Of a stretch of DNA of 64,000 bases, positions 1 to 64,000 are shown one piece after another. The DNA is from Hydrogenivirga caldilitoris (GTDB lineage: Bacteria > Aquificota > Aquificia > Aquificales > Aquificaceae). Each line of letters opens with the position of its first letter. Within the stretch, counting starts at the first letter, position 1. The notes under the pieces were generated by a model. It saw only the letters and a program-made list of their open reading frames with translations, ran no database searches and was not told the origin of the DNA. A program made the position numbers and the translations under genes. The stretch spans positions 62,001 through 126,000 of the forward strand of contig NZ_RCCJ01000001.1 in NCBI RefSeq assembly GCF_003664005.1. Reading direction: 5' to 3'.

Positions 1-1
1 A

Positions 2-2679
<2,678 letters not shown>

Positions 2680-2690
<11 letters not shown>

Positions 2691-4863
2691 TTATGTTCCT
2701 TAAGTCTGAACAGGTGAGCTTTGGTTGAGTTCCCTCTACGAAGACCATGTTTACCCCAGGGCAAGTTTCATCTGCTATAACGTAGTCCTTCGGGTTTATA
2801 GGGACAACCACAGTACCTTCGGGTAATGGAAAATCATCGTTGGGATACTTGGAAGCTGCCACTGCCATAAAGTTCTTCCATATAGGTAACGCTACCCTTG
2901 CTCCGGACATCTTCTCTCCAAGAGATACCTTTATGTCATAACCTACCCAGACGCCTGTAACTATGTAAGGAGAAAAACCTATAAACCAGGCATCCATGTA
3001 TTCGTCAGTTGTTCCGGTTTTACCTGCTACCACCCTTGGTAAGTCTCTTGCAGCTCTTCCAGTCCCTTCAAGTATTACAGCCCTGAGCATGTCAACCAAA
3101 ACCCTCGTTTCCTGAGGGGGTAGAACCTCTTCACATTTATGGGTATTTTCCTCAAGGACGTTTCCATTCTCATCTACAATTCTCCTTATAAAAAAGGGTT
3201 CGCACTTCTTTCCAAGATTTGCAAAGACTTGGTAAGCTGACGTCAGCTGAAGAGGCGTCACTTCAAAGGTTCCAAGGGCTAAAGAGTAGTAAGGTTTCAG
3301 GTTGGATAAGCCTACCTTGTCTCCAACACTGAGAACTATTTCAAAACCGAGCTTATCCAGAAGGTTCACTGTTGCTGTGTTTATACTTTTTGCAAGAGCC
3401 TCTCTTAGGGTAACAACTGTGTATTCACTGTCCTCATAGTTTTTGGGAGTCCATTCCTTTCCCGTTGCCGGGTCGTAAAAGGTTCTCGCTCTGGCGTCTA
3501 TAGATGATATCTGAGTCTCTCCCTTGAGAAGGGCTGATAGGTATATAACTGGTTTTATGGCGGAACCCGGTTGCCTTTTCGCCTTTATAGCTCTATTGAA
3601 AGGACTGTAAGCGTAAGAATATCCACCTACTATAGCCCTTATGGCTCCCGTGTGAACGTCCATACTTATCAGGGCACCTTGAAGGTCAGGTACTACCTCC
3701 GCCTGCCAGCCCTCATCATATTTAAACAACCTTACGAGCAGGTACTCTCTCCCTTCAAGGTTTAGACCTTTTAAGCTCACCTTGAACCTGTTCTTTCCAA
3801 GTTCAACCTCGGCCGAATCGTTCTTTATATCAATTATTTTTGCCACGTAAACCTTACCGTTGACAAGGGTTTTCTTTTCAGCTTTATAAAACTCCTCCAT
3901 ATCCTCTTCTGTTTCCGGCATAATGGGTAACCCGTTTATATTTGCGGTGTTCTTCAAACCCTGCTTTAAAGAGCGAATGGCAAGAGCTTGTAAGTCCCTA
4001 TCTATGGTTGTGTATATCTTGAGTCCACCCTGCAGGGCTATATCTCCGTATTTATCCGTAAGATACTCTTTCACCATATCAAGCACATAGTCTGAAAGCC
4101 TATATTTATCGTCTTTTCTGACAACTATGGGCTTGTTTACCGCTGTCTCGTACTCTTCCTGGGTTATATAGCCGTCCTCTAACATCCTCTTTAGAACATA
4201 GTTTCTTCTTGTCTTGGCTGTATCAGGGTTCACAAAAGGGTTGAACCTTGAGGGGGCTTTCGGGAGTCCTCCCAACAGAGCTGCCTCTTCAAGGGTGAGG
4301 TCCTTGACACTCTTACCAAAGTAAACACGTGCTGCCGCTTCAACTCCATAAGCACCGTTTCCGAGGTATATCTGGTTCAGATAAAGTTCAAGGATCTTTC
4401 GTTTATCAAAGGTTCTCTCAATCTTTATGGCTAACAAAGCTTCTTTCAATTTTCTTTTTAAAGTTCTCTCCCTCGTCAGAAATAGATTTTTTGCAAGCTG
4501 CTGGGTTATTGTGCTTCCTCCCTGAACTACCCTGCCAGCTTTTAGATTTGCTATCATGGCTCGGAACACAGCTCCGAAATCTATTCCAGAATGACTGAAG
4601 AAGTTTCTATCCTCCGCTGCTACAAATGCATATATGACCCTGTCAGGTATCTCATCAATCTTCACATAGTATCTTTTCTGGACACCTATATCTCCATAAG
4701 GTCTATCTCTGTAGTCATAAACTATGGAAGATTGGGGAGGTGTCCAGCCTTCAAGTAGTTTTACGTCAGGCAGTGTCATATATAAGCTGAACAGGAGAAG
4801 GAATAAAACTCCAAAAACGCCACCTAAAGAGATTAAGAGGTATATTAATATCTTTTTATGCAT
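2680..4863 (-). CDS. mrcA: Penicillin-binding protein 1A (bifunctional class A PBP)
   Basis: Polymerises and cross-links peptidoglycan at the outer face of the inner membrane. The 727-residue protein has an N-terminal membrane anchor (about 4-28), then a GT51 glycosyltransferase domain with catalytic Glu in AAEDRNFF (E84) and GGSTITQQLAKN, then a transpeptidase domain with SAIK (S434, K437), SIN (S493-N495) and KTGTT (K615). All catalytic motifs are intact. An OB-like region lies between them (about 335-395). The TATAATATTATA palindrome in the 60-bp gap to the DksA-like gene offers a -10 on both strands. There is no clear Shine-Dalgarno sequence. Confidence 0.95.
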
Positions 4864-4883
4864 GACAAAACTTAACAGTTCAC

Positions 4884-4895
4884 TATAATATTATA
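4884..4895. promoter_or_regulatory. Palindromic bidirectional -10 between mrcA and dksA-like gene
   Basis: TATAATATTATA is a perfect 12-bp palindrome in the 60-bp gap between two divergent genes, giving TATAAT on both strands. Rightward it leaves a leader of about 28 nt containing GGAGGAGG. No good -35 is apparent. Inferred from sequence only. Confidence 0.55.
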
Positions 4896-4923
4896 CTTTC
4901 AAGCTTTAGACAAGGAGGAGGTT

Positions 4924-5361
4924 ATGACCAAGAAACAACTTGAGGAATGCAGAAACAGGCTCTTGGAGGAAAAGGCGAAGATTTTAGAAAGGTATCTGGC
5001 GAAAGAGGAAACCCAGCAACGCCTTGAGGAGGAATCAAAGGAGCCTAGGGACTGGGAGGACATAGGACAGATGACCTATACGGAGGAGCTTCTTGATAAC
5101 CTGTCCCAGATAGAGATCACTAACCTAAAGGAGATAGATTATGCCCTAAAGAAGATAGAAAGTGGCTCTTACGGCGTATGTGAGAGCTGCGGTGTTGAGA
5201 TAGCCTTTGAAAGGCTTTGCGCTATACCCTGGACAAGGTACTGCGCCCAGTGTGCGGAGGAGATTGAGAGGGAGTCGGGAACCTTTATGCCCTCTTACGG
5301 TTTTGAGCCTATGCTCACAGAGGATATAGAGATAGAAAGGGAGGATATAGGGGAAGCATAA
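4924..5361 (+). CDS. DksA/TraR-family zinc-finger protein
   Basis: 145 residues: an N-terminal coiled-coil half (about 1-75) and a C4 zinc finger (CESCG at about 82-86, later CAQC). This family binds the RNA polymerase secondary channel and, with ppGpp, alters initiation. The acidic DxxDxA-type coil tip of true E. coli DksA is not evident (the region reads MTYTEELLDNLSQIE), so classic DksA activity is uncertain and no gene symbol is given. A strong Shine-Dalgarno (AAGGAGGAGG) precedes ATG by 5 nt. Confidence 0.85.
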   Translation: MTKKQLEECRNRLLEEKAKILERYLAKEETQQRLEEESKEPRDWEDIGQMTYTEELLDNLSQIEITNLKEIDYALKKIESGSYGVCESCGVEIAFERLCAIPWTRYCAQCAEEIERESGTFMPSYGFEPMLTEDIEIEREDIGEA

Positions 5362-5387
5362 CTGATTCAGTTTACCCCTTCCGGTGA

Positions 5388-5393
5388 TAAAAT
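5388..5393 (+). promoter_or_regulatory. -10 hexamer for a leaderless copZ-like mRNA
   Basis: TAAAAT followed by 7 nt and then the ATG at 5401. There is no Shine-Dalgarno, so transcription would begin at or one base before the start codon. Confidence 0.5.
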
Positions 5394-5400
5394 AATTTTC

Positions 5401-5607
5401 ATGAAAGAGTTGGAGCTCAAAGTTCAGGGTATGACCTGTGAACACTGTGTAAGGACCGTTCAGAGGGCTATATCTTCCCTGGAAGGTGTGTCAAAGGTTG
5501 AGGTTTTTCTGGACAGTGGAAGGGTTAACGTTTATATGGAAAAGGAAGTACCTTTGGAGGATATAAAGAAATCCATAGAAGAGTGGGGTTACAGAGTCGT
5601 GGATTGA
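5401..5607 (+). CDS. Heavy-metal-associated (HMA) domain protein, CopZ-like
   Basis: A 68-residue single-domain protein with the ferredoxin-like HMA fold and the metal-binding motif MTCEHC (Cys13, Cys16), followed by VRTVQRAISSLEGV. Family knowledge: it binds Cu(I) and hands it to a P-type ATPase or a repressor. No copper ATPase is in this window, so partner and metal are inferred. It stands alone between the DksA-like gene and prfB, and its start lacks a Shine-Dalgarno. Confidence 0.88.
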   Translation: MKELELKVQGMTCEHCVRTVQRAISSLEGVSKVEVFLDSGRVNVYMEKEVPLEDIKKSIEEWGYRVVD

Positions 5608-5639
5608 GTCATAACACACTGAACCCACCAAGCCTAAAT

Positions 5640-5645
5640 TAATAT
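5640..5645 (+). promoter_or_regulatory. -10 hexamer for a leaderless prfB mRNA
   Basis: TAATAT with exactly 6 nt to the prfB ATG, placing the expected +1 on the A of ATG. No Shine-Dalgarno and no strong -35 are seen. Confidence 0.5.
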
Positions 5646-5651
5646 ACGGTC

Positions 5652-6755
5652 ATGTTAGAGTTAAAGGGAAAGATAGAAGAGCTTAAGGAAAGGTTTGAAG
5701 ATGTAAGAAAGGTCATTGAGCCTGATAAGCTCAGGGATGAACTGAAAAAGATAGATGAGACTATGTCTTCTCAAGGGTTCTGGGAAGACCAGGAGAACGC
5801 CAAGAAAATCATACAGAGGAGGAAGTGGCTTGAAGAGACCATAAATTCTCTTGAAGACCTTGAAAATGCCCTTAAAGATGTTGAGGAGCTTGCCCAGAGC
5901 ACACCAGAAGAGGACACTGAGACATGGGCGATGCTGGAAGAGGAGATGGAAACTCTTGAAAAAAGATTGAACGAGCTTGAGCTAAAAACCTATCTATCTG
6001 GGGATATGGACTCTAAGAACGCCTACCTTACAATACAGGCTGGAGCTGGTGGGACGGAAGCCTGCGACTGGGCTGATATGCTCTTCAGGATGTACAGGAG
6101 GTGGGCTGAAAGGAACGGATATGAGGTTGAGGTGGTGGACATAACCCCTGATGATGTAGCCGGTATAAAAAGTGTGACGATGCTTATAAAGGGACCCTAC
6201 GCCTACGGTTATCTCAAGGGAGAACAGGGAGTTCACAGGCTCGTTAGGATATCCCCTTTTGACTCCAATGCGAGGAGGCATACATCCTTTGCTGCTGTAT
6301 CAGTTATGCCCCAAATAGACGAAGATATAAATATTGAGATAAAGGACGAAGACTTAAAAATAGAGACTTTCAGAGCTTCAGGGGCAGGTGGACAGTACGT
6401 AAATAAAACCGACACCGCGGTGAGGATAACCCACGTGCCAACAGGGATTGTTGTCTCCTGCCAACAGGAGAGATCCCAGTTCCAGAACAGGAGGAAAGCC
6501 ATTGAGCTTCTCAAGGCAAAGCTCTATCAGTTAGAGCAACAAAAGCTCCTTGAGAAGAAAAAGCAATATGAGGGAGAGAAAACCGACATAGGCTGGGGAC
6601 ACCAGATAAGGTCTTACGTATTTCACCCCTACAGACTGATAAAAGACCTCAGAACGGGCTATGAAACAGGGAATGTGGAAGCGGTTATGGATGGAGATAT
6701 AGACCAGTTCCTGGAGAGCTTCCTCAAATGGCAAGCTGAGAATAGAACCAATTAA
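5652..6755 (+). CDS. prfB: Peptide chain release factor 2
   Basis: Recognises UGA and UAA stop codons and triggers peptidyl-tRNA hydrolysis. The 367 residues contain the RF2 codon-recognition motif SPF ([15 protein letters not shown]) and the catalytic GGQ ([10 protein letters not shown]). The reading frame is continuous from ATG to stop. The in-frame UGA and +1 programmed frameshift near codon 26 that regulates many bacterial prfB genes is absent. No Shine-Dalgarno precedes the start, and a -10-like hexamer ends 6 nt upstream. Confidence 0.97.
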
Positions 6756-6767
6756 TTCCCGTTGAAT

Positions 6768-6773
6768 TATAAT
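6768..6773 (+). promoter_or_regulatory. -10 hexamer of gap, near-leaderless
   Basis: Consensus TATAAT with 9 nt to the ATG, predicting a leader of about 3 nt. No Shine-Dalgarno is present and no convincing -35 is seen. Confidence 0.6.
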
Positions 6774-6776
6774 TAA

Positions 6777-7811
<1,035 letters not shown>

Positions 7812-7817
7812 GGGTTC

Positions 7818-9035
7818 ATGGCTGAAGAGTATAAAGCTCCCAGAGGGTTTCATGATATACTCGGTTCTGATCTTAGGAAGTTCAGAAGGATAACCTCTCT
7901 TGTTAGAACTCTGTTAAAGAGATATAACTATGAGGAGATAATAGTACCCATCGTAGAGTTTGCAAAAGTTTTTGAGAGGAGTATAGGAGAAGCTACGGAC
8001 ATAGTTCAAAAGGAGATGTTCGTATTCCCTGACAGGAAGGGGAGGGTTTTAGCCCTGAGACCTGAAGGGACGGCTGGGGTGGTAAGAGCTTATATAGAGA
8101 ACAAGCTCTACGCTCTAAGACCCTATCACAAGTTCTTTTATGAAGGTCCCATGTTCAGATACGAAAGACCTCAGGCGGGAAGGTACAGACAGTTCCATCA
8201 AATAGGTGCTGAGGTCTTTGGTGTTGCAGAACCCCACGCCGATGCGGAGCTTTTAAAGTTGGTTCAGGATATACTTGATGGTCTTAGCATAGATGCAGTT
8301 ATAGAGATAAACTCCCTCGGATGTAAGCTCTGCAGACCTACCTACAGAGAGGCTCTTACCCGGTACCTACATGACGTCTCCGGACATCTGTGCGATGTTT
8401 GTATTGACAGGAAGGACAGGAACCCCCTTAGAGTCCTAGACTGCAAGGTGGAGACCTGCAGGGAGGCTGTAAAGGAAGCTCCTAAGATGGTTGATTTCCT
8501 TTGTGAGGAATGTAGGGAACACTATACGAAACTCAAACTCTACCTTGATAAGCTCGGTGTAAAGTACAAGGAGAATTACAACCTCGTGAGGGGTCTTGAT
8601 TATTACACGAGAACGGTCTTTGAAGCCGTATCGGAGAAGCTTGGGGTGGCTGTGGTGGCTGGGGGAAGGTACGACTACCTCGTAGAGGAGTTTGGAGGTC
8701 CACCAACGCCGGCACTCGGTTTTGCCGCTGGTATTGAAAGGCTTATGCTCTTGGTGGATGAACCGGAAAAGGACTACGAGCTTTACTTCGTTATTCCCTT
8801 TGGGGATGTTTACTCTTACGCTATCAATGTTGCAGACATGCTTCGGAGAAAGGGAAAGGTGGTTGAACTTTCTTACAGAGGTGGAGGACTGAAAAAACAG
8901 CTGGAGCTTGCCAATAAGATGGATGCAGACTACGCCGTCATAATTGGTGAAGATGAGATGAGGGAGGGAGTTGTCTCCATAAAGGATATGAAAACTGGAG
9001 AGCAGAAGAAGTTGAAGGTTGGAGAACTGATGTAG
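7818..9035 (+). CDS. hisS: Histidyl-tRNA synthetase
   Basis: Class II aminoacyl-tRNA synthetase charging tRNA-His. At 405 residues it is slightly shorter than E. coli's (424). Visible are motif 2 (GPMFRYERPQAGRYRQFHQ), the histidine A motif LVRGLDYYTRTVFE, motif 3 (GFAAGIERL) and the C-terminal anticodon-binding domain. Two CxxC pairs (SLGCKLCRP, LCDVCIDR) and a further Cys pair suggest a zinc site in the insertion domain, a less usual trait. Confidence 0.96.
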   Translation: MAEEYKAPRGFHDILGSDLRKFRRITSLVRTLLKRYNYEEIIVPIVEFAKVFERSIGEATDIVQKEMFVFPDRKGRVLALRPEGTAGVVRAYIENKLYALRPYHKFFYEGPMFRYERPQAGRYRQFHQIGAEVFGVAEPHADAELLKLVQDILDGLSIDAVIEINSLGCKLCRPTYREALTRYLHDVSGHLCDVCIDRKDRNPLRVLDCKVETCREAVKEAPKMVDFLCEECREHYTKLKLYLDKLGVKYKENYNLVRGLDYYTRTVFEAVSEKLGVAVVAGGRYDYLVEEFGGPPTPALGFAAGIERLMLLVDEPEKDYELYFVIPFGDVYSYAINVADMLRRKGKVVELSYRGGGLKKQLELANKMDADYAVIIGEDEMREGVVSIKDMKTGEQKKLKVGELM

Positions 9036-9043
9036 GTTCAGGG

Positions 9044-9307
9044 ATGAAAGGACTTGCTGTTCTTATAGCCCTTCTTCTGAGCCTTGAGGGTTTTCTGTTC
9101 ATAAAGCACGAACATAGAGATGGAAAGAAGCATCCCGAGTGTGCAATATGTATCTTTAAGAGCCAGAAACAGGTAGAAAGTAAAGTAGAGATAAAACCCA
9201 AGGGCGTGGTCCTGGGAGCTTTTTATATAGGACCACCAGAACTTTCTTCCTTATATTACAAGCAAACCTCCTCCTATACTTCAATTAGAGGACCTCCTAC
9301 CCTGTGA
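9044..9307 (+). CDS. Small membrane-anchored Cys/His protein at head of metal-uptake operon
   Basis: 87 residues with an N-terminal hydrophobic segment (about 1-20), then a metal-ligand-like cluster (HEHRDGKKHPECAICIF) and a C-terminal ending RGPPTL. The layout recalls small uncharacterised proteins found beside metal transporters or metal-related outer-membrane proteins, but I cannot name a family with confidence. It follows hisS by 8 bp and precedes the outer-membrane gene by 41 bp. A metal-sensing or metal-handling role is inferred from ligands and context. Confidence 0.7.
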   Translation: MKGLAVLIALLLSLEGFLFIKHEHRDGKKHPECAICIFKSQKQVESKVEIKPKGVVLGAFYIGPPELSSLYYKQTSSYTSIRGPPTL

Positions 9308-9348
9308 AGTCTCTCTGCTAACTACTAAAACCCGGAGGAGGTAAGTAC

Positions 9349-10593
9349 ATGAAAAGGTTTTTCATTCTTCTCTGTCTCTTTAGCCTTTCCTTTTCTGAGG
9401 AAGGTTTAAAGGCTTATCAGGTATATCCCTTTAAGCAGACCCCTTTTATACCGAATATATCCTTCCTCTTAGACACATCCTTGGTCTTAAGGAACGAAAA
9501 CAACCTGGATACCCTTGAAGTCCCCGGATTCCTACACGGACACGGTGAAGAGCATGCCCACGGAGAGTTCAATAGAGAGAAAGGCTTCAATCTCAATTAT
9601 GGAGAGCTGTTCTTAAACGCTCCCGTTGACCCTTACTTTGAGCTCTACGTTACGATCCCCTTCTCCGAAGAGGGTGTTCAGCTTGAGGAGGCTTATGCAG
9701 TGACACGGGGACTGCCCCATGGTTTCCAGGTAAAAGCTGGTAAGTTCAGGAGCTCCTTCGGAAGACTCAACTCCCAGCATCCCCATCTCTGGGATTTTGC
9801 TCAGCAACCCCTCATTTACAGGGTGTTCTTCGGTGAGGGACTGGTTGAGAAGGGCGTTCAGATAAACTGGCTTGCTCCCTTGCCCCTTTACCTGCTGTTC
9901 GGTCTTGAGGTTCTGCAGGGTGAAAACGAGAGGAGCTTCGGTGTTAAAGGTTTTACCCTCAATACGAAGAGGGACGGTAGCGGGTCAGAGGTGAGGATTG
10001 GAGATGCCTTCAGACCTGGTCTTTTCGTGGGCTTTTTGAAGACCTCCTTTGACCTTGGAAGCCTCTCTTTACTAACAGGGCTTTCCTACGCTCTAGGAAA
10101 TGTGAGGAGTATTGAAGAGGAAGAGGCTTTTAAGGGAAAGGTAGGAATCTATGGGGTTGACCTCACAGCAAAGTACTTCGTTGATTCATACACATACATT
10201 GCTCTTCAGAGTGAGTACATACACAGGAATACGGAGGGAACCCTTTACCGCTATGACGAATTTGGAGACCTTACAGCACTTTACGCTGAGAAGAGACAGG
10301 GAGGCTTTTACGTCCAGGCGGTGTGGCAGTTTTCAAGGAGATGGAGGGCAGGCTTTCAGTACAACCTTATAACGAGAAATGAGGTAAGGGAGGCTGACCA
10401 GAGGGAGGATTTGCCCGATAATCTACCCGCTTACTACGGCGTTCTTGAGTTTAGACCAACCGAATTTTCAAGGGTCAGGTTTCAGTTAGGTCAAAATAGG
10501 GCTCTTTACGAAGAGGGAGAGAGGAAAACGATAAATGAGCTGATTCTTCAGCTGACCTTTGCCATTGGTGCCCATGGTGCCCATCCCTTTTGA
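9349..10593 (+). CDS. Outer-membrane beta-barrel protein with His-rich segment (metal-linked porin)
   Basis: 414 residues with a signal peptide (about 1-16, ending SLSFS). A His-rich segment near residue 65 (HGHGEEHAHGE) is followed by alternating hydrophobic/aromatic strands typical of a beta-barrel, ending near the C terminus with strand-like LILQLTFAIG. No TonB plug domain or TonB box is obvious. Strong Shine-Dalgarno (GGAGGAGG). Its place immediately before a ZnuA-like gene suggests zinc or related metal passage through the outer membrane (inference). Confidence 0.75.
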   Translation: MKRFFILLCLFSLSFSEEGLKAYQVYPFKQTPFIPNISFLLDTSLVLRNENNLDTLEVPGFLHGHGEEHAHGEFNREKGFNLNYGELFLNAPVDPYFELYVTIPFSEEGVQLEEAYAVTRGLPHGFQVKAGKFRSSFGRLNSQHPHLWDFAQQPLIYRVFFGEGLVEKGVQINWLAPLPLYLLFGLEVLQGENERSFGVKGFTLNTKRDGSGSEVRIGDAFRPGLFVGFLKTSFDLGSLSLLTGLSYALGNVRSIEEEEAFKGKVGIYGVDLTAKYFVDSYTYIALQSEYIHRNTEGTLYRYDEFGDLTALYAEKRQGGFYVQAVWQFSRRWRAGFQYNLITRNEVREADQREDLPDNLPAYYGVLEFRPTEFSRVRFQLGQNRALYEEGERKTINELILQLTFAIGAHGAHPF

Positions 10594-10606
10594 AGGAGGT
10601 TTAACC

Positions 10607-11482
10607 ATGGAAAGGCTTATCTTCCTTTTTCTATCTTTGGTTTCCTTCTCCTTTGCCGAGCTTAGGGTGGTTGTAACCTACCCTTGGATAGGGGAGCTGG
10701 TAAGGGAGGTGGGTGCAGACAGGGTAGAGCTTTACGTTATCGCAAAAGGAACTGAAGACCCACACTTTGTGATACCAAAGCCCTCCCATATAGCTAAGTT
10801 AAGGAGTGCAGACCTTCTCGTGATTCAGGGTGCCCAGTTGGAAGCTGGTTTTCTTCCCCCATTGCTTTTGCAATCAAACAATCCGAAAATCCAGCCCGGA
10901 AGTGAGGGCTTTTTAGATCTTTCATCCTTCGTCAGGCTTATAGAAAAACCAGAGGTGATCTCCAGAGCTATGGGAGACGTTCATCCTGAGGGAAACCCCC
11001 ATTATAATCTTGACCCCCATAACATGCCTGTCCTCGCGAGGGCTGTGAAAGAGAGGCTCTGCCAGCTTGATGGTGAAGGGTGCACCCTTTATGAGGGAAG
11101 GCTTAAGGATTTCCTGGGAAGATGGGAAGAAAGGCTCAAGAGCTGGGACAAGGGGTTTTCAGCTCTAAAGGGTGTAAAGGTTGTAGCCTATCATAGCCTA
11201 TTCAACTATCTGCTCAAGCGTTATGGAATTGTTCTTTTAGAAACTCTGGAACCCCTGCCAGGTATACCACCTACAAGGGACCATATCCAGAGGCTTATCA
11301 ACTTAAAGGGGGTAAGAAGTATCCTTTTAGGTGTTTATAACGAAGAGAGAACAGCTCGTTTTGTGGCAGGCAGAATAGGGGCAAGGGTTGTAGTCCTTCC
11401 TCACGATGTTGGCTCCATACCGGAGGTTAAGGACCTTTTCTCTCTTTATGATGAACTCCTTAGGAGGTTAAAGGGTGACTGA
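10607..11482 (+). CDS. ZnuA-like periplasmic metal-binding protein
   Basis: Solute-binding protein of the cluster 9 (Zn/Mn) ABC family, 291 residues with a signal peptide (about 1-18). Likely ligands: His in TEDPHF (about residue 46), the His-containing run HPEGNPHYNLDPHN, His in AYHSLFNYL, and Asp in PHDVG. ATG 10607 is chosen because AAGGAGGT lies 7 nt upstream; an upstream in-frame start at 10559 would run back into the preceding gene. No long His-rich loop is present. Metal identity (Zn versus Mn) cannot be settled from sequence. Confidence 0.88.
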   Translation: MERLIFLFLSLVSFSFAELRVVVTYPWIGELVREVGADRVELYVIAKGTEDPHFVIPKPSHIAKLRSADLLVIQGAQLEAGFLPPLLLQSNNPKIQPGSEGFLDLSSFVRLIEKPEVISRAMGDVHPEGNPHYNLDPHNMPVLARAVKERLCQLDGEGCTLYEGRLKDFLGRWEERLKSWDKGFSALKGVKVVAYHSLFNYLLKRYGIVLLETLEPLPGIPPTRDHIQRLINLKGVRSILLGVYNEERTARFVAGRIGARVVVLPHDVGSIPEVKDLFSLYDELLRRLKGD

Positions 11483-12221
11483 CCTTGTTATCCAGACGAT
11501 TCTTCTTTCCTTCATACTTCTTGGGATACATTCCTACTTTGGGCTTGAGATAGTCAGAAGGGGTATAGTTTTTGCCGATATAGCGGTAGCTCAGTTTTCC
11601 GCTGCCGGTTTGGCTCTGTCGCTTCTCCTTTCAGGTGAGCCTTCGTACCTCATTTCCGTTGTCTTCGCTCTCCTTGCCGGCTTTCTGGTCGCCCTGTCCA
11701 AGAGGGTAGGGGAATACTCAGAGGCTTTCATCGGTCTTCTTTACGCCTTTGGGTTTTCAGCCATTGTGCTTCTCCTTTCCCGATCTCCCCATGGCATGGA
11801 AGATTATTTGCGTCTCACGGCTTCGGACATACTCTTCGTCTCCCGGAGGGAGATAGTTGAAACCGGCATTCTGTATGCATCCCTGGGCTTTCTTCTCTAC
11901 CTGAGGAGGCATATCAAAGGGGATTTTTTCAGAGAGCTGCTATTCTTTACACTCTTTGCGCTTACGGTGGCGAGCTCAGTAAAGCTTGTAGGTGTTCTCG
12001 TTGTTTTCTCCATACTTGTAGCTCCCGCCCTTGTTTCAGTTATGCTTGGTAAGGGTCTTATATTCGCTTGGGTTTACGGGGCTGCCGTGAATACGGCAGG
12101 TATCCTCTTGTCCTTCAGGCTTGACCTCCCCACAGGCTTCAGCCTCGTGTTCTTCCACGCGCTTTTAGGTGTCGCCCTGACTGTTTATGTAGCAACTTTC
12201 AGGAGGCGAAAAGGTTATTAA
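11475..12221 (+). CDS. ZnuB-like ABC transporter permease
   Basis: 248-residue inner-membrane protein with about 7-8 hydrophobic segments, of the ABC-3 permease family that partners ZnuA. GTG start, overlapping the binding-protein gene by 8 bp. The third expected component, a ZnuC-type ATPase, is missing from the operon: the gene ends directly against the convergent TusA-fusion gene (4-bp overlap). The ATPase must be encoded elsewhere or shared. Confidence 0.88.
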   Translation: MTDLVIQTILLSFILLGIHSYFGLEIVRRGIVFADIAVAQFSAAGLALSLLLSGEPSYLISVVFALLAGFLVALSKRVGEYSEAFIGLLYAFGFSAIVLLLSRSPHGMEDYLRLTASDILFVSRREIVETGILYASLGFLLYLRRHIKGDFFRELLFFTLFALTVASSVKLVGVLVVFSILVAPALVSVMLGKGLIFAWVYGAAVNTAGILLSFRLDLPTGFSLVFFHALLGVALTVYVATFRRRKGY

Positions 12222-12817
12222 GGGTAAGTTCTTTCATACTCGCCGTTTTTCTTCCTGTATATAGCTTCTACCCCAAAGCCCTCTTTCCTAAGAAGCTCGT
12301 AGAGTTCTTTGGCTTTCTCCTCTCCGCTCACTGCTAAGACTACGCCGCACCTTGGGTCTATCTCGTCAGGAACCGGGATAAGCACGGAGCCGTATTTACC
12401 CTTTAAAAACTTTTCAGCCCTCGTTCCCTCAGAGATTGCAACGAAGGTTATAAAGTGGTCAGGCTTTTTAACAAAGGGATTTAACTTAAGGAGCCAGAGT
12501 CTAAGATGAAGTTTTACACCGAGCGCATGGAACCTTATCCAGTAACCAAGAGAAGGTTCTTTCCCCTCTGAGGTTTTTCTAACATAGGCTACAGTCTTGC
12601 CGTTTTCTTTTACAACTTTTATCAGTTCGTTTTTGGTTTGCTTGCTCCAATTCCATATATCTCGTTCAAACCCAGGGTCAGTAGCTATAACCTTTAAGAT
12701 TTCTCCCTCTTTGAGTTTTTTCACTGTCTCCGAGGTCATAACTATGGGGACAGGACAGGATAAACCCTCAAGGTTCAACTCTCTATCGTACCTTTCCTTT
12801 TCTTTAACCGTAGCCAT
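12218..12817 (-). CDS. TusA domain fused to a DUF3343-like Se/S-carrier domain
   Basis: 199 residues in two parts. Residues about 10-83 are a TusA/SirA domain with the diagnostic LEGLSCPVP (Cys21 is the sulfur-carrying residue). A hydrophobic/basic linker follows (about 92-118). Residues about 121-193 resemble DUF3343 (putative Se/S carrier), with Cys157 in DPRCGVV. TusA proteins accept persulfide sulfur and pass it on, and in sulfur oxidisers they feed the sHdr or Dsr pathway. Two candidate sulfur-carrying cysteines in one chain suggest intramolecular relay (inference). It follows the membrane protein gene at 12822 by 4 bp. Confidence 0.75.
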   Translation of the reverse strand: MATVKEKERYDRELNLEGLSCPVPIVMTSETVKKLKEGEILKVIATDPGFERDIWNWSKQTKNELIKVVKENGKTVAYVRKTSEGKEPSLGYWIRFHALGVKLHLRLWLLKLNPFVKKPDHFITFVAISEGTRAEKFLKGKYGSVLIPVPDEIDPRCGVVLAVSGEEKAKELYELLRKEGFGVEAIYRKKNGEYERTYP

Positions 12818-12821
12818 CCTC

Positions 12822-13688
12822 TTAACTAATGTTTATAGCTCTTCCAAAGGAAGAGTTATCTTCAAACCCGGCTATGTACAAGCTAACCATCCTGCCTGCT
12901 CTCTCCAGTAAGCTTACAACCGTGTCATCGTTCAACTGGAATGGGCTTTCCATTTCAAATATAACAACCGCATTTCCTTCTTCAAGCTTGACGGGAACAG
13001 ATAGTAAACCCTTCTCCCTGTCCATGAGTGGGGTGTAACTTTCAACTTCCTTTTTTGGTATCAGATGTATCTGTTTTACCTTAAACTTCTCCTTAACACT
13101 CCTCAAGAAGTCTTCAACGCTCTTGCTTTTTGTTGAGTACTCTATAAGAAACTTGAGGGCTTCCAGCTCTTTCTTATCCTTTTCCCATCTGGCAAACTCT
13201 TGGAGCAGTTTCCTGTAGGAGCTGCGGAGGTTTTTTACGGAGTCGCGCTCCTTCTTTATTACGTTTAGAAAGTCAGGTATAAGGGCTGAAACCACTGAAG
13301 AAATAAGAAGTATAAGGCTTGAAAAGAGCCAAAGTGGTTCTTTGGGGAGCATGTAGGCTGTTAAGACCACACCTGAGAAGAAGAGCAGCGAAGTGGCTAA
13401 AAGACTTCTGTTAGTGTGAAGGACTATAAGGGGTAGGAGGGAATATATAGCTTTGGGCTCTCCCGTTAAAAACACCATCGGTGGGATAAAAATCACATCA
13501 ACTAACTTATTAATAAACCTGGTTTTTTCGTACTTTATGTAGGAAAGTAGGCTAAAGGAGAAGTAAAGGGCGGTTAATACAACCAAAGTACTCTTTTGGG
13601 GGGTGTCCATGGATAGGGATATAAGCACAAAGTAAAGGGAGACAAGGAATCTGACCCCCAGGAAGACCTCCTTCACCATTCTTCTCAT
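12822..13688 (-). CDS. Membrane protein with coiled coil and GAF-like C-terminal domain
   Basis: 288 residues: about five membrane segments in the first 140 residues, a coiled coil (about 140-180, [21 protein letters not shown]), then a roughly 100-residue cytoplasmic domain whose pattern (SVEDFLRSV..., then a short strand-rich stretch ending [13 protein letters not shown]) suggests a degenerate GAF domain. No kinase, GGDEF or other output domain is attached. It shares a 26-bp divergent promoter region with cysS and lies directly upstream of the TusA fusion gene, so a sensory or scaffold role with that protein is possible. Function unknown. Confidence 0.6.
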
Positions 13689-13695
13689 CTGCTAA

Positions 13696-13701
13696 ATTAT
13701 C
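13696..13701 (-). promoter_or_regulatory. -10 for leaderless membrane-protein gene (divergent from cysS)
   Basis: GATAAT on the minus strand, 7 nt before the ATG at 13688. Together with the plus-strand TATAAT at 13703 it fills the 26-bp gap, so both divergent mRNAs would start at their initiation codons. Confidence 0.5.
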
Positions 13702-13702
13702 A

Positions 13703-13708
13703 TATAAT
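13703..13708 (+). promoter_or_regulatory. -10 for leaderless cysS mRNA
   Basis: Consensus TATAAT with exactly 6 nt to the cysS ATG, so predicted +1 is the A of ATG. No Shine-Dalgarno is present. Confidence 0.6.
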
Positions 13709-13714
13709 AAATCC

Positions 13715-15190
13715 ATGAGTTTGAAGATACACAATACACTCACCGGTAAGATAGAGGAACTGGTCCCCATAAATCCGCCTAAGGTTCTTATATACACCTG
13801 TGGTGTCACGGTTTACGACGATTCCCATGTTGGTCATGGAAGGAGTCTTGTGGTCTTTGACACCTTCAGGAGGTTCCTTGAACATCTGGGTTACAACGTT
13901 TACTTTGTTAGAAACTTTACAGACGTGGATGACAAAATAATAAACAGAGCCAAAGAAGAATGTACCGATTTTATGACGATAGCCAACAGATACATAGCCA
14001 GTTATTACAGAGATATGGAAGCTATAAGGGTTAAGCCCGCTGACGTTGAACCAAGGGTAACGGAGCATATGAAGGAGATAATTGAAGTTATTCAAAAGCT
14101 CATAGATAGAGGCTTCGCCTATGAATCTGGCGGTGACGTTTATTTTTCGGTCAGATCCTTTAAGAACTATGGAAAACTCTCAAAGAGGAGTCCGGAGGAG
14201 ATGGAGGCGGGAGCGAGGGTGGAACCTTCCGAGAAGAAGAGAGACCCTCTGGACTTTGCCCTCTGGAAGGCTGCAAAGGCTGGAGAGCCAGCTTGGGATT
14301 CGCCCTGGGGAAAGGGTAGGCCAGGCTGGCATACAGAGTGTGTTGCAATGGTCTTTAAGCATCTGGGGGAAACCATAGATATACACGGTGGTGGATTAGA
14401 CCTAGTATTCCCGCACCATGAGAACGAGATGGCTCAAGCCGAGGCAATTACAGGAAAACCCTTTGCAAGATACTGGATGCACAACGGACTCGTAACGGTA
14501 GGTGGTCAGAAGATGTCCAAGTCTCTCGGGAACTATGTCACACTACGGGAGATATACAGAAGGTATCACCCCGATATACTCAGACTGCTTGTGCTGTTTA
14601 CCCACTATAGGAGCCCCCTTGACTTTTCCTGGGAGAAGATGGAAGAGACCCAGAGAGCCTATGAGAGACTGAAGGGAGCTATAGAAGACTATGAGGTACT
14701 CAGTAAACTCAATGTTGTCCCTGGTGAGGGAGGTACTCATCCCCTTTACGATAAGGTTAAAGAAGTTGAAGAAGCCTTCTTTAGCTCGTTGAGTGATGAC
14801 TTTAACACCCCAGAAGCTATCTCTCACATGTTTGCCCTGGTGAATGAGCTGGGTAAAGTTAAGAACAGAGCTTACTCGGAAGGGAAAATTAGTGAAGGGG
14901 AGCTTGGCGCATACGAATACGCCTCCAAGTTTCTGCTGAACACCATGAAGAAGATATTCGGTCTCCTTGAAGACCTGTATCCAGAGTGTGAGGTTAAGAG
15001 GGTGGTTGAACGAGAGCTTGAAGCCGGTGAGGTCCTTGACCAGAAACTCGTTGAACTCCTCATAGAGGTTAGAACCCTGGCAAGACAGGAGAGGCAGTTT
15101 AAAATTGCAGACTTTGTTAGGGATAAACTCAAAGAGCTTGGAATAGAGCTTGAAGATACACCTGCCGGTACGAAGTGGAAGAGGAGATGA
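13715..15190 (+). CDS. cysS: Cysteinyl-tRNA synthetase
   Basis: Class I synthetase charging tRNA-Cys, 491 residues. HIGH-type motif as HVGHG (in [12 protein letters not shown]), Zn-site residues in TCGVTVYD and the later HTECVAM...PHHENE, and KMSKS in [11 protein letters not shown]. The C-terminal helical region is of normal length. The stop codon overlaps the folD start as ATGA. Confidence 0.97.
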
Positions 15191-16071
15191 GTGAGCCGAT
15201 CATCCTTGATGGAAAAGCTTTGTCCCAGAAGCTTAGGGAAGAGCTCAGGAAAGAGGTTGAATCCTACGTATCCGCTGGCTACAGGAAGCCTGGGTTGGCT
15301 GTTGTTCTTGTCGGCGACGACCCTGCAAGTCAGGTTTACGTTAAGAACAAAATAAACGCCTGTGAAAAGGTTGGCATAGAATCCTTCTTTTATAAACTTG
15401 ATAAGAGCATCCTTACTGAAGAGCTCCTTGACGTGATAGCCGAGTTGAACTCAAGAGACGAGATTGATGGCATATTGATTCAGCTACCTTTGCCCTCTCA
15501 GATAGATCAGGGGGAGGTTATACTTGCGATACATCCTGATAAAGATGTTGATGGTTTTCATCCGGAAAACATGGGTAAACTCGTTGCCCGTATGGAGGAT
15601 GGGTTTATCCCCTGTACCCCTTTGGGTATAGACCTACTCCTCAAGCATTACGATATTGAGTTAAAGGGAAAGGATGTAGTTATAGTTGGTGCAGGCTTCA
15701 TAGTTGGAAGACCTTTAAGCCTGTTGATGCTCTGGAGAGATGCAACAGTCACCGTCTGTCACATACATACGCGAGACCTGAAGAAACATACTTTGGGGGC
15801 GGATATCCTGGTCTCGGCAACCGGTGTCCCTGGACTTATAAAAGAGGATATGGTCAGGGATGGAGCCATCGTTATTGACGTGGGGATATCAAAGGTTGAC
15901 GGGAAGATAGTTGGAGACGTTGATTTTAATAAAGTTAAGGGAAAGGTCAGTGCAATAACTCCTGTTCCGGGCGGTGTTGGACCCATGACAGTTACGGGAC
16001 TTCTTATGAACACGGTAAAGTCTTACAGGAAGAGGATAAGGACTCACTCAACTTCAACTATGAAACCGTAA
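15187..16071 (+). CDS. folD: Bifunctional methylene-THF dehydrogenase/cyclohydrolase
   Basis: Interconverts 5,10-methylene-THF and 10-formyl-THF in the C1 pool. The ATG at 15187 overlaps the cysS stop (ATGA) and gives 294 residues; an upstream GTG at 15175 would only add four. The catalytic Tyr/Lys pair is in [15 protein letters not shown] and the C-terminal [11 protein letters not shown] are present. The usual GRSxxVGxP dinucleotide motif reads GAGFIVGRP, so the Ser that typically favours NADP is replaced, which may mean altered cofactor use (inference). Its product also feeds HypX-type CO synthesis. The 3' end overlaps the convergent gene by 28 bp. Confidence 0.95.
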
Positions 16072-17069
16072 ATCTGGTGTTTCCTTAACCTCTCAAGCTC
16101 CTTCTGCGCAGTTTCCCTGTCAGGAAATCTCCCGTATATTACCTTATATATTCCAGAGGACTCCAATATCTCCAGCTCTTTCAGCCCTTTAGCTTTCAGC
16201 TCTTCCACCAGAGTTTCTGCCCGCTGGTGGGTGGAAAAGGCTGCTATCTGTATTCCAAACTTCCCCTCATGTTTTCTCTTTATGCGTACAAAATTCCTTC
16301 TAAGGCTCTTTCTTTGCTCCTCTACCAGAATCCTGCTCAGGAGTTCATAGGCTTGGGTTCTTTGAAGATTGCTTGCCTGTTTATCTTCTAACACAAGCTT
16401 TACAGATTCCTTAGCCTTTTCATAGTCTCCAGTCTCGTAATAGACCCTGGCCAGGTTCAGGTATATCTCTGAGGTTTTGAAATTATTTGAAATCAACGTC
16501 TTAAAGAGCCGCTCTGCCTCTTCGTATCTTTTGTCGTCAAGGTAGGCACTTCCAAGCTCAAGTTGGGCTTCAATGAATAGCGGGTTATAAGCTGTAGCCT
16601 TCTTAAGGTACTCAATATACTTCTCTCTATCCCCAGTTTCTTTATAAACCTTTGCCATGTAATAAAAAGCTATGTGCTTTTTATCAAAGGTTTCATCAGA
16701 CAGGGCTTCCTGAAGAAAGTTTACCGCCCTTTGATGGTCACCCATTTTGAGGTAAAGAATTCCAAGATTCATCTTCGCTTCCGAATTGTTGGGGTTTGAT
16801 TCAAGTGCCTTCTTGAAGGCTTCCTCAGCCTTGCTGTACTCTTCAACCTCCATATAGGTAATGCCTAAAGCGTTCCATATGGTTGGCTCTTGCGGGGCTA
16901 ACTTTGCAGCTTTGTAAAGGCGGGCTATGGCTTCTGAGTAGTTCTTAGCGTAGTATGCTGACATGCCAAGGTCGTACAGGTATCTCCACTCTTCCTGTTT
17001 AGATTGTTCCTGCTTGGCGGAGCAGGATATGAGAAGCCCCGCCAATAGAAGGGAAAGGAGTTTCCTCAT
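16044..17069 (-). CDS. TPR lipoprotein with C-terminal SPOR domain
   Basis: 341 residues. Signal sequence with lipobox LLISC (Cys16), then about five to six TPR units (about 27-245) and a C-terminal SPOR domain (about 270-341, FGIQIAAFSTHQRAETLVEEL). SPOR domains bind denuded peptidoglycan at septa, and TPRs bind proteins, so a role in cell division or envelope assembly is likely. It overlaps the upstream SPOR gene by 4 bp and belongs to the argS operon. Confidence 0.85.
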   Translation of the reverse strand: MRKLLSLLLAGLLISCSAKQEQSKQEEWRYLYDLGMSAYYAKNYSEAIARLYKAAKLAPQEPTIWNALGITYMEVEEYSKAEEAFKKALESNPNNSEAKMNLGILYLKMGDHQRAVNFLQEALSDETFDKKHIAFYYMAKVYKETGDREKYIEYLKKATAYNPLFIEAQLELGSAYLDDKRYEEAERLFKTLISNNFKTSEIYLNLARVYYETGDYEKAKESVKLVLEDKQASNLQRTQAYELLSRILVEEQRKSLRRNFVRIKRKHEGKFGIQIAAFSTHQRAETLVEELKAKGLKELEILESSGIYKVIYGRFPDRETAQKELERLRKHQIYGFIVEVE

Positions 17070-17728
17070 CTCTGAACAACAAAGGCATTCTTAAAGGACG
17101 TTCTCACCTTTCTAAGAGCGGATATGGGGTTTTCCGCCTTAACCCTTATCCTCACTTTGTAGAGACCATCCTCCTCTATTATGAAGGCTTCAAGCCCTTT
17201 CTCTTTCGCCAGGTTTAAGCTCTTGTCTGCGTTCTCCTTTATCTTGAAAGCTCCGATCTGGACAACATAATCTCTCAGCTGAGCGGGTGCTTTCTTCTCT
17301 TTTTCGGGTGCAGCCTTCGCTACTTTCTGTTCAACCTTTTTCTCCTCTGTTTTGGGCTGTTCTTTTACTACCTTCTTAGGCTCAGGTTTCTGTTGAGGGG
17401 GCTTTGTTTCCTCTTTGGGCTTTTGAGCTACAGCTTGAGGAGGTGGTGTTTGCGGTTGTGGTTTGGGTTGTGGAGGTTTGACCTCAGGGATAGGCTTGGC
17501 CACTTTCTCAATAGGTTTTTCAATGGGTTTCGGTTCTACAGGTTTTATAGGTTTAGATTCAGGTTTTATCTCAACAGGGGGTTTTGACCTGACAACCGGT
17601 GGGGGTGCTACCCTCTTTTCTTGGGATTCCATCCAGGTGTTCACACCAAAGTAGAAGAACACCAGCGCTACCAATATCCCCAGTAACAGGACGAGCCTGT
17701 GTTTTTGAAGACCTTTCAACTTTTCCAT
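17066..17728 (-). CDS. SPOR-domain cell-division-type protein with Pro/Lys-rich linker
   Basis: 220 residues. One membrane segment (about 12-30), a long low-complexity linker rich in Pro, Lys, Glu and Val (about 40-145), and a C-terminal SPOR domain (about 148-220, DYVVQIGAFKIKENADKSLNL). This is FtsN/DedD-like architecture: inner-membrane anchor, periplasmic linker and peptidoglycan-binding domain. GGGGGAG lies about 5 nt before the ATG, and argS ends just upstream. Exact ortholog not assigned. Confidence 0.85.
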   Translation of the reverse strand: MEKLKGLQKHRLVLLLGILVALVFFYFGVNTWMESQEKRVAPPPVVRSKPPVEIKPESKPIKPVEPKPIEKPIEKVAKPIPEVKPPQPKPQPQTPPPQAVAQKPKEETKPPQQKPEPKKVVKEQPKTEEKKVEQKVAKAAPEKEKKAPAQLRDYVVQIGAFKIKENADKSLNLAKEKGLEAFIIEEDGLYKVRIRVKAENPISALRKVRTSFKNAFVVQR

Positions 17729-17739
17729 CTTACTCCCCC

Positions 17740-19485
17740 TTACATTTTTTCAGGAGCTCCAACACCTATCAATTTTAAACCAATTCTAAGGGTGCTTCTT
17801 ATACCTTTTAACAGGGCTATGCGTCCGAGCATGGTTTCTCGGTCACTTCCTATTATCCTGTGGTGGTTGTAGTAATTATGAAACGTTCCTGCAAGGTCTA
17901 TGAGTGCGTACGTTATAAGGTGAGGGTCTCTTTTTTGTGCTACGTCTATCAGTTCGTCCTTCATCATAAGAGCCTTCTTCATAAGTTTTATTTCGGCATC
18001 TTCCTTTAATTCTTTTACGTACTCAGATAAGTTTTCCACGTCCGGGTCTTTACCGAACCTCTCTCTGAACTCTCTGAATACACCGGAGATTCTGGCGTGA
18101 GCGTATTGAACGTAAAAAACGGGATTGTCAGAGCTCTTCTCTTTTACCCTGTCAACGTCAAAGTCCAGCGGGGTATCGCTCCTCTTGGTTAGGAAAACGA
18201 ATCTCACAGCATCTGAGCCAACGTCGTTTATTAGCTCCCTCAGAGTAACAAACTCTCCAGACCTTTTTGACATCCTCACTTCTCTGCCGCTTTTGAAGAG
18301 CTTGACCATCTGTATTAGGTAAACCTCAAGCCAATCCTCTGGCACATCCAGCATCTTCAGGGAAGCCTTTACCCTCGGTATGTAACCATGATGGTCCGAA
18401 CCCCATAGGTCTATAACTTTGTCAAACCCCCTCTTGAACTTTATCCAGTGATAGGCTATATCTGAAGCAAAGTAGGTGTAGGAACCGTCCGACTTCCTTA
18501 AGACCCTGTCCTTGTCGTCTCCAAACTCAGAGGTCTTCAGCCACAGAGCGCCTTCGCTCTCGTAAACGAACCCCCTCCTGGAAAGCTCTTCTATCAGTTT
18601 TTCAACGAGTCCCTCCTCGTACAGGCTTCTCTCGCTGAACCAAACGTCAAACCCAATCCCCATATCTGATAGGTCTCTCCTTATCTCGTCTATCATAGCG
18701 TCTAGACCAAATAGGGAGCAGAGTTCTACCTCAGACCCCTTTTCAGGGTTAAACCTCCTCGTATAGGAGAGCTCAAATCCATAACCGTAAGAGAGGATGC
18801 TTTCCTTTGCCTTTTCTAAGTTGCCTTCCAATATGCTGTCTCCCACCGATTCTTTGAGCAATTTCGCGAGCTCTATAACGTACTCTCCTTTGTAGCCTTC
18901 CTCTTCAAAGAGCTTTTCTATCTCCGGTCTTTCTTTCTCTTTTCCAAACAGCTGAAGATATCTAAATAGGACGGATACACCGAGCATGTATACCTGTCTT
19001 CCTGCATCATTTATGTAGTACTCACGGGTTATCTCATAACCGAAGAATTCAAATATTCTTGCGAGTGTATCTCCAACCACAGCACCTCTGCCATGCCCAA
19101 GATGAAGGGGTCCCGTAGGGTTTGCACTCACAAACTCAATCTGAACTTTGAGCCCGTTGCCTATGTTTTCCCTGTAATACTCTTCTCCTAACTCCAGCAA
19201 CCTTGTGAATTCTTGTACAAGGAGTTCCTTTGAGAGTTTTATATTGACAAAACCCCTAACGGCTTCAACCTTTTCAAAGTCTGAATCCTTTGAGAGTTCC
19301 TCGGCAAGTAGGGAGGCAACCTCATTGGGGCTCCTTTTCAGCTCCCTTGATAGCAGGAACGCTACGTTCGTAGCAAGGTCTCCATGTTCTTCTTCCCTGG
19401 GCTTCTCGGTCTTAAAATCTGGAGGGTCTATAGAAAAGAGTTTCTTTACAGCAGCGAGTATCTTTTTTTCTACCCTTTCTTTCAT
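17740..19485 (-). CDS. argS: Arginyl-tRNA synthetase
   Basis: Class I synthetase, 581 residues. HIGH-type motif HLGHG in NPTGPLHLGHGRGAVVGD, KMSKS counterpart MSKRSGEFVTL, and a C-terminal DALR anticodon-binding domain. First gene of the leftward argS-SPOR-SPOR operon. The bases before ATG (CCTCCG) are not a ribosome-binding site. TATAAT lies 11 nt upstream, predicting a leader of about 5 nt. Confidence 0.96.
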   Translation of the reverse strand: MKERVEKKILAAVKKLFSIDPPDFKTEKPREEEHGDLATNVAFLLSRELKRSPNEVASLLAEELSKDSDFEKVEAVRGFVNIKLSKELLVQEFTRLLELGEEYYRENIGNGLKVQIEFVSANPTGPLHLGHGRGAVVGDTLARIFEFFGYEITREYYINDAGRQVYMLGVSVLFRYLQLFGKEKERPEIEKLFEEEGYKGEYVIELAKLLKESVGDSILEGNLEKAKESILSYGYGFELSYTRRFNPEKGSEVELCSLFGLDAMIDEIRRDLSDMGIGFDVWFSERSLYEEGLVEKLIEELSRRGFVYESEGALWLKTSEFGDDKDRVLRKSDGSYTYFASDIAYHWIKFKRGFDKVIDLWGSDHHGYIPRVKASLKMLDVPEDWLEVYLIQMVKLFKSGREVRMSKRSGEFVTLRELINDVGSDAVRFVFLTKRSDTPLDFDVDRVKEKSSDNPVFYVQYAHARISGVFREFRERFGKDPDVENLSEYVKELKEDAEIKLMKKALMMKDELIDVAQKRDPHLITYALIDLAGTFHNYYNHHRIIGSDRETMLGRIALLKGIRSTLRIGLKLIGVGAPEKM

Positions 19486-19496
19486 CGGAGGTATGT

Positions 19497-19502
19497 ATTA
19501 TA
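19497..19502 (-). promoter_or_regulatory. -10 of argS, near-leaderless
   Basis: TATAAT on the minus strand, 11 nt before the argS ATG. It sits in the 18-bp gap after fliN. Predicted leader of about 5 nt without Shine-Dalgarno. Confidence 0.5.
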
Positions 19503-19503
19503 A

Positions 19504-19971
19504 CTACTTTCTAAGGCTTTCCTGCAATGTGTCTCTGAATACGCTCTTCCTTTCCTCGCTATATATCTCTGTTATCCTTACACCGAACCTTTCTCCAACA
19601 ACGACGAGCTCACCTTTGGCTATGAGCTTCCCGTTCACTTTTATATCCACGGGTTCCGTAGTTTCTCTGTCCAGCTCAAGGACTGAACCGGGTCCAAGGT
19701 TTATGAGTTCTCTTATCTGAATGACCGTACTTCCAACTACCACCTCAACGTTGAGAGGTATGTCCATGAGTCTATCAAGGAGCTTTGTTATGTCCTTTTC
19801 TGTTACCTTTTTGCCGGCTTCAGGTTCAGTGTAGGCTTCTTTTTCCTCTTCTGAAGCGGGTGCCTCTTCCTTGGCTTCAGGACTTTCCTCCTGTTTTGCG
19901 AGGGCTTCCTCCCACTGTTTTGCCAGCTCTTCCTGAGAAAGCTCCTCTTCCTTCTTCTCCTCGTCTGCCAT
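19504..19971 (-). CDS. fliN: Flagellar motor switch protein FliN
   Basis: 155 residues. An N-terminal acidic low-complexity half (Glu/Lys/Ala, about 1-65) precedes the conserved SpoA/FliN domain (about 70-155): LMDIPLNVEVVVGSTVIQIRELINLGPGSVLELDR, and then GELVVVGERFGVRITEI. FliN forms the cytoplasmic C-ring that sets motor direction. It lies away from other flagellar genes, between ispG and argS. A GGGGAG Shine-Dalgarno precedes ATG by 7 nt. Confidence 0.92.
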   Translation of the reverse strand: MADEEKKEEELSQEELAKQWEEALAKQEESPEAKEEAPASEEEKEAYTEPEAGKKVTEKDITKLLDRLMDIPLNVEVVVGSTVIQIRELINLGPGSVLELDRETTEPVDIKVNGKLIAKGELVVVGERFGVRITEIYSEERKSVFRDTLQESLRK

Positions 19972-19991
19972 ATTTAACTCCCCTTCTTAAT

Positions 19992-21047
19992 TTAACCCAA
20001 CCTCTCTATCTCACGTAGTAGTTCTTCGGCCATCTCTTCCTCGCTTACCTTCTTCACGGGTTTTCCGTTTTTAAAAAGCCACGCAAACCCCCTTCCGCAT
20101 GCCAGACCTATGTCCGCTTCCCTCGCCTCACCTATGGCATTAACTACGCATCCCATTATCGCGACCTTGAGAGGTTTGTTTACCGAGCTTAGCTTCTCCT
20201 CAACTTCTTTAACAACCTTGGGCAAGTCAACCTCAATACGACCACAGGTGGGACAGGCTACTATATCTACACCCTTCTTTCTAAGCCCCAGGGACTTAAG
20301 TATCTCGTAGGCGGTTTCTACCTCAATTACCGGATCATCTGTCAGAGACACCCTAACCGTATCTCCTATCCCCATATGCAGAAGTATCCCTATACCTACC
20401 GAGGATTTTATGATGCCCTTCTTACCCATACCCGCTTCTGTTATACCTATGTGAAGGGGTACGTCCGTACGCTCAGCAAACAGCATGTTAGCCTTTACGT
20501 TTTCAAGAACGTCAGACCCTTTAATGGATACCTTGTAGTTTGTAAATCCCCATTTCTCAAACTTGTCAGACCATCTGAGGGCACTCTCCGCAAGAGCCTC
20601 AGCACACGGATAACCGTACTTTTCCAGCAAGTCCTTCTCTAGAGAGCCTGAGTTTACACCTATCCTTACGGCTATACCTTTTGTTTTAGCCTCTTCAACT
20701 ATCTCCTTTACTATCCCTTCCTTGCCTATGTTACCCGGGTTTATCCGTATTCCATGCACACCCTTTTCCATAGAGAGGAAAGCGTACGAAGGTGCAAAGT
20801 GGATGTCCGCTATTATGGGAACGGGGCTGTTTTTTACTATATCCTCAAGAGCTTCAACGTCTTCCTGATGAGGAACGGCAACCCTGACTATCTCACAACC
20901 CGCATTATGAAGCCTATCTATCTGTTCAAGGGTCTTTTCAACCTCATGGGTTTTTGTGGAAGTCATAGACTGAACAACGATAGGTGCATCTCCACCTATT
21001 CTGACTCCGCCCACATTAATCTGGCGGGTTTTTCTCCTCTCAACCAT
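19992..21047 (-). CDS. ispG: 4-hydroxy-3-methylbut-2-enyl-diphosphate synthase
   Basis: Penultimate enzyme of the MEP isoprenoid pathway: a [4Fe-4S] enzyme making HMBPP from MEcPP. At 351 residues it is the short bacterial form. TIM-barrel start GGDAPIVVQSMT, and C-terminal cluster-binding cysteines in CPTCGR and MGCVVNAIGEAREADIGLACG. TATTAT lies 10 nt before the ATG and no Shine-Dalgarno is seen. Confidence 0.97.
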   Translation of the reverse strand: MVERRKTRQINVGGVRIGGDAPIVVQSMTSTKTHEVEKTLEQIDRLHNAGCEIVRVAVPHQEDVEALEDIVKNSPVPIIADIHFAPSYAFLSMEKGVHGIRINPGNIGKEGIVKEIVEEAKTKGIAVRIGVNSGSLEKDLLEKYGYPCAEALAESALRWSDKFEKWGFTNYKVSIKGSDVLENVKANMLFAERTDVPLHIGITEAGMGKKGIIKSSVGIGILLHMGIGDTVRVSLTDDPVIEVETAYEILKSLGLRKKGVDIVACPTCGRIEVDLPKVVKEVEEKLSSVNKPLKVAIMGCVVNAIGEAREADIGLACGRGFAWLFKNGKPVKKVSEEEMAEELLREIERLG

Positions 21048-21057
21048 AAGGGATAAG

Positions 21058-21063
21058 ATAATA
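21058..21063 (-). promoter_or_regulatory. Possible -10 of ispG, near-leaderless
   Basis: TATTAT on the minus strand 10 nt before the ispG ATG, lying in the 25-bp gap after the GYD gene. Predicted leader about 4 nt. Confidence 0.4.
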
Positions 21064-21072
21064 CTTGGGCTC

Positions 21073-21372
21073 TTATTTGGAAAGCTCTTCCAGGTCCTTT
21101 ATAAGCCTGTCAATCTCTATTGCGGGCATTGTAAGGGTTCTTATCGTTCCTCTTGAATTCAACTCTATTGCCATCTTGACTATGGTATCGTTATCGGGGG
21201 CTTCAAGTATGTTTACAAAGTCGTACGGACCCATAACCGCATACTGGGCAATTATCTTAACTCCGAACTTATCCATAACCTCCTTATCAACCTCTTTGAT
21301 CCTTGCAGGTTTGTTCTTTAACGTCTTTGCTCCTTCGTCCGTTAGGGTTGTCAACATTACAAATGTAGCCAT
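21073..21372 (-). CDS. GYD-domain protein
   Basis: About 99 residues from ATG 21372, chosen because AAGGAGGTGG lies just upstream; a GTG three codons earlier falls inside that site. The sequence (MATFVMLTTLTDEGAKTLKN...MGPYDFVNILEAPDNDTIVKMAIEL) matches the small GYD family, a ferredoxin-like alpha/beta fold of unknown function. It is probably co-transcribed with ispG, 25 bp downstream. Confidence 0.8.
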   Translation of the reverse strand: MATFVMLTTLTDEGAKTLKNKPARIKEVDKEVMDKFGVKIIAQYAVMGPYDFVNILEAPDNDTIVKMAIELNSRGTIRTLTMPAIEIDRLIKDLEELSK

Positions 21373-21404
21373 GACCTCCACCTCCTTTGTTTAATATTCT
21401 AACA

Positions 21405-21427
21405 GAAATTAATCTTCCGTTAATTTC
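21405..21427. promoter_or_regulatory. Inverted repeat containing 11-bp-spaced TTAAT repeats; probable response-regulator site
   Basis: Perfect 8-bp arms GAAATTAA and TTAATTTC separated by 7 bp. Read as direct repeats it gives TTAAT at 21409 and again at 21420, exactly 11 bp apart, the spacing used by OmpR/PhoB-type regulators. A -10-like TAAATT at 21435-21440 begins 10 bp after the second repeat, the geometry of a Pho-box-type activated promoter. It precedes the operon encoding the response regulator at 21768. Confidence 0.5.
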
Positions 21428-21467
21428 CCGGAGCTAAATTATCACAAAACCCATAGGAGGTGCTGTT

Positions 21468-21767
21468 ATGAAGGGACTTCTGCTTTTGGCAGGGTTGGCT
21501 CTTGTAGGCTTATCTTACGCGGATATGAGGGAGCACTACGGTAAGAGGCATGAGCATCAGCGGTGGTGTGAGCAGAACTGGGCTCAGTGTAAAGAGTTTA
21601 AGCTTCAGAAGATAACCATAAAGGAGAGATACCTTGCCGGTAAGAGGGACTGTCTGCAGAAAGCCCAGGACTACTGGTCCTATAAGGAGTGCGTTGCACC
21701 CCTCAAGGTTAAGATGAAGAGGGAGCTTTCGGAACTCCGTCGTAAAATGGGGGAGAGTGCCAAGTGA
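21468..21767 (+). CDS. Small periplasmic four-cysteine protein
   Basis: 99 residues: signal peptide (about 1-18, ending LSYA), then a highly charged helical protein with four Cys (RWCEQNWAQCKEF, KRDCLQKA, YKECVAP) that could form two disulfides or a metal site. The size and helical character recall Spy/CpxP-type stress proteins, but there is no LTxxQ motif, so I do not assign it. Strong AGGAGGTG. Its stop is immediately followed by the response-regulator ATG, so it is probably an output or accessory of that two-component system. Confidence 0.75.
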   Translation: MKGLLLLAGLALVGLSYADMREHYGKRHEHQRWCEQNWAQCKEFKLQKITIKERYLAGKRDCLQKAQDYWSYKECVAPLKVKMKRELSELRRKMGESAK

Positions 21768-22418
21768 ATGAGGATACTTCTTGTAGAAGATGACAGGGAG
21801 CTCGCAGGCTCCCTGAAGAGCCTCTTGGAAGAGGAAGGTTTCAGGGTGAGGCTTGCCCTTGACGGAAAGAGGGGGCTTGACCTCGCCCTCACCGAGGACA
21901 TTGACCTTATACTTTTGGACTACCTTCTTCCCAGCATGAGCGGTGAAGAGTTCTTGAAGAAGCTCAGGGAGGAGGGTTCAAAGACGCCCGTTCTCGTGGT
22001 TACGGTTATGTCGGATGTGAGGGATAAGGTAAAACTTCTGTCTCTCGGAGCGGACGATTACATAACGAAGCCCTTTAACTTTCAAGAGCTCTTAGCAAGG
22101 ATAAGAGCCGTCCTCAGGAGATACAGGGGTCTTGAGAGCTCTATGGTAGAGATTGAAGGGGTCGTCGTAAACCTTTCAAGCAGAGAAGTTTTCGTGGAGG
22201 GGAAGGAGGTCAAGCTGACAGCGGGGGAGTACGCCCTCCTTGAGTATCTATTTATGAACAGAGGCAGGTTTGTGAGCAGGGAGGAGCTTCTTGAAAGGGC
22301 ACTCCACAGCTACGATTCCCTCGGTAATACGGTTGAGGTTCTGGTTCACAGGTTAAGAAAGAAACTGGGAAGGGACATAATAAAGAGCAGGAGAGGCTTC
22401 GGCTACAGAGTGGGATGA
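21768..22418 (+). CDS. OmpR-family response regulator
   Basis: 216 residues. Receiver domain (1-118) with acidic pocket EDD (7-9), phospho-acceptor Asp51 in LLLDYLLP and Lys101 in DYITKPF, followed by a winged-helix DNA-binding domain ending with RRGFGYRV. It overlaps the kinase gene by 4 bp (ATGA). The operon organisation and the 11-bp repeats at 21405 and 23593 suggest that it regulates its own operon and the downstream DUF2231-like gene (inference). Confidence 0.93.
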   Translation: MRILLVEDDRELAGSLKSLLEEEGFRVRLALDGKRGLDLALTEDIDLILLDYLLPSMSGEEFLKKLREEGSKTPVLVVTVMSDVRDKVKLLSLGADDYITKPFNFQELLARIRAVLRRYRGLESSMVEIEGVVVNLSSREVFVEGKEVKLTAGEYALLEYLFMNRGRFVSREELLERALHSYDSLGNTVEVLVHRLRKKLGRDIIKSRRGFGYRVG

Positions 22419-23599
22419 TATCTCTTAAGAAGCGCATACTTCTGTTCCTGTCGGGGCTATCCCTTATATCGGCTTTCTTCTTCCTCGGAGTTTACCTGAG
22501 CCTTGACAGGCTCCTCTTTATCTCCATTGACAAACACCTTACGGAAGAGGCTGCGGAGTTTGACAGGTTTTACTTCGGAGGGGGGTCCGAAGACTACTTT
22601 AATCAGAAAACCTTTTGTATAAGGAACCCCGAAGGTCTTATACTTGAGTGTGGAAACCTCGGCGAGCATCTCCCCTTCCGTCCCGACGGTACAAACCGAA
22701 TAGATAGTGTTGAAATAGAGGGGAAGGTGTACAGGGTTGCGACTGTAAAGAGCGATAGGGGTCTTTACATACAGTATGCCCTTGATATAAGTCAGGAGGT
22801 AAGTGCCCTTAAACTTCTCAGACTGTCCCTCGTCCTAGGCTGGTTCTCCTTTTCCCTCACCTCTCTTCTGGTCTCCTGGCTCTTTTACAGGAGTACGATA
22901 AGGTCCTTTGAAAGGGGTGTTGAGAGCGCCCTCAGGGGCGACACTTCCGGGGAAGTTTACGAAGAGATAAAGCCTCTGGCTATTAAGCTAAAGGAGAGTG
23001 TAGATCGTTACAAGGACATGCTTATGGCTCTCAGCCACTCCCTCAAGACTCCAATAGCGGACTTGCTGCTGAAGGTGGAGATACTGTCCAGAAGGAGAAG
23101 GGAACCCCTGCTTGAGGATATTAGAGAGAGACTTGAGGAACTCAGCAGGAAGATAACTACCTTTCTGAGGCTTTCAAAGGTAGAGACCTTATCTTACAGT
23201 GTCAACTTACGCAGGTGCAATCTAAAGGAGCTGCTTGACAACGTTCTACTCGCACGAAAGGACCGGAACCTGAAAGTTGAGAGCCGGGAGGTTTTTGTCA
23301 GGTGTGACCCGGACCTCCTCATGGAGGTCTTTGACATACTTGTTGACAACGCGTTGAAACACGGTCTTGAAAATAAAGAAGTTCTTGTGGTTCTCGGAGA
23401 ATGCTTTTTTGTAGTTGAAAACCTATCAGAGAAACCTGTTGACCCGGAGGTGCTCAAAGAACCCCTTAAAAGAGGGGCGGGGGGTGTTGGACTTTACATA
23501 GCCAAGAGGCTGTGTGAGCTTATGGGGTTAAGTCTTTCCCTTAAGCAGAGCAGAGAGGGAGACTATTACAGGGTAAGAGCTGAGTTGCATTTCTGTTAA
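22415..23599 (+). CDS. Sensor histidine kinase
   Basis: 394 residues. Two membrane segments (about 8-28 and 136-160) flank a periplasmic sensor of about 105 residues containing two Cys (FCIRNPEGLILECGN). No HAMP is obvious. H-box MALSHSLKTPIADLL, N-box DILVDNALKHGL, and a glycine-rich GGVGLYIAKRL. The G1/D-box, normally DxGxG, reads VENLSEKP, so its Asp is replaced by Asn and the ATP lid looks short. The closest general likeness is to metal or envelope-stress sensors, but the ligand is not identifiable. Confidence 0.9.
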   Translation: MISLKKRILLFLSGLSLISAFFFLGVYLSLDRLLFISIDKHLTEEAAEFDRFYFGGGSEDYFNQKTFCIRNPEGLILECGNLGEHLPFRPDGTNRIDSVEIEGKVYRVATVKSDRGLYIQYALDISQEVSALKLLRLSLVLGWFSFSLTSLLVSWLFYRSTIRSFERGVESALRGDTSGEVYEEIKPLAIKLKESVDRYKDMLMALSHSLKTPIADLLLKVEILSRRRREPLLEDIRERLEELSRKITTFLRLSKVETLSYSVNLRRCNLKELLDNVLLARKDRNLKVESREVFVRCDPDLLMEVFDILVDNALKHGLENKEVLVVLGECFFVVENLSEKPVDPEVLKEPLKRGAGGVGLYIAKRLCELMGLSLSLKQSREGDYYRVRAELHFC

Positions 23600-23610
23600 T
23601 GGTCTGTTAA
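23593..23610 (+). promoter_or_regulatory. Pho-box-like 11-bp direct repeat before the DUF2231-like gene
   Basis: CTGTTAA at 23593-23599, four bases, then CTGTTAA at 23604-23610: two identical 7-mers with an 11-bp period. A TATATA -10-like hexamer lies at 23627. The repeat begins within the last codons of the kinase gene. It resembles the unit at 21417-21423 (CCGTTAA), pointing to one regulator for both promoters. Confidence 0.5.
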
Positions 23611-23646
23611 GGTAGGCACGTAAGAATATATATGAGGAGGTGAGGA

Positions 23647-24069
23647 ATGGAACTTATAAAGATTCATCCGCCTGCGGTTCACTTCGCCATAGTCCTGCCT
23701 GTTGCCCTTCTTATCCTTGACCTATACTACAGGTTCTCCGGAAAGAAACCCGATAAACTCCATCTTATATTTACACTGCTTGCGAGCCTCTCCGTCGTAG
23801 TGGGAGCCGTGAGCGGGGTTTTAGCCCACGAGCCTATAGAGGAGAAGCTTGAAACGATAGAAGTCTTTGAAACCCACGAGGTACTCGGTATCTTCCTGGC
23901 TCTTTACTTTGTTTCCCTGACGGGACTTCGCCTGTTCCTCCACAGAATTCCGCCGGTGGTGTTCACCCTCCTGACCCTGCTGGGGGTTTTAATGCTGTTT
24001 TTACAGGGAAACCTGGGCGGTTCAATAGTTTACGACCATATGATAGTTCCCTGGCTGAGGTCTCATTAG
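23647..24069 (+). CDS. DUF2231-like four-helix membrane protein
   Basis: 140 residues with four predicted membrane helices. Conserved-looking His residues occur at helix ends (IHPPAVHFAI near the N terminus, LAHEP, THEVLG, YDHMIVP), the pattern seen in the DUF2231 family, which may bind haem b or metal. Two TM-end His pairs would suit haem ligation (inference). GAGGAGGTGAGG precedes the ATG. It lies 47 bp after the sensor kinase gene with an 11-bp repeat in the gap. Confidence 0.75.
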   Translation: MELIKIHPPAVHFAIVLPVALLILDLYYRFSGKKPDKLHLIFTLLASLSVVVGAVSGVLAHEPIEEKLETIEVFETHEVLGIFLALYFVSLTGLRLFLHRIPPVVFTLLTLLGVLMLFLQGNLGGSIVYDHMIVPWLRSH

Positions 24070-24095
24070 CCTCTTGCTAAGACTCTGGAAAGCCC

Positions 24096-24103
24096 TATAT
24101 TTA
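24096..24103 (+). promoter_or_regulatory. -10 region for a near-leaderless GNAT gene
   Basis: TATATTTA just upstream of ATG 24110 holds two overlapping hexamers (TATATT, TATTTA) 8 and 6 nt before the start codon. No Shine-Dalgarno is present. Confidence 0.4.
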
Positions 24104-24109
24104 ACCGCC

Positions 24110-24610
24110 ATGGTCAGGAAGGCGAGACTCTCGGACGCACAGGCTATACATTCTCTGGTGAACGAATATGCTTTACAAGGTGTCCTCCTTCCTAGGAGTT
24201 TGAGCTCCATATACGAGCACATAAGAGACTTCTGGGTTTATGAGGAGGGTGGAGAAGTTCTTGGATGCTGTGCTCTCCAGATAGTCTGGGCAGACCTCGC
24301 TGAGATAAGGAGCTTCGCTGTCAGAAAAGACAGAAAAGGTTTAGGGATAGGGAAGGCTCTGATATCCTCCTGCATAGAGGAAGCTAAAAGCTTAGGTATA
24401 AAAAAGGTTTTCTCTCTGACTTACGCTAAAGATTACTTTGAAAGGTTCGGTTTCAGGGTTGTTGATAAGAGCACGCTCCCCCATAAGGTGTGGGGTGATT
24501 GTATCAACTGTGTTAAGTTCCCGAACTGCGATGAGATAGCTGTTATACTTGAATTAGATGGAAACGCCGCTGGTGTCCTTGAAGGGAGTTTACAAATCCA
24601 TAGATGGTGA
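24110..24610 (+). CDS. GNAT acetyltransferase, short ArgA-like (possible N-acetylglutamate synthase)
   Basis: 166 residues from ATG 24110; an upstream start at 24074 has no ribosome-binding site, and the GNAT fold begins MVRKARLSDAQAIHSLVNEYA. CoA-binding motif RKDRKGLGIGKAL. The C-terminal region (KVWGDCINCVKFPNCDEIAVILEL) is typical of stand-alone short N-acetylglutamate synthases, which start arginine synthesis, and argD lies nearby at 28903. The last 53 bp overlap the start of lolD in another frame, so the tail after ELDGNAA may be an extension. Confidence 0.8.
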   Translation: MVRKARLSDAQAIHSLVNEYALQGVLLPRSLSSIYEHIRDFWVYEEGGEVLGCCALQIVWADLAEIRSFAVRKDRKGLGIGKALISSCIEEAKSLGIKKVFSLTYAKDYFERFGFRVVDKSTLPHKVWGDCINCVKFPNCDEIAVILELDGNAAGVLEGSLQIHRW

Positions 24611-25220
24611 GGAGATCCTCAAAGATATATCCCTTGACGTATTTAAAGGCGAGTTCTTGAGTGTTATGGGAGCATCCGGTTCTGGGAAGAGCTCCCTTCT
24701 GTACATACTGGGTCTTATAGACAAACCTACAAAGGGAGAGGTTATGTTTGAAGGTAAAAGGATAGATTTCTCCGACGATAAAAAGCTCTCCGCCTTAAGA
24801 AACAGGAAGCTCGGCTTTGTGTTCCAGTTTCACTACCTTCTTCCCGAGTTTACCGCTCTTGAGAACATAATGGTTCCCATGCTGAAAGCAGGTGTAGGGA
24901 AGAGTGAAGCCAAGGAGAGGGCTTACAGACTTCTTGAAGTGGTGGGACTTTCTGGAAAGGAGGAAAGAAAGCCCTACCAGCTCTCAGGCGGAGAACAGCA
25001 GAGGGTCGCCATAGGTAGAGCCCTCGCTAACGAGCCTACCCTCATACTTGCCGACGAGCCAACGGGAAACCTTGACTCTAAAAATACCGAGGCGGTTATG
25101 GACATATTCCTTGAACTCAACAGAGACGGGAAGACCATAGTTATGGTTACCCATGAGGAGTACCTTGCAAAGAGGGCTCAGAGAGGACTTATCATGAAGG
25201 ATGGAAGTATAGTGGTATGA
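24558..25220 (+). CDS. lolD: LolD-type ABC transporter ATPase
   Basis: 220 residues: Walker A GASGSGKSS, Q-loop FQFHYLLPEFTALEN, signature LSGGEQQR, Walker B LILADEPTGNLDS and switch His in VTHEE. This is the MacB/LolD/FtsE class, and the FQFHYLLPEF stretch best fits LolD, which powers lipoprotein release from the inner membrane. No lolC/E permease is adjacent. The ATG lies 53 bp inside the preceding gene; no later Met could serve as start without losing the first strands. It overlaps the next gene by 4 bp. Confidence 0.85.
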   Translation: METPLVSLKGVYKSIDGEEILKDISLDVFKGEFLSVMGASGSGKSSLLYILGLIDKPTKGEVMFEGKRIDFSDDKKLSALRNRKLGFVFQFHYLLPEFTALENIMVPMLKAGVGKSEAKERAYRLLEVVGLSGKEERKPYQLSGGEQQRVAIGRALANEPTLILADEPTGNLDSKNTEAVMDIFLELNRDGKTIVMVTHEEYLAKRAQRGLIMKDGSIVV

Positions 25221-26176
25221 GGAGCTTTAGAGATTTTATGGAAGAAAAGGTAAGGGAGTATTACAGCTCGCCCAGGGAGAAGTTTTCCTCCTTCGGTGAC
25301 TTCTTTACAGCTCCAGAACTTGACAGAGCCTTTGGAGAGGCGATAGCAGACTTCCTCTATTACAGGCTAAAGGATTTTGATACTCCTGTTATCCTTGAGC
25401 TTGGTGCTGGGCGTGGCTTGATGGCAAGGGATATCCTTAACTACTACAGAGAAAAGGATGCTGAGCTCTTTAGCCAGATTACATACCTGATATACGAACT
25501 AAGCCCTTATTTAAGAGAGAAGCAGAGGCTTCTTCTGTCAGAATTTAAGAACGTAGGCTGGGTTGAAGAGTTCCCGGAGATGGAGGGTGTTATCCTATCC
25601 AACGAATTTTTTGATACTCTTCCGGTGCACGTGGTTAAGGAGGACAAGGAGCTTTACTTGAGTGAAGGGGGAGAAGAGGTGTGGCTTAGTCTTGACGATG
25701 AGAGGGTAAGGGGCTTTATAAGGAAGATGGGTTATGAAGGTCTCAAGCAAAGGGTTGAAGTTTGCCTGGACTGTATAGAAATCCTCAGGAGGATAGCCCA
25801 CTCTCTGGTGCGGGGTTATCATCTCGTCATAGATTATGGCTATACCTCTGAAGAGCTCTCTAAGTTTCCAGAGGGAACCGTTGTCGGTTATAAAAAACAC
25901 AGACTCAGGGACGATATATACGCACAGGACATGGATATAAGTGCACAGGTAAACTTTTCCGCGTTGATGGAGTATGGTAAGGACTTTGGACTTAAAACGG
26001 TACTTTACGATACCCAAAGAAACTTCCTTGCAAGCATACCCCATTTCCTGACTCAGCTTGAGACACTCAGTTACGAGGAGAGCCCGGAATCTATTGAGAG
26101 GCTATCAAGACTCAAGACAATGCTCATAAGTATGGGCGACAGGTTTAAAGTTCTATTTCAAAGCAAAGGGCTGTAA
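25217..26176 (+). CDS. MidA/NDUFAF7-family SAM-dependent methyltransferase
   Basis: 319 residues. SAM-binding motif VILELGAGRGLMARDIL (about 58-74), upstream GDFFTAPELDRAFGEAIADFL, and LSNEFFDTLPVHVV (about 125-139), all typical of the MidA/DUF185 family. The eukaryotic member methylates an Arg of complex I subunit NDUFS2, so a respiratory-chain target is plausible here but inferred. Start overlaps lolD (ATGA). Confidence 0.88.
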   Translation: MRSFRDFMEEKVREYYSSPREKFSSFGDFFTAPELDRAFGEAIADFLYYRLKDFDTPVILELGAGRGLMARDILNYYREKDAELFSQITYLIYELSPYLREKQRLLLSEFKNVGWVEEFPEMEGVILSNEFFDTLPVHVVKEDKELYLSEGGEEVWLSLDDERVRGFIRKMGYEGLKQRVEVCLDCIEILRRIAHSLVRGYHLVIDYGYTSEELSKFPEGTVVGYKKHRLRDDIYAQDMDISAQVNFSALMEYGKDFGLKTVLYDTQRNFLASIPHFLTQLETLSYEESPESIERLSRLKTMLISMGDRFKVLFQSKGL

Positions 26177-26200
26177 AATAAGTACTTTGGAGGAGAAGAG

Positions 26201-26716
26201 ATGGAAGACATAGTGGTAGGTGGTTACCTTGTTAAAGGGGACAGGTACTACACGAAGGACCATGAGTGGGCGTTGATAAAAAATGGAAAAGCCCAGATAG
26301 GTATTACCGACTATGCCCAGAAGATGTTGGGTGACATAGTTTACGTTGACCTGCCTGAGAGGGAACAGGAGGTTGATGCGGGTGAGACTGTAGCCAACAT
26401 AGAATCTGTGAAGAACGTTGCACCCGTTTACAGCCCGGTAACAGGAAGTGTAATAGAGGTGAACGAGGACCTGGCTGATGAGCCGACCCTTATAAACGAA
26501 GACCCTTACGATGCCGGCTGGATAGCTGTACTTGAGATGAAAGACCCTACAGAAGTGGAAGACCTGATGCCTGCTGAAGATTACGCTGAGCTCCTCAGAG
26601 AGATAATAAAGGAGGAGCAGGGTGAAGAGGCTACCGAGGAGATACCTGTTGAGGGTCTTGAAGAATCCCTTGAGAGCCTTCCTGAAGAGGAACTTGGATA
26701 TGAAGAGGAAAGATAA
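26201..26716 (+). CDS. gcvH: Glycine cleavage system H protein with acidic C-terminal extension
   Basis: Lipoyl carrier shuttling the aminomethyl group in glycine cleavage. Lipoylated Lys71 lies in NIESVKNVAPVYSPVTG. The protein is 171 residues against about 125-130 usually. The extra about 35 residues are a Glu-rich tail. GGAGG 9 nt before ATG. Its stop overlaps the ATG of gcvPA. Aquificales carry several GcvH-like proteins, some of them sulfur-pathway lipoate-binding proteins, but the gcvPA neighbour points to glycine metabolism. Confidence 0.92.
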   Translation: MEDIVVGGYLVKGDRYYTKDHEWALIKNGKAQIGITDYAQKMLGDIVYVDLPEREQEVDAGETVANIESVKNVAPVYSPVTGSVIEVNEDLADEPTLINEDPYDAGWIAVLEMKDPTEVEDLMPAEDYAELLREIIKEEQGEEATEEIPVEGLEESLESLPEEELGYEEER

Positions 26717-28047
26717 TGTACATACCCCATTCGGATAAGGAAACCAAGGAGATACTGAGCCAACTTGGTCTGGGGAGTCTTGAAGAGCTATTCTCGCACA
26801 TAGACCCGCTTCTCCTTAACCCACCCTGTAACCTCCCTGAGCCCAGGTCCGAGGAAGACCTGAGAGATTTTTTTCTGGAGCTGGGTGAAAGGAATAGGCT
26901 GCCTGTCTACTTTGCAGGAGCTGGCAGTTATGACAGGATAGTTCCCTCTGCTTTAAAGCATCTTATCCAGAGGGGTGAGTTTCTTACAGCCTACACGCCT
27001 TATCAAGCTGAAGCTTCTCAGGGAACCCTTCAAGCGATATTTGAGTATCAAACCGTTATAGCTGAACTTACGGGTATGGATGTAGCCAACGCTTCTATGT
27101 ATGATGGTGCTTCGGCTTTAGCCGAGGCTGTTCTTATGGCAAGGGCTGTAAAGGGTAGGGGGAGCAGGATTGTTCTCTCTTCAGCCGTAAATCCTATGTA
27201 CAGAAAAGTCGTGAAGACCTATCTCCAGGGCTACGAAGATGAGATACTTGAGGTAGGTTTCACCGATGAGGGTACGACTGACCTGAATGCTCTGGAAGAC
27301 GCTTTGAGGGACGGTTCGGCTCACGCCGTTGCTATCCAGTATCCCAACTTCTTCGGCTTTATAGAACCCTTAGAAGACATAGGCAATCTCGTCAAAGGAT
27401 ACGATGTGCCCTTCATAGTTATTGCAGACCCGGTAGCCCTTTCAATCCTTCGTCCTCCGGGGGACTTTGGTGCAGATATAGTTGTAGGTGAAGGACAGCA
27501 GCTTGGGATTCCAATGAACTTTGGGGGACCCTACGTAGGTTTCTTTGCAACCAAGGAAGCTTACATCAGGAAGATGCCTGGACGCCTCGTAGGTCTCGCT
27601 GAGGATACGGAGGGCAGAAGAGCCTTCACCCTTGTTCTCCAAACCCGCGAGCAACATATAAGGAGAGAAAGGGCAACCTCAAACATCTGCACGAACCAGA
27701 ATCTTATGGCTTTAGCCAATCTCATGTACGCTGCCCTCCTTGGTAGGGAAGGACTTAAAGAGGTGGCGCTCCAGAGCCTGTCAAAAGCCTTTTATCTTAA
27801 GGGTAAACTCTTAGACCTTGGCTTTGAGGAGGTTTTTAAGGGAAAACACCTGTGGGAGTTTCCCTTAAGGGTTGGGAATGCGGATAGACTTTGGAGAGAG
27901 CTTCTCAATAAAGGGTATATGTTTGGAGTTCCAGTTTACACCTTTTATCCTAACATTAAAGATGTGCTCCTCATAGCTGTGACCGAAAAGAGAAAGCGTG
28001 AGGAGATAGATGGGCTTTGTGAAGCCCTGAGAGGGCTTATCCAGTGA
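26716..28047 (+). CDS. gcvPA: Glycine dehydrogenase (decarboxylating) subunit 1
   Basis: 443 residues, the N-terminal half of the split P protein. PHSD start, then PVYFAGAGSYDRIVPSALKHLIQRGEFLTAYTPYQAEASQGTLQ..., and ASMYDGASALAEAVLMA. The PLP-binding Lys is in the other half (GcvPB), which is not in this window, nor is GcvT. In an autotroph it may run in either direction to link glycine and C1-THF (inference). Followed by a CBS-GGDEF gene overlapping by 4 bp. Confidence 0.96.
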   Translation: MYIPHSDKETKEILSQLGLGSLEELFSHIDPLLLNPPCNLPEPRSEEDLRDFFLELGERNRLPVYFAGAGSYDRIVPSALKHLIQRGEFLTAYTPYQAEASQGTLQAIFEYQTVIAELTGMDVANASMYDGASALAEAVLMARAVKGRGSRIVLSSAVNPMYRKVVKTYLQGYEDEILEVGFTDEGTTDLNALEDALRDGSAHAVAIQYPNFFGFIEPLEDIGNLVKGYDVPFIVIADPVALSILRPPGDFGADIVVGEGQQLGIPMNFGGPYVGFFATKEAYIRKMPGRLVGLAEDTEGRRAFTLVLQTREQHIRRERATSNICTNQNLMALANLMYAALLGREGLKEVALQSLSKAFYLKGKLLDLGFEEVFKGKHLWEFPLRVGNADRLWRELLNKGYMFGVPVYTFYPNIKDVLLIAVTEKRKREEIDGLCEALRGLIQ

Positions 28048-28919
28048 ACGGCTTACCTCTTGTTAAGGACCTCATGGTGAGGAATCCGATAGTTTGCCAC
28101 CCGGAGACTAGCGTGAGGGACGCTGTTTCTCTTATGGAAAATCATGATGTTGGGAGCGTGATAGTTGTTGATAAGTACACAAGGAGACCTGTGAATATTA
28201 TCACCCACCGAGATGTGATATCCGCCGTTTACCACGGAAAGTTTGATGCTACAGTAGGGGAGCTTATAGAGCTGCTTGAAAAGAAAGAGCTTTACACCAT
28301 AGGGGAGGAGGCGACGGTAATAGAGGCTATGAGGATGTTTGAAGAGTACAGGATAAAACATCTGCCGGTAGTGGATAATGAGGGTTTTCTCGTTGGTATA
28401 ATAACGGGGAGTGATATCCTTAAAGGGCTCCCGAGGTTTGCTTTCATAGACCCCTTAACAGGCCTTGAGAATAGAAGGTTCTTAGATTATCTGGATTCAA
28501 AACTATCAAGGCAGCAGGTAAAGGATATCTACGTTATGGTTATAGATGTAGACAATTTTAAGGAGATTAATGATAGGTTCGGTCATCTTTTTGGGGACAG
28601 GGTATTAAGGGAAATAGCCCAGGTCATAGCTAGCTCGGTGAGAACAAACGATAACCTCATAAGATACGGTGGGGAGGAGTTCCTAGCTGTTTTGTACAGA
28701 GTTGGGGAAGAAGGCGCCTTAGCCATAGCTGAGAGGATAAGAAGGAACGTTGAGAACCTGAAGATTGAAGGGCACCCGGAGATTAAACTCACTGTGAGTG
28801 TGGGTGTGGCTCCCTATAAAGTTTCTCTGACTGACACAATAGAACGTGCCGACAGGGCTATGTATTCGGCGAAGAGGAAAGGAAAGAACAGGGTTGAGCT
28901 TTTCAAAGAACCTCTCTGA
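28044..28919 (+). CDS. Diguanylate cyclase with N-terminal CBS pair
   Basis: 291 residues, no membrane segment. Two CBS domains (about 6-60 and 70-125; VKDLMVRNPIVCHPETSVRDAVSLM and LPVVDNEGFLVGIITGSDIL) precede a GGDEF domain (about 135-290) whose signature is GGEEF, an active variant in known cyclases. The inhibitory RxxD I-site (RTND) lies five residues before it. CBS pairs bind adenine nucleotides or SAM, so c-di-GMP output may respond to energy or C1 state. GTG start inside the gcvPA stop. The 3' end overlaps argD by 17 bp. Confidence 0.9.
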   Translation: MNGLPLVKDLMVRNPIVCHPETSVRDAVSLMENHDVGSVIVVDKYTRRPVNIITHRDVISAVYHGKFDATVGELIELLEKKELYTIGEEATVIEAMRMFEEYRIKHLPVVDNEGFLVGIITGSDILKGLPRFAFIDPLTGLENRRFLDYLDSKLSRQQVKDIYVMVIDVDNFKEINDRFGHLFGDRVLREIAQVIASSVRTNDNLIRYGGEEFLAVLYRVGEEGALAIAERIRRNVENLKIEGHPEIKLTVSVGVAPYKVSLTDTIERADRAMYSAKRKGKNRVELFKEPL

Positions 28920-30030
28920 GCGATGTTATAGCCTCGTCCACATGCTCCTTCTCAAGTATGAGTGGAGGCAGTAACCTTATAACGCTCCCCGCCGTGCAGT
29001 TTATGACAAGCCCTCTCTCCAGAGCCTTCATGACTACCTCTCTGCAGTCCTTCCCGTAATCTATCCCGAGTATGAGACCCTTTCCCTTCACCTTTCCGAC
29101 TCCGAGCCCTTCTAACCTCTTCCTCAAGTACTCTCCCACCTCTCTGGCATGGGGCAGGAGCTTTTTTACCTCCTCAACAACCACACTCGCAGCCCTGCAC
29201 GCCAAGGCGTTACCTCCGAAGGTGGAGCCATGGGACCCCGGAGTGAAGGCTCCTGCCACCTCTTCCCTTGCAATGAGAGCCCCTACGGGAACTCCACCGC
29301 CGAGACCCTTCGCCAGAGTTATCACGTCCGGTTCTATCCCATAGAGCTGGTATCCGTAGAACTCCCCAGTCCTTCCTATACCCGTCTGAACCTCGTCAAC
29401 TACAAGGAGAATCCCCTCCTCCCTGCAGAGCTTCTGAAGTTCTTTGAGAAACTCAGGTTCACACTCGTTCACACCGCCCTCTCCCTGAATCACCTCAAGC
29501 ATGACCGCCGCCGTATCCTTTCTTAGGAGTTTTTTAACCGAGTCTATGTCGTTGAGCTCAGCGTAATCAAAACCCTCAAGTACAGGCTCAAAACCTTTAT
29601 GGAACTTCTCCTGTGCCGTTGCAGAGAGGCTCCCGTAGGTTCTCCCGTGAAAGCCGTTCCTGAAGGTTATTATCCTGTACCTCTCTTCTCCTTTGTCTCT
29701 GAAGAACTTCCTCACGAGCTTTATGGCAGCCTCGTTAGCCTCCGTCCCCGAGTTGCAGAAGAATACTCTGGCATCTGTCCAGAACTCCTTGACGAGTTTT
29801 TCGGCAAGCTCCTCCTGCCATGGATTTTCAAAGAGGTTGGAGACGTGGATAAGCTCCTTAGCCTGAGAGCATATCGCTTCGGTCAATTTGGGATGGGAAT
29901 GTCCGAGGGAACAGACCGCTATACCGGCAACGAGGTCTAAGTATCTCTTGCCCTTGTCATCGTACAGGTAGACTCCCTCTCCCCTGACGAACCTGACGGG
30001 TAACCTTGAGTAGTTCTGTATGAGATACAT
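28903..30030 (-). CDS. argD: Acetylornithine/class III aminotransferase
   Basis: PLP enzyme of 375 residues converting N-acetylglutamate semialdehyde to N-acetylornithine in arginine synthesis; it may also act on succinyl-diaminopimelate. Motifs: GHSHPKL, FCNSGTEANEAAIKL, GFHGRTYGSLSAT, LLVVDEVQTGIGRTG, and the PLP Lys in TLAKGLGGGVPVG. No Shine-Dalgarno. TAAAAT ends 7 nt before the ATG and overlaps the nitrilase stop codon. Confidence 0.93.
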   Translation of the reverse strand: MYLIQNYSRLPVRFVRGEGVYLYDDKGKRYLDLVAGIAVCSLGHSHPKLTEAICSQAKELIHVSNLFENPWQEELAEKLVKEFWTDARVFFCNSGTEANEAAIKLVRKFFRDKGEERYRIITFRNGFHGRTYGSLSATAQEKFHKGFEPVLEGFDYAELNDIDSVKKLLRKDTAAVMLEVIQGEGGVNECEPEFLKELQKLCREEGILLVVDEVQTGIGRTGEFYGYQLYGIEPDVITLAKGLGGGVPVGALIAREEVAGAFTPGSHGSTFGGNALACRAASVVVEEVKKLLPHAREVGEYLRKRLEGLGVGKVKGKGLILGIDYGKDCREVVMKALERGLVINCTAGSVIRLLPPLILEKEHVDEAITSLREVL

Positions 30031-30037
30031 CGGGAAA

Positions 30038-30043
30038 ATTTTA
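30038..30043 (-). promoter_or_regulatory. -10 of leaderless argD, overlapping nitrilase stop codon
   Basis: TAAAAT on the minus strand. Its first three bases are the TAA stop of the upstream nitrilase gene. With 7 nt to the ATG, transcription would start at or one base before it. Confidence 0.45.
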
Positions 30044-30787
30044 CTCCATGCTTACCGGCAGGACCTCCCTTACCCTGTGAACCTCCGCGAGGTCCGCTTC
30101 TACCCTGAGCAGCACGTCACCCTTCTCTGAATAGACGAGCACCTCACCCCAAGGGGAGTATATACCGCTCTGTCCTGCGTACCTGGTTCCCGCATGCTCT
30201 CCCCATGTGTCGGAGACAACCACGTAGCTCTGAAGTTCTACAGCCCTCGCCTGAGAGAGAATCCTTAAGTGCTCTCTCCTCGCATACCCCCACTGGGCAG
30301 GGACCAGAAGTATTTCAACACCCTTCTTTCTCAGTTCCAGAACCATATCGGTAAACCTGAGCTCAAAGCATATGAGTATCCCTATCCTTCCCGCTCTGGT
30401 TTCAAAAACGGGGTTTTCTTCTCCGGGTATGAAGTATCTGTGCTCATCAAATATAGGGAAGAGCTTCATTTTACTCCTCTTCCCTATAACCTTACCGCCG
30501 TCTATCAGAAAGGCTGTGTTCCTTATTCCTTCCCCGGTTCTTTCCGGAAGGGTTCCGCACAGCATAAAACCCTTTTCCTCCGAAAGTCTCTGGAGCAACT
30601 TAAGAACTTCAGGAGTCATGGAGGCAAAATCCTCAAGCCTTTCGTAATCAAAACCACAGAAGAACATCTCCGGAAGTAGGAGGAGGGTGTTCTCCGGAAG
30701 ATTTTCTGCGTAGGATATGACCCTCTGAAGGTTCTTCTCCGGGTCTGGTGTGAGGGACAGCTGAAGTGTTGCTAAGTTCAGGAGCAT
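30041..30787 (-). CDS. Carbon-nitrogen hydrolase (nitrilase superfamily)
   Basis: 248 residues with the catalytic triad: Glu in LLLPEMFFCGF (about 41), Lys in RSKMKLFPIFDEH (about 108) and Cys in GILICFELRF (about 142). The sequence around it (PEMFFCGFDY and WGEHAGTRYAGQSGI) is like omega-amidases and related deaminated-glutamine/glutathione amidases, but substrate cannot be fixed. The start has no Shine-Dalgarno; TAGAAT lies exactly 6 nt upstream. argD follows 10 bp downstream. Confidence 0.88.
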   Translation of the reverse strand: MLLNLATLQLSLTPDPEKNLQRVISYAENLPENTLLLLPEMFFCGFDYERLEDFASMTPEVLKLLQRLSEEKGFMLCGTLPERTGEGIRNTAFLIDGGKVIGKRSKMKLFPIFDEHRYFIPGEENPVFETRAGRIGILICFELRFTDMVLELRKKGVEILLVPAQWGYARREHLRILSQARAVELQSYVVVSDTWGEHAGTRYAGQSGIYSPWGEVLVYSEKGDVLLRVEADLAEVHRVREVLPVSME

Positions 30788-30793
30788 ACCTTA

Positions 30794-30799
30794 ATTCTA
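30794..30799 (-). promoter_or_regulatory. -10 of leaderless nitrilase gene
   Basis: TAGAAT on the minus strand with exactly 6 nt to the ATG at 30787. A plus-strand TAAAAT at 30803-30808 serves the divergent ArsB-like gene in the same 39-bp gap. Confidence 0.45.
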
Positions 30800-30826
30800 A
30801 GCTAAAATATATCTAAACAACAGAAC

Positions 30827-32146
30827 ATGGAAGGATTCTTATCCCTTCTGGTTTTTACCCTCACCCTGTTCCTCGTTATAGTCCGTCCCTTCGGTCTCGG
30901 TATAGGGTGGTCCGCATGGCTCGGCGCTATCCTGTGCCTCCTCCTCGGTCTTATATCCGTCGGGGACGTGCTTTATATAGCGGGTATAGTCTGGGATGCC
31001 ACGCTTGCCTTCGTTCTCCTTATATTCATATCCATAATCCTTGATAAGGCGGGGTTCTTTGAGTGGTTTGCCCTCAAGGCTATAGGGTTGTCCGGAGGTA
31101 ACGGACTCCTCCTCTTCCTGTACCTGATGCTTCTGGGAGCCTTCATCTCCGCCCTGTTTGCCAACGACGGCGCTGCCCTCATGCTCACACCGATAATCTA
31201 CTCAAAGGTACGCTACCTGAACCTCCCCGACAGATACATCCTCCCCTACATAATGGGGGCGGGTTTTATATCGGATACCGCAAGCCTCCCGCTGGTTATC
31301 TCAAACCTGACCAACATAATAACCGCCCAGTTCTTCGGCATAGACTTCTGGGAGTATGCAGCCCTCATGCTTATCCCGAACGTTGTGTCCGTTCTCCTGA
31401 GCCTTTCTGTCCTCTTCCTCTTCTACAGAAGAGACCTTATAAAGAGGTACGAACCGGATATCCTTAAGGACAAACCTTCCCATCTCGCCATAAGAGACCC
31501 CATAGTTTTTAAGGTGGGCTGGTTAACCATAATTGTGTTAGCTCTTATCTTTCTCTTCCTTGAACTTCTTGAGATTAAGCTTCCCGTCTCCGTTGTCTTA
31601 GGCTTCGCTTCTCTGCTCTTAGCTCTCTCAACGCTGCCTTTAAGGGTTGTAAACCTGAGGGAGGTATTCCTGTTTACCCCGTGGAAGATAGTCTTCTTCT
31701 CCGTGGGTATGTATGCTGTGGTTTACAGCTTTAAGAAGGTGGGCTTCACGGAGGAGCTAAGCGCTTTAATCAGGAGCCTATCTCATATGGGAGAGCTTCA
31801 GGCTATACTCGGAACGGGTGTGCTCTCAGCCTTCCTCTCGGCGGTGATGAACAACCTGCCTACGGTGATGACCATGAACATAGCTGTAAAGGATGCCGGT
31901 CTTTCGGAGGAGCTAACGAAATTTCTTGCGCTCGCTAACCTCGTAGGGACGAATATAGGACCCAAGCTCACACCTATAGGCTCCCTTGCAACCCTTCTCT
32001 GGCTTCACGTTCTTGAGTACAAGGGGATAAAGATAGGCTGGGGATACTACATGAAGGTAGGCTTTGCCCTTACGCTGCCGGTCCTCCTCGGTGTTCTCGT
32101 GAGCCTGTGGCTCGTTTACCTACTGCTGAACAGTCCCTCCCTGTAA
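30827..32146 (+). CDS. ArsB/NhaD-superfamily ion transporter
   Basis: 439 residues with about 11-12 membrane helices of the ion-transporter superfamily. The paired conserved segments FANDGAALMLTPII (about 110) and VMNNLPTVMTMNIAV (about 345) place it with ArsB-type arsenite pumps and Na+/H+ antiporters of the NhaD kind. No arsR, arsC or arsA lies nearby, so arsenite specificity is not shown. ATG without a clear Shine-Dalgarno. The 3' end overlaps pirin by 31 bp. Confidence 0.8.
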   Translation: MEGFLSLLVFTLTLFLVIVRPFGLGIGWSAWLGAILCLLLGLISVGDVLYIAGIVWDATLAFVLLIFISIILDKAGFFEWFALKAIGLSGGNGLLLFLYLMLLGAFISALFANDGAALMLTPIIYSKVRYLNLPDRYILPYIMGAGFISDTASLPLVISNLTNIITAQFFGIDFWEYAALMLIPNVVSVLLSLSVLFLFYRRDLIKRYEPDILKDKPSHLAIRDPIVFKVGWLTIIVLALIFLFLELLEIKLPVSVVLGFASLLLALSTLPLRVVNLREVFLFTPWKIVFFSVGMYAVVYSFKKVGFTEELSALIRSLSHMGELQAILGTGVLSAFLSAVMNNLPTVMTMNIAVKDAGLSEELTKFLALANLVGTNIGPKLTPIGSLATLLWLHVLEYKGIKIGWGYYMKVGFALTLPVLLGVLVSLWLVYLLLNSPSL

Positions 32147-32904
32147 TCCCTTATCGCCTCTTCTATCTCCTCTGGTGTGTTCATCACAAAAGGTCCGTAT
32201 CTGGCTATGGGTTCTCCCAGAGGTTTGGCACTTCCAAGTAAGAAGACCGATTTTTCCAGAGCTATTACCTCAACACCTCCCTTGAAGACGGCTACGCTCT
32301 CCGGTTTAACTTCCGTTCCCTTCAGGTAAAGCCTCCCCTCCGAAAGGGCTATGAAGGTGTTGTTCTCAGGGGGGAGTTCTATCGCGTACTCTTTCCCTTC
32401 CTCCAGCTCAACGTGGAGGTAGGTAAGGGGATAAAAACCCCTCTCCCTGTAAGGCTCTCCAACGAGGTCAAGAACCCTGATGCCTTCAGCTCTGACAATC
32501 TCTCTCGCTCTGAAGTTAAAGTAAAAGGGTTCGGAGAGCTTCTTCTCTTTTGGGTTGTTAAGCCAGAGCTGGAATCCCCACAGGAGACCCTCCTTCATAA
32601 GGGGCATCTCCGAGTGTATAACTCCCCTGCCTGCGTTCATCCACTGGAGCCACCCGTCCTCAAGGACACCCTCAGCTCCCGTGCTGTCTCTGTGTTTGAA
32701 CCTTCCCCTTATCATGTAGGTGAGCGTCTGGAAGCCCCTGTGGGGGTGTTCCGGAAATCCCGCGGTGTAATCCTCAGGGTCGGAGCTCTTGAACTCGTCA
32801 AGAAGGAGGAAGGGATCCAGCTCCCTCAGATAGCTTGTTCCTATGTATCTCCTGAGTTTAACCCCCGCACCGTCGGTTACCTTTATCGCTGGATAAATTC
32901 GCAC
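32116..32904 (-). CDS. Pirin-family bicupin protein
   Basis: 262 residues. N-terminal cupin carries the conserved metal ligands in FPEHPHRGFQTLTYM and NAGRGVIHSEMP, the signature of pirins, which bind Fe and in some cases act as quercetinases or redox sensors. The C-terminal half is the second cupin. GTG start. An AT-rich stretch with TTAAATTAATA lies just upstream, with no Shine-Dalgarno. It diverges from the hydrogenase operon. Confidence 0.88.
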   Translation of the reverse strand: MRIYPAIKVTDGAGVKLRRYIGTSYLRELDPFLLLDEFKSSDPEDYTAGFPEHPHRGFQTLTYMIRGRFKHRDSTGAEGVLEDGWLQWMNAGRGVIHSEMPLMKEGLLWGFQLWLNNPKEKKLSEPFYFNFRAREIVRAEGIRVLDLVGEPYRERGFYPLTYLHVELEEGKEYAIELPPENNTFIALSEGRLYLKGTEVKPESVAVFKGGVEVIALEKSVFLLGSAKPLGEPIARYGPFVMNTPEEIEEAIRDYREGLFSSR

Positions 32905-32971
32905 AGTGGTATTAATTTAAGTCCAAGGGAGGCAAGGGGTGAAGCATAAGAAAATAAGGATATTTGAAAAC

Positions 32972-32999
32972 TTGAATATTATGACAAAAGTCATATATT
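32972..32999 (+). promoter_or_regulatory. Hydrogenase operon promoter with palindromic operator
   Basis: TTGAAT (32972-32977) and TATATT (32994-32999) spaced by 16 bp form a -35/-10 pair. The spacer and the start of the -10 are filled by TATGACAAAAGTCATA (32980-32995), a perfect 6-4-6 inverted repeat. A protein bound there would block or remodel the promoter. The TGAC-N4-GTCA core loosely recalls CRP/FNR-superfamily sites. A short leader with AGGAGGAG leads to hynS. Confidence 0.55.
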
Positions 33000-33018
33000 T
33001 GATAGTAGGAGGAGTTGA

Positions 33019-34056
33019 ATGAATACTCTTTCAGAAATCTTTAGAAAGAGAGGGTACTCCCGGAGGGATTTCTTAAAGTTCGCAAGCCTCACCACGGCTC
33101 TGCTTGGACTTCCTCCCTCCATGTTTCCCGAGATAGTCCACGCCCTTGAGACAAAGCCCAAGCCCGTGGTTATATGGCTTGAGTTTCAGGACTGCGCCGG
33201 TTGTTCCGAATCCTTCATCCGCTCTACCACCATAATGCCTACTGAAGTTCTCCTTGACTTCATATCCCTTGAGTATCACGAAACGCTCATGGCTCCCGCG
33301 GGCGAGTATGCGGAGGAGTCCAAGAAGGAGGCTATGGAGAGGTATAAGGGGAAATACATCCTCGTAGTTGAGGGCTCAGTCACACCCAACGGGGTTTACT
33401 GCACCGTTGGAGGGAAGTCCAACTACGAGCTTCTCAAGGAGGCTGCCGAGAACACCGCTGCCGTTGTATCTGTCGGTAGCTGTGCAAGCTGGGGAGGTAT
33501 CCCAAAGGCGGAGCCGAACCCCACGGGTGCCGTCCCGGTCTACGAAGCTCTCAAGGGAAAACAGGTGGTCAACATTCCCGGTTGTCCTCCCATAGGGGAC
33601 GTTATGGTGGCAACGATAGTGCACTTCTTAGCTCTCGGGAAGCTCCCTCCCTTAGACAACCTCGGAAGACCTAAGACCTTCTACGGTCAGACCATACATG
33701 ACAGATGCTACAGGAGAGCCTTCTACAACGCCGGGAAGTTTGCAGAGAGCTTTGACGACGAGAAGGCGAGGAATGGATACTGCCTCTACAAAGTCGGCTG
33801 TAAGGGACCCATAACGAGGAATGCCTGTCCGACTATAAGGTGGAACGGAGGTCTCAGCTTCCCCATTCAGTCGGGACATCCCTGTTTCGGTTGCTCCGAG
33901 CCGGACTTCTGGGACAGGGGCTTCATATACAGACCCCTCTCCGTTGTTGAGACGGGCTTCGGAGTTGAGAAGATAGCCGCAGGTGTGGCAGTCGGAGCCG
34001 CCGCCGGAGCCGGGATAGCCTGGATAAACAAGAAGCTGAGAGGTGGGAAGAAATGA
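33019..34056 (+). CDS. hynS: [NiFe] hydrogenase small subunit, Isp type
   Basis: Electron-transfer subunit of a membrane-bound uptake hydrogenase, 345 residues. Tat signal with twin Arg (R15-R16, SRRDFLKFA), processed around residue 42. Proximal cluster ligands begin with DCAGCSESF (C59, C62), then GSCASWGG and PGCPPIGD. Distal and medial ligands follow in IHDRCYRR to PCFGCSEPDFWD. The proximal site has the standard four-Cys form, not the CxCC form of oxygen-tolerant group 1d enzymes. A C-terminal Ala/Gly-rich helix (about 318-337) anchors it. Overlaps isp1 by 4 bp. Confidence 0.95.
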   Translation: MNTLSEIFRKRGYSRRDFLKFASLTTALLGLPPSMFPEIVHALETKPKPVVIWLEFQDCAGCSESFIRSTTIMPTEVLLDFISLEYHETLMAPAGEYAEESKKEAMERYKGKYILVVEGSVTPNGVYCTVGGKSNYELLKEAAENTAAVVSVGSCASWGGIPKAEPNPTGAVPVYEALKGKQVVNIPGCPPIGDVMVATIVHFLALGKLPPLDNLGRPKTFYGQTIHDRCYRRAFYNAGKFAESFDDEKARNGYCLYKVGCKGPITRNACPTIRWNGGLSFPIQSGHPCFGCSEPDFWDRGFIYRPLSVVETGFGVEKIAAGVAVGAAAGAGIAWINKKLRGGKK

Positions 34057-34727
34057 TAGACGTTGAATTCTACGACTTCGTCAGGGGACCGCTTTTGGAG
34101 TTTGCCCTCTACTTCTTCTTTGCTGGGATAGCTTACCGCTTCCTTAGAGTTCTTCTCCTTGGACTCCCCAAGGACTACGCAAAGCCGAAGGGAAATCCTC
34201 TCGCAAAGGCTATTGAAAAGATTGCTCTAAAACCTACACAGGGCTGGAGGTTCTTCATGGAAGTCTTCGCCCACAGGGGGATTCAGTACATAGGAGGCTT
34301 TCTTTTCCACGTCGGTTTTTTAGGTTTGACCTTCTTCGTTCCCCAGCACGCCTTCCTGTGGAAGGAGATAATAGGCTTTGAGCCTCCCTACATGCCCCAG
34401 CTCGTCGCCGACATACTCGCCTACTCCGCACTCTTCTCTCTCTTCGCCCTTACCGTCCACAGGGTATTCAACCCCGTTCTAAAGCTCCTAACGGGAAAGG
34501 ACGAATACTTTGCCAACATCCTAATAGGCATAGTCATCTTCACAGGTCTCTTCGCCACCCGGTGGTCGGGAGGAGGACTTTACGTCTGGATGCTGAACCT
34601 TCACATGCTCTCGGCGGTTATCCTGATAATCTACATACCCTTCAGCAGACTATCCCACTTCGTTTACTACTTCCTATCGGTCTTCTTCTACGGCTGGAAC
34701 GTTGGAAAGAGGGGGGTTAGTTTTTAA
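34053..34727 (+). CDS. isp1: Isp1: membrane cytochrome b subunit of the hydrogenase
   Basis: 224 residues with about five membrane helices, of the NarI-like cytochrome b family. Candidate haem ligands are membrane His residues (AHRGIQYIGGFLFHVGFLG, TVHRVF, NLHMLSAV). Known hynS-isp1-isp2-hynL operons (for example in Thiocapsa) encode this subunit to pass electrons between hydrogenase and quinone or the Isp2 partner. The order here is the same. Confidence 0.9.
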   Translation: MIDVEFYDFVRGPLLEFALYFFFAGIAYRFLRVLLLGLPKDYAKPKGNPLAKAIEKIALKPTQGWRFFMEVFAHRGIQYIGGFLFHVGFLGLTFFVPQHAFLWKEIIGFEPPYMPQLVADILAYSALFSLFALTVHRVFNPVLKLLTGKDEYFANILIGIVIFTGLFATRWSGGGLYVWMLNLHMLSAVILIIYIPFSRLSHFVYYFLSVFFYGWNVGKRGVSF

Positions 34728-34739
34728 GGAGGTGTTTAA

Positions 34740-36050
34740 ATGACGCTTCGCGTGGAACATAAAGAGCAGATAGGAGAGAGGGAGATAGAGACCTTCTACG
34801 AGGTCTGCAAGGGTGCTATCAATGCGGAGGTAGCCTCCTACCTTGAAGCCTGCGTGAGGTGCGGTCTTTGTGCGGAGGCGTGCCTCTTCTACATGGGGGA
34901 GAACATCTCCGGGAAGATAGACCCGACCCTCACCCCAGCCTACAAGGCTGACCTTCTTAGGGAGATATACAAGGAGAACTACACCATACTCGGAAGAATC
35001 AAGAAAGCTCTCGGTCTCGGAGTGAGGATAACACCCGAGGAGCTGAAAGACCAGGTCAGGCTCGCCTTCTACACCTGCACGATGTGTGACAGGTGCACCA
35101 AGGTCTGCCCCATGGGGATAGACACTCCGAGGCTTGTGGCGATAGTCAGGAGCGCCCTTACCGCTGCCGGTCTAACTCCTGAAGACTTGGCTGAAGCTAC
35201 CAACACTGCCATAGAGAAGGGAAGCCCCCTCGGGGTTGATGTCCCTACCTTCCTCAGCAGGATAGATTTTATATCCGACGAGTGGGAGGTTGAGATTCCC
35301 GTTGACCAGAAGGCGGACTACCTCTACATACCCTCCTCCATAGAGCTGATGAAGTATCCCTCATCCGTCGCTTCAACCGCTAAGGTCCTGAACCACCTTG
35401 GTGTCAGCTGGACCGTTTCCACCAAAGCCCACGAAGCCACCAACTTCGGACTCTTTACCCAGAGCAAGGAGGTAACGAGGGAACTTCTCAGGAGGATTCT
35501 GGAGGGAGCTAAGGAGCTGGGCATAAAGACCATAATCGCCCCCGAGTGCGGACACGCCTACCAGTCCATGAGGTTTGTGGCTCCCAACGTCTTCCCGAAA
35601 GAGTGGAACTTTGAAGTTCTGAACGTCGTTGAGTTCTTGGACAGAATGGTTAAGGAAGGAAAGCTAAAGCTCAGTAAGAAGGTCATTGACCAGATAACCC
35701 TCCACGACTCCTGTCAGATAGGAAGAAGGGGAGGAGTTCTTAGGGAGCCGAGGAACATACTCAGGCTGATAGCTCAGGAGTTCAAGGACTCTGTTGAGTT
35801 TCCTGAGAAGAACATCTGCTGCGGAGGCGGTGGGGGTGTTGTGGTTGAGCACGAGGCGGACTACCACAGGCAGAAGGCTTTCCTCGCCAAGGCAGAGCTC
35901 TTTGACAAGGTGGGGGTAAAGAACGTTGCCTGCTACTGCGCCAACTGTATGCTCGCCCTGAACAAAAGCTCTCAGGAGCTGAACAGGGATTACAGGTTTC
36001 TGAGCCTCGTTGACCTCGTAGCTGAGGCGTTAGAGGAGGAAGAGGAATGA
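34740..36050 (+). CDS. isp2: Isp2: HdrD/DsrK-like iron-sulfur subunit of the hydrogenase
   Basis: 436 residues, cytoplasmic. Two [4Fe-4S] ferredoxin motifs: C38, C41, C44, C48 (CVRCGLCAEAC) and C113, C116, C119, C123 (CTMCDRCTKVC). Then two CCG-type domains whose second copy has CCGGGGG followed by CYCANC, which in HdrB/D binds a non-cubane [4Fe-4S] cluster. The first CCG domain appears degenerate. With Isp1 it resembles the HdrDE/DsrMK pair, so disulfide- or sulfur-linked electron transfer is possible (inference). AAGGAGG precedes the ATG. Confidence 0.92.
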   Translation: MTLRVEHKEQIGEREIETFYEVCKGAINAEVASYLEACVRCGLCAEACLFYMGENISGKIDPTLTPAYKADLLREIYKENYTILGRIKKALGLGVRITPEELKDQVRLAFYTCTMCDRCTKVCPMGIDTPRLVAIVRSALTAAGLTPEDLAEATNTAIEKGSPLGVDVPTFLSRIDFISDEWEVEIPVDQKADYLYIPSSIELMKYPSSVASTAKVLNHLGVSWTVSTKAHEATNFGLFTQSKEVTRELLRRILEGAKELGIKTIIAPECGHAYQSMRFVAPNVFPKEWNFEVLNVVEFLDRMVKEGKLKLSKKVIDQITLHDSCQIGRRGGVLREPRNILRLIAQEFKDSVEFPEKNICCGGGGGVVVEHEADYHRQKAFLAKAELFDKVGVKNVACYCANCMLALNKSSQELNRDYRFLSLVDLVAEALEEEEE

Positions 36051-37741
36051 AGAGAGTTGTCGTTGACCCCGTAACGAGGATTGAGGGACATCTGAGGATA
36101 GAGGCTGAGGTCAAAGACGGAGTGATTCAGAAGGCTTACAGCTCAGGAACTATGGTCAGGGGGATAGAGATAATCCTGAGGGGCAGAGACCCCAGGGAAG
36201 CTTGGGCTTTCGCGCAGAGAATATGCGGTGTCTGCACAACAGTTCACGCCTTCGCCTCCATAAGGGCTGTTGAGGACGCCCTTGATATAGAAGTTCCAGA
36301 GAACGCCTCCCTCATAAGGAAGCTGATGATAGGGACCCTCTTCGTTCACGACCACGTTGTCCACTTCTACCATCTCCACGCCTTGGACTGGGTGAACCCT
36401 GTGCTGGCTCTCAAGGCAGACCCTGAAAAGACCTCCGAGCTTGCGAGGAAATATTCGGACTACGAGAAGTCCACCCCCGGATACTTCAGGGACGTCCAGA
36501 AGAAGGTCTTAGAGCAGGTGGAGAGGAAGCAGCTCGGGATATTCAGTAAAGGTTACTGGAACCATCCAGAGTACAAGCTTCCTCCTGAGCTGAACCTCAT
36601 GCTCCTCGCCCACTACCTTGACGCCCTCAACTGGCAGACGAGGGTAATTCAGGTTCACACCATTTTTGGAGGCAAGAACCCCCACCCCAACTTCGCCGTG
36701 GGAGGTATGCCCTCCCCCATAAACCCTGCAAGCGATACGGCTATAAACATGGACAGACTTGGTAGGGTAAGGACACTCATAGAGGAGATGAACCACTTTG
36801 TGGAGAAAGTCTATCTACCCGACCTGATAGCCCTCGGGCAGTTCTACAGGGACTGGTTCTTCAAGGGTGAAGGTCTCGGAAACTTCCTCGTTTTGGGAGA
36901 GCCTGAGAGAGACTCCCACAGGAAAGGTAAGTGGTTCATACCGCCGACATTTATAAAGGGCAGGAACCTTAAAGAGGTTGAGGATGTTGACTATCAAGAG
37001 GTGAAGGAGTATGTAACCCACAGCTGGTATAGATACTCCGTTGGAGACGACAAGCCCCTGCACCCCTTTGAAGGGGAGACGGAGCTCAATTACACAGGAC
37101 CCCAGCCTCCCTATGAGTATTTGAACGTTGATGAGAAATACTCATGGCTGAAGGCTCCGAGGTATAAGGACCTTCCCGCAGAGGTGGGACCCCTTGCGAG
37201 GGTTCTTACGATGTATGCGAGAGACCTCCACGGTGTTAGAGATGAGGTAAACGCTGTGCTAAAAGGTCTTGACCTGCCCCAGAAAGCTCTCTTCTCAACT
37301 CTTGGGAGGACATTGGCGAGGGGTATAGAAACCAAGGTCTACGCGAACGCCATGAGAGGCTGGTTTGGAAAGCTCCTGGAGAATGTGAAGAACGGAAATT
37401 ACGACGTTTTCAACGGTGAGAAGTGGGAACCTTCCACGTGGAAGAAAGATACTAAGGGGTTCGGACTCATGGAGGCTCCGAGGGGTTCCCTATCCCACTG
37501 GGTTCATATCAAAGATGGAAAGATAACCAACTATCAGGCTGTGGTGCCCACCACCTGGAACGCCTCTCCGAGGGACGCTAAGGGTCAGCCCTCTGCCTAC
37601 GAAGCATCCCTCGTAGGACATAAACTTCACAACCCCAAAGAACCTTTGGAGATTTTAAGAACGATTCACTCCTTTGACCCCTGTCTCGCCTGTGCCGTCC
37701 ATCTCTACGGGGAGGAGGAGCTGGAAATCAGGGTGGTGTGA
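36047..37741 (+). CDS. hynL: [NiFe] hydrogenase large subunit
   Basis: Catalytic subunit, 564 residues. Nickel ligands are C60/C63 in RICGVCTTVH and C546/C549 in DPCLACAVH. The 12 residues after His552 form the C-terminal peptide removed by a maturation endopeptidase, which is not encoded here. EGHLRIEAEV and FVHDHVVHFYHLHALDW are also typical. It overlaps isp2 by 4 bp and the convergent hypX by 14 bp. Other hyp genes must lie outside. Confidence 0.97.
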   Translation: MKRVVVDPVTRIEGHLRIEAEVKDGVIQKAYSSGTMVRGIEIILRGRDPREAWAFAQRICGVCTTVHAFASIRAVEDALDIEVPENASLIRKLMIGTLFVHDHVVHFYHLHALDWVNPVLALKADPEKTSELARKYSDYEKSTPGYFRDVQKKVLEQVERKQLGIFSKGYWNHPEYKLPPELNLMLLAHYLDALNWQTRVIQVHTIFGGKNPHPNFAVGGMPSPINPASDTAINMDRLGRVRTLIEEMNHFVEKVYLPDLIALGQFYRDWFFKGEGLGNFLVLGEPERDSHRKGKWFIPPTFIKGRNLKEVEDVDYQEVKEYVTHSWYRYSVGDDKPLHPFEGETELNYTGPQPPYEYLNVDEKYSWLKAPRYKDLPAEVGPLARVLTMYARDLHGVRDEVNAVLKGLDLPQKALFSTLGRTLARGIETKVYANAMRGWFGKLLENVKNGNYDVFNGEKWEPSTWKKDTKGFGLMEAPRGSLSHWVHIKDGKITNYQAVVPTTWNASPRDAKGQPSAYEASLVGHKLHNPKEPLEILRTIHSFDPCLACAVHLYGEEELEIRVV

Positions 37742-39422
37742 AGCCAAGCCTCCTGTGAATGGCGAGGTAGGGTGGTGTTCTGAAGTGGGGTAGCCTGTAA
37801 ACGAAGTAGTAACGGGCTATGTGGTAGCTCGTATCAAATCCGTAGAAGTTCAGCTTCATCCTCTCAAGCTCTTCTTCCCTGCACCTCTTTATAAGCTCTT
37901 CCCACTCAGGACTCGTCCTCTCCTTTACCTTTTCCCTTATGAAACTATCAAACTCAGGTGAGTCTACAAACTCCTCAACCCTTCTCTTCAGCTCTCTCCT
38001 GAACTCCGAAGGAGTCCTCCCGAAGACCTTATCTATCAGACCCATCTCCTGAGCCTGCTCGGAGCTTACGGGCATCCTCCTCTCCATGACCTCCCTTCCC
38101 TTCTCCCAGCCTACCCTCTTGGGCAGTGTATAGGTCCAGAACTCTGAGCCGTAGAGGTTCCCGATGTTCTTGTAGTGGGGGTTGAGAACTACCCCTTTCC
38201 TTGCGAAGACGAGGTCGCATGTTAGGGCTAAGAAGACACCTCCGGCTCCTGCGTTCCCCTGCATACCTGCAACGGTGAGCCTATCAGGAGTTTTGAGTAT
38301 CTCCTCGCACAGGTCGTCCATGGCGTTTATGTTCCTCCAGGACTCGTCGGGCGGACTCTCGGCGTTCTCTATGGTGTTCAGGTTCATACCGTTGGAGAAG
38401 AAGTCCTCCTGACCGAGAAGGACTATAGCCTTGACGGGTCTTCTCTTCGCATACCTCACGACGTCTCTGAGTTTCTCGCACTGCTCGGTAGACATAGCCC
38501 CGTTGTAAAAGTTGAAGTATATGTATGCGATGTCCTTCTCTTCCTCGTAGAGGATTTCCCTGTATGTTCTAACCTCAACCTTCTCCCAGGGCTTTATGGG
38601 AACTTCCGGGACTCTTTCGGCTATCCCAGGGAAAACCCTCAGAACCGGCAGTTTTATGGAGTTCTTTCCCCTTCTCCTCACGTGGGTTATCCACACCGCT
38701 CCGTCAGTCGTTCCGATGCATACAGCCTCGTCCCTGTGAGCTATGACCTCACCCGGTCTTCCCCTAAGCTCCTCCTCCGGGAAGGCGTTGTAAAGTAAGA
38801 CTTCTTCACCGAATACCTTTTCGTCTAAGACTCCCGGCTGGCTGTCTGAAGCGTAAACCTTTCTGAGGACATCCTCCGTCGTGTCCCTCTCCCAGTCTAT
38901 CCTCCTTACACTCTGCTCCATCTTGGGGTTCCACTTGCCTTCCCTCTGGGGCTCTGGCTTGAAGCCTCCCCTCTCAAACTTATCTATAGCCTCCAAAACG
39001 CACTCAACGGCAGATTCCGTTACCTCGTTCCTGTAGAGGCTTGACTTCCTCGCAAACCTCATGGGGAACTCCCTCCAAGCCCAGACATCCCCCGCATCGT
39101 ACTCCTCGGTAGCCTCAATCAGGGTAACTCCCCACCTCCTTTCGTTCTTAAGAATTGCCCAGTCAAGGGCTGAGGGACCCCTGTCTCCGGGAGGACCGGG
39201 GTGAATTACCAAAGTTTTATATTTACTCCACACCTCGGCAGGTATCTTCCTCCTCAGGAAAGGGGCTATTATGAGGTCTGGTCTGTAAAGCTCTGCAGCC
39301 TCTATCATTAGCTCAGGATGGACGTCCAGCTCAACGGAAACCTCATGCCCCCTCTCGGTCAGCTCACAGTAGAGCCTCTGGGAAAGGGAGTTGAAGCGGT
39401 AGCAGTAGAAAAGTACCCTCAT
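37728..39422 (-). CDS. hypX: HypX, CO-ligand synthase for [NiFe] hydrogenase
   Basis: 564 residues. N-terminal formyltransferase-type domain with VIHPGPPGDRGPSALDWAI (about 71-90) binds 10-formyl-THF. The C-terminal enoyl-CoA hydratase/isomerase fold (about 300-480; GQEDFFSNGMNLNTIE, MQGNAGAGGVFLALTCDL) is where formyl-CoA is decarbonylated to CO for the Fe site. HypX is known from organisms making hydrogenase in the presence of oxygen, and an Aquifex HypX has been studied structurally. Its 3' end overlaps hynL by 14 bp, so it is not co-transcribed with the structural genes. Confidence 0.95.
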   Translation of the reverse strand: MRVLFYCYRFNSLSQRLYCELTERGHEVSVELDVHPELMIEAAELYRPDLIIAPFLRRKIPAEVWSKYKTLVIHPGPPGDRGPSALDWAILKNERRWGVTLIEATEEYDAGDVWAWREFPMRFARKSSLYRNEVTESAVECVLEAIDKFERGGFKPEPQREGKWNPKMEQSVRRIDWERDTTEDVLRKVYASDSQPGVLDEKVFGEEVLLYNAFPEEELRGRPGEVIAHRDEAVCIGTTDGAVWITHVRRRGKNSIKLPVLRVFPGIAERVPEVPIKPWEKVEVRTYREILYEEEKDIAYIYFNFYNGAMSTEQCEKLRDVVRYAKRRPVKAIVLLGQEDFFSNGMNLNTIENAESPPDESWRNINAMDDLCEEILKTPDRLTVAGMQGNAGAGGVFLALTCDLVFARKGVVLNPHYKNIGNLYGSEFWTYTLPKRVGWEKGREVMERRMPVSSEQAQEMGLIDKVFGRTPSEFRRELKRRVEEFVDSPEFDSFIREKVKERTSPEWEELIKRCREEELERMKLNFYGFDTSYHIARYYFVYRLPHFRTPPYLAIHRRLGFTPP

Positions 39423-39442
39423 GGTGAATACCTGTTCATTAT

Positions 39443-39448
39443 TATAAT
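39443..39448 (+). promoter_or_regulatory. -10 for leaderless isoaspartyl peptidase gene; mirror -10 for hypX
   Basis: TATAAT with exactly 6 nt to ATG 39455. The surrounding ATTATAAT also reads TATAAT on the minus strand (39441-39446), 18 nt before the hypX ATG, so one palindromic element may serve both divergent genes. Confidence 0.55.
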
Positions 39449-39454
39449 AGCTCC

Positions 39455-40384
39455 ATGAAGGCTATTGTCATCCACGGCGGTGCGGGGAGGTGGGAGGATA
39501 AGGACCTTAAAGAAGCCCTTGAGGTTATGGAGGAATCCCTTAAAAGAGGAATGGAAGTCCTGAAGGGAGGAAGGAGTTCTCTGGACGCTGTTGAGACAGC
39601 GATAAAGGTTATGGAGGACAGTCCATTATTCAACGCCGGGCTCGGTAGTGCCCTTACCTTGGATGGAAAGATTGAGATGGACGCCTGTGTGGTCGTGGAT
39701 GAGCCGAGGACGATAGGGGCGGTTATAGGTGTTGACGGTGTTAAGAACCCTATATCCCTTGCAAGGCTCATAGCCGAGAGGACGGACCACTGCATAATGC
39801 ACGGGGAGGGCGCAAAGAGACTTGCCGAAGTTTTCGGCTTAGAGTTCTCTTTCCTTATTACCGAAAGGGCGAAGGAGAGACTTGAGAAGATAAAGAGAAA
39901 GCTCCTTGAAGGGGAGCTTGAAGAAAAAGAGTTCTTTAGAAGGACAGCTGAACTGATGAGAAGGTACCCGGAGCTCTTTACGGGGACTGTCGGGGCTGTA
40001 GCTACCGACGGTAAAAGTGTCTGTGCCGGGACGTCCACAGGAGGTTCTCACATAAAGCTCTACGGAAGGGTTGGGGACACACCCATACCCGGAGCCGGAA
40101 CGTGGGCTGAAAGGGGTGTGGGGGCTTCGGCAACGGGGATAGGGGAGGGAATAATAAAGGTTCTGCTTACCAAAACCCTTGTGGATTACGTTCTCAGAGA
40201 TGGTGTTTCTATAAACGAAGCCTGTAAATTAGCCGTTCAGAGGACCGAGTATCCAGCGGGAGCTATAGCTCTGGACATAAGAGGAGTTCATGGCTGTTAT
40301 CACAACACGGATAAAATGCCTTACGGCTACGCCAACGAAAGGGGTGAGTTTATACTAAGATACTCATGCAAAGAGTCCTCATAA
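39455..40384 (+). CDS. Isoaspartyl peptidase/plant-type L-asparaginase (Ntn hydrolase)
   Basis: 309 residues. Self-cleaves before Thr178 in ELFTGTVGAVATD to expose the nucleophile; TSTGGSHIKLYGRVGDTPIPGAGTWA carries substrate-binding residues. Family role: hydrolysis of isoaspartyl dipeptides and asparagine, useful for protein-damage turnover at high temperature (inference). No Shine-Dalgarno. The 3' end overlaps the MATE gene by 19 bp. Confidence 0.93.
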   Translation: MKAIVIHGGAGRWEDKDLKEALEVMEESLKRGMEVLKGGRSSLDAVETAIKVMEDSPLFNAGLGSALTLDGKIEMDACVVVDEPRTIGAVIGVDGVKNPISLARLIAERTDHCIMHGEGAKRLAEVFGLEFSFLITERAKERLEKIKRKLLEGELEEKEFFRRTAELMRRYPELFTGTVGAVATDGKSVCAGTSTGGSHIKLYGRVGDTPIPGAGTWAERGVGASATGIGEGIIKVLLTKTLVDYVLRDGVSINEACKLAVQRTEYPAGAIALDIRGVHGCYHNTDKMPYGYANERGEFILRYSCKESS

Positions 40385-41724
40385 ACCCCGAAGCTCCCAA
40401 GTCGGAGAACGCAAAGAAGATAATTAAGTTAGCCTTCCCAATAATCGTCGTGAACCTCCTCTACACGGTAGAGAGCATGTTCTCCTTAGTCCTCGTCTCG
40501 GGTATATCTGCCTCGGCGGTGGCTGCCGTAGGCTTCAGCCTATCACTCCTGTGGTTCATCTACTCTCTGATGGCTCTCTCCTACACCGGAACGAGCGTCC
40601 TTGTGGCTCAAAAGGTGGGTGCTGGTGAAGACCCCTCTCCCGTCCTCTCTTCGGGACTGCTCATCTCCTTCCTGATAGCCCTTCCTTTAACCTTTTTCGG
40701 TAAGGACCTTGTCCTTTACCTTATGTCCCTTCTCGGGGCTTCCGACAGGGTGGTGTCCCTCTCCTCCGAATATCTGACACCCATCTTCTGGTTCATAACA
40801 GTGGGTTTCATGACCAACACCTTCTACGGAGCCTTCAACGGGGCAGGGGATACGAGAACACCCATGAAGGTGGCGGTGCTGATGAACGTAGTGAATATAT
40901 CCACCGCCTATTGCCTTATATACGGAAAGTTTGGACTCCCGAAGCTCGGTGTCCAGGGTGCGGGATGGGGAATAGTCTTCTCGGAGCTCTTAGCCTTCCT
41001 GATATACCTCTACCTCACAAGGGTTCTGAAGAAACCTTTTCCTCTCCTTTTCAGCGTGGACAAAGAAACCCTTCTTAAGATGGTGAGGATAGGCACCCCG
41101 ACAGCTGTTGAAAGAGCGGTTACGAGCCTCTCCTTTAATGTCTTCGTTGGTTTCATCGCCCATTTTGGAGACAAGGTTTTAGCAGCTCACCAGGTAGGTC
41201 TCAGGATTGAAGGTATATCCTTCATGGTAGGCTTTGGCTTTATGGTAGCGAGTACCGTTATAGCTGGGCAGAACTACGGAGCTAAGAACTTACCTGGTCT
41301 TATTTACGGTGTCAGATTTACAGCCAATTTAACGGCTGCACTGATGGGAATTCTTGGTCTAGTGCTTATACTCTTTCCCAAATACCTCTCCCTTCCCTTC
41401 AGCAGAGACCCTGAGGTTATAAGATGGGCTGTTTACTACCTGATAATAGTCGGTATATCTCAGGTCCCTATGGCTTATGCCGTGATATTCTCAGGAGCTT
41501 TAAAGGGGATGGGAAGAACCACTATACCCATGGTGGTAAACATAGCCTCCTTCTGGCTCTTCAGGATAATACCCTCCTACTTGTTCTTGAAGTTTATCCA
41601 CTCCCCCCTCGTTCCCTGGACCTTCATGACCGTTGAGATGTTCCTGAGGGCTCTCCTCTTCTACTTGGCTTTTAAAAGGGAGCTCAGACGTCAAAGCCCT
41701 TCATTTTCTCCTCAACCTGATTAG
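40366..41724 (+). CDS. MATE-family efflux transporter
   Basis: 452 residues with 12 predicted membrane helices in two related halves, each with MATE-like segments ([17 protein letters not shown] in half 1, [19 protein letters not shown] in half 2). Members export drugs or cations by Na+ or H+ antiport; substrate unknown. The ATG lies 19 bp inside the preceding gene. The 3' end overlaps the convergent chemoreceptor by 41 bp, the longest overlap in the window. Confidence 0.92.
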
Positions 41725-43336
41725 ACACCTTACCTATCTTCCTTATCTCACCAACAATTTCCTTCACGCTGGCGGTATTCTTCTCAGATACGTTTGTAAT
41801 CTCGGTCATGTTGTCCCTTATTATGTCTATGGCTCTGCTCTGTTCCTCCATCGCTGTGGCTATAGTATCTATTATGTTGGCTATCTCCTTGGTAACCTCT
41901 TCAATCTTCTTATAACTCTCAACGACATCCTCTGAGGCTGTCCTACCCTCTTCCACGGTGTTCATAGCCTTCTCAACGAGAGCTGCTATATCCTTTGCAG
42001 CGTTTCCTGATATCTCTGCCAGCCTTCTTACCTCATCGGCAACCACCGCAAAGCCTCTTCCCATTTCCCCTGCTCTCGCCGCTTCTATCGCTGCGTTCAG
42101 GGCTAAGAGGTTCGTCTGCTCCGCTATGTTTATTATCGTCTCCGTTATGGAACTTATCTCCTGACTTACCTTTACAATGTTCCCTATAGCAGAGTGCATC
42201 ACATCCACCTTATCTTTTCCAGTCTTTATGCTCTCCTCCATATCCGTGGATATATTTCTTGCCCTTAAAGTCTCTTCTGATATTTGTCTCAGCGCTTCTG
42301 AGGTTTCATCAACGGAGGTCATTATGCTCGCTATACTGCTGTTGAGGTTGTCGTTCTCCCTCTCTATTCTGTCAGCGTTCTTTTCCAGGACCTTTATACT
42401 ACCCGCTATTGTTTCAAGACCGCTTTTGGCTTCCCTGAGAGCGTTCTGTAGGTCGGATAGGGAGCTGTTTATATAACCTTTTAACTCCTCAATGTCACCT
42501 TTGTACTCACCCTGTACTCTCACCTTCAGGTTTCCTTTTGAGACCTTCATCATCACGTCTCTTATTGACACTATTGCACTCCCTATGTCCCTCACCATCT
42601 GCTCTAAAGAGCTTACAAGTCTGTCCAGTTCGTTCTTAAACTTGCTGAACTGCACGTTTTTAAACTGCATCTGCTTTGCAAGCTCTTCAACGGTTGAGGA
42701 CAGGGTGTTTATGTAACCTATTATTCCCTTTGATACGAGCAGAAGGACAGCAGATACTATTAGTACGGAAGGTATGGTGATACCTATAACCAGAACGCTG
42801 GCAAGGAATACACTTCTTTCAAGCTCCTTCTGCTCAGCACTTATATGCTTTAGCCTTAGCTTTATGAGGGTGTCAAGGGTATCTATCGTATCCTTAAAGC
42901 CCTTCTTTTCCGCTTCAATCAAAGCGGTCTTTGCCTCGTCGTAAGCTTCCAACTCCAGAAGTTGTATGACGTTCTCAAGGTCCCCTTGATAGGTAAAGAA
43001 GGCGAGGTTCCTTGTCAGTTCCGCCTCTTCTTTGCTGAGCTCCTTCTCCCTTTTCTTCAGGATTGCAAGCTTTTCCAGATAACTCTTCACATTTTCCTTT
43101 ATGTTTTTCCTCGCCTCCTGATCCTGGGGGTTGAATATAAGGTTCCTTATCGCTATGGCTGCGAACAGCATGTTTAGCTTCATATCCTTGTATATGTCAA
43201 GCTCTTCAACTGAGCTCTGCACATCCCTGATGGACTTTACAACCCTTTGCTCTGTAACGTACAGGACTGCAGCTACAGCTACTCCAACCACCACAAGGAG
43301 AGCATTTACCGTCAGCAGCTTACCCTTTATGGTCAT
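41684..43336 (-). CDS. Methyl-accepting chemotaxis protein
   Basis: 550 residues. Membrane segments at about 7-27 and 178-202 bracket a helical periplasmic sensor of about 150 residues (four-helix-bundle type). A HAMP-like region follows, then a long coiled coil with the conserved hairpin tip [38 protein letters not shown]. No C-terminal CheR-docking pentapeptide is present. AAGGAGGTT precedes the ATG, with a sigma-28-like promoter further upstream. Confidence 0.94.
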
Positions 43337-43360
43337 ATCCTAACCTCCTTACCTCAAAAA

Positions 43361-43388
43361 TAATCGGAAGTAAACGATGGATATTTTA
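43361..43388 (-). promoter_or_regulatory. Sigma-28 (FliA)-like promoter of the chemoreceptor gene
   Basis: On the minus strand TAAA (43388-43385), 16 nt, then TCCGATTA (43368-43361), close to the flagellar consensus TAAA-N15-GCCGATAA. The leader of about 20 nt contains AAGGAGGTT. The plus strand shows a weaker counterpart (AACGATGG) toward flgN. Confidence 0.5.
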
Positions 43389-43402
43389 TAGGAGGTTCAG
43401 AC

Positions 43403-43657
43403 TTGGAAGGGATTGAAGAAAAGCTCAGCCGTATAAAGGAGAGGCTGCTTGACCCTTTCAACGTGGAGAACCTTGAAAAGGACTTTGAAGAGCTCCTTGG
43501 TCTCATGAAGAAGGCAGCGCCAGAAGAACTGGAAAAGGCGAGAGGGGAGTTTGAGGAAGTCAAGAAACTCCTCTCCAGGAATCTGTCCATAATATCAGGG
43601 AGTTTGAAACCTATCCTTGAGAGGGGACAGGGTGGACTCTTCTCACGGAGGGTGTGA
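43403..43657 (+). CDS. Small FlgN-like protein, probable chaperone for FlgK/FlgL
   Basis: 84 residues, entirely helical and charged, no membrane segment. TTG start supported by GGAGGT 6 nt upstream; no ATG is available. It sits directly before flgK, overlapping it by 1 bp, the usual place for flgN, and the fold prediction (coiled-coil helices) suits a FlgN-type export chaperone. Sequence identity to FlgN cannot be verified by eye, so the call rests on position and character. Confidence 0.55.
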   Translation: MEGIEEKLSRIKERLLDPFNVENLEKDFEELLGLMKKAAPEELEKARGEFEEVKKLLSRNLSIISGSLKPILERGQGGLFSRRV

Positions 43658-45243
43658 TGTTTGGAGCTTCCTTCGGTATAATCTCCCAGGCTCTTGAGAT
43701 ATACAGAAAATCCCTTGATATACATAACAGGAACGTTATTAACGCCAACAACCCGGACTATGTTCAGGAAGACCCTGTTGTGGAGAGCTTTGCCCCTGTA
43801 GGCATAAACTTTCAGGACGTGAGGAGGGACCAGAACATATACTACGTTAACCTCAGAAATGCGAAACTGTCCCTTGTTAGATACCTTGAGGAGAGGAGCG
43901 GGGTTCTTGAAAACGTTGAAGGTATATTTCAGGAGCTTTTTGAGGGGACAGGGATAAGCGACTACACAAACAGATTTTACAGTGCCTACCTTGACCTTAT
44001 GAAAGACCCTACCAACGAGGGGGCAAAGAACGAACTTTACAATGCGGCAAAGAGCCTATCAGACTTTTTAAGGGATAAATCAAGGGATATAGACGCTCTA
44101 AGCAACAGCATAGACTACAGCCTCAGGGACGTGGTCTCCAAAATAAACGAGCTGAACAGGAAACTCTTCAATATAAACAAAGAGATAACGGTAATGTATG
44201 CCCAGAACTATGCCAGGGGCAAGGACTATAAGAACCTGTTGGATACTAGGGATAAATACCTCAGGGAGCTCTCTGAACTCATAAACATAAACGTTCAGCA
44301 GGATGAGCTCGGAAGGGTGAAGGTAACTACCTCCAAGGGGTTTGCCCTCGTTGATTTTCAGGATAATTACTGGCAGTTAGAGTTCACGGGAGGAAGACTT
44401 TACTGGAAGTCTAAGGACGGAAACGATGTGGATATAACGGACGTTCTGGAATCAGGAAAGGTTAAAGCCCTCCTTGACGCAAAGGCAGACCTGGGAAGAT
44501 TCAAGAGTGAGTTGGATAGTATAGCTGCCCAGCTGATATCCGAGGTGAAACTACCCAGAGAGAACAGCGGGACTTGGTACCTCCTGACAAACTTAAGTGA
44601 CCCAACCCAGCCTCTTTCTACTTACGGTCTTGACGGAGACCTACAGTTCTATGATGCCTCTACAGACCCACCTACACTCCTTGCAACTATAAGTAATTAC
44701 GGAACTTTGTCCTTGAACGACCTGGCAAATGCTATAAATGCCAATGCAACCCTGACATCAGCGGGCTTCTCTGCAACTGTAGTAACTAACCCAGACGGGA
44801 CCTACACTCTAAGGATAGACAACGCGGGTTCAAATTATTCTGTTGTGGATACAGGAAACAATATATATGAAAGTTCTCCCGTGTTTACCGGAACCGATTC
44901 CTCCGACATAGCTCCTGTAAGCACCCTGCGCTCAGATATTGACGATATAGACTTCTCCCTTACAGACACCTTCAGCGATTATGCAAACACGTGGTGGGAT
45001 AATTCAAAAAGGAGGGTCAGTGATTTCATCAGTGATATATCCACAACCCAGGCTGACCTTAAGGACAAGCTCAGGATAGAATCCGCTCTGCTGGAATCCC
45101 TTGACAGGAAGTTGAAAGAAATGCAGGGAGTTTCAATTGATAGGGAGTTCATGGAGATAATGAAGGTTCAGAGGACTTACGAGGCTGTTGCGAAGATAGT
45201 TACCACTATAGACGAGCTCCTTCAGACAACTTTGAACATGTGA
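43657..45243 (+). CDS. flgK: Flagellar hook-associated protein 1, FlgK
   Basis: First hook-filament junction protein, 528 residues from ATG 43657 (a GTG one codon earlier is possible). Conserved N terminus (FGIISQALEIYRKSLDIHNRNVINANNPDYVQE) and C terminus (IDREFMEIMKVQRTYEAVAKIVTTIDELLQTTLNM) form the D0/D1 coiled coil. Residues about 305-410 form an insert closely related to one in FlgL. Followed by flgL 8 bp downstream. Confidence 0.95.
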   Translation: MFGASFGIISQALEIYRKSLDIHNRNVINANNPDYVQEDPVVESFAPVGINFQDVRRDQNIYYVNLRNAKLSLVRYLEERSGVLENVEGIFQELFEGTGISDYTNRFYSAYLDLMKDPTNEGAKNELYNAAKSLSDFLRDKSRDIDALSNSIDYSLRDVVSKINELNRKLFNINKEITVMYAQNYARGKDYKNLLDTRDKYLRELSELININVQQDELGRVKVTTSKGFALVDFQDNYWQLEFTGGRLYWKSKDGNDVDITDVLESGKVKALLDAKADLGRFKSELDSIAAQLISEVKLPRENSGTWYLLTNLSDPTQPLSTYGLDGDLQFYDASTDPPTLLATISNYGTLSLNDLANAINANATLTSAGFSATVVTNPDGTYTLRIDNAGSNYSVVDTGNNIYESSPVFTGTDSSDIAPVSTLRSDIDDIDFSLTDTFSDYANTWWDNSKRRVSDFISDISTTQADLKDKLRIESALLESLDRKLKEMQGVSIDREFMEIMKVQRTYEAVAKIVTTIDELLQTTLNM

Positions 45244-45251
45244 GGTGAGAT

Positions 45252-46697
45252 ATGAAAGTACCTGACAGCTTGCTGTATACGATTTTTCAACAGCAGGACG
45301 AAAAATTAAGGGAGAGCATAGCCAGAAAGACGATGGAGATATCTACCGGTAAGAGGGTTCATAACCTTTCCGATGACCCGGTTGCAACCTTTAACATACT
45401 GAGCCTCAGGAAAGATATCTCCCAGCTCTCCCAGTTCTCTAAGAACAGACTCTTTTCTGACGTTAACCTCTCTTACATTGACTTTACCCTTAACAAGGTT
45501 TCAGACAAGATAAAAGCTCTCTATACTAAGGCTGTTCAGGCAAAGAATGAGCTCCATACTAAGGACGCCCTTATCGCCATGAGTGCAGAGTTTGATGAAG
45601 CCCTTGGTTTCCTCCTTGACAGGGCTAATGAAAAGGTTGGAGAGAACTATATATTTTCAGGTTCTGCTCTCACAACAAGACCCTTTTCTGCAAATTTCAC
45701 ATATCAAGGTTCCCAGGAACCCTTTAACGTTCAAATAGACGAGAGCAATTTTACCGAAGTCTTCTCCCCCGGTAGCAGGGTATTCTCTACAAACGTGTAT
45801 CAGCTTGACGCCTTCTTTACAACTCCCACGACCCCCTTTGGTGTATCGGGAACCCTAAACGTGAACTACAACAGCACTACCGTTAGCCTTGATTACGGGA
45901 GAGGAGTGTGGTACCTTGCCGGGAAGGTATCAGACCCGAATGAGCCTCTCACTAACTATGGTTTTGATGGAGACCTGATACTCTATGATAGCGGTATGAA
46001 CGAGCTTGCTCGTATATCCAACTATGGGCAGTATTCTCTAAACGACCTTATAACCCAGATAAACACAAGCTTTGGTAGTGAGAATATCAGTGCGTCTCTG
46101 GTTACCAACCCGGACGGAACTTATACGCTCCGTATCGCTGACGGAGATTCACCTGCGGATAATTTCATAGCCGACACTTCCGGCAACGTTCTTGAGAGTA
46201 ACAACCTGGAGAATTTTGTAAGCATATTCAACGGTATATCTCCGGGAGATGTGAATGCCTTTGTTCACCAGGCTCCCTCTGGTATGTACACCCTTAGGCT
46301 TGCCCCTGAAGATGTATCAACTACACTGAACCTGAGCTTCACGGGTTCCGGCTTGGGAAGTTTCTTCGCACCCAATATTTTCCAGCTGATAAACGAAGTA
46401 AAGGAGAAGCTTGCCAACGGGTTGAACCCGGACGACTCAGACCTTATGGCTGTTCAGCGGTCTTACGATAAGGTTGTCTCTGAGAGGAGCAGGTTCGGGA
46501 GTATACTTTCCCAGGTTAAAGACCAACAACCCGTTCAGGAGAACAGGATGGATGTCCTCAAAAAGCAGAAATCTGATAACGAGGAGGTTGAGCTTTCTGA
46601 AAGCATAATGGAGTACACCCGTTACAGAACAGCTTACGAAGCCCTCATGAGGATAGTTGCCGATACCAAGGATATGACCATACTCAGGTATATCTGA
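45252..46697 (+). CDS. flgL: Flagellar hook-associated protein 3, FlgL
   Basis: Second junction protein, 481 residues. N terminus MKVPDSLLYTIFQQQDEKLRESIARKTMEISTGKRVHNLSDDP and C terminus SESIMEYTRYRTAYEALMRIVADTKDMTILRYI are flagellin-like helices. It is longer than typical FlgL (about 300 residues) because of central insertions, including residues about 218-318, which match the insert in FlgK. The stop is 1 bp from the convergent gene's stop. Confidence 0.93.
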   Translation: MKVPDSLLYTIFQQQDEKLRESIARKTMEISTGKRVHNLSDDPVATFNILSLRKDISQLSQFSKNRLFSDVNLSYIDFTLNKVSDKIKALYTKAVQAKNELHTKDALIAMSAEFDEALGFLLDRANEKVGENYIFSGSALTTRPFSANFTYQGSQEPFNVQIDESNFTEVFSPGSRVFSTNVYQLDAFFTTPTTPFGVSGTLNVNYNSTTVSLDYGRGVWYLAGKVSDPNEPLTNYGFDGDLILYDSGMNELARISNYGQYSLNDLITQINTSFGSENISASLVTNPDGTYTLRIADGDSPADNFIADTSGNVLESNNLENFVSIFNGISPGDVNAFVHQAPSGMYTLRLAPEDVSTTLNLSFTGSGLGSFFAPNIFQLINEVKEKLANGLNPDDSDLMAVQRSYDKVVSERSRFGSILSQVKDQQPVQENRMDVLKKQKSDNEEVELSESIMEYTRYRTAYEALMRIVADTKDMTILRYI

Positions 46698-46698
46698 C

Positions 46699-47040
46699 CT
46701 ATTCTTCCTCTGTAAAAGCTCCGAGAACCGTCTCTATTATTGAGATTATCACCGATATTACGTTGGCAGCCAGCGCACCCTGGACGAGACCGATAGCTTC
46801 AACCTGGTCTCCGAGGAAGAACATAAAAAGAGCTGGAATCAGGTGAAGGTCTGCTACCAGGCTTGAAGCGAGCATCTCCGTGGATAAGACTCTGCCCTCA
46901 CCTATCTTGAGTATTGTGGCGGCTAAATTGGCAGCTACCGTTATTACAAGCTCGTAAGGATTCGGGCTAACTATAAAGCTTATGTTGGTTGTCAGAGCCA
47001 TAAGTATGAAGAAGTCTGTGATTATCTTCTTGTACCTCAT
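46699..47040 (-). CDS. Small four-helix membrane protein next to K+ channel gene, function unknown
   Basis: 113 residues, nearly all membrane: about four hydrophobic helices and a short acidic C-terminal tail (TEEE). Not recognised. Its start overlaps the stop of the potassium channel gene by 4 bp, so the two are co-translated and the protein may be a channel accessory subunit (inference from context only). Confidence 0.7.
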   Translation of the reverse strand: MRYKKIITDFFILMALTTNISFIVSPNPYELVITVAANLAATILKIGEGRVLSTEMLASSLVADLHLIPALFMFFLGDQVEAIGLVQGALAANVISVIISIIETVLGAFTEEE

Positions 47041-48176
47041 CTCTCTCCCTCCAGGACTCTGTAAGCTTCCTCAAGCAGTATCTTCTGAGCTTTCTTAAGG
47101 TTCTTCGGTTGTCCAAAGATTATCAAGGTGTCTCCTTCCTCAACCACGGTTTCCCCTGTTACGGTAACGTCCAGGTATCCGTTGGATTTCCTTATCGCTA
47201 TTACGGTAACCTTGAGAGCCCTCCTGAGGTCTATCTCCTTTAACCTCTTCCCGATAAGGGGGGAGCCGGGTTCAACTTTAAGCTCAAGGATATCTATGTC
47301 CGTCTCCTCTCCGAAGGCTATCCTGTCAAAGAGGTCTGATATAAAGGCTGAGCCTGTATGGAATATGTAAGAGGCGAGTCGGGTAGCGAGGAGCTTGTTG
47401 GGTATCAGTGCTCTGTTTGCTCCAAGCTCTTCAAGCTTTTTGGCTGCACCGTCTGTAGGGGCGAAAGAGTATATGTAAAAGTCCGACTTGGAAGGTCTTA
47501 TAAGTCTGGCGGTCACTATAACCGCTATGTTATGGGCGTCATCTCCGAGGTTAACTATCATACCCTTGGCTTTCTTTATCCCCGCGGATTGGAGCACAGA
47601 CTTCTTGTGAGGTTCTTCTATGATGAAGTACTTTATGTTATGTTCCTGAAGGTATTTGAGAGCGGACTCGTTGCTTTCAATAACTACAAACTCAATCTTC
47701 CTCTTTTTTAGAAACTGGGCTAACCAGGCTGAAGTCTTATCGTATCCGCATATTATGTAATGACCCTCAAGCTCTTCAATTTCCCTAAGCATCTTTATTA
47801 CCCTGTAGAGCTTAATTATATCTTCCTTAAAGAACACCCTTACTATCACTGTTACCGAGCTTGTAAATACCCCTATACCCATGAGAGCTAAGAAGGAGGT
47901 GAACACTCTACCGTAAGGGGTATCACTCCCAGGTGCTATCTCTCCAAAGCCTATGGTGCCAATAGTTATTATGGTCATATAAAAAGAGTTTATGAAGTCA
48001 CCTCCCGAGAGGACCATGTAGCCGAGGGTTCCTACTGTAAGGGTTGTATGAAGCATAAGTAGGGGTACTCGGAACTCCTTCAAAACCTCTATGAGCTTTC
48101 TTTGATAAAGCTCTATAAGCTTGGGTTCTTCCTTTCTTAACCTGATTCTCTTTCTTCTCCTTTTTACGCTTGCCAT
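47037..48176 (-). CDS. Two-TM potassium channel with RCK domain
   Basis: 379 residues. Basic N terminus, two membrane helices (about 40-60 and 90-115) around a pore loop with selectivity filter TIGTIGFGE, then a RCK/TrkA-N domain (about 135-270) and TrkA-C (about 290-370, VEPGSPLIGKRLKEIDLR). The Rossmann glycine motif is degenerate (IICGYDKTS rather than GxGxxG), so nucleotide binding is doubtful. Overall MthK-like. Near-leaderless: TATAAT (48193-48188) lies 11 nt before the ATG. Confidence 0.9.
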   Translation of the reverse strand: MASVKRRRKRIRLRKEEPKLIELYQRKLIEVLKEFRVPLLMLHTTLTVGTLGYMVLSGGDFINSFYMTIITIGTIGFGEIAPGSDTPYGRVFTSFLALMGIGVFTSSVTVIVRVFFKEDIIKLYRVIKMLREIEELEGHYIICGYDKTSAWLAQFLKKRKIEFVVIESNESALKYLQEHNIKYFIIEEPHKKSVLQSAGIKKAKGMIVNLGDDAHNIAVIVTARLIRPSKSDFYIYSFAPTDGAAKKLEELGANRALIPNKLLATRLASYIFHTGSAFISDLFDRIAFGEETDIDILELKVEPGSPLIGKRLKEIDLRRALKVTVIAIRKSNGYLDVTVTGETVVEEGDTLIIFGQPKNLKKAQKILLEEAYRVLEGER

Positions 48177-48187
48177 ACTCTATAGGG

Positions 48188-48195
48188 ATTATAAT
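48188..48195. promoter_or_regulatory. Palindromic -10 shared by K+ channel and small-protein genes
   Basis: ATTATAAT gives TATAAT rightward (48190-48195, 12 nt before ATG 48208) and leftward (48193-48188, 11 nt before ATG 48176). Both predicted leaders are only about 5-6 nt. The whole intergenic gap is 31 bp. Confidence 0.5.
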
Positions 48196-48207
48196 AGTTC
48201 CTGCACT

Positions 48208-48414
48208 ATGAAGATAAATGCCATAGTCATTGATATTGAGGGAACCACATCCGAGATAACGGAAAAGCTCAATGAGGTTATTGATGCCGTGTATGAAGAG
48301 GGAGGAGAAGTGTTAGACGTTAAGGTAACCCATGCGAGAGAACATGGGATTGACGGCTTTATCGTTGTATATACGATAATTTACAGAAGTGAAAGGGAAA
48401 TCCCTGAAGAGTGA
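48208..48414 (+). CDS. Small conserved-looking protein of unknown function
   Basis: 68 residues from ATG 48208; an upstream in-frame start at 48121 would read through the promoter and the divergent gene. Alternating strands and one helix (MKINAIVIDIEG, then SEITEKLNEVIDAVYEEGGEVLDVKV, then IDGFIVVYTIIYR) suggest a compact alpha/beta fold with strands at both ends. No family recognised. It overlaps the YggU-like gene by 4 bp, so the two are translationally coupled. Confidence 0.7.
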   Translation: MKINAIVIDIEGTTSEITEKLNEVIDAVYEEGGEVLDVKVTHAREHGIDGFIVVYTIIYRSEREIPEE

Positions 48415-48632
48415 TAATAACGGTTAAGGTAAAACCTGGAGCCAGAAGGGAAGAGGTAAAGGAAATATCCAGAGACTATCTTGAGGTGCGTGTGAACGCT
48501 CCACCTGAGAAAGGAAAGGCGAACGAGCGGGTTTTAGAGCTTATAGCCAGGCACTATGGGGTGCGAAAGAGCTCTGTGAGGATACTAAAGGGAGAAAGGG
48601 CAAGGGAGAAACTCATTGAGATAGACCTCTGA
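48411..48632 (+). CDS. DUF167/YggU-family protein
   Basis: 73 residues. The characteristic VKPGARREEV, VRVNAPPEKGKANERVLELIA and later VRILKGERAREKLIEI mark the YggU/DUF167 family, a small alpha/beta fold of unknown biochemical role. GTG start overlapping the previous stop. The 3' end overlaps the phosphoesterase gene by 20 bp. Confidence 0.9.
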   Translation: MIITVKVKPGARREEVKEISRDYLEVRVNAPPEKGKANERVLELIARHYGVRKSSVRILKGERAREKLIEIDL

Positions 48633-49713
48633 GGGTGACAATAACTACGTCTGGAGGCGAAAGGAGCCGCATTGGAGGTCCCCCCGTGCCCACACCTTTA
48701 CTTACGACTATAAACTTACCCGGTGCGAGTTCCTTTATACCCCTGTCTGTCTCATAGATAAGTCTCAGAACGGTATAACCTACAAAGAATAGAACCCCTC
48801 CGTGGGTGTGTCCTGCAATAACAAGGTCAAGGTGGGGAATAGCCTCCCTTTTAACCTCTGGTCTGTGTTTTAAGAGTATTGTGTATCTTGAGGTGTCCGC
48901 ACCTTTAAGGACTTCAACCTCATCTGTGAAAACCCTGTACCCCAACTTTTCTCCATCCGGGTCATCAACTCCAGCTAAATTCAAAAGCCCTTTGACCTCA
49001 ATAATTTCCCCTCGGAGGACTTTGAACCCAGCTCTCTCAAGGAAACTTAAGGATTGCTCAAGTCCTGCGTAGTATTCGTGATTTCCTACAACGGCGAACT
49101 TACCGAGAGGAGGGTTTATGCTGGAAAGCATCTCTGCGAGCTCTTCAGAGTCTCTCATGTTCCCGTCCACCGTGTCCCCGGTTGCGACGAGTATATCGGG
49201 TCTCTCCCTCTCGTAAACCTTCCTAACCATTTCTATCTTGTCCTCCCTCATAACGGGTCCAAGATGAAGATCGGATGCGTTCATGATTTTTATCTCCACC
49301 CCTTTCGGTAGCTTTGGAGTTTCTATCACGTACCTCTCCACCTGGAGGAAGTAGGTTTCTGCATGACTGTAGGCGCTTACAAGCAAGGTCAGGAAGAGGG
49401 TTAGAAAAAAGGCTTCCCTAGGACCTGGTGAGTGGAACTTCCTGTAGAGGTCTATAAGGATACCTATAAGAAAGAAGTAGATGATGAAGCCCATCCAGAA
49501 TAGACTGAAGAAGGCAAGCGGTCTTGATAGCTCGGTTTCTCCGTTCCTATCAAGGAATCTCCATATAGCAGGAGACAGGGTTGTCAGTGCAAACAGGGTA
49601 AGGACGAAGAGCCTCTGCACCCTCACTGGTTCAAAAGCTTGACAGAGTTTCCTGTAGGCATAGTAATGGACAAGGGAATAAATAATAAAGAATACGGGTA
49701 TAAACAGACGCAT
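48613..49713 (-). CDS. Membrane-anchored metallophosphoesterase
   Basis: 366 residues. Four hydrophobic helices in the first 125 residues, then a calcineurin-like phosphoesterase domain with the five-block metal site: SDLHLGP, GDTVDGN, GNHEYY, LLKH and GHTHGG. It resembles YkuE/LpxG-like membrane phosphoesterases, so a phospholipid or UDP-lipid substrate is possible. Its ATG shares one base with the ilvD stop (TGATG), so translation is coupled. Confidence 0.88.
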   Translation of the reverse strand: MRLFIPVFFIIYSLVHYYAYRKLCQAFEPVRVQRLFVLTLFALTTLSPAIWRFLDRNGETELSRPLAFFSLFWMGFIIYFFLIGILIDLYRKFHSPGPREAFFLTLFLTLLVSAYSHAETYFLQVERYVIETPKLPKGVEIKIMNASDLHLGPVMREDKIEMVRKVYERERPDILVATGDTVDGNMRDSEELAEMLSSINPPLGKFAVVGNHEYYAGLEQSLSFLERAGFKVLRGEIIEVKGLLNLAGVDDPDGEKLGYRVFTDEVEVLKGADTSRYTILLKHRPEVKREAIPHLDLVIAGHTHGGVLFFVGYTVLRLIYETDRGIKELAPGKFIVVSKGVGTGGPPMRLLSPPDVVIVTLRGLSQ

Positions 49714-51383
49714 CAGGCTTGGAGGATAGCTCCTTTAGAAGCGTTGGTAACGAGTTTTGCGTACCTCCTCAGCCAAGAGCTGGGAATCTCCTTCTGTTTA
49801 GGTTTAAAGTTCTCAAGCCTCTTCTTTAGTTCCTCTTCGGATATGAGGAGCTCAAGCCTTCTATTGGGAATATCTAAGAGTATCTCGTCACCATCCTGGA
49901 CTATACCTATGGGTCCCCCTTCGGCTGCTTCTGGGGAAACGTGTCCTATGCAAGCTCCCCTCGTTCCTCCGGAGAACCTCCCGTCCGTTATAAGAGCCAC
50001 CTTGTCGCCGAGACCCATACCCACTATCGCCGAGGTGGGTGATAGCATCTCCCTCATGCCGGGTCCGCCTTTGGGTCCCTCGTACCTTATAACCACAACG
50101 TGTCCGGGCTTCACCTTCCCTCCCAATATTCCTTCTATAGCCTCCTCTTCCGAGTCAAAGCATATAGCTTTTCCTTTGAACCTCAGCATGCTCTCCACAA
50201 CCCCTGCCGTCTTCACCACCGAGCCTTCGGGAGCGAGGTTGCCGAAGAGTATGGCTATACCTCCGTCCTCGGAGTACGGGTTGTCTATGGGTCTTACCAC
50301 CTCTCCGTCCGCGTCCTTTGCCTCCTCTGCTATCTCCCTCAAGGTCTTTCCGCTCACCGTGAGCCTGTCAAGGTGCAGGAGTCCTTCCCTCTTGGAGAGT
50401 TCCCTTATTATGGTCGGTATTCCGCCAACCCTGTCTAAGTCCTCAATGTGATAATGGGAGGCGGGAGCTATCTTACATACAGTTGGAGTTCTCTTGGATA
50501 TCTCGTTTATCTTGGCAAGGTCGTACTCTATCCCCGCTTCCCTCGCTATGGCAAGAAGGTGAAGTATGGTGTTGGAAGAGCCACCCATCGCGATATCAAC
50601 GGTAAAGGCATCGTCTATAGCCTCCTCGGTGAGTATATCCCTCGCCTTTATGTCTTTCTCCAAGAGTTCCATTATCTTCCTCGCAGCTTCCCTCGCGAGG
50701 AGTTCCCTTCTGGGGTCTATCGCCAGTATGGTTCCATTTCCCGGCAGGGCTAAGCCTAAGACCTCCGTTAAACAGTTCATGGAGTTCGCCGTGAACATCC
50801 CCGCACAGCTCCCGCAGGTGGGACAGGCGTTCTGCTCTATAACCTTAAGTTCCTTTTCGGTTATCTGACCGCTCTTGAGCTGCCCTATCCCCTCAAAAAC
50901 CGAGATAAGGTCTATCTTCTTACCCTCATGCTCTCCGGCTAACATAGGTCCCCCACTTATGAAGATGGTAGGAACGTTCACCCTCATGGCTCCCATAAGC
51001 ATTCCTGGGACTATCTTGTCGCAGTTGGGTATGCATATAAGAGCATCCAGCTGGTGGGCGTTTACCACCGTCTCTATGGAGTCGGCTATCAGCTCACGGG
51101 AAGGGAGGGAGTAGTGCATCCCGTAGTGTCCCATGGCTATGCCGTCGTCCACCCCTATCACGTTGAACTCTATGGGGACACCTCCAGCTTTCCTTACCTC
51201 CTCCTTTATGGGTTCTACGAACTCCCTCAGATGGACATGCCCTGGGATTATGTCTATGTAAGAGTTTGCTATACCTATTAGAGGTTTGTCAAAGTCCTCC
51301 TCCGAGAGACCGCAGGCTCTCAGAAGCGCCCTGTGGGGTGCTCTCTCTGTTCCCTTCTTTATAACATCGCTCCTGTATCCCAT
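49713..51383 (-). CDS. ilvD: Dihydroxyacid dehydratase
   Basis: Fe-S enzyme of branched-chain amino acid synthesis, 556 residues. Cluster cysteines in [10 protein letters not shown] and [38 protein letters not shown] near the C terminus. Strong GGAGGT. It is the first gene of a two-gene leftward operon with the phosphoesterase, an association whose meaning is not evident. Confidence 0.97.
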
Positions 51384-51397
51384 ATCTTACCTCCGAG

Positions 51398-51416
51398 TTT
51401 TAAATATATAAAATTA
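51398..51416. promoter_or_regulatory. AT-rich promoter region between ilvD and diguanylate cyclase gene
   Basis: The 60-bp divergent gap holds TTTTAAATATATAAAATTA, giving -10-like hexamers on both strands. Unlike the leaderless genes, both flanking genes have good Shine-Dalgarno sites (GGAGGT for ilvD, GGAGG for the cyclase). Confidence 0.35.
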
Positions 51417-51443
51417 AAGGGTAAAGGGTGCGGAGGAAACTTT

Positions 51444-52424
51444 ATGTTACCAGACATACTTCTCAGACATAGGGAGAGGTTTGTATACATATACACAATA
51501 ACGGGGGTAGTTGCACTTATCCTTTTCGGAGTTCTTCCCCATACCTTTGCAGGTCATACCGCCTACGCTCTCTTTGAAGGTACTGTCGCCCTTCTCCTCG
51601 CTCTGAACGTTGTAGCCTACAGGTGGCACAGGAACTACCTGATTCTTTCCAACTTCGCCCACTTTCTCATAATGCTGACCTTTGTTTTCCTGATAGTTAC
51701 AGGAGGTTATAGGGGAACGGGTATATACTGGTGTTACGCCTATCCGCTCTTATCCTTCTTCCTTACCTCCAAGAGGGAAATCATTTTCTGGAATGTTGCC
51801 TTTTTGCTTTCCTGCCTGGGTTTGTACCTGCTCAAACCCGATATGTTCTACTATGACTTTATCACCCTCAGACAGGCTTTAGGTGCTTACGTTGCGGTCT
51901 TTATATTAGCTTTCGCTTACAATACCGTTATCTCTGACCTAATCGGTGTTCTGAGTGAGAGAGCTTCTGTGGACGCTCTCACAGGACTTTACAGCAGATA
52001 CTTCTTTCTGGAGAGTTTATCAAAGGCTATATCCCAGCTGGAGAGAGGAAAGGATGTTAGGCATACCATTGTGTACCTTGACCTTGACAATTTTAAGAGG
52101 GTAAACGACACCCACGGACACCATGTTGGAGATGAGGTTCTAAGACACATAGCCGACCTGCTAAGGAACTACTTCAGGAGGGCAGATATAGTGGCACGCT
52201 TTGGAGGGGATGAGTTCATGATATTAGCCCACAACGGGGCAAGGGAGGGTATAGAAGAGAGGTTGAAGGCTTTGAGAAAGGAAATAGAGAACAGGTTCAA
52301 AGATTACGGACTATCCCTGAGCTACGGGATAGTCCAGATACCCGAAGACGGAACAGATGCAGACCGGCTCATAAGGGAAGCGGATAAACGTATGTATGAG
52401 ATGAAGGTAAAGAACAAGCGTTAG
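51444..52424 (+). CDS. Membrane-bound diguanylate cyclase
   Basis: 326 residues from ATG 51444, picked because GGAGG lies 8 nt upstream; the 37 preceding in-frame codons run into the ilvD region and lack a site. About six membrane helices (residues about 15-175) form a sensor module, followed by a GGDEF domain with intact ARFGGDEF and an RxxD inhibitory I-site (RRAD) five residues before it. Predicted to make c-di-GMP in response to a membrane or small-molecule signal, which may affect motility or attachment. Confidence 0.93.
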   Translation: MLPDILLRHRERFVYIYTITGVVALILFGVLPHTFAGHTAYALFEGTVALLLALNVVAYRWHRNYLILSNFAHFLIMLTFVFLIVTGGYRGTGIYWCYAYPLLSFFLTSKREIIFWNVAFLLSCLGLYLLKPDMFYYDFITLRQALGAYVAVFILAFAYNTVISDLIGVLSERASVDALTGLYSRYFFLESLSKAISQLERGKDVRHTIVYLDLDNFKRVNDTHGHHVGDEVLRHIADLLRNYFRRADIVARFGGDEFMILAHNGAREGIEERLKALRKEIENRFKDYGLSLSYGIVQIPEDGTDADRLIREADKRMYEMKVKNKR

Positions 52425-52428
52425 TTTT

Positions 52429-52775
52429 TGGTGGAGGCGGCGGGAATCGAACCCGCGTCCGAGGACGATGACCCGGTCCGGGGCTCTACAGGCTTAGCCC
52501 GTGTTTGGTTCTGCCCTCAGGTTGCCCACGGGCAGGCTTCCCGAGGGGAGCACGGGTACTTTCTCGGAAGCTCCTCACCGTGCATTGGAGCTTCCCAGCC
52601 TCTGTTCTCTGACGCCTTCAGGTCAGCCAGAGGCGAACCTCCCTGAGGCGCGCTGCCTTTTTAATTAGGCAGCGAGAGCGACTTCAGCTTCGGGAAGTGT
52701 TGTGAATGGCTGTTAAGGTTGCCAACCTGCCTGCTCCCCGGGGACCATCAGACCCCGTCGAAACCTGTCGCCCCC
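52429..52775 (-). ncRNA. ssrA: tmRNA
   Basis: 347-nt transfer-messenger RNA that rescues stalled ribosomes. The 5' GGGGGCG pairs with the 3' CGCCTCC; TTTCGACGGGG follows the 5' stem; the 3' end has GGACGCGGGTTCGATTCCCGCC (T arm) and an encoded CCA at 52431-52429. The tag reading frame ends PEAEVALAA then TAA-TTAA (stop at 52667-52665). By alignment with the usual position before CCC-GAA-GCT, the resume codon would be CTT (52697-52695), giving LPEAEVALAA, where most tmRNAs use a GCN codon. Its 3' end lies 4 bp from the convergent cyclase gene. Confidence 0.95.
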
Positions 52776-52807
52776 TTAGCTGAGCCAATATTTCAATTTA
52801 AACTTTT

Positions 52808-53929
52808 TTAATAGCAGGTCAAGGACTTAAGAGTGTTCACAAGCTCTGCTATGTCTTCTTCCTTGTATCTAAGGCTTACCGTTAGCCTCAGCCTTGCTTT
52901 ACCCTTTGGAACTGTAGGATACCTTATCGCCTGTAAAAATATCCCCCTCTTTCTCAACTCTGAAGACATCTCCAGGGCTTTCGCCTCGCTCCCAACTATT
53001 ATAGGGATTATGGGCGTGTTATGGAATTTAACCTCAACGGGAAGCTCCTTAAGCCTATCGTAGATACCTTTGGAAAGTATCCTCAAGTTTGAAACGATTT
53101 CTGGGTTCTTCTCAATCAGTTCAACGCTCTTTATCGCTCCTGCGCATAGAGAAGGTGGCAACGATGTGGTAAATATGAGACTCCTCGCTCTATTCAGGAT
53201 AAGCTCTATGAGAGCCTTACTACCACATACGAAAGCCCCGTAACTTCCTAAAGCCTTTGATAGTGTTCCCATAACAACTACGTTCTCTCTCCACTCAAGT
53301 CCAAACTCCTTTAAACTTCCCCTTCCATCTCCTATAGTCCCTGTGGCGTGAGCATCGTCTATGTATAGCATGCAGTCGTACCTGTAAGAGAGTTCATACA
53401 GGGTTTTCAGATCTGCTACGTCCCCGTCCATGCTGAATACGCTGTCCGTGACTATGAGAGCTTTTCTGTACCTTTTCCTTTCTGCTTTTAGTATCTCCCC
53501 TAGGTGTTCATAATCCCTGTGTCTGAAGATTCTCTTCTCAGCCTTGGAGAACCTGCACCCGTCTATGAGTGATGCATGGTTTAACTCATCACTCAGTATT
53601 AAGTCCCCCTCCTCTGCCAGAACCGGTATAGTTCCAACGTTTGCGAGATATCCAGAGCCGAAGAGTACACAGGCAGGAGTTCCTTTGAACCTTGCCAGTT
53701 TGTCCTCTAAGGTCTTATGGTATGTGGTATATCCCGATACAAGCTGTGAAGCACCAGAGCCAAGCCCGTACTCTTTTAAAGCTTTTTCAGAAGCTCTTAT
53801 CACCTCTGGGTGATCCCTAAGAGCAAGGTAATCGTTTGAGCAAAAATCTTTTAACCCCTCTCTTAGAACCCTTTCCCTGTAAAGGCTTCTTTCCCTTATC
53901 TTCTCCAACTCAAATTTTACCCACTCCAT
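52808..53929 (-). CDS. bioF: 8-amino-7-oxononanoate synthase (BioF) or related alpha-oxoamine synthase
   Basis: PLP enzyme of 373 residues condensing an acyl-CoA/ACP with an amino acid, the pimeloyl plus alanine step of biotin synthesis. Motifs: FCSNDYLAL, GLGSGASQLVSGYTTYH, DELNHASLIDG, DDAHATGTIG, and the PLP Lys in GTLSKALGSYGAF. ATG 53929 is chosen; a GTG immediately before it is equally possible. No other biotin gene is adjacent, so 2-amino-3-ketobutyrate ligase is an alternative, though the length and motifs favour BioF. Confidence 0.85.
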   Translation of the reverse strand: MEWVKFELEKIRERSLYRERVLREGLKDFCSNDYLALRDHPEVIRASEKALKEYGLGSGASQLVSGYTTYHKTLEDKLARFKGTPACVLFGSGYLANVGTIPVLAEEGDLILSDELNHASLIDGCRFSKAEKRIFRHRDYEHLGEILKAERKRYRKALIVTDSVFSMDGDVADLKTLYELSYRYDCMLYIDDAHATGTIGDGRGSLKEFGLEWRENVVVMGTLSKALGSYGAFVCGSKALIELILNRARSLIFTTSLPPSLCAGAIKSVELIEKNPEIVSNLRILSKGIYDRLKELPVEVKFHNTPIIPIIVGSEAKALEMSSELRKRGIFLQAIRYPTVPKGKARLRLTVSLRYKEEDIAELVNTLKSLTCY

Positions 53930-53948
53930 CACAACCTGAATTTAGGGA

Positions 53949-53954
53949 TAAATT
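53949..53954 (+). promoter_or_regulatory. Possible -10 for near-leaderless TPR gene
   Basis: TAAATT, 8 nt before ATG 53963, within AT-rich TAAATTATTAAAC. No Shine-Dalgarno is present, predicting a leader of about 2 nt. Confidence 0.35.
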
Positions 53955-53962
53955 ATTAAACT

Positions 53963-54205
53963 ATGCTCGGAAAGAACTATAGGGGTGTTTTTAGTAAAAT
54001 GGGTGAAGGATTGCTGGAGAGGTACATAGAAGACTTGAAAAAGGAGCTTGAATCAAAGCCTGAAGACCCTGAACTGCTCTTTAAGTTAGGTGTAGCCTAC
54101 GTTAGAATTGGAAAAACCGACAGTGCAAGAGAGGTTTACAAGAAGCTGAAGGGTATAGACAAGAGTAAGGCTAAGGAACTCCTTGACACGATCTACGAAG
54201 TATGA
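53963..54205 (+). CDS. Small TPR-like protein
   Basis: 80 residues. Residues about 38-72 form one good TPR unit (DPELLFKLGVAYVRIGKTDSAREVYKKLKGID), with a partial unit or capping helix after it. No signal peptide. Too small for a full superhelix, so it may dimerise or act as an adaptor. It precedes rpsO by 51 bp, but rpsO has its own -10 candidate. Function unknown. Confidence 0.65.
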   Translation: MLGKNYRGVFSKMGEGLLERYIEDLKKELESKPEDPELLFKLGVAYVRIGKTDSAREVYKKLKGIDKSKAKELLDTIYEV

Positions 54206-54214
54206 AATTGATGC

Positions 54215-54220
54215 TATAAT
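54215..54220 (+). promoter_or_regulatory. -10 candidate of rpsO-pnp-dut operon
   Basis: TATAAT with a leader of about 30 nt before ATG 54257, containing AAAGGAGG. No matching -35 at 17 bp is seen; a TTGACA at 54183 is too distant (26 bp). Confidence 0.45.
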
Positions 54221-54256
54221 AAAAAATTGCACATTTTGATAAAGGAGGTCTGCATA

Positions 54257-54529
54257 ATGCCCCTTTCCAAGGAGAAGAAGCAGGAGCTGATAAAGGGATA
54301 TCAGAGGCATGAAGGAGACACAGGTTCTCCCGAGGTTCAGATAGCTATACTTACCGAGAGGATAAACAAGTTAACCGAGCATATGAAGAAACATAAGAAG
54401 GACGTTCACTCAAGGAGAGGACTTATAGCGATGGTTAATAAGAGAAGGAAGCTCCTTGAGTATCTTAGGGATACAGATTACCAGAGATACCTTGATATAT
54501 CCAAGAAACTTGGACTTCAGGTAAAGTGA
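54257..54529 (+). CDS. rpsO: Ribosomal protein S15
   Basis: 90 residues, normal length, binding 16S rRNA in the small subunit platform. Conserved [19 protein letters not shown] and [20 protein letters not shown] 54257 follows AAAGGAGG; an in-frame start 30 bp earlier has no such site. rpsO-pnp order is the common bacterial arrangement. In E. coli PNPase and S15 regulate this transcript; no such element can be shown here. Confidence 0.97.
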
Positions 54530-54530
54530 G

Positions 54531-56852
54531 ATGGAGGAATCAGCGAGAGTAGGGAACAGTAAAGAGCCGATAGTAATAGAAGTAGGCAAGTATGCAAAGC
54601 AGGCAGATGGAGCGGTAGTAGTAAAGCAAGGCGGAACGGCAGTACTTGTTACTGCCGTCATGGCCGACGAGCCGAATAAAGACATAGATTTTACCCCTTT
54701 GACGGTTGATTACAGGGAGAGACCTTCCGCTTACGGAAAGATACCCGGAGGATTCGTCAAAAGGGAAGGCAAGCCCAGCGATAGAGAGATACTCGCTTCC
54801 AGAGTTATAGACAGACCTCTCAGACCTCTCTTTCCCGAGGGTTTTTTCCATGATGTGGTTGTTACAGCTCTCACTCTTTCGGCGGATGACAACTATGACC
54901 CCGATGTACTTGCTATAACAGGTGCTTCGGCTGCCCTTCATATATCCAGGATACCCTTTGAGGGACCTATAGCAGGTGTTAGGGTTTGCAGGGTCAACGG
55001 AGAGTTTATAGCTAACCCCACCTATGAGGAGAGGAAGGAAGCAGACTTGGAGATAGTTATGGCTGGTACTAAAGATGCCATAGTCATGGTTGAAGGGGGA
55101 GCAAAGGAGGTCCCTGAGGAAATCGTAACGGAGGCTTTATTCTTTGGACACCAGGCGATACAGGAATCTTTAGAGGCTCAAGAGAGGCTCCGTAGTGCGG
55201 TAGGTGTTCCAAAGGTTGGGTTTGAAGGGGTGAAACTTGATGAGTCCCTCTTGAAGTTTCTTGAGGTAGAGTGTTCCGAGAGGATAATCTCAGCCTTTGG
55301 TATACAGGACAAGAGTGAGAGAAACAAGACCCTCGCAGGCATACTTCAGGAGTTTATAGATAGGCACGAGATCCCTGAGGAACTTCACTTCAATGTGAAA
55401 TACTTCTTCAAGAAGCTTGAAAGTAAGCTCATGAGGGAGAAGATCCTAAGGGAGGGTGTAAGGATAGATGGAAGGGGTCCAAAGGAGATAAGACCTATAA
55501 CCATAGAAATTCACCCCTTTGATAGACCTCACGGCTGTGCGGTTTTCACAAGGGGACAAACCCAAGCCTACGTTACAGTTACCCTGGGTGCTCCCGATGA
55601 GGCTCAACTTATTGAAACCATAGCTGAAGGCGGTGTTTTTAAAAGGTTCATGCTGCACTATAACTTTCCTCCCTTTTCAAGCGGTGAAGCTCGCTCGTGG
55701 GGTCCTCCCAGACGGAGAGAGATAGGGCACGGAGCTCTCGCTGAGAGGGCTCTTGAACCCGTGATTCCGGAGGAGGAGCAGTTCCCTTACATAATCAGGG
55801 TAGTCTCGGACATACTTGAGTCAAACGGTTCAACTTCCATGGCAACGGTCTGCGGAGGTTCACTCGCTCTGTTTGATGCGGGTGTCCCGGTCAAGGGTGG
55901 CAAGCATGTCTCCGGTATAGCCATGGGTCTAATAAAGGAGGGAGACAGTTACGTGATACTCTCCGATATACTTGGCGATGAGGACCACCTCGGGGATATG
56001 GACTTCAAAGTCGCCGGAACTAAGGACGGGGTTACGTCAATTCAAATGGATATAAAGATAAAAGGTATAACTAAGGAGATAATGACCGAAGCCCTCCAAC
56101 AGGCTAAGGAGGGAAGGTTATACATCCTTGAGAAGATGTACGAGGCGATACCCGAACCCAGAAAAGAGCTATCTCCTTACGCTCCCAGAATAGTCATACA
56201 CAAGGTTCCCGAGGAGAAGGTTGCCCTTGTCATAGGACCCGGAGGTTCAAACGTTAAGAAGATATACGAAGAAACTGAAGTAAAGATATGGGTTGGAGAT
56301 GAGGGGAAAGTATACCTGACAGGATTTTCCGATGAGGCTATCCAGAAAGCGATAAGTATGATAGACAGCCTCGTTAAGGACCTTGAGGTTGGCAAGGTAT
56401 ACGAGGGTAAAGTGACCAGGGTGGAGCCTTACGGCGTTTTTATTGAGGTTCTACCTGGAAAAGTCGGGCTACTCCACGTATCCAAGATGGCGCAGCCGGT
56501 GAAACACGCTGGGGATAAATACAGCGTTGGTGATGTCGTTAAGATTAAGGTCCTTGAGATAGACGAAATGGGAAGACCGAAGTTCACTACGATTGGACTT
56601 GACGGTGAGAGTGCACCTCCCGTTGAAGAGATTGAGGTTGGCAAGGTGTACGAGGGTAAAGTGACCAGGGTGGAGCCTTACGGCGTTTTTATTGAGGTGC
56701 TACCTGGAAAGGTCGGACTACTCCACGTGGACAATATGAAGGAGAGGGTGAGGGATGCCAGGGAACTCTTCGCAGTTGGTCAGAGAGTTAAGGTGAAGGT
56801 TTTTGAGCTTGACGAAAGAGGAAGACCCAAGCTAACCGATAAGATAGACTGA
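54531..56852 (+). CDS. pnp: Polynucleotide phosphorylase with two C-terminal S1 domains
   Basis: 3'-to-5' phosphorolytic exoribonuclease of mRNA decay. At 773 residues it is about 60-70 longer than usual. Two RNase PH-like cores (about 10-145 and 310-545), a KH domain (about 555-612, [10 protein letters not shown]), then S1 domain 1 (about 618-690) and S1 domain 2 (about 701-773). The two S1 copies share an identical run of 32 residues starting [17 protein letters not shown]. Standard PNPase has a single S1. ATG lies 1 bp after the rpsO stop, so translation is coupled. Confidence 0.97.
56383..56479 (+). repeat. Intragenic direct repeat, copy 1 (pnp S1 domain 1)
   Basis: 97-bp unit beginning TTGAGGTTGGCAAGG, repeated 249 bp downstream. 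Copies differ at 4 positions within the 97 bp, all third-codon synonymous changes. Confidence 0.9.
56632..56728 (+). repeat. Intragenic direct repeat, copy 2 (pnp S1 domain 2)
   Basis: Second 97-bp copy, 83 codons after the first and in the same frame. Similarity falls off sharply downstream of CTCCACGT, where the two S1 domains become divergent at protein level. Confidence 0.9.
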
Positions 56853-56854
56853 AA

Positions 56855-57301
56855 ATGGTAAGGATAAAGGTAAAAAGACTTCCCCATGCCGAAGGTATAG
56901 AGCTTCCCTCTTACGCTACCCAGCACTCTGCCGGGCTTGACCTTAGGGCTGCCCTTGAAGAGCCGGTGACCCTGAAACCTATGGAAAGGGCTCTTATACC
57001 CACGGGGTTCATCTTTGAGATTCCTGAGGGTTATGAGGGGCAGGTCAGACCGAGGAGTGGGCTAGCAGTGAAAAAGGGAATAACGGTTTTAAACTCACCA
57101 GGGACTATAGATTCGGACTACAGAGGGGAGGTTAAGGTGATACTGATAAATTTAGGTCAGGAGGATGTTGTTATAGGAAGGGGAGAAAGGATAGCTCAGC
57201 TTGTTATAGCCCCCGTAAGCAGGGTGGAGCTTGTGGAGGTGGAAGAATTGAGCGCCACCGCGAGGGGAGACGGTGGCTTCGGCAGTACGGGGGTTGAGTG
57301 A
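56855..57301 (+). CDS. dut: dUTP diphosphatase
   Basis: Trimeric dUTPase of 148 residues that hydrolyses dUTP to dUMP. Motifs: [40 protein letters not shown] and the flexible C-terminal [12 protein letters not shown] two bases after the pnp stop. The stop is 1 bp from the convergent cytochrome gene. Confidence 0.97.
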
Positions 57302-57302
57302 T

Positions 57303-57818
57303 CTACTTTCTGTTTACGTAATCTGTAAAGACAAAGTCCTTCTTTTCTACGAGCTTGTGGCAGGTGAAGCACTGCACGTAATCCTCGGCACTCTTTCCGA
57401 AAACCTTATACTTTCCATCTTTGGCATCATAAACGAATCTTGCAAAACCCCACCCACCGGAATCCTTGAACCTCTTTGAATCCTTTATCATGTACTCAAC
57501 CCTCTGTATCACGTCAGGCTCAAGGGAAGCTTCAAAGGCTGGATTCTTCTTGAGGCTGTATCCTATCTTCACCAAGATGGCTCCTTCCGGAAACTCCTTA
57601 CCGTTGAGAGGTACACCGCTCCTGTAAGCTTTCACTGCCACATCGTTCCCGATTATGTACCTGAGCTCGTTTTTATCAGTTCTGAAGTGGGTAGCCACAA
57701 CATGCCAGTTTTCGTAACCCTTTATAAGACCAAATTTAAGTCCGGTAGGGGCTTCTAAATCCCAGTCATTTGCGAAAGCAGCAGCCCCTATGCTGATGGT
57801 TACCATAAGCTTTCTCAT
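57303..57818 (-). CDS. Cytochrome P460-like periplasmic haem protein
   Basis: 171 residues. Signal peptide (about 1-16), one haem c site CFTCHK near the C terminus (about 148-152), and a body of mainly beta character (GWGFARFVYDAKDGKYKVFG) as in cytochrome P460/c'-beta proteins. P460 enzymes oxidise hydroxylamine with a Lys-haem cross-link, while c'-beta relatives bind NO. Lysines occur upstream, but which if any cross-links cannot be seen. GGGAGGTT precedes the ATG. TAGATT at 57853-57848 is a possible -10, and 11-bp repeats overlap its -35 region. Confidence 0.8.
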   Translation of the reverse strand: MRKLMVTISIGAAAFANDWDLEAPTGLKFGLIKGYENWHVVATHFRTDKNELRYIIGNDVAVKAYRSGVPLNGKEFPEGAILVKIGYSLKKNPAFEASLEPDVIQRVEYMIKDSKRFKDSGGWGFARFVYDAKDGKYKVFGKSAEDYVQCFTCHKLVEKKDFVFTDYVNRK

Positions 57819-57863
57819 AGAGCAACCTCCCTTTTGAATTTGTGAAGAATCTACAACTGAAAT

Positions 57864-57896
57864 TTGAACTTTTCTTGAACTTTCTTTGAAAAGAAC
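57864..57896. promoter_or_regulatory. Three tandem 11-bp repeats between P460 gene and response regulator
   Basis: TTGAAC at 57864 and 57875 and TTGAAA at 57886 recur with exact 11-bp period (units TTGAACTTTTC, TTGAACTTTCT, TTGAAAAGAAC). OmpR-family regulators bind such tandem repeats on one face of the helix. The array lies in the 93-bp divergent gap and covers the expected -35 of the P460 promoter. Confidence 0.6.
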
Positions 57897-57911
57897 TCAA
57901 AATTTCTTCTG

Positions 57912-58589
57912 ATGAGAGGGAAGATATTGTTAGTGGAGGATGACCCACTTATAGCGGATATGTTGAAGAGATACCTTGAAAGAGAGGGTTTCACGGTCTT
58001 CTGGGATTCTGATGGGATGGAAGCGTTAAAGAGCTTTGAACTTTTGAAACCAGACCTGGTAATACTTGACCTCATGCTCCCCGATATGGACGGCTTTGAA
58101 CTCTGCAAGAGTTTTTCCCAGACGGAAGCCATGGTACTCATCCTGACCGCGAAAGATACAGACGAGGATAAGATAGTGGGACTTGAGCTTGGTGCTGACG
58201 ACTACGTAACAAAACCTTTCAACATGAGGGAGTTGATAGCCCGTGTAAAAGCACTGCTCAGAAGGAGGGGGAAAGCTCTCTCTTCCGGGGATAGGTTATC
58301 TGTGGGAGGCTTTGAAGTTCGTCCTGAGGAGATGAGGATACTTTTTAGGGGCAAACTTATTGAGCTTACCCCGAAGGAGTTCCTTATCCTGAAAAGACTC
58401 ATTTCAAAAAGAGGAAAGGTCATTTCCAGAAGGGAGATAATGTCCGAGATATACGATGAGGAAGTTCCCGATTATGAAAGGATAGTTGATACCTACATAT
58501 ACAGGATAAGAACAAAGCTTATGGAGATAGACCGTCAGGCTGCGGAAAGGATTAAAACTGTTAGGGGGTTTGGCTATAAGTTTGAGTAA
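57912..58589 (+). CDS. OmpR-family response regulator
   Basis: 225 residues. Receiver with acidic pocket EDD, phospho-acceptor Asp53 in VILDLMLPDMDG, and Lys101 in DYVTKPF. The winged-helix DNA-binding domain ends with VRGFGYKFE. No good Shine-Dalgarno. The start overlaps its own regulatory region and the kinase gene overlaps its 3' end. It probably binds the 11-bp repeats just upstream, controlling itself and the divergent P460 gene (inference). Confidence 0.93.
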   Translation: MRGKILLVEDDPLIADMLKRYLEREGFTVFWDSDGMEALKSFELLKPDLVILDLMLPDMDGFELCKSFSQTEAMVLILTAKDTDEDKIVGLELGADDYVTKPFNMRELIARVKALLRRRGKALSSGDRLSVGGFEVRPEEMRILFRGKLIELTPKEFLILKRLISKRGKVISRREIMSEIYDEEVPDYERIVDTYIYRIRTKLMEIDRQAAERIKTVRGFGYKFE

Positions 58590-59541
58590 GCTCTCCTTCT
58601 TCACGGTTCTGTTCTCTCTCCTTTTCTTAACGTACTTGGTTGTAGCTGGATTGATCGCCTTCTTTACTGTCAAGATAGTAGGCATACCTATCGGGAAGAA
58701 GATGTTCACCAAGATAGTCCTCTCAATACTTGCCTTTATTCCGCTGTACATTCTCATAGCTTACCTACTATCAAAATTTGTAAGTAGAGACCTCTTAAAG
58801 CTTGAGGAAGGGGTCAGAAAACTCCCCTTCAGTGGGGAGATACCAAGGAGCTGGATAAAGGAAATAGACAGGTTAGGGGAGGTCATAAGCACCCAATCGG
58901 AGAGGATAGCCGGAATGATAGAGGCACAGAGGTTTATGTTATACCGCATAACCCATGACCTGAAGACGCCCCTTACCAACCTGAGGAATGTGCTTCTCGC
59001 CCTGAAGGAGGGAGTCATAAAGCCCGAGGAAGAGAGCTTCTATATTGAAAAGCTCCTTAAAGAGACCTACAAGATGGAATCGCTCCTTGATGAAGCTCTC
59101 TCCAGTATAAAGAAGGTAAGCAAGAATACAGAAAAGAGGGAAGTTAACCTGTGCACTTTCCTTGAGGAGTTTGGCTCACTTTGGAAGCCGCGGTTAAGTA
59201 AGCATGGGATTAAGTTTCTTGTCAGCTGCCCTTCAGATAAGGGTATAAAGGCATCCCCTGCAGACCTTGAGGAGATATTTAATAACCTTATAGATAACAT
59301 TCTCAAGCACACGGATTCAAAGCTTATTGAGATAAAGGTGCAGGAGGATAAGGGCTGGATTGAGATTGCGGTTCGGGATGAGGGGAAGGGGCTTAACCCG
59401 GCAGTTCTGAGAGAGGCTTACAGAAAGGGCAGCCTGGGTCTTTACATAGTAAAGGAGCTAACATGGCGAAACTCTGGTGAGTTCAAGGTCAGGTCTTCGG
59501 AAGGTGGGACTGAGGTTGTTCTGCGTTTCCCTATGGCTTAA
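58570..59541 (+). CDS. Sensor histidine kinase
   Basis: 323 residues. Two membrane helices (about 8-30 and 45-66) with almost no periplasmic loop between them, suggesting sensing within or at the membrane. H-box RITHDLKTPLTNLRN, N-box NLIDNILKHTDS, G1 DEGKGLN, G2 GSLGLYIVKEL. TTG starts at 58570 or 58582 both overlap the response regulator, so the exact start is uncertain. Multihaem cytochrome genes follow. Confidence 0.9.
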   Translation: MAISLSKLSFFTVLFSLLFLTYLVVAGLIAFFTVKIVGIPIGKKMFTKIVLSILAFIPLYILIAYLLSKFVSRDLLKLEEGVRKLPFSGEIPRSWIKEIDRLGEVISTQSERIAGMIEAQRFMLYRITHDLKTPLTNLRNVLLALKEGVIKPEEESFYIEKLLKETYKMESLLDEALSSIKKVSKNTEKREVNLCTFLEEFGSLWKPRLSKHGIKFLVSCPSDKGIKASPADLEEIFNNLIDNILKHTDSKLIEIKVQEDKGWIEIAVRDEGKGLNPAVLREAYRKGSLGLYIVKELTWRNSGEFKVRSSEGGTEVVLRFPMA

Positions 59542-59580
59542 ATTTTATGTAGCCTTTAAAAGTTTACGGGAGGGTAAGAT

Positions 59581-60411
59581 ATGAAACTCAAGAGACTTTT
59601 CTTGGTGTGCCTTATATCCGGAGGAGTAGCCCTTTCCGCGGATAAGATAACTCTAAAGAAACCACCTGCATCTTTGCAAAAGTATTACCCACCGACCTCA
59701 AAGAAGTTTGAGTTCCTCTCCAACATGCACTCAATGAGTATGGCTTTTGCCGGTGTAAGGTTGAACGTTAACGAGGGTAATTGGGATAAAGCGAAGGATT
59801 GGGCTGTGAAGTTGAAAGATACTTATCTGAATACCTCAAAGATGGTACCTGAGTGGAAGGAGTACTTCAAGCCCGAACTTGCAGATGCCCTTGTGAAGGC
59901 TGTGGAGTCTAAAAACGTTGATAAGTTTATAGAAGCTTCAAGGAACTTTGGACAGACTTGTGCAAAATGCCACAGGGACAACGAGATAGCGGTCAAGCTT
60001 GTGTACCACTTTCCTAGCTTTGACACTGTGAAGATAGAGGACCCCGTAGAATTCATGGAACTTGAAACCCACAAGTATATGGAAAAGCTTGCCAACTCTA
60101 TGAAGGCTTTAAAGGTTTACCTTATGCAGGGAGATACTGATAAGGCAAGAGAGGCAGGAAGCAACTTTGTTGAAAGGGCGCGTCAGCTCAGGAGCATGTG
60201 CTCCAAATGCCATACTAACAAGCTCTCCGAGGAGGTGATGCTCGGCAAGGAGTATGAGGGTGCCCTTTCCAGGCTTGAGAACCTCCTGTCCTCGGAAAAG
60301 ACTAACAGTGAAGAAGTGTTTAAAGCTCTGGGACCCATAGGAGCTACCTGTACGAAGTGTCATAACGTTCACCTGATACCTGCCCTTGTGCAGGAGGCTT
60401 TTGAAAAGTGA
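59581..60411 (+). CDS. Periplasmic triheme cytochrome c built of helical repeats
   Basis: 276 residues with signal peptide (about 1-19). Three CxxCH sites: CAKCH (about 131), CSKCH (about 212) and CTKCH (about 260). Each follows a pair of long amphipathic helices (for example LADALVKAVESKNVDKFIEASRNFGQT then CAKCH), the layout of cytochrome c'-like (class II) modules with haem at the C-terminal end. GGGAGGG precedes ATG. Overlaps the next gene by 4 bp. Specific role unknown; electron transfer with the neighbouring pentaheme protein is likely. Confidence 0.85.
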   Translation: MKLKRLFLVCLISGGVALSADKITLKKPPASLQKYYPPTSKKFEFLSNMHSMSMAFAGVRLNVNEGNWDKAKDWAVKLKDTYLNTSKMVPEWKEYFKPELADALVKAVESKNVDKFIEASRNFGQTCAKCHRDNEIAVKLVYHFPSFDTVKIEDPVEFMELETHKYMEKLANSMKALKVYLMQGDTDKAREAGSNFVERARQLRSMCSKCHTNKLSEEVMLGKEYEGALSRLENLLSSEKTNSEEVFKALGPIGATCTKCHNVHLIPALVQEAFEK

Positions 60412-61319
60412 TACCCCTCTTGCTCCTCAGCCTGATACTGCTTGGGTGTGAAAGGCTGGAGACCGTGTTCGTTGAGGAGGACCTCCTTGAGAGACCCCAG
60501 GCTAAGAGATGTTCTGACTGCCACGTTCAGATATATAAGGAATGGAAGAACAGCAGGCATTTCCATGCTTGGACGAGCGAGCCCTTTAGGGTAGACTCGG
60601 AGAATTATACGAAGACCAAATGCCTATCCTGTCACGCACCCCATCAGGTTGACCCCGACAGGAAACCTACCTTGAGAGCAGAGTTTAAAGAGGACGGTGT
60701 GAGTTGCGTAGCATGTCACTTTAAAGAGGAGACAAGAGCCATGCACGGACCCCTCAAGGTGTGGTCTCCCCCTCACCCCTCCAAACAGGATATGAACTAT
60801 ACCAAATCTAACTTCTGTGCCGGTTGCCATCAGGAAACCTATAAAGAGTGGAAACTGACAGGGACAAGTAAGAGCTGCCAGAGCTGTCATATGCCCTCCC
60901 TTGGTAAAAGGGACCTTATACAGAAGTTCCCCTTTGACCTCTTTCATCTCGCAAAGCCAAGAACTTCCCATGAGTTTCCTTCCTTGAAGGCTAAGTCTGA
61001 TGATATAAGGGTTCAGTTAGAGGGTAACGAGCTGGTGCTTACAAATACCGGTGTCCCCCACAATCTTCCCACAGCTGACCAGGGGGACTCAAGGCTATAT
61101 CTGATAGCAAAGGTTGTGTACAGAGACGGTAAGGAAAGAACTGTCAGGAAGCTCCTGTCAGCTCAATCAAAGACAGCCCTGAGATATGAGGTTCCTTATG
61201 TACTTAACCTTCCAAAGGGGGACGTCCAGAAGGTTGAATTGAAAATCCTCAGAAAACTCGCTTGGTCAAAGGATAGAGAAACTTTGCTTGAGCTTACTTT
61301 GCAAACTCCCTCTCCCTGA
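60408..61319 (+). CDS. Pentaheme cytochrome c lipoprotein, cytochrome c554-like
   Basis: 303 residues. GTG start; lipobox LLGC (Cys14 after LLLLSLILLG). Five CxxCH sites: CSDCH, CLSCH, CVACH, CAGCH and CQSCH, with repeated QIYKEWKNSRHFHAW and ETYKEWKLTGTSKS segments typical of the cytochrome c554/multihaem family related to hydroxylamine oxidoreductase and NrfA. A C-terminal 110-residue haem-free beta-rich domain (about 195-303) follows. Probably in the periplasm, membrane-tethered, and passes electrons for nitrogen- or sulfur-oxide chemistry (inference). Confidence 0.87.
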   Translation: MIPLLLLSLILLGCERLETVFVEEDLLERPQAKRCSDCHVQIYKEWKNSRHFHAWTSEPFRVDSENYTKTKCLSCHAPHQVDPDRKPTLRAEFKEDGVSCVACHFKEETRAMHGPLKVWSPPHPSKQDMNYTKSNFCAGCHQETYKEWKLTGTSKSCQSCHMPSLGKRDLIQKFPFDLFHLAKPRTSHEFPSLKAKSDDIRVQLEGNELVLTNTGVPHNLPTADQGDSRLYLIAKVVYRDGKERTVRKLLSAQSKTALRYEVPYVLNLPKGDVQKVELKILRKLAWSKDRETLLELTLQTPSP

Positions 61320-62268
61320 CCCTTGGGTCTATCCATGCGAGCATCAGGTCTGCGAAGAGGTTGCCTACTATAAGCATAATCGTCCCTATATAGAGACCGC
61401 CCATAACCAGGAAGAGGTCTTGGGATAAAACCGCATCCAGCATAAGCATGCCCATACCGGGCCAGCCTGTTATTATCTCAATAAGGGCAGCTCCTGATAT
61501 AAGGCTTGCTACCTCGTAGCCCAGTAATGTAGTAAATGGGTTCATAGCGTTCTTGAAGACGTGTTTCACAACGGTAGCTCTTGAGGCTCCCTTGGCTTTA
61601 AGCATTGTTATGAAGGGGCTCTTTAAAACTTCTATAACGGAGCTCCTTACAAGTCTTGTCAAACCCGCCAAGGAAACGAGGGCAAGGGTCATAGCTGGTA
61701 TGAATAGGTGATGCAGGATATCAAGCACCTTTCCCATTAAGGACAACTCCTCAAAGTTGGGGCTTTGCACCCCACCTATGGGAAACCAGCCAGTCCTACT
61801 CGCTACCAGAAGAAAAAGGAAAGCCAAGAAGAAGCTTGGCACGGACATGAAGGAGTATGCGTAAGCTTGGATTAATTTGTCCAATTTTGTACCCTCTTTA
61901 AAGGCTGCAAGCATACCCAAGGGTATCGCTAACGTCCAGGACAGTAATGCGGAGCTAACAGAGAGCAACAGAGTGTTAGGTATCCTCTCTGCTATAAGCT
62001 GGGTCACAGGAGCGTGATACTGAAAAGAGTAACCCAAGTCAAAGAGGAGTGCAGACTTTAGCCATTTTATGTACTGAATCAGGGCAGGCTGGTCAAGCCC
62101 ATAAATTTTCTTGAGCCTTTCTATAGTCTCCGGCGAAATCTGTGGGTTGAGTTTGAGCTGGTCTAAGAAGTCTCCCGGAGCGAGCTTTATTATCAGAAAG
62201 GATATGAAAGTTACGCCCAGTATGGTAGGTATGGCTTGAAGTATACGTAAAAGAATAAACTTAAACAT
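61294..62268 (-). CDS. DppB/OppB-type ABC transporter permease, orphan
   Basis: 324 residues with six membrane helices. N-terminal FILLRILQAIPTILGVTFISFLIIKLAPGD and the EAA-type loop (LKSPFITMLKAKGASRATVVKHVFKNAM) define the peptide/nickel transporter permease family. No DppC, ATPase or binding-protein gene is adjacent, so its partners are elsewhere. ATG shares one base with the preceding stop (TGATG). Its 3' end overlaps the pentaheme cytochrome gene by 26 bp. Confidence 0.9.
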   Translation of the reverse strand: MFKFILLRILQAIPTILGVTFISFLIIKLAPGDFLDQLKLNPQISPETIERLKKIYGLDQPALIQYIKWLKSALLFDLGYSFQYHAPVTQLIAERIPNTLLLSVSSALLSWTLAIPLGMLAAFKEGTKLDKLIQAYAYSFMSVPSFFLAFLFLLVASRTGWFPIGGVQSPNFEELSLMGKVLDILHHLFIPAMTLALVSLAGLTRLVRSSVIEVLKSPFITMLKAKGASRATVVKHVFKNAMNPFTTLLGYEVASLISGAALIEIITGWPGMGMLMLDAVLSQDLFLVMGGLYIGTIMLIVGNLFADLMLAWIDPRVREREFAK

Positions 62269-62645
62269 CAGAAATAGTTTGCTATGAAATACTTTGTTTC
62301 TTCAAAGTATCTCTCTATCTCCTTTCTGTGCTTTTCCTTTATGTATCTTATTAGCCTGTAGTCATCCCAGTAGCCTACCATCGGTATCCAGTCGGGAATC
62401 CCATCCCTGTTGTCAATGAAATACCAAAGAGCCGCTATAAAGTCCTCCTTTGCCTCCCTTTTTAGTTTGAACTCTGGGTCTGTTAGAATCCTGAAAATAA
62501 GCTTCACATCAAGTATCAGGTTCCTTAGGTATTCCATCGTTGGCGGTACCTTCTCCAGCTTCTTCTTAAACTCCTCTTTCAATCTATCTAAGTTATTGAT
62601 ATTTTCGTAAGTTTTATACTTCAAGAGCTTTTCCTCAAAACTCAT
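62268..62645 (-). CDS. YkvA/DUF1232-like protein
   Basis: 125 residues. The IPDWIPMVGYWDDYRLIRYI segment (about 81-100) matches the YkvA/DUF1232 core (IPDxIPxxGYxDD). The N-terminal half is helical and charged, and the region AALWYFIDNRDGIPDW gives one short hydrophobic helix. Function of the family is unknown. No Shine-Dalgarno; TATAAT lies exactly 6 nt upstream. Coupled with the ABC permease. Confidence 0.75.
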   Translation of the reverse strand: MSFEEKLLKYKTYENINNLDRLKEEFKKKLEKVPPTMEYLRNLILDVKLIFRILTDPEFKLKREAKEDFIAALWYFIDNRDGIPDWIPMVGYWDDYRLIRYIKEKHRKEIERYFEETKYFIANYF

Positions 62646-62651
62646 GGCAGT

Positions 62652-62657
62652 ATTATA
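62652..62657 (-). promoter_or_regulatory. -10 of leaderless YkvA-like/ABC permease operon
   Basis: Consensus TATAAT on the minus strand with exactly 6 nt to ATG 62645, so the predicted +1 is the A of ATG. Confidence 0.6.
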
Positions 62658-62720
62658 TCATGTCCCCTTTTACAATAAACGCTTATAATTAAAGTGAGAG
62701 AAGAAAAGGAGGGTCTTGAA

Positions 62721-63212
62721 ATGAGAAAAGCTTATATCTTTATGGTATTCCTGGGGATGTTGTTTCTTCTTCTGGGTGTAAAGGAAACAAGAGCTGCAGA
62801 AGATGGTGGTGTTGTGGTACCCACCCCTCTTACAAAAAACCTCGGTGATTACTATGTGAGTATAGGTGTGTTTTCCATAGCTCAGCTGGAGAAGAACTTT
62901 CCAAGAGCTTACAACCTTCTCGTCAAACATCATGGGAAACCTACACCTAATCAGACCCACCATCTCGCCGTTAGTCTCTGGAAAGAAGAGAATGGGAAGA
63001 TAACCTACCTGTCAAATTATGAGGTTGAAGCTGAGGTACGTTCTCCTATCTTCAGAGCAACAAGGGAAAAGCTCTCCAAGTACCCACACCAGTATGGAGA
63101 CAACTACGGTGGCTGGTTTGATATGTCTGACAAAGGTCTGTACCACATAGCTATCATAATCCACGAGAATGGGAAGACAAGGAAGGTTACCTTTGATTAT
63201 CTGATGCAGTGA
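62721..63212 (+). CDS. Secreted protein of unknown function
   Basis: 163 residues from ATG 62721, supported by AAGGAGGG 7 nt upstream; a further 9 in-frame codons upstream have no such site. Signal peptide with cleavage near TRAAED (about residue 27). The mature part has mixed alpha/beta character and several His (LLVKHHGKPTPNQTHHLAVSLW, YPHQYG, YHIAIIIH) that might bind metal. No family recognised. Precedes sucC by 70 bp. Confidence 0.7.
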   Translation: MRKAYIFMVFLGMLFLLLGVKETRAAEDGGVVVPTPLTKNLGDYYVSIGVFSIAQLEKNFPRAYNLLVKHHGKPTPNQTHHLAVSLWKEENGKITYLSNYEVEAEVRSPIFRATREKLSKYPHQYGDNYGGWFDMSDKGLYHIAIIIHENGKTRKVTFDYLMQ

Positions 63213-63238
63213 GACCTCAGGAAGACCCCGTTTTCCTG

Positions 63239-63244
63239 TAAAAT
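63239..63244 (+). promoter_or_regulatory. -10 candidate for sucC
   Basis: TAAAAT about 38 nt before the sucC ATG. The leader includes CGGAGGTAG as Shine-Dalgarno. No clear -35 is present. Confidence 0.35.
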
Positions 63245-63282
63245 TTTAATGTTCAAACGTCGTTTTATTCGGAGGTAGTCTT

Positions 63283-64000
63283 ATGAAACTACATGAACAC
63301 CAGGCAAAGGAGATTTTCTCCCGATACGGTTTGCCGGTCCCGGAAGGGAAGGTAGCCTTTACACTGAAAGAGGCAAAACAGGTAGCTGAGGAACTTGGAG
63401 CTTTTCCCCTTGTGGTAAAAGCTCAGGTTCACTGTGGTGGTAGAGGAAAAGCCGGTGGCGTAAAGATAGTCAAGACCATTGATGAACTCCAGCAGGCTGT
63501 TGAAGGTATGCTTGGAAAGGTTCTGAAGACCTTTCAGTGTCCTGACGGAAAGCCTGTAAACAGGGTATGGATAGAGAAAGCTACTGCGATAGATAAGGAG
63601 TACTATCTCTCCATAACCCTTGACAGGGCGCGTTCTAAACCTGTAGTTATGGCTTCAGCCGCCGGTGGTATGGAGATAGAGGAGATAGCAAAGGAGCATC
63701 CGGAGGCGATACTGATAGAGGAGGTTGACCCTGAGCTTGGACTTATGCCCTATCAAGCTCGTAAACTTGCCTTTAAACTTGGACTTCCGGTCAAAGATTT
63801 CTCCAATGTGCTGCTCACCCTCTACAAGATATACATAGAGCTTGATGCTTCCCTTGTGGAGATAAACCCCCTGGTTATTGATAAGGATGGGAAGCTTATA
63901 GCCCTTGATGCTAAGCTGGAGATAGACGAAAACGCCCTCTTCAGACATAAAGACATAGAGGAGATGGAGGACGAGACTCAGATATCTCCCCTTGAGGTGG
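63283..64000 (+). CDS. sucC: Succinyl-CoA synthetase beta subunit, 3'-truncated by the window edge
   Basis: About 239 residues are visible, with no stop before the window ends. ATP-grasp domain start [38 protein letters not shown] (ATP site), and [20 protein letters not shown]. Interconverts succinyl-CoA and succinate with ATP, here probably in the reductive TCA cycle (inference from lineage). Aquificales also have the related citryl-CoA synthetase, but this N terminus fits SucC best. GGAGGT 6 nt upstream. Confidence 0.92.

Follow-up and report, generated by a model that had tools for sequence, protein, structure and literature searches.

In the hook-filament junction of Salmonella, FlgK and FlgL form stacked 11-subunit rings whose D2 domains lie outside (PMC12221982). 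The D2 domain of Xanthomonas campestris FlgL resembles that of Burkholderia pseudomallei FlgK, a structural likeness concerning one D2 per protein, for which a quasi-homotypic D2-D2 contact has been proposed (PMC6155364). Extra outer domains are found in B. pseudomallei FlgK (4ut1), the D3 of which is folded like its own D2, and also in FlgK and FlgL of Campylobacter (5xbj, 9gsx; PMC5691160), where FlgL comprises 750-950 aa; none of them is known as a copy from the partner protein. A further related domain, Flagellin_IN (PF07196) of FliD and flagellins, has the same strand-strand-helix-strand-strand order as the modules described below, together with an 'N-aINs' helix and a DGtYtLrI strand. 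Generally, the outer domains of flagellar axial proteins vary greatly and the origin of new ones is rarely traceable. At the locus studied here, a similar outer domain was detected in both junction proteins, as in Xanthomonas and Burkholderia, but FlgL contains in addition an extra, apparently FlgK-derived copy nested in its native D2. In this case, the donor and recipient genes, the point of insertion, the state of the site before insertion (preserved in relatives) and the time window of the event could all be read. While the evolution of outer domains in junction proteins is known, a traceable FlgK copy nested in FlgL appears to be new, and we regard it as real and well supported; in a literature search of partial coverage, no description of FlgL having acquired a FlgK domain was found.

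The window, i.e. the whole stretch of DNA analyzed, comprises 64 kb (positions 62001-126000) of a complete genome of 1.75 Mb (G000), which belongs to a genus of hot-vent bacteria within the family Aquificaceae (genus label g1). Within it, flgK encoding the hook-filament junction protein 1 is located on the forward strand at 43657..45243 and codes for 528 aa from the ATG at 43657, the preceding codon being a GTG at 43654. On the same strand, flgL (45252..46697) encodes the hook-filament junction protein 3 of 481 aa. Both products were assigned at the equivalog level by matches comprising the N- and C-terminal core, FlgK with 254.5 bits to NCBIfam TIGR02492 (cutoff 170.75; two stretches) and FlgL with 208.2 bits to TIGR02550 (cutoff 127.2). 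The two genes are adjacent and co-directional with only 8 bases between them, and they adjoin genes for a chemotaxis receptor and a potassium channel, not a flagellar operon.

A search of the whole genome revealed that FlgK 306-408 and FlgL 217-318 share a core of approximately 100 aa with 53% identity (E=4e-23); for the full pair, BLASTP gave 99.8 bits (E=9e-27). The homology of the two segments reported in an earlier note on this DNA, including its coordinates and motif blocks, was thus correct. The core alignment reached a score of 239, whereas 1000 shuffles resulted in a mean of 34.6 (sd 6.6) and a maximum of 62, by which a chance likeness was ruled out. Searches across the 1.75-Mb genome, FliD and flagellin included, gave strong matches to the shared segment in FlgK and FlgL alone, while FliD and flagellin matched weakly. 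A wide spread of the module through the genome was thereby ruled out as well.

For comparison, FlgK and FlgL sequences were collected from about 60 genomes, all from the phylum Aquificota. Within the Aquificaceae, FlgK/FlgL pairs lacking the extra FlgL copy showed background values of 20-68 bits with a median of about 42; in the whole collection, most pairs outside g1 had 15-50 bits. G012 and the genus g11, which are the closest relatives that lack the copy, yielded 20-24 bits. Values of 61-100 bits were obtained for those g1 pairs whose FlgK domain and FlgL copy were both readable. These values were the highest of all apart from a single g8 pair of 68 bits, which marked the top of the background and came from a genome (G050) that we take to be of the Thermocrinis albus type. 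An exchange between FlgK and FlgL in G050 was ruled out by the fact that each domain was nearest to its own ortholog. The values of the g1 pairs compared to the 20-24 bits of the nearest relatives also ruled out the general FlgK/FlgL background as the whole explanation; the similarity is greater than that of FlgK and FlgL in the family at large, contrary to the refuting condition set by the earlier note. The earlier note had furthermore claimed a match of the DNA. A nucleotide identity of 55% was indeed determined, but it reflects the protein, as the match at third bases was not above chance: the third codon base was common to 19 of 53 identical residues, while 23.8 were expected from codon usage. 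In addition, a repeat search disclosed no long direct DNA repeat between the FlgK and FlgL segments. A recent duplication at the DNA level was ruled out by these two results, and the third-base identity indicates that the copy is old.

The shared module is a divergent Flagellin_IN-type domain. The Pfam profile PF07196 matched 12 of the 19 FlgK/FlgL domain copies, the best with 8.6e-8. The FlgK copy in the window gave 14.4 bits, which is below the cutoff of 22.7, and the Pfam profile search yielded no PF07196 match in the window FlgL protein. As copies from relatives reached the 8.6e-8, the module is remote kin of Flagellin_IN rather than a filed member. In the same genome, FliD exceeded the PF07196 cutoff with 42 bits, whereas flagellin narrowly missed it (22.3 vs 22.7 bits), and residues 116-204 of FliD matched the profile of the native FlgL domain at 8e-14. 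The four axial proteins FlgK, FlgL, FliD and flagellin thus all carry IN-type domains, and the flagellin IN/FliD-type motif suspected from the pattern in the earlier note was corroborated. Compared to Flagellin_IN, the FlgK and FlgL modules are longer, being extended by a WYL block at the N-terminus and a hairpin at the C-terminus. The IN-type domain of the FliD (L105:3563-4906, near 13.6 kb of G000) matched the FlgK module at 1e-4 and is thus nearer to the native domain of FlgL, hinting that the domains of FlgL and FliD may be the older pair.

In FlgK, the module occupies the D2 position (44569..44877, forward strand; GTWYL...NIYESS; domain profile i-E 3e-43) and represents the donor-type domain. 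The native outer domain of FlgL, as seen in the family, is of the same type and consists of two strands, a helix 'LQELVDAIN' and further strands ending with 'DGTYTLRL'. Against the window FlgL, the FlgK-module profile produced three matches, namely a full copy at residues 219-318 with 83 bits and a fragment flanking it on each side. With the native-FlgL profile, the fragments turned out to be the native domain split in two, with profile positions 2-38 preceding and 39-88 following the copy. Hence, the 5′ half of the native D2 (45792..45899; residues 181-217 with strands 200-206 and 209-215) is followed on the forward strand by the nested FlgK-type module (45900..46205; residues 217-318, RGVWYL...VLESNN; FlgK-domain profile i-E 8e-26) and this by the 3′ half (46206..46346; residues 316-365 with helix 319-329 and strands 334-340, 346-352 and 360-365). 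The insertion point follows the second strand of the native D2 and precedes its helix. In FlgL of G012, G062 and G063 the native domain is uninterrupted and provides the empty site, while it is split at one point in the window FlgL.

The same architecture emerged from an AlphaFold2 model of FlgL (m2073aaec76f1), which was built on ten sequences and matches solved FlgL structures. It shows a second module, complete in itself, at 219-315, which is preceded by the native strands 200-206 and 209-215 and followed by the native helix 319-329 and strands within 334-365; both modules were modelled with a pLDDT of about 95, which was retained throughout the nested region. Structural prediction, which the earlier note had proposed as a check, thus bore out the insert. 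The FlgK model (mcf83d74681ea) had its best match in Campylobacter FlgK 5xbj with a TM of 0.57, and with our domain profile (A3) no sequence match was found to Campylobacter FlgK or FlgL. The elements of the FlgK D2 (E306-309, H320-323, E329-333, E340-345, H353-362, E372-377, E383-388, E394-398 and E403-408) recur one for one in the strand/helix order of the FlgL insert. Moreover, the insert begins and ends where the FlgK module does, and the same unit is missing from FlgK of the genus g2. The FlgL D2 has become a module within a module, in which a FlgK-type copy is enclosed by a native domain of like type.

Among the flagellated Aquificaceae genera found, g2 was the only one whose FlgK lacked the module. 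The insert in FlgL was present in 12 of the 13 readable g1 flgL genes, a count that leaves out G016, whose FlgL is cut by a contig end, as well as G010, G011 and G021, which gave no full FlgL; it was absent from g11, g6, g8, g9 and g10. In the FlgK of G020 and G022 (L052 and L053) the module has strongly diverged and displays an internal strand-pair repeat (YDSSNN..GRI / YDxxNxLLATY), the FlgL insert of these genomes still being typical. G012 was the sole readable g1 species without the insert, and the sister genus g11 possesses the empty site, too. The G012 FlgL (L043) is intact, uninserted and 400 aa in size, and the branch of G012 in the core tree is long. G012 has either retained the ancestral state or lost the insert cleanly. 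In the FlgK and FlgL core tree it was placed inside g1, so that one loss may be needed, yet a basal position was not rejected (p=0.33). The insert may have been gained after the split of G012, or earlier with one loss.

In the domain tree the twelve g1 inserts formed one clade with a support of 100/99. Together with the FlgK modules of g1 and g11 they constituted a clade supported by 100/100, which included neither native FlgL domains nor FlgK modules from other genera. The best tree, comprising about 100 columns, placed the inserts inside the FlgK copies, yet a separate clade of g1 and g11 FlgK was not rejected (p=0.41). The fact that the inserts make up one clade within the g1/g11 FlgK copies points to a single ancient event. 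Its direction was most likely from FlgK to FlgL as suggested by the wider distribution of the module in FlgK, the tree alone being indecisive. Two pairs with measurable dS gave dN/dS values of about 0.14-0.15, and the insert was as conserved as the native D2 (0.66 vs 0.62-0.66). Both findings indicate that the insert is maintained by purifying selection.

We therefore favor the explanation that the FlgK D2, which is an alpha/beta module of the IN type with about 100 residues, was probably copied once into the loop of the FlgL D2 between the second strand and the helix, and that this would have happened in the ancestor of most or all g1 species. We assign to it an overall probability of about 0.85, a figure that applies mainly to the evolutionary part; considered separately, this part is highly probable and slightly safer than the whole. 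According to the earlier note, the adjacent genes seemed to have exchanged or duplicated a surface domain. Duplication was upheld, while an exchange is at odds with a single old copy nested in the native FlgL domain.

A second case was encountered in g4, presumably the Hydrogenobaculum-type genus (Y04AAS1). In its genomes (G029-G033; L061-L065), FlgL comprises about 600 aa, while FlgK reaches about 840 aa and contains about four modules of the IN type. In FlgL, the native domain is interrupted at the same point by a nested module (halves with profile positions 2-39 and 37-87), and a further native-type copy is located downstream. This insert resides on a long branch and scored 42.6 bits with the FlgK profile vs 33.1 bits with the FlgL profile, while the tree favored neither an origin from FlgK nor one from FlgL (p=0.56). 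One might assume that a nested insertion took place very early, in the ancestor of the family, so that it is common to g1 and g4, was lost elsewhere and later became FlgK-like in g1. The shared position within the native domain (profile positions 37-39) would agree with such a history, but we consider it improbable, as a joint clade of the g4 and g1 inserts was worse by 18.6 lnL units (p=0.08), the g1 inserts join the g1/g11 FlgK at 100/100, and several losses plus a conversion would be required. By these sequence comparisons, the nested module of g4 is probably independent of the g1 event. A more general model, which we consider doubtful though conceivable, would take the FlgL D2 loop as a landing site that received nested IN-type modules in two or more Aquificaceae genera independently, from FlgK in g1 and from FlgK or a sister copy in g4; the partner rings would repeatedly evolve matching outer domains by mutual copying, and like modules would touch across the FlgK-FlgL boundary.

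The earlier note had also suggested that the additional domain stabilizes the junction at high temperature. All hosts are indeed from thermophilic lineages, but adaptation to heat is quite unlikely to explain the module. Aquifex aeolicus is the hottest member of the family, and the genus g2 (G001), which we take to be the Aquifex aeolicus-type genus, lacks both the FlgK module and the FlgL insert, which leaves heat stabilization unsupported. Hydrogenobaculum thrives in cooler, acidic springs, and g4 has the most copies.

Very little probability remains for an ordinary ancient kinship, according to which FlgK and FlgL each possess an old IN-type D2 and owe their likeness to nothing but this background. 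The resemblance of FlgL D2 and FlgK D2 in the Xanthomonas/Burkholderia structures (PMC6155364) and the matches of native FlgL domains to the FlgK-domain profile, which across the family were weak (18-45 bits, about 1e-5 to 1e-14), are in line with it. However, the window FlgL possesses a second, extra copy that reached 83 bits with this profile, the copy lies inside a still recognizable native domain, and sister taxa do not have it. Furthermore, forcing all FlgL domains into one clade was rejected (22.9 lnL units worse, p=0.024). Ancient kinship is thus refuted for the insert and holds true for the native FlgL domain only. Least probable of all is an ongoing gene conversion that keeps the two modules alike: FlgK/FlgL scores within genomes exceeded those between genomes only very slightly (0.393 vs 0.381; permutation p=0.048), same-genome copies being hardly more alike than copies from different genomes, while the FlgL inserts group together (100/99) and not with the FlgK of their own genome, and synonymous positions are no more alike than by chance.

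Returning to the copying of the FlgK D2 into FlgL, the sequences suggest that in g1 the FlgK ring and the FlgL ring, stacked in the hook-filament junction, display a common outer module. The copy probably enlarges the outer surface of FlgL, and like modules of neighboring FlgK and FlgL subunits may pack together, by which the junction would be stiffened or shielded. By analogy with the known junctions, an enlarged FlgL outer domain with matching modules possibly packing at the boundary of the FlgK and FlgL rings is a tentative proposal. The locus offers a concrete, testable example of how proteins that cooperate in one machine acquire matched surfaces when a domain is copied, and a natural comparison is provided by relatives that have or lack the module.

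Some other features of the window were recorded. No tRNA genes were found within the 64 kb. A tmRNA gene on the reverse strand (52429-52775), which was missed by ARAGORN, was identified by an Rfam match of 144.6 bits. The polynucleotide phosphorylase gene (54531-56852, forward strand) encodes a protein whose C-terminal S1 domain is tandemly duplicated. One S1 domain is usual for this enzyme; here, two S1 stretches are encoded by repeat copies at 56372-56587 and 56621-56836 (216 nt each, 78% identical, spacing 249). This duplication looks younger than the copy shared by FlgK and FlgL. Finally, a gene at 37728-39422 on the reverse strand codes for fused formyltransferase and enoyl-CoA hydratase domains in a HypX-type arrangement.
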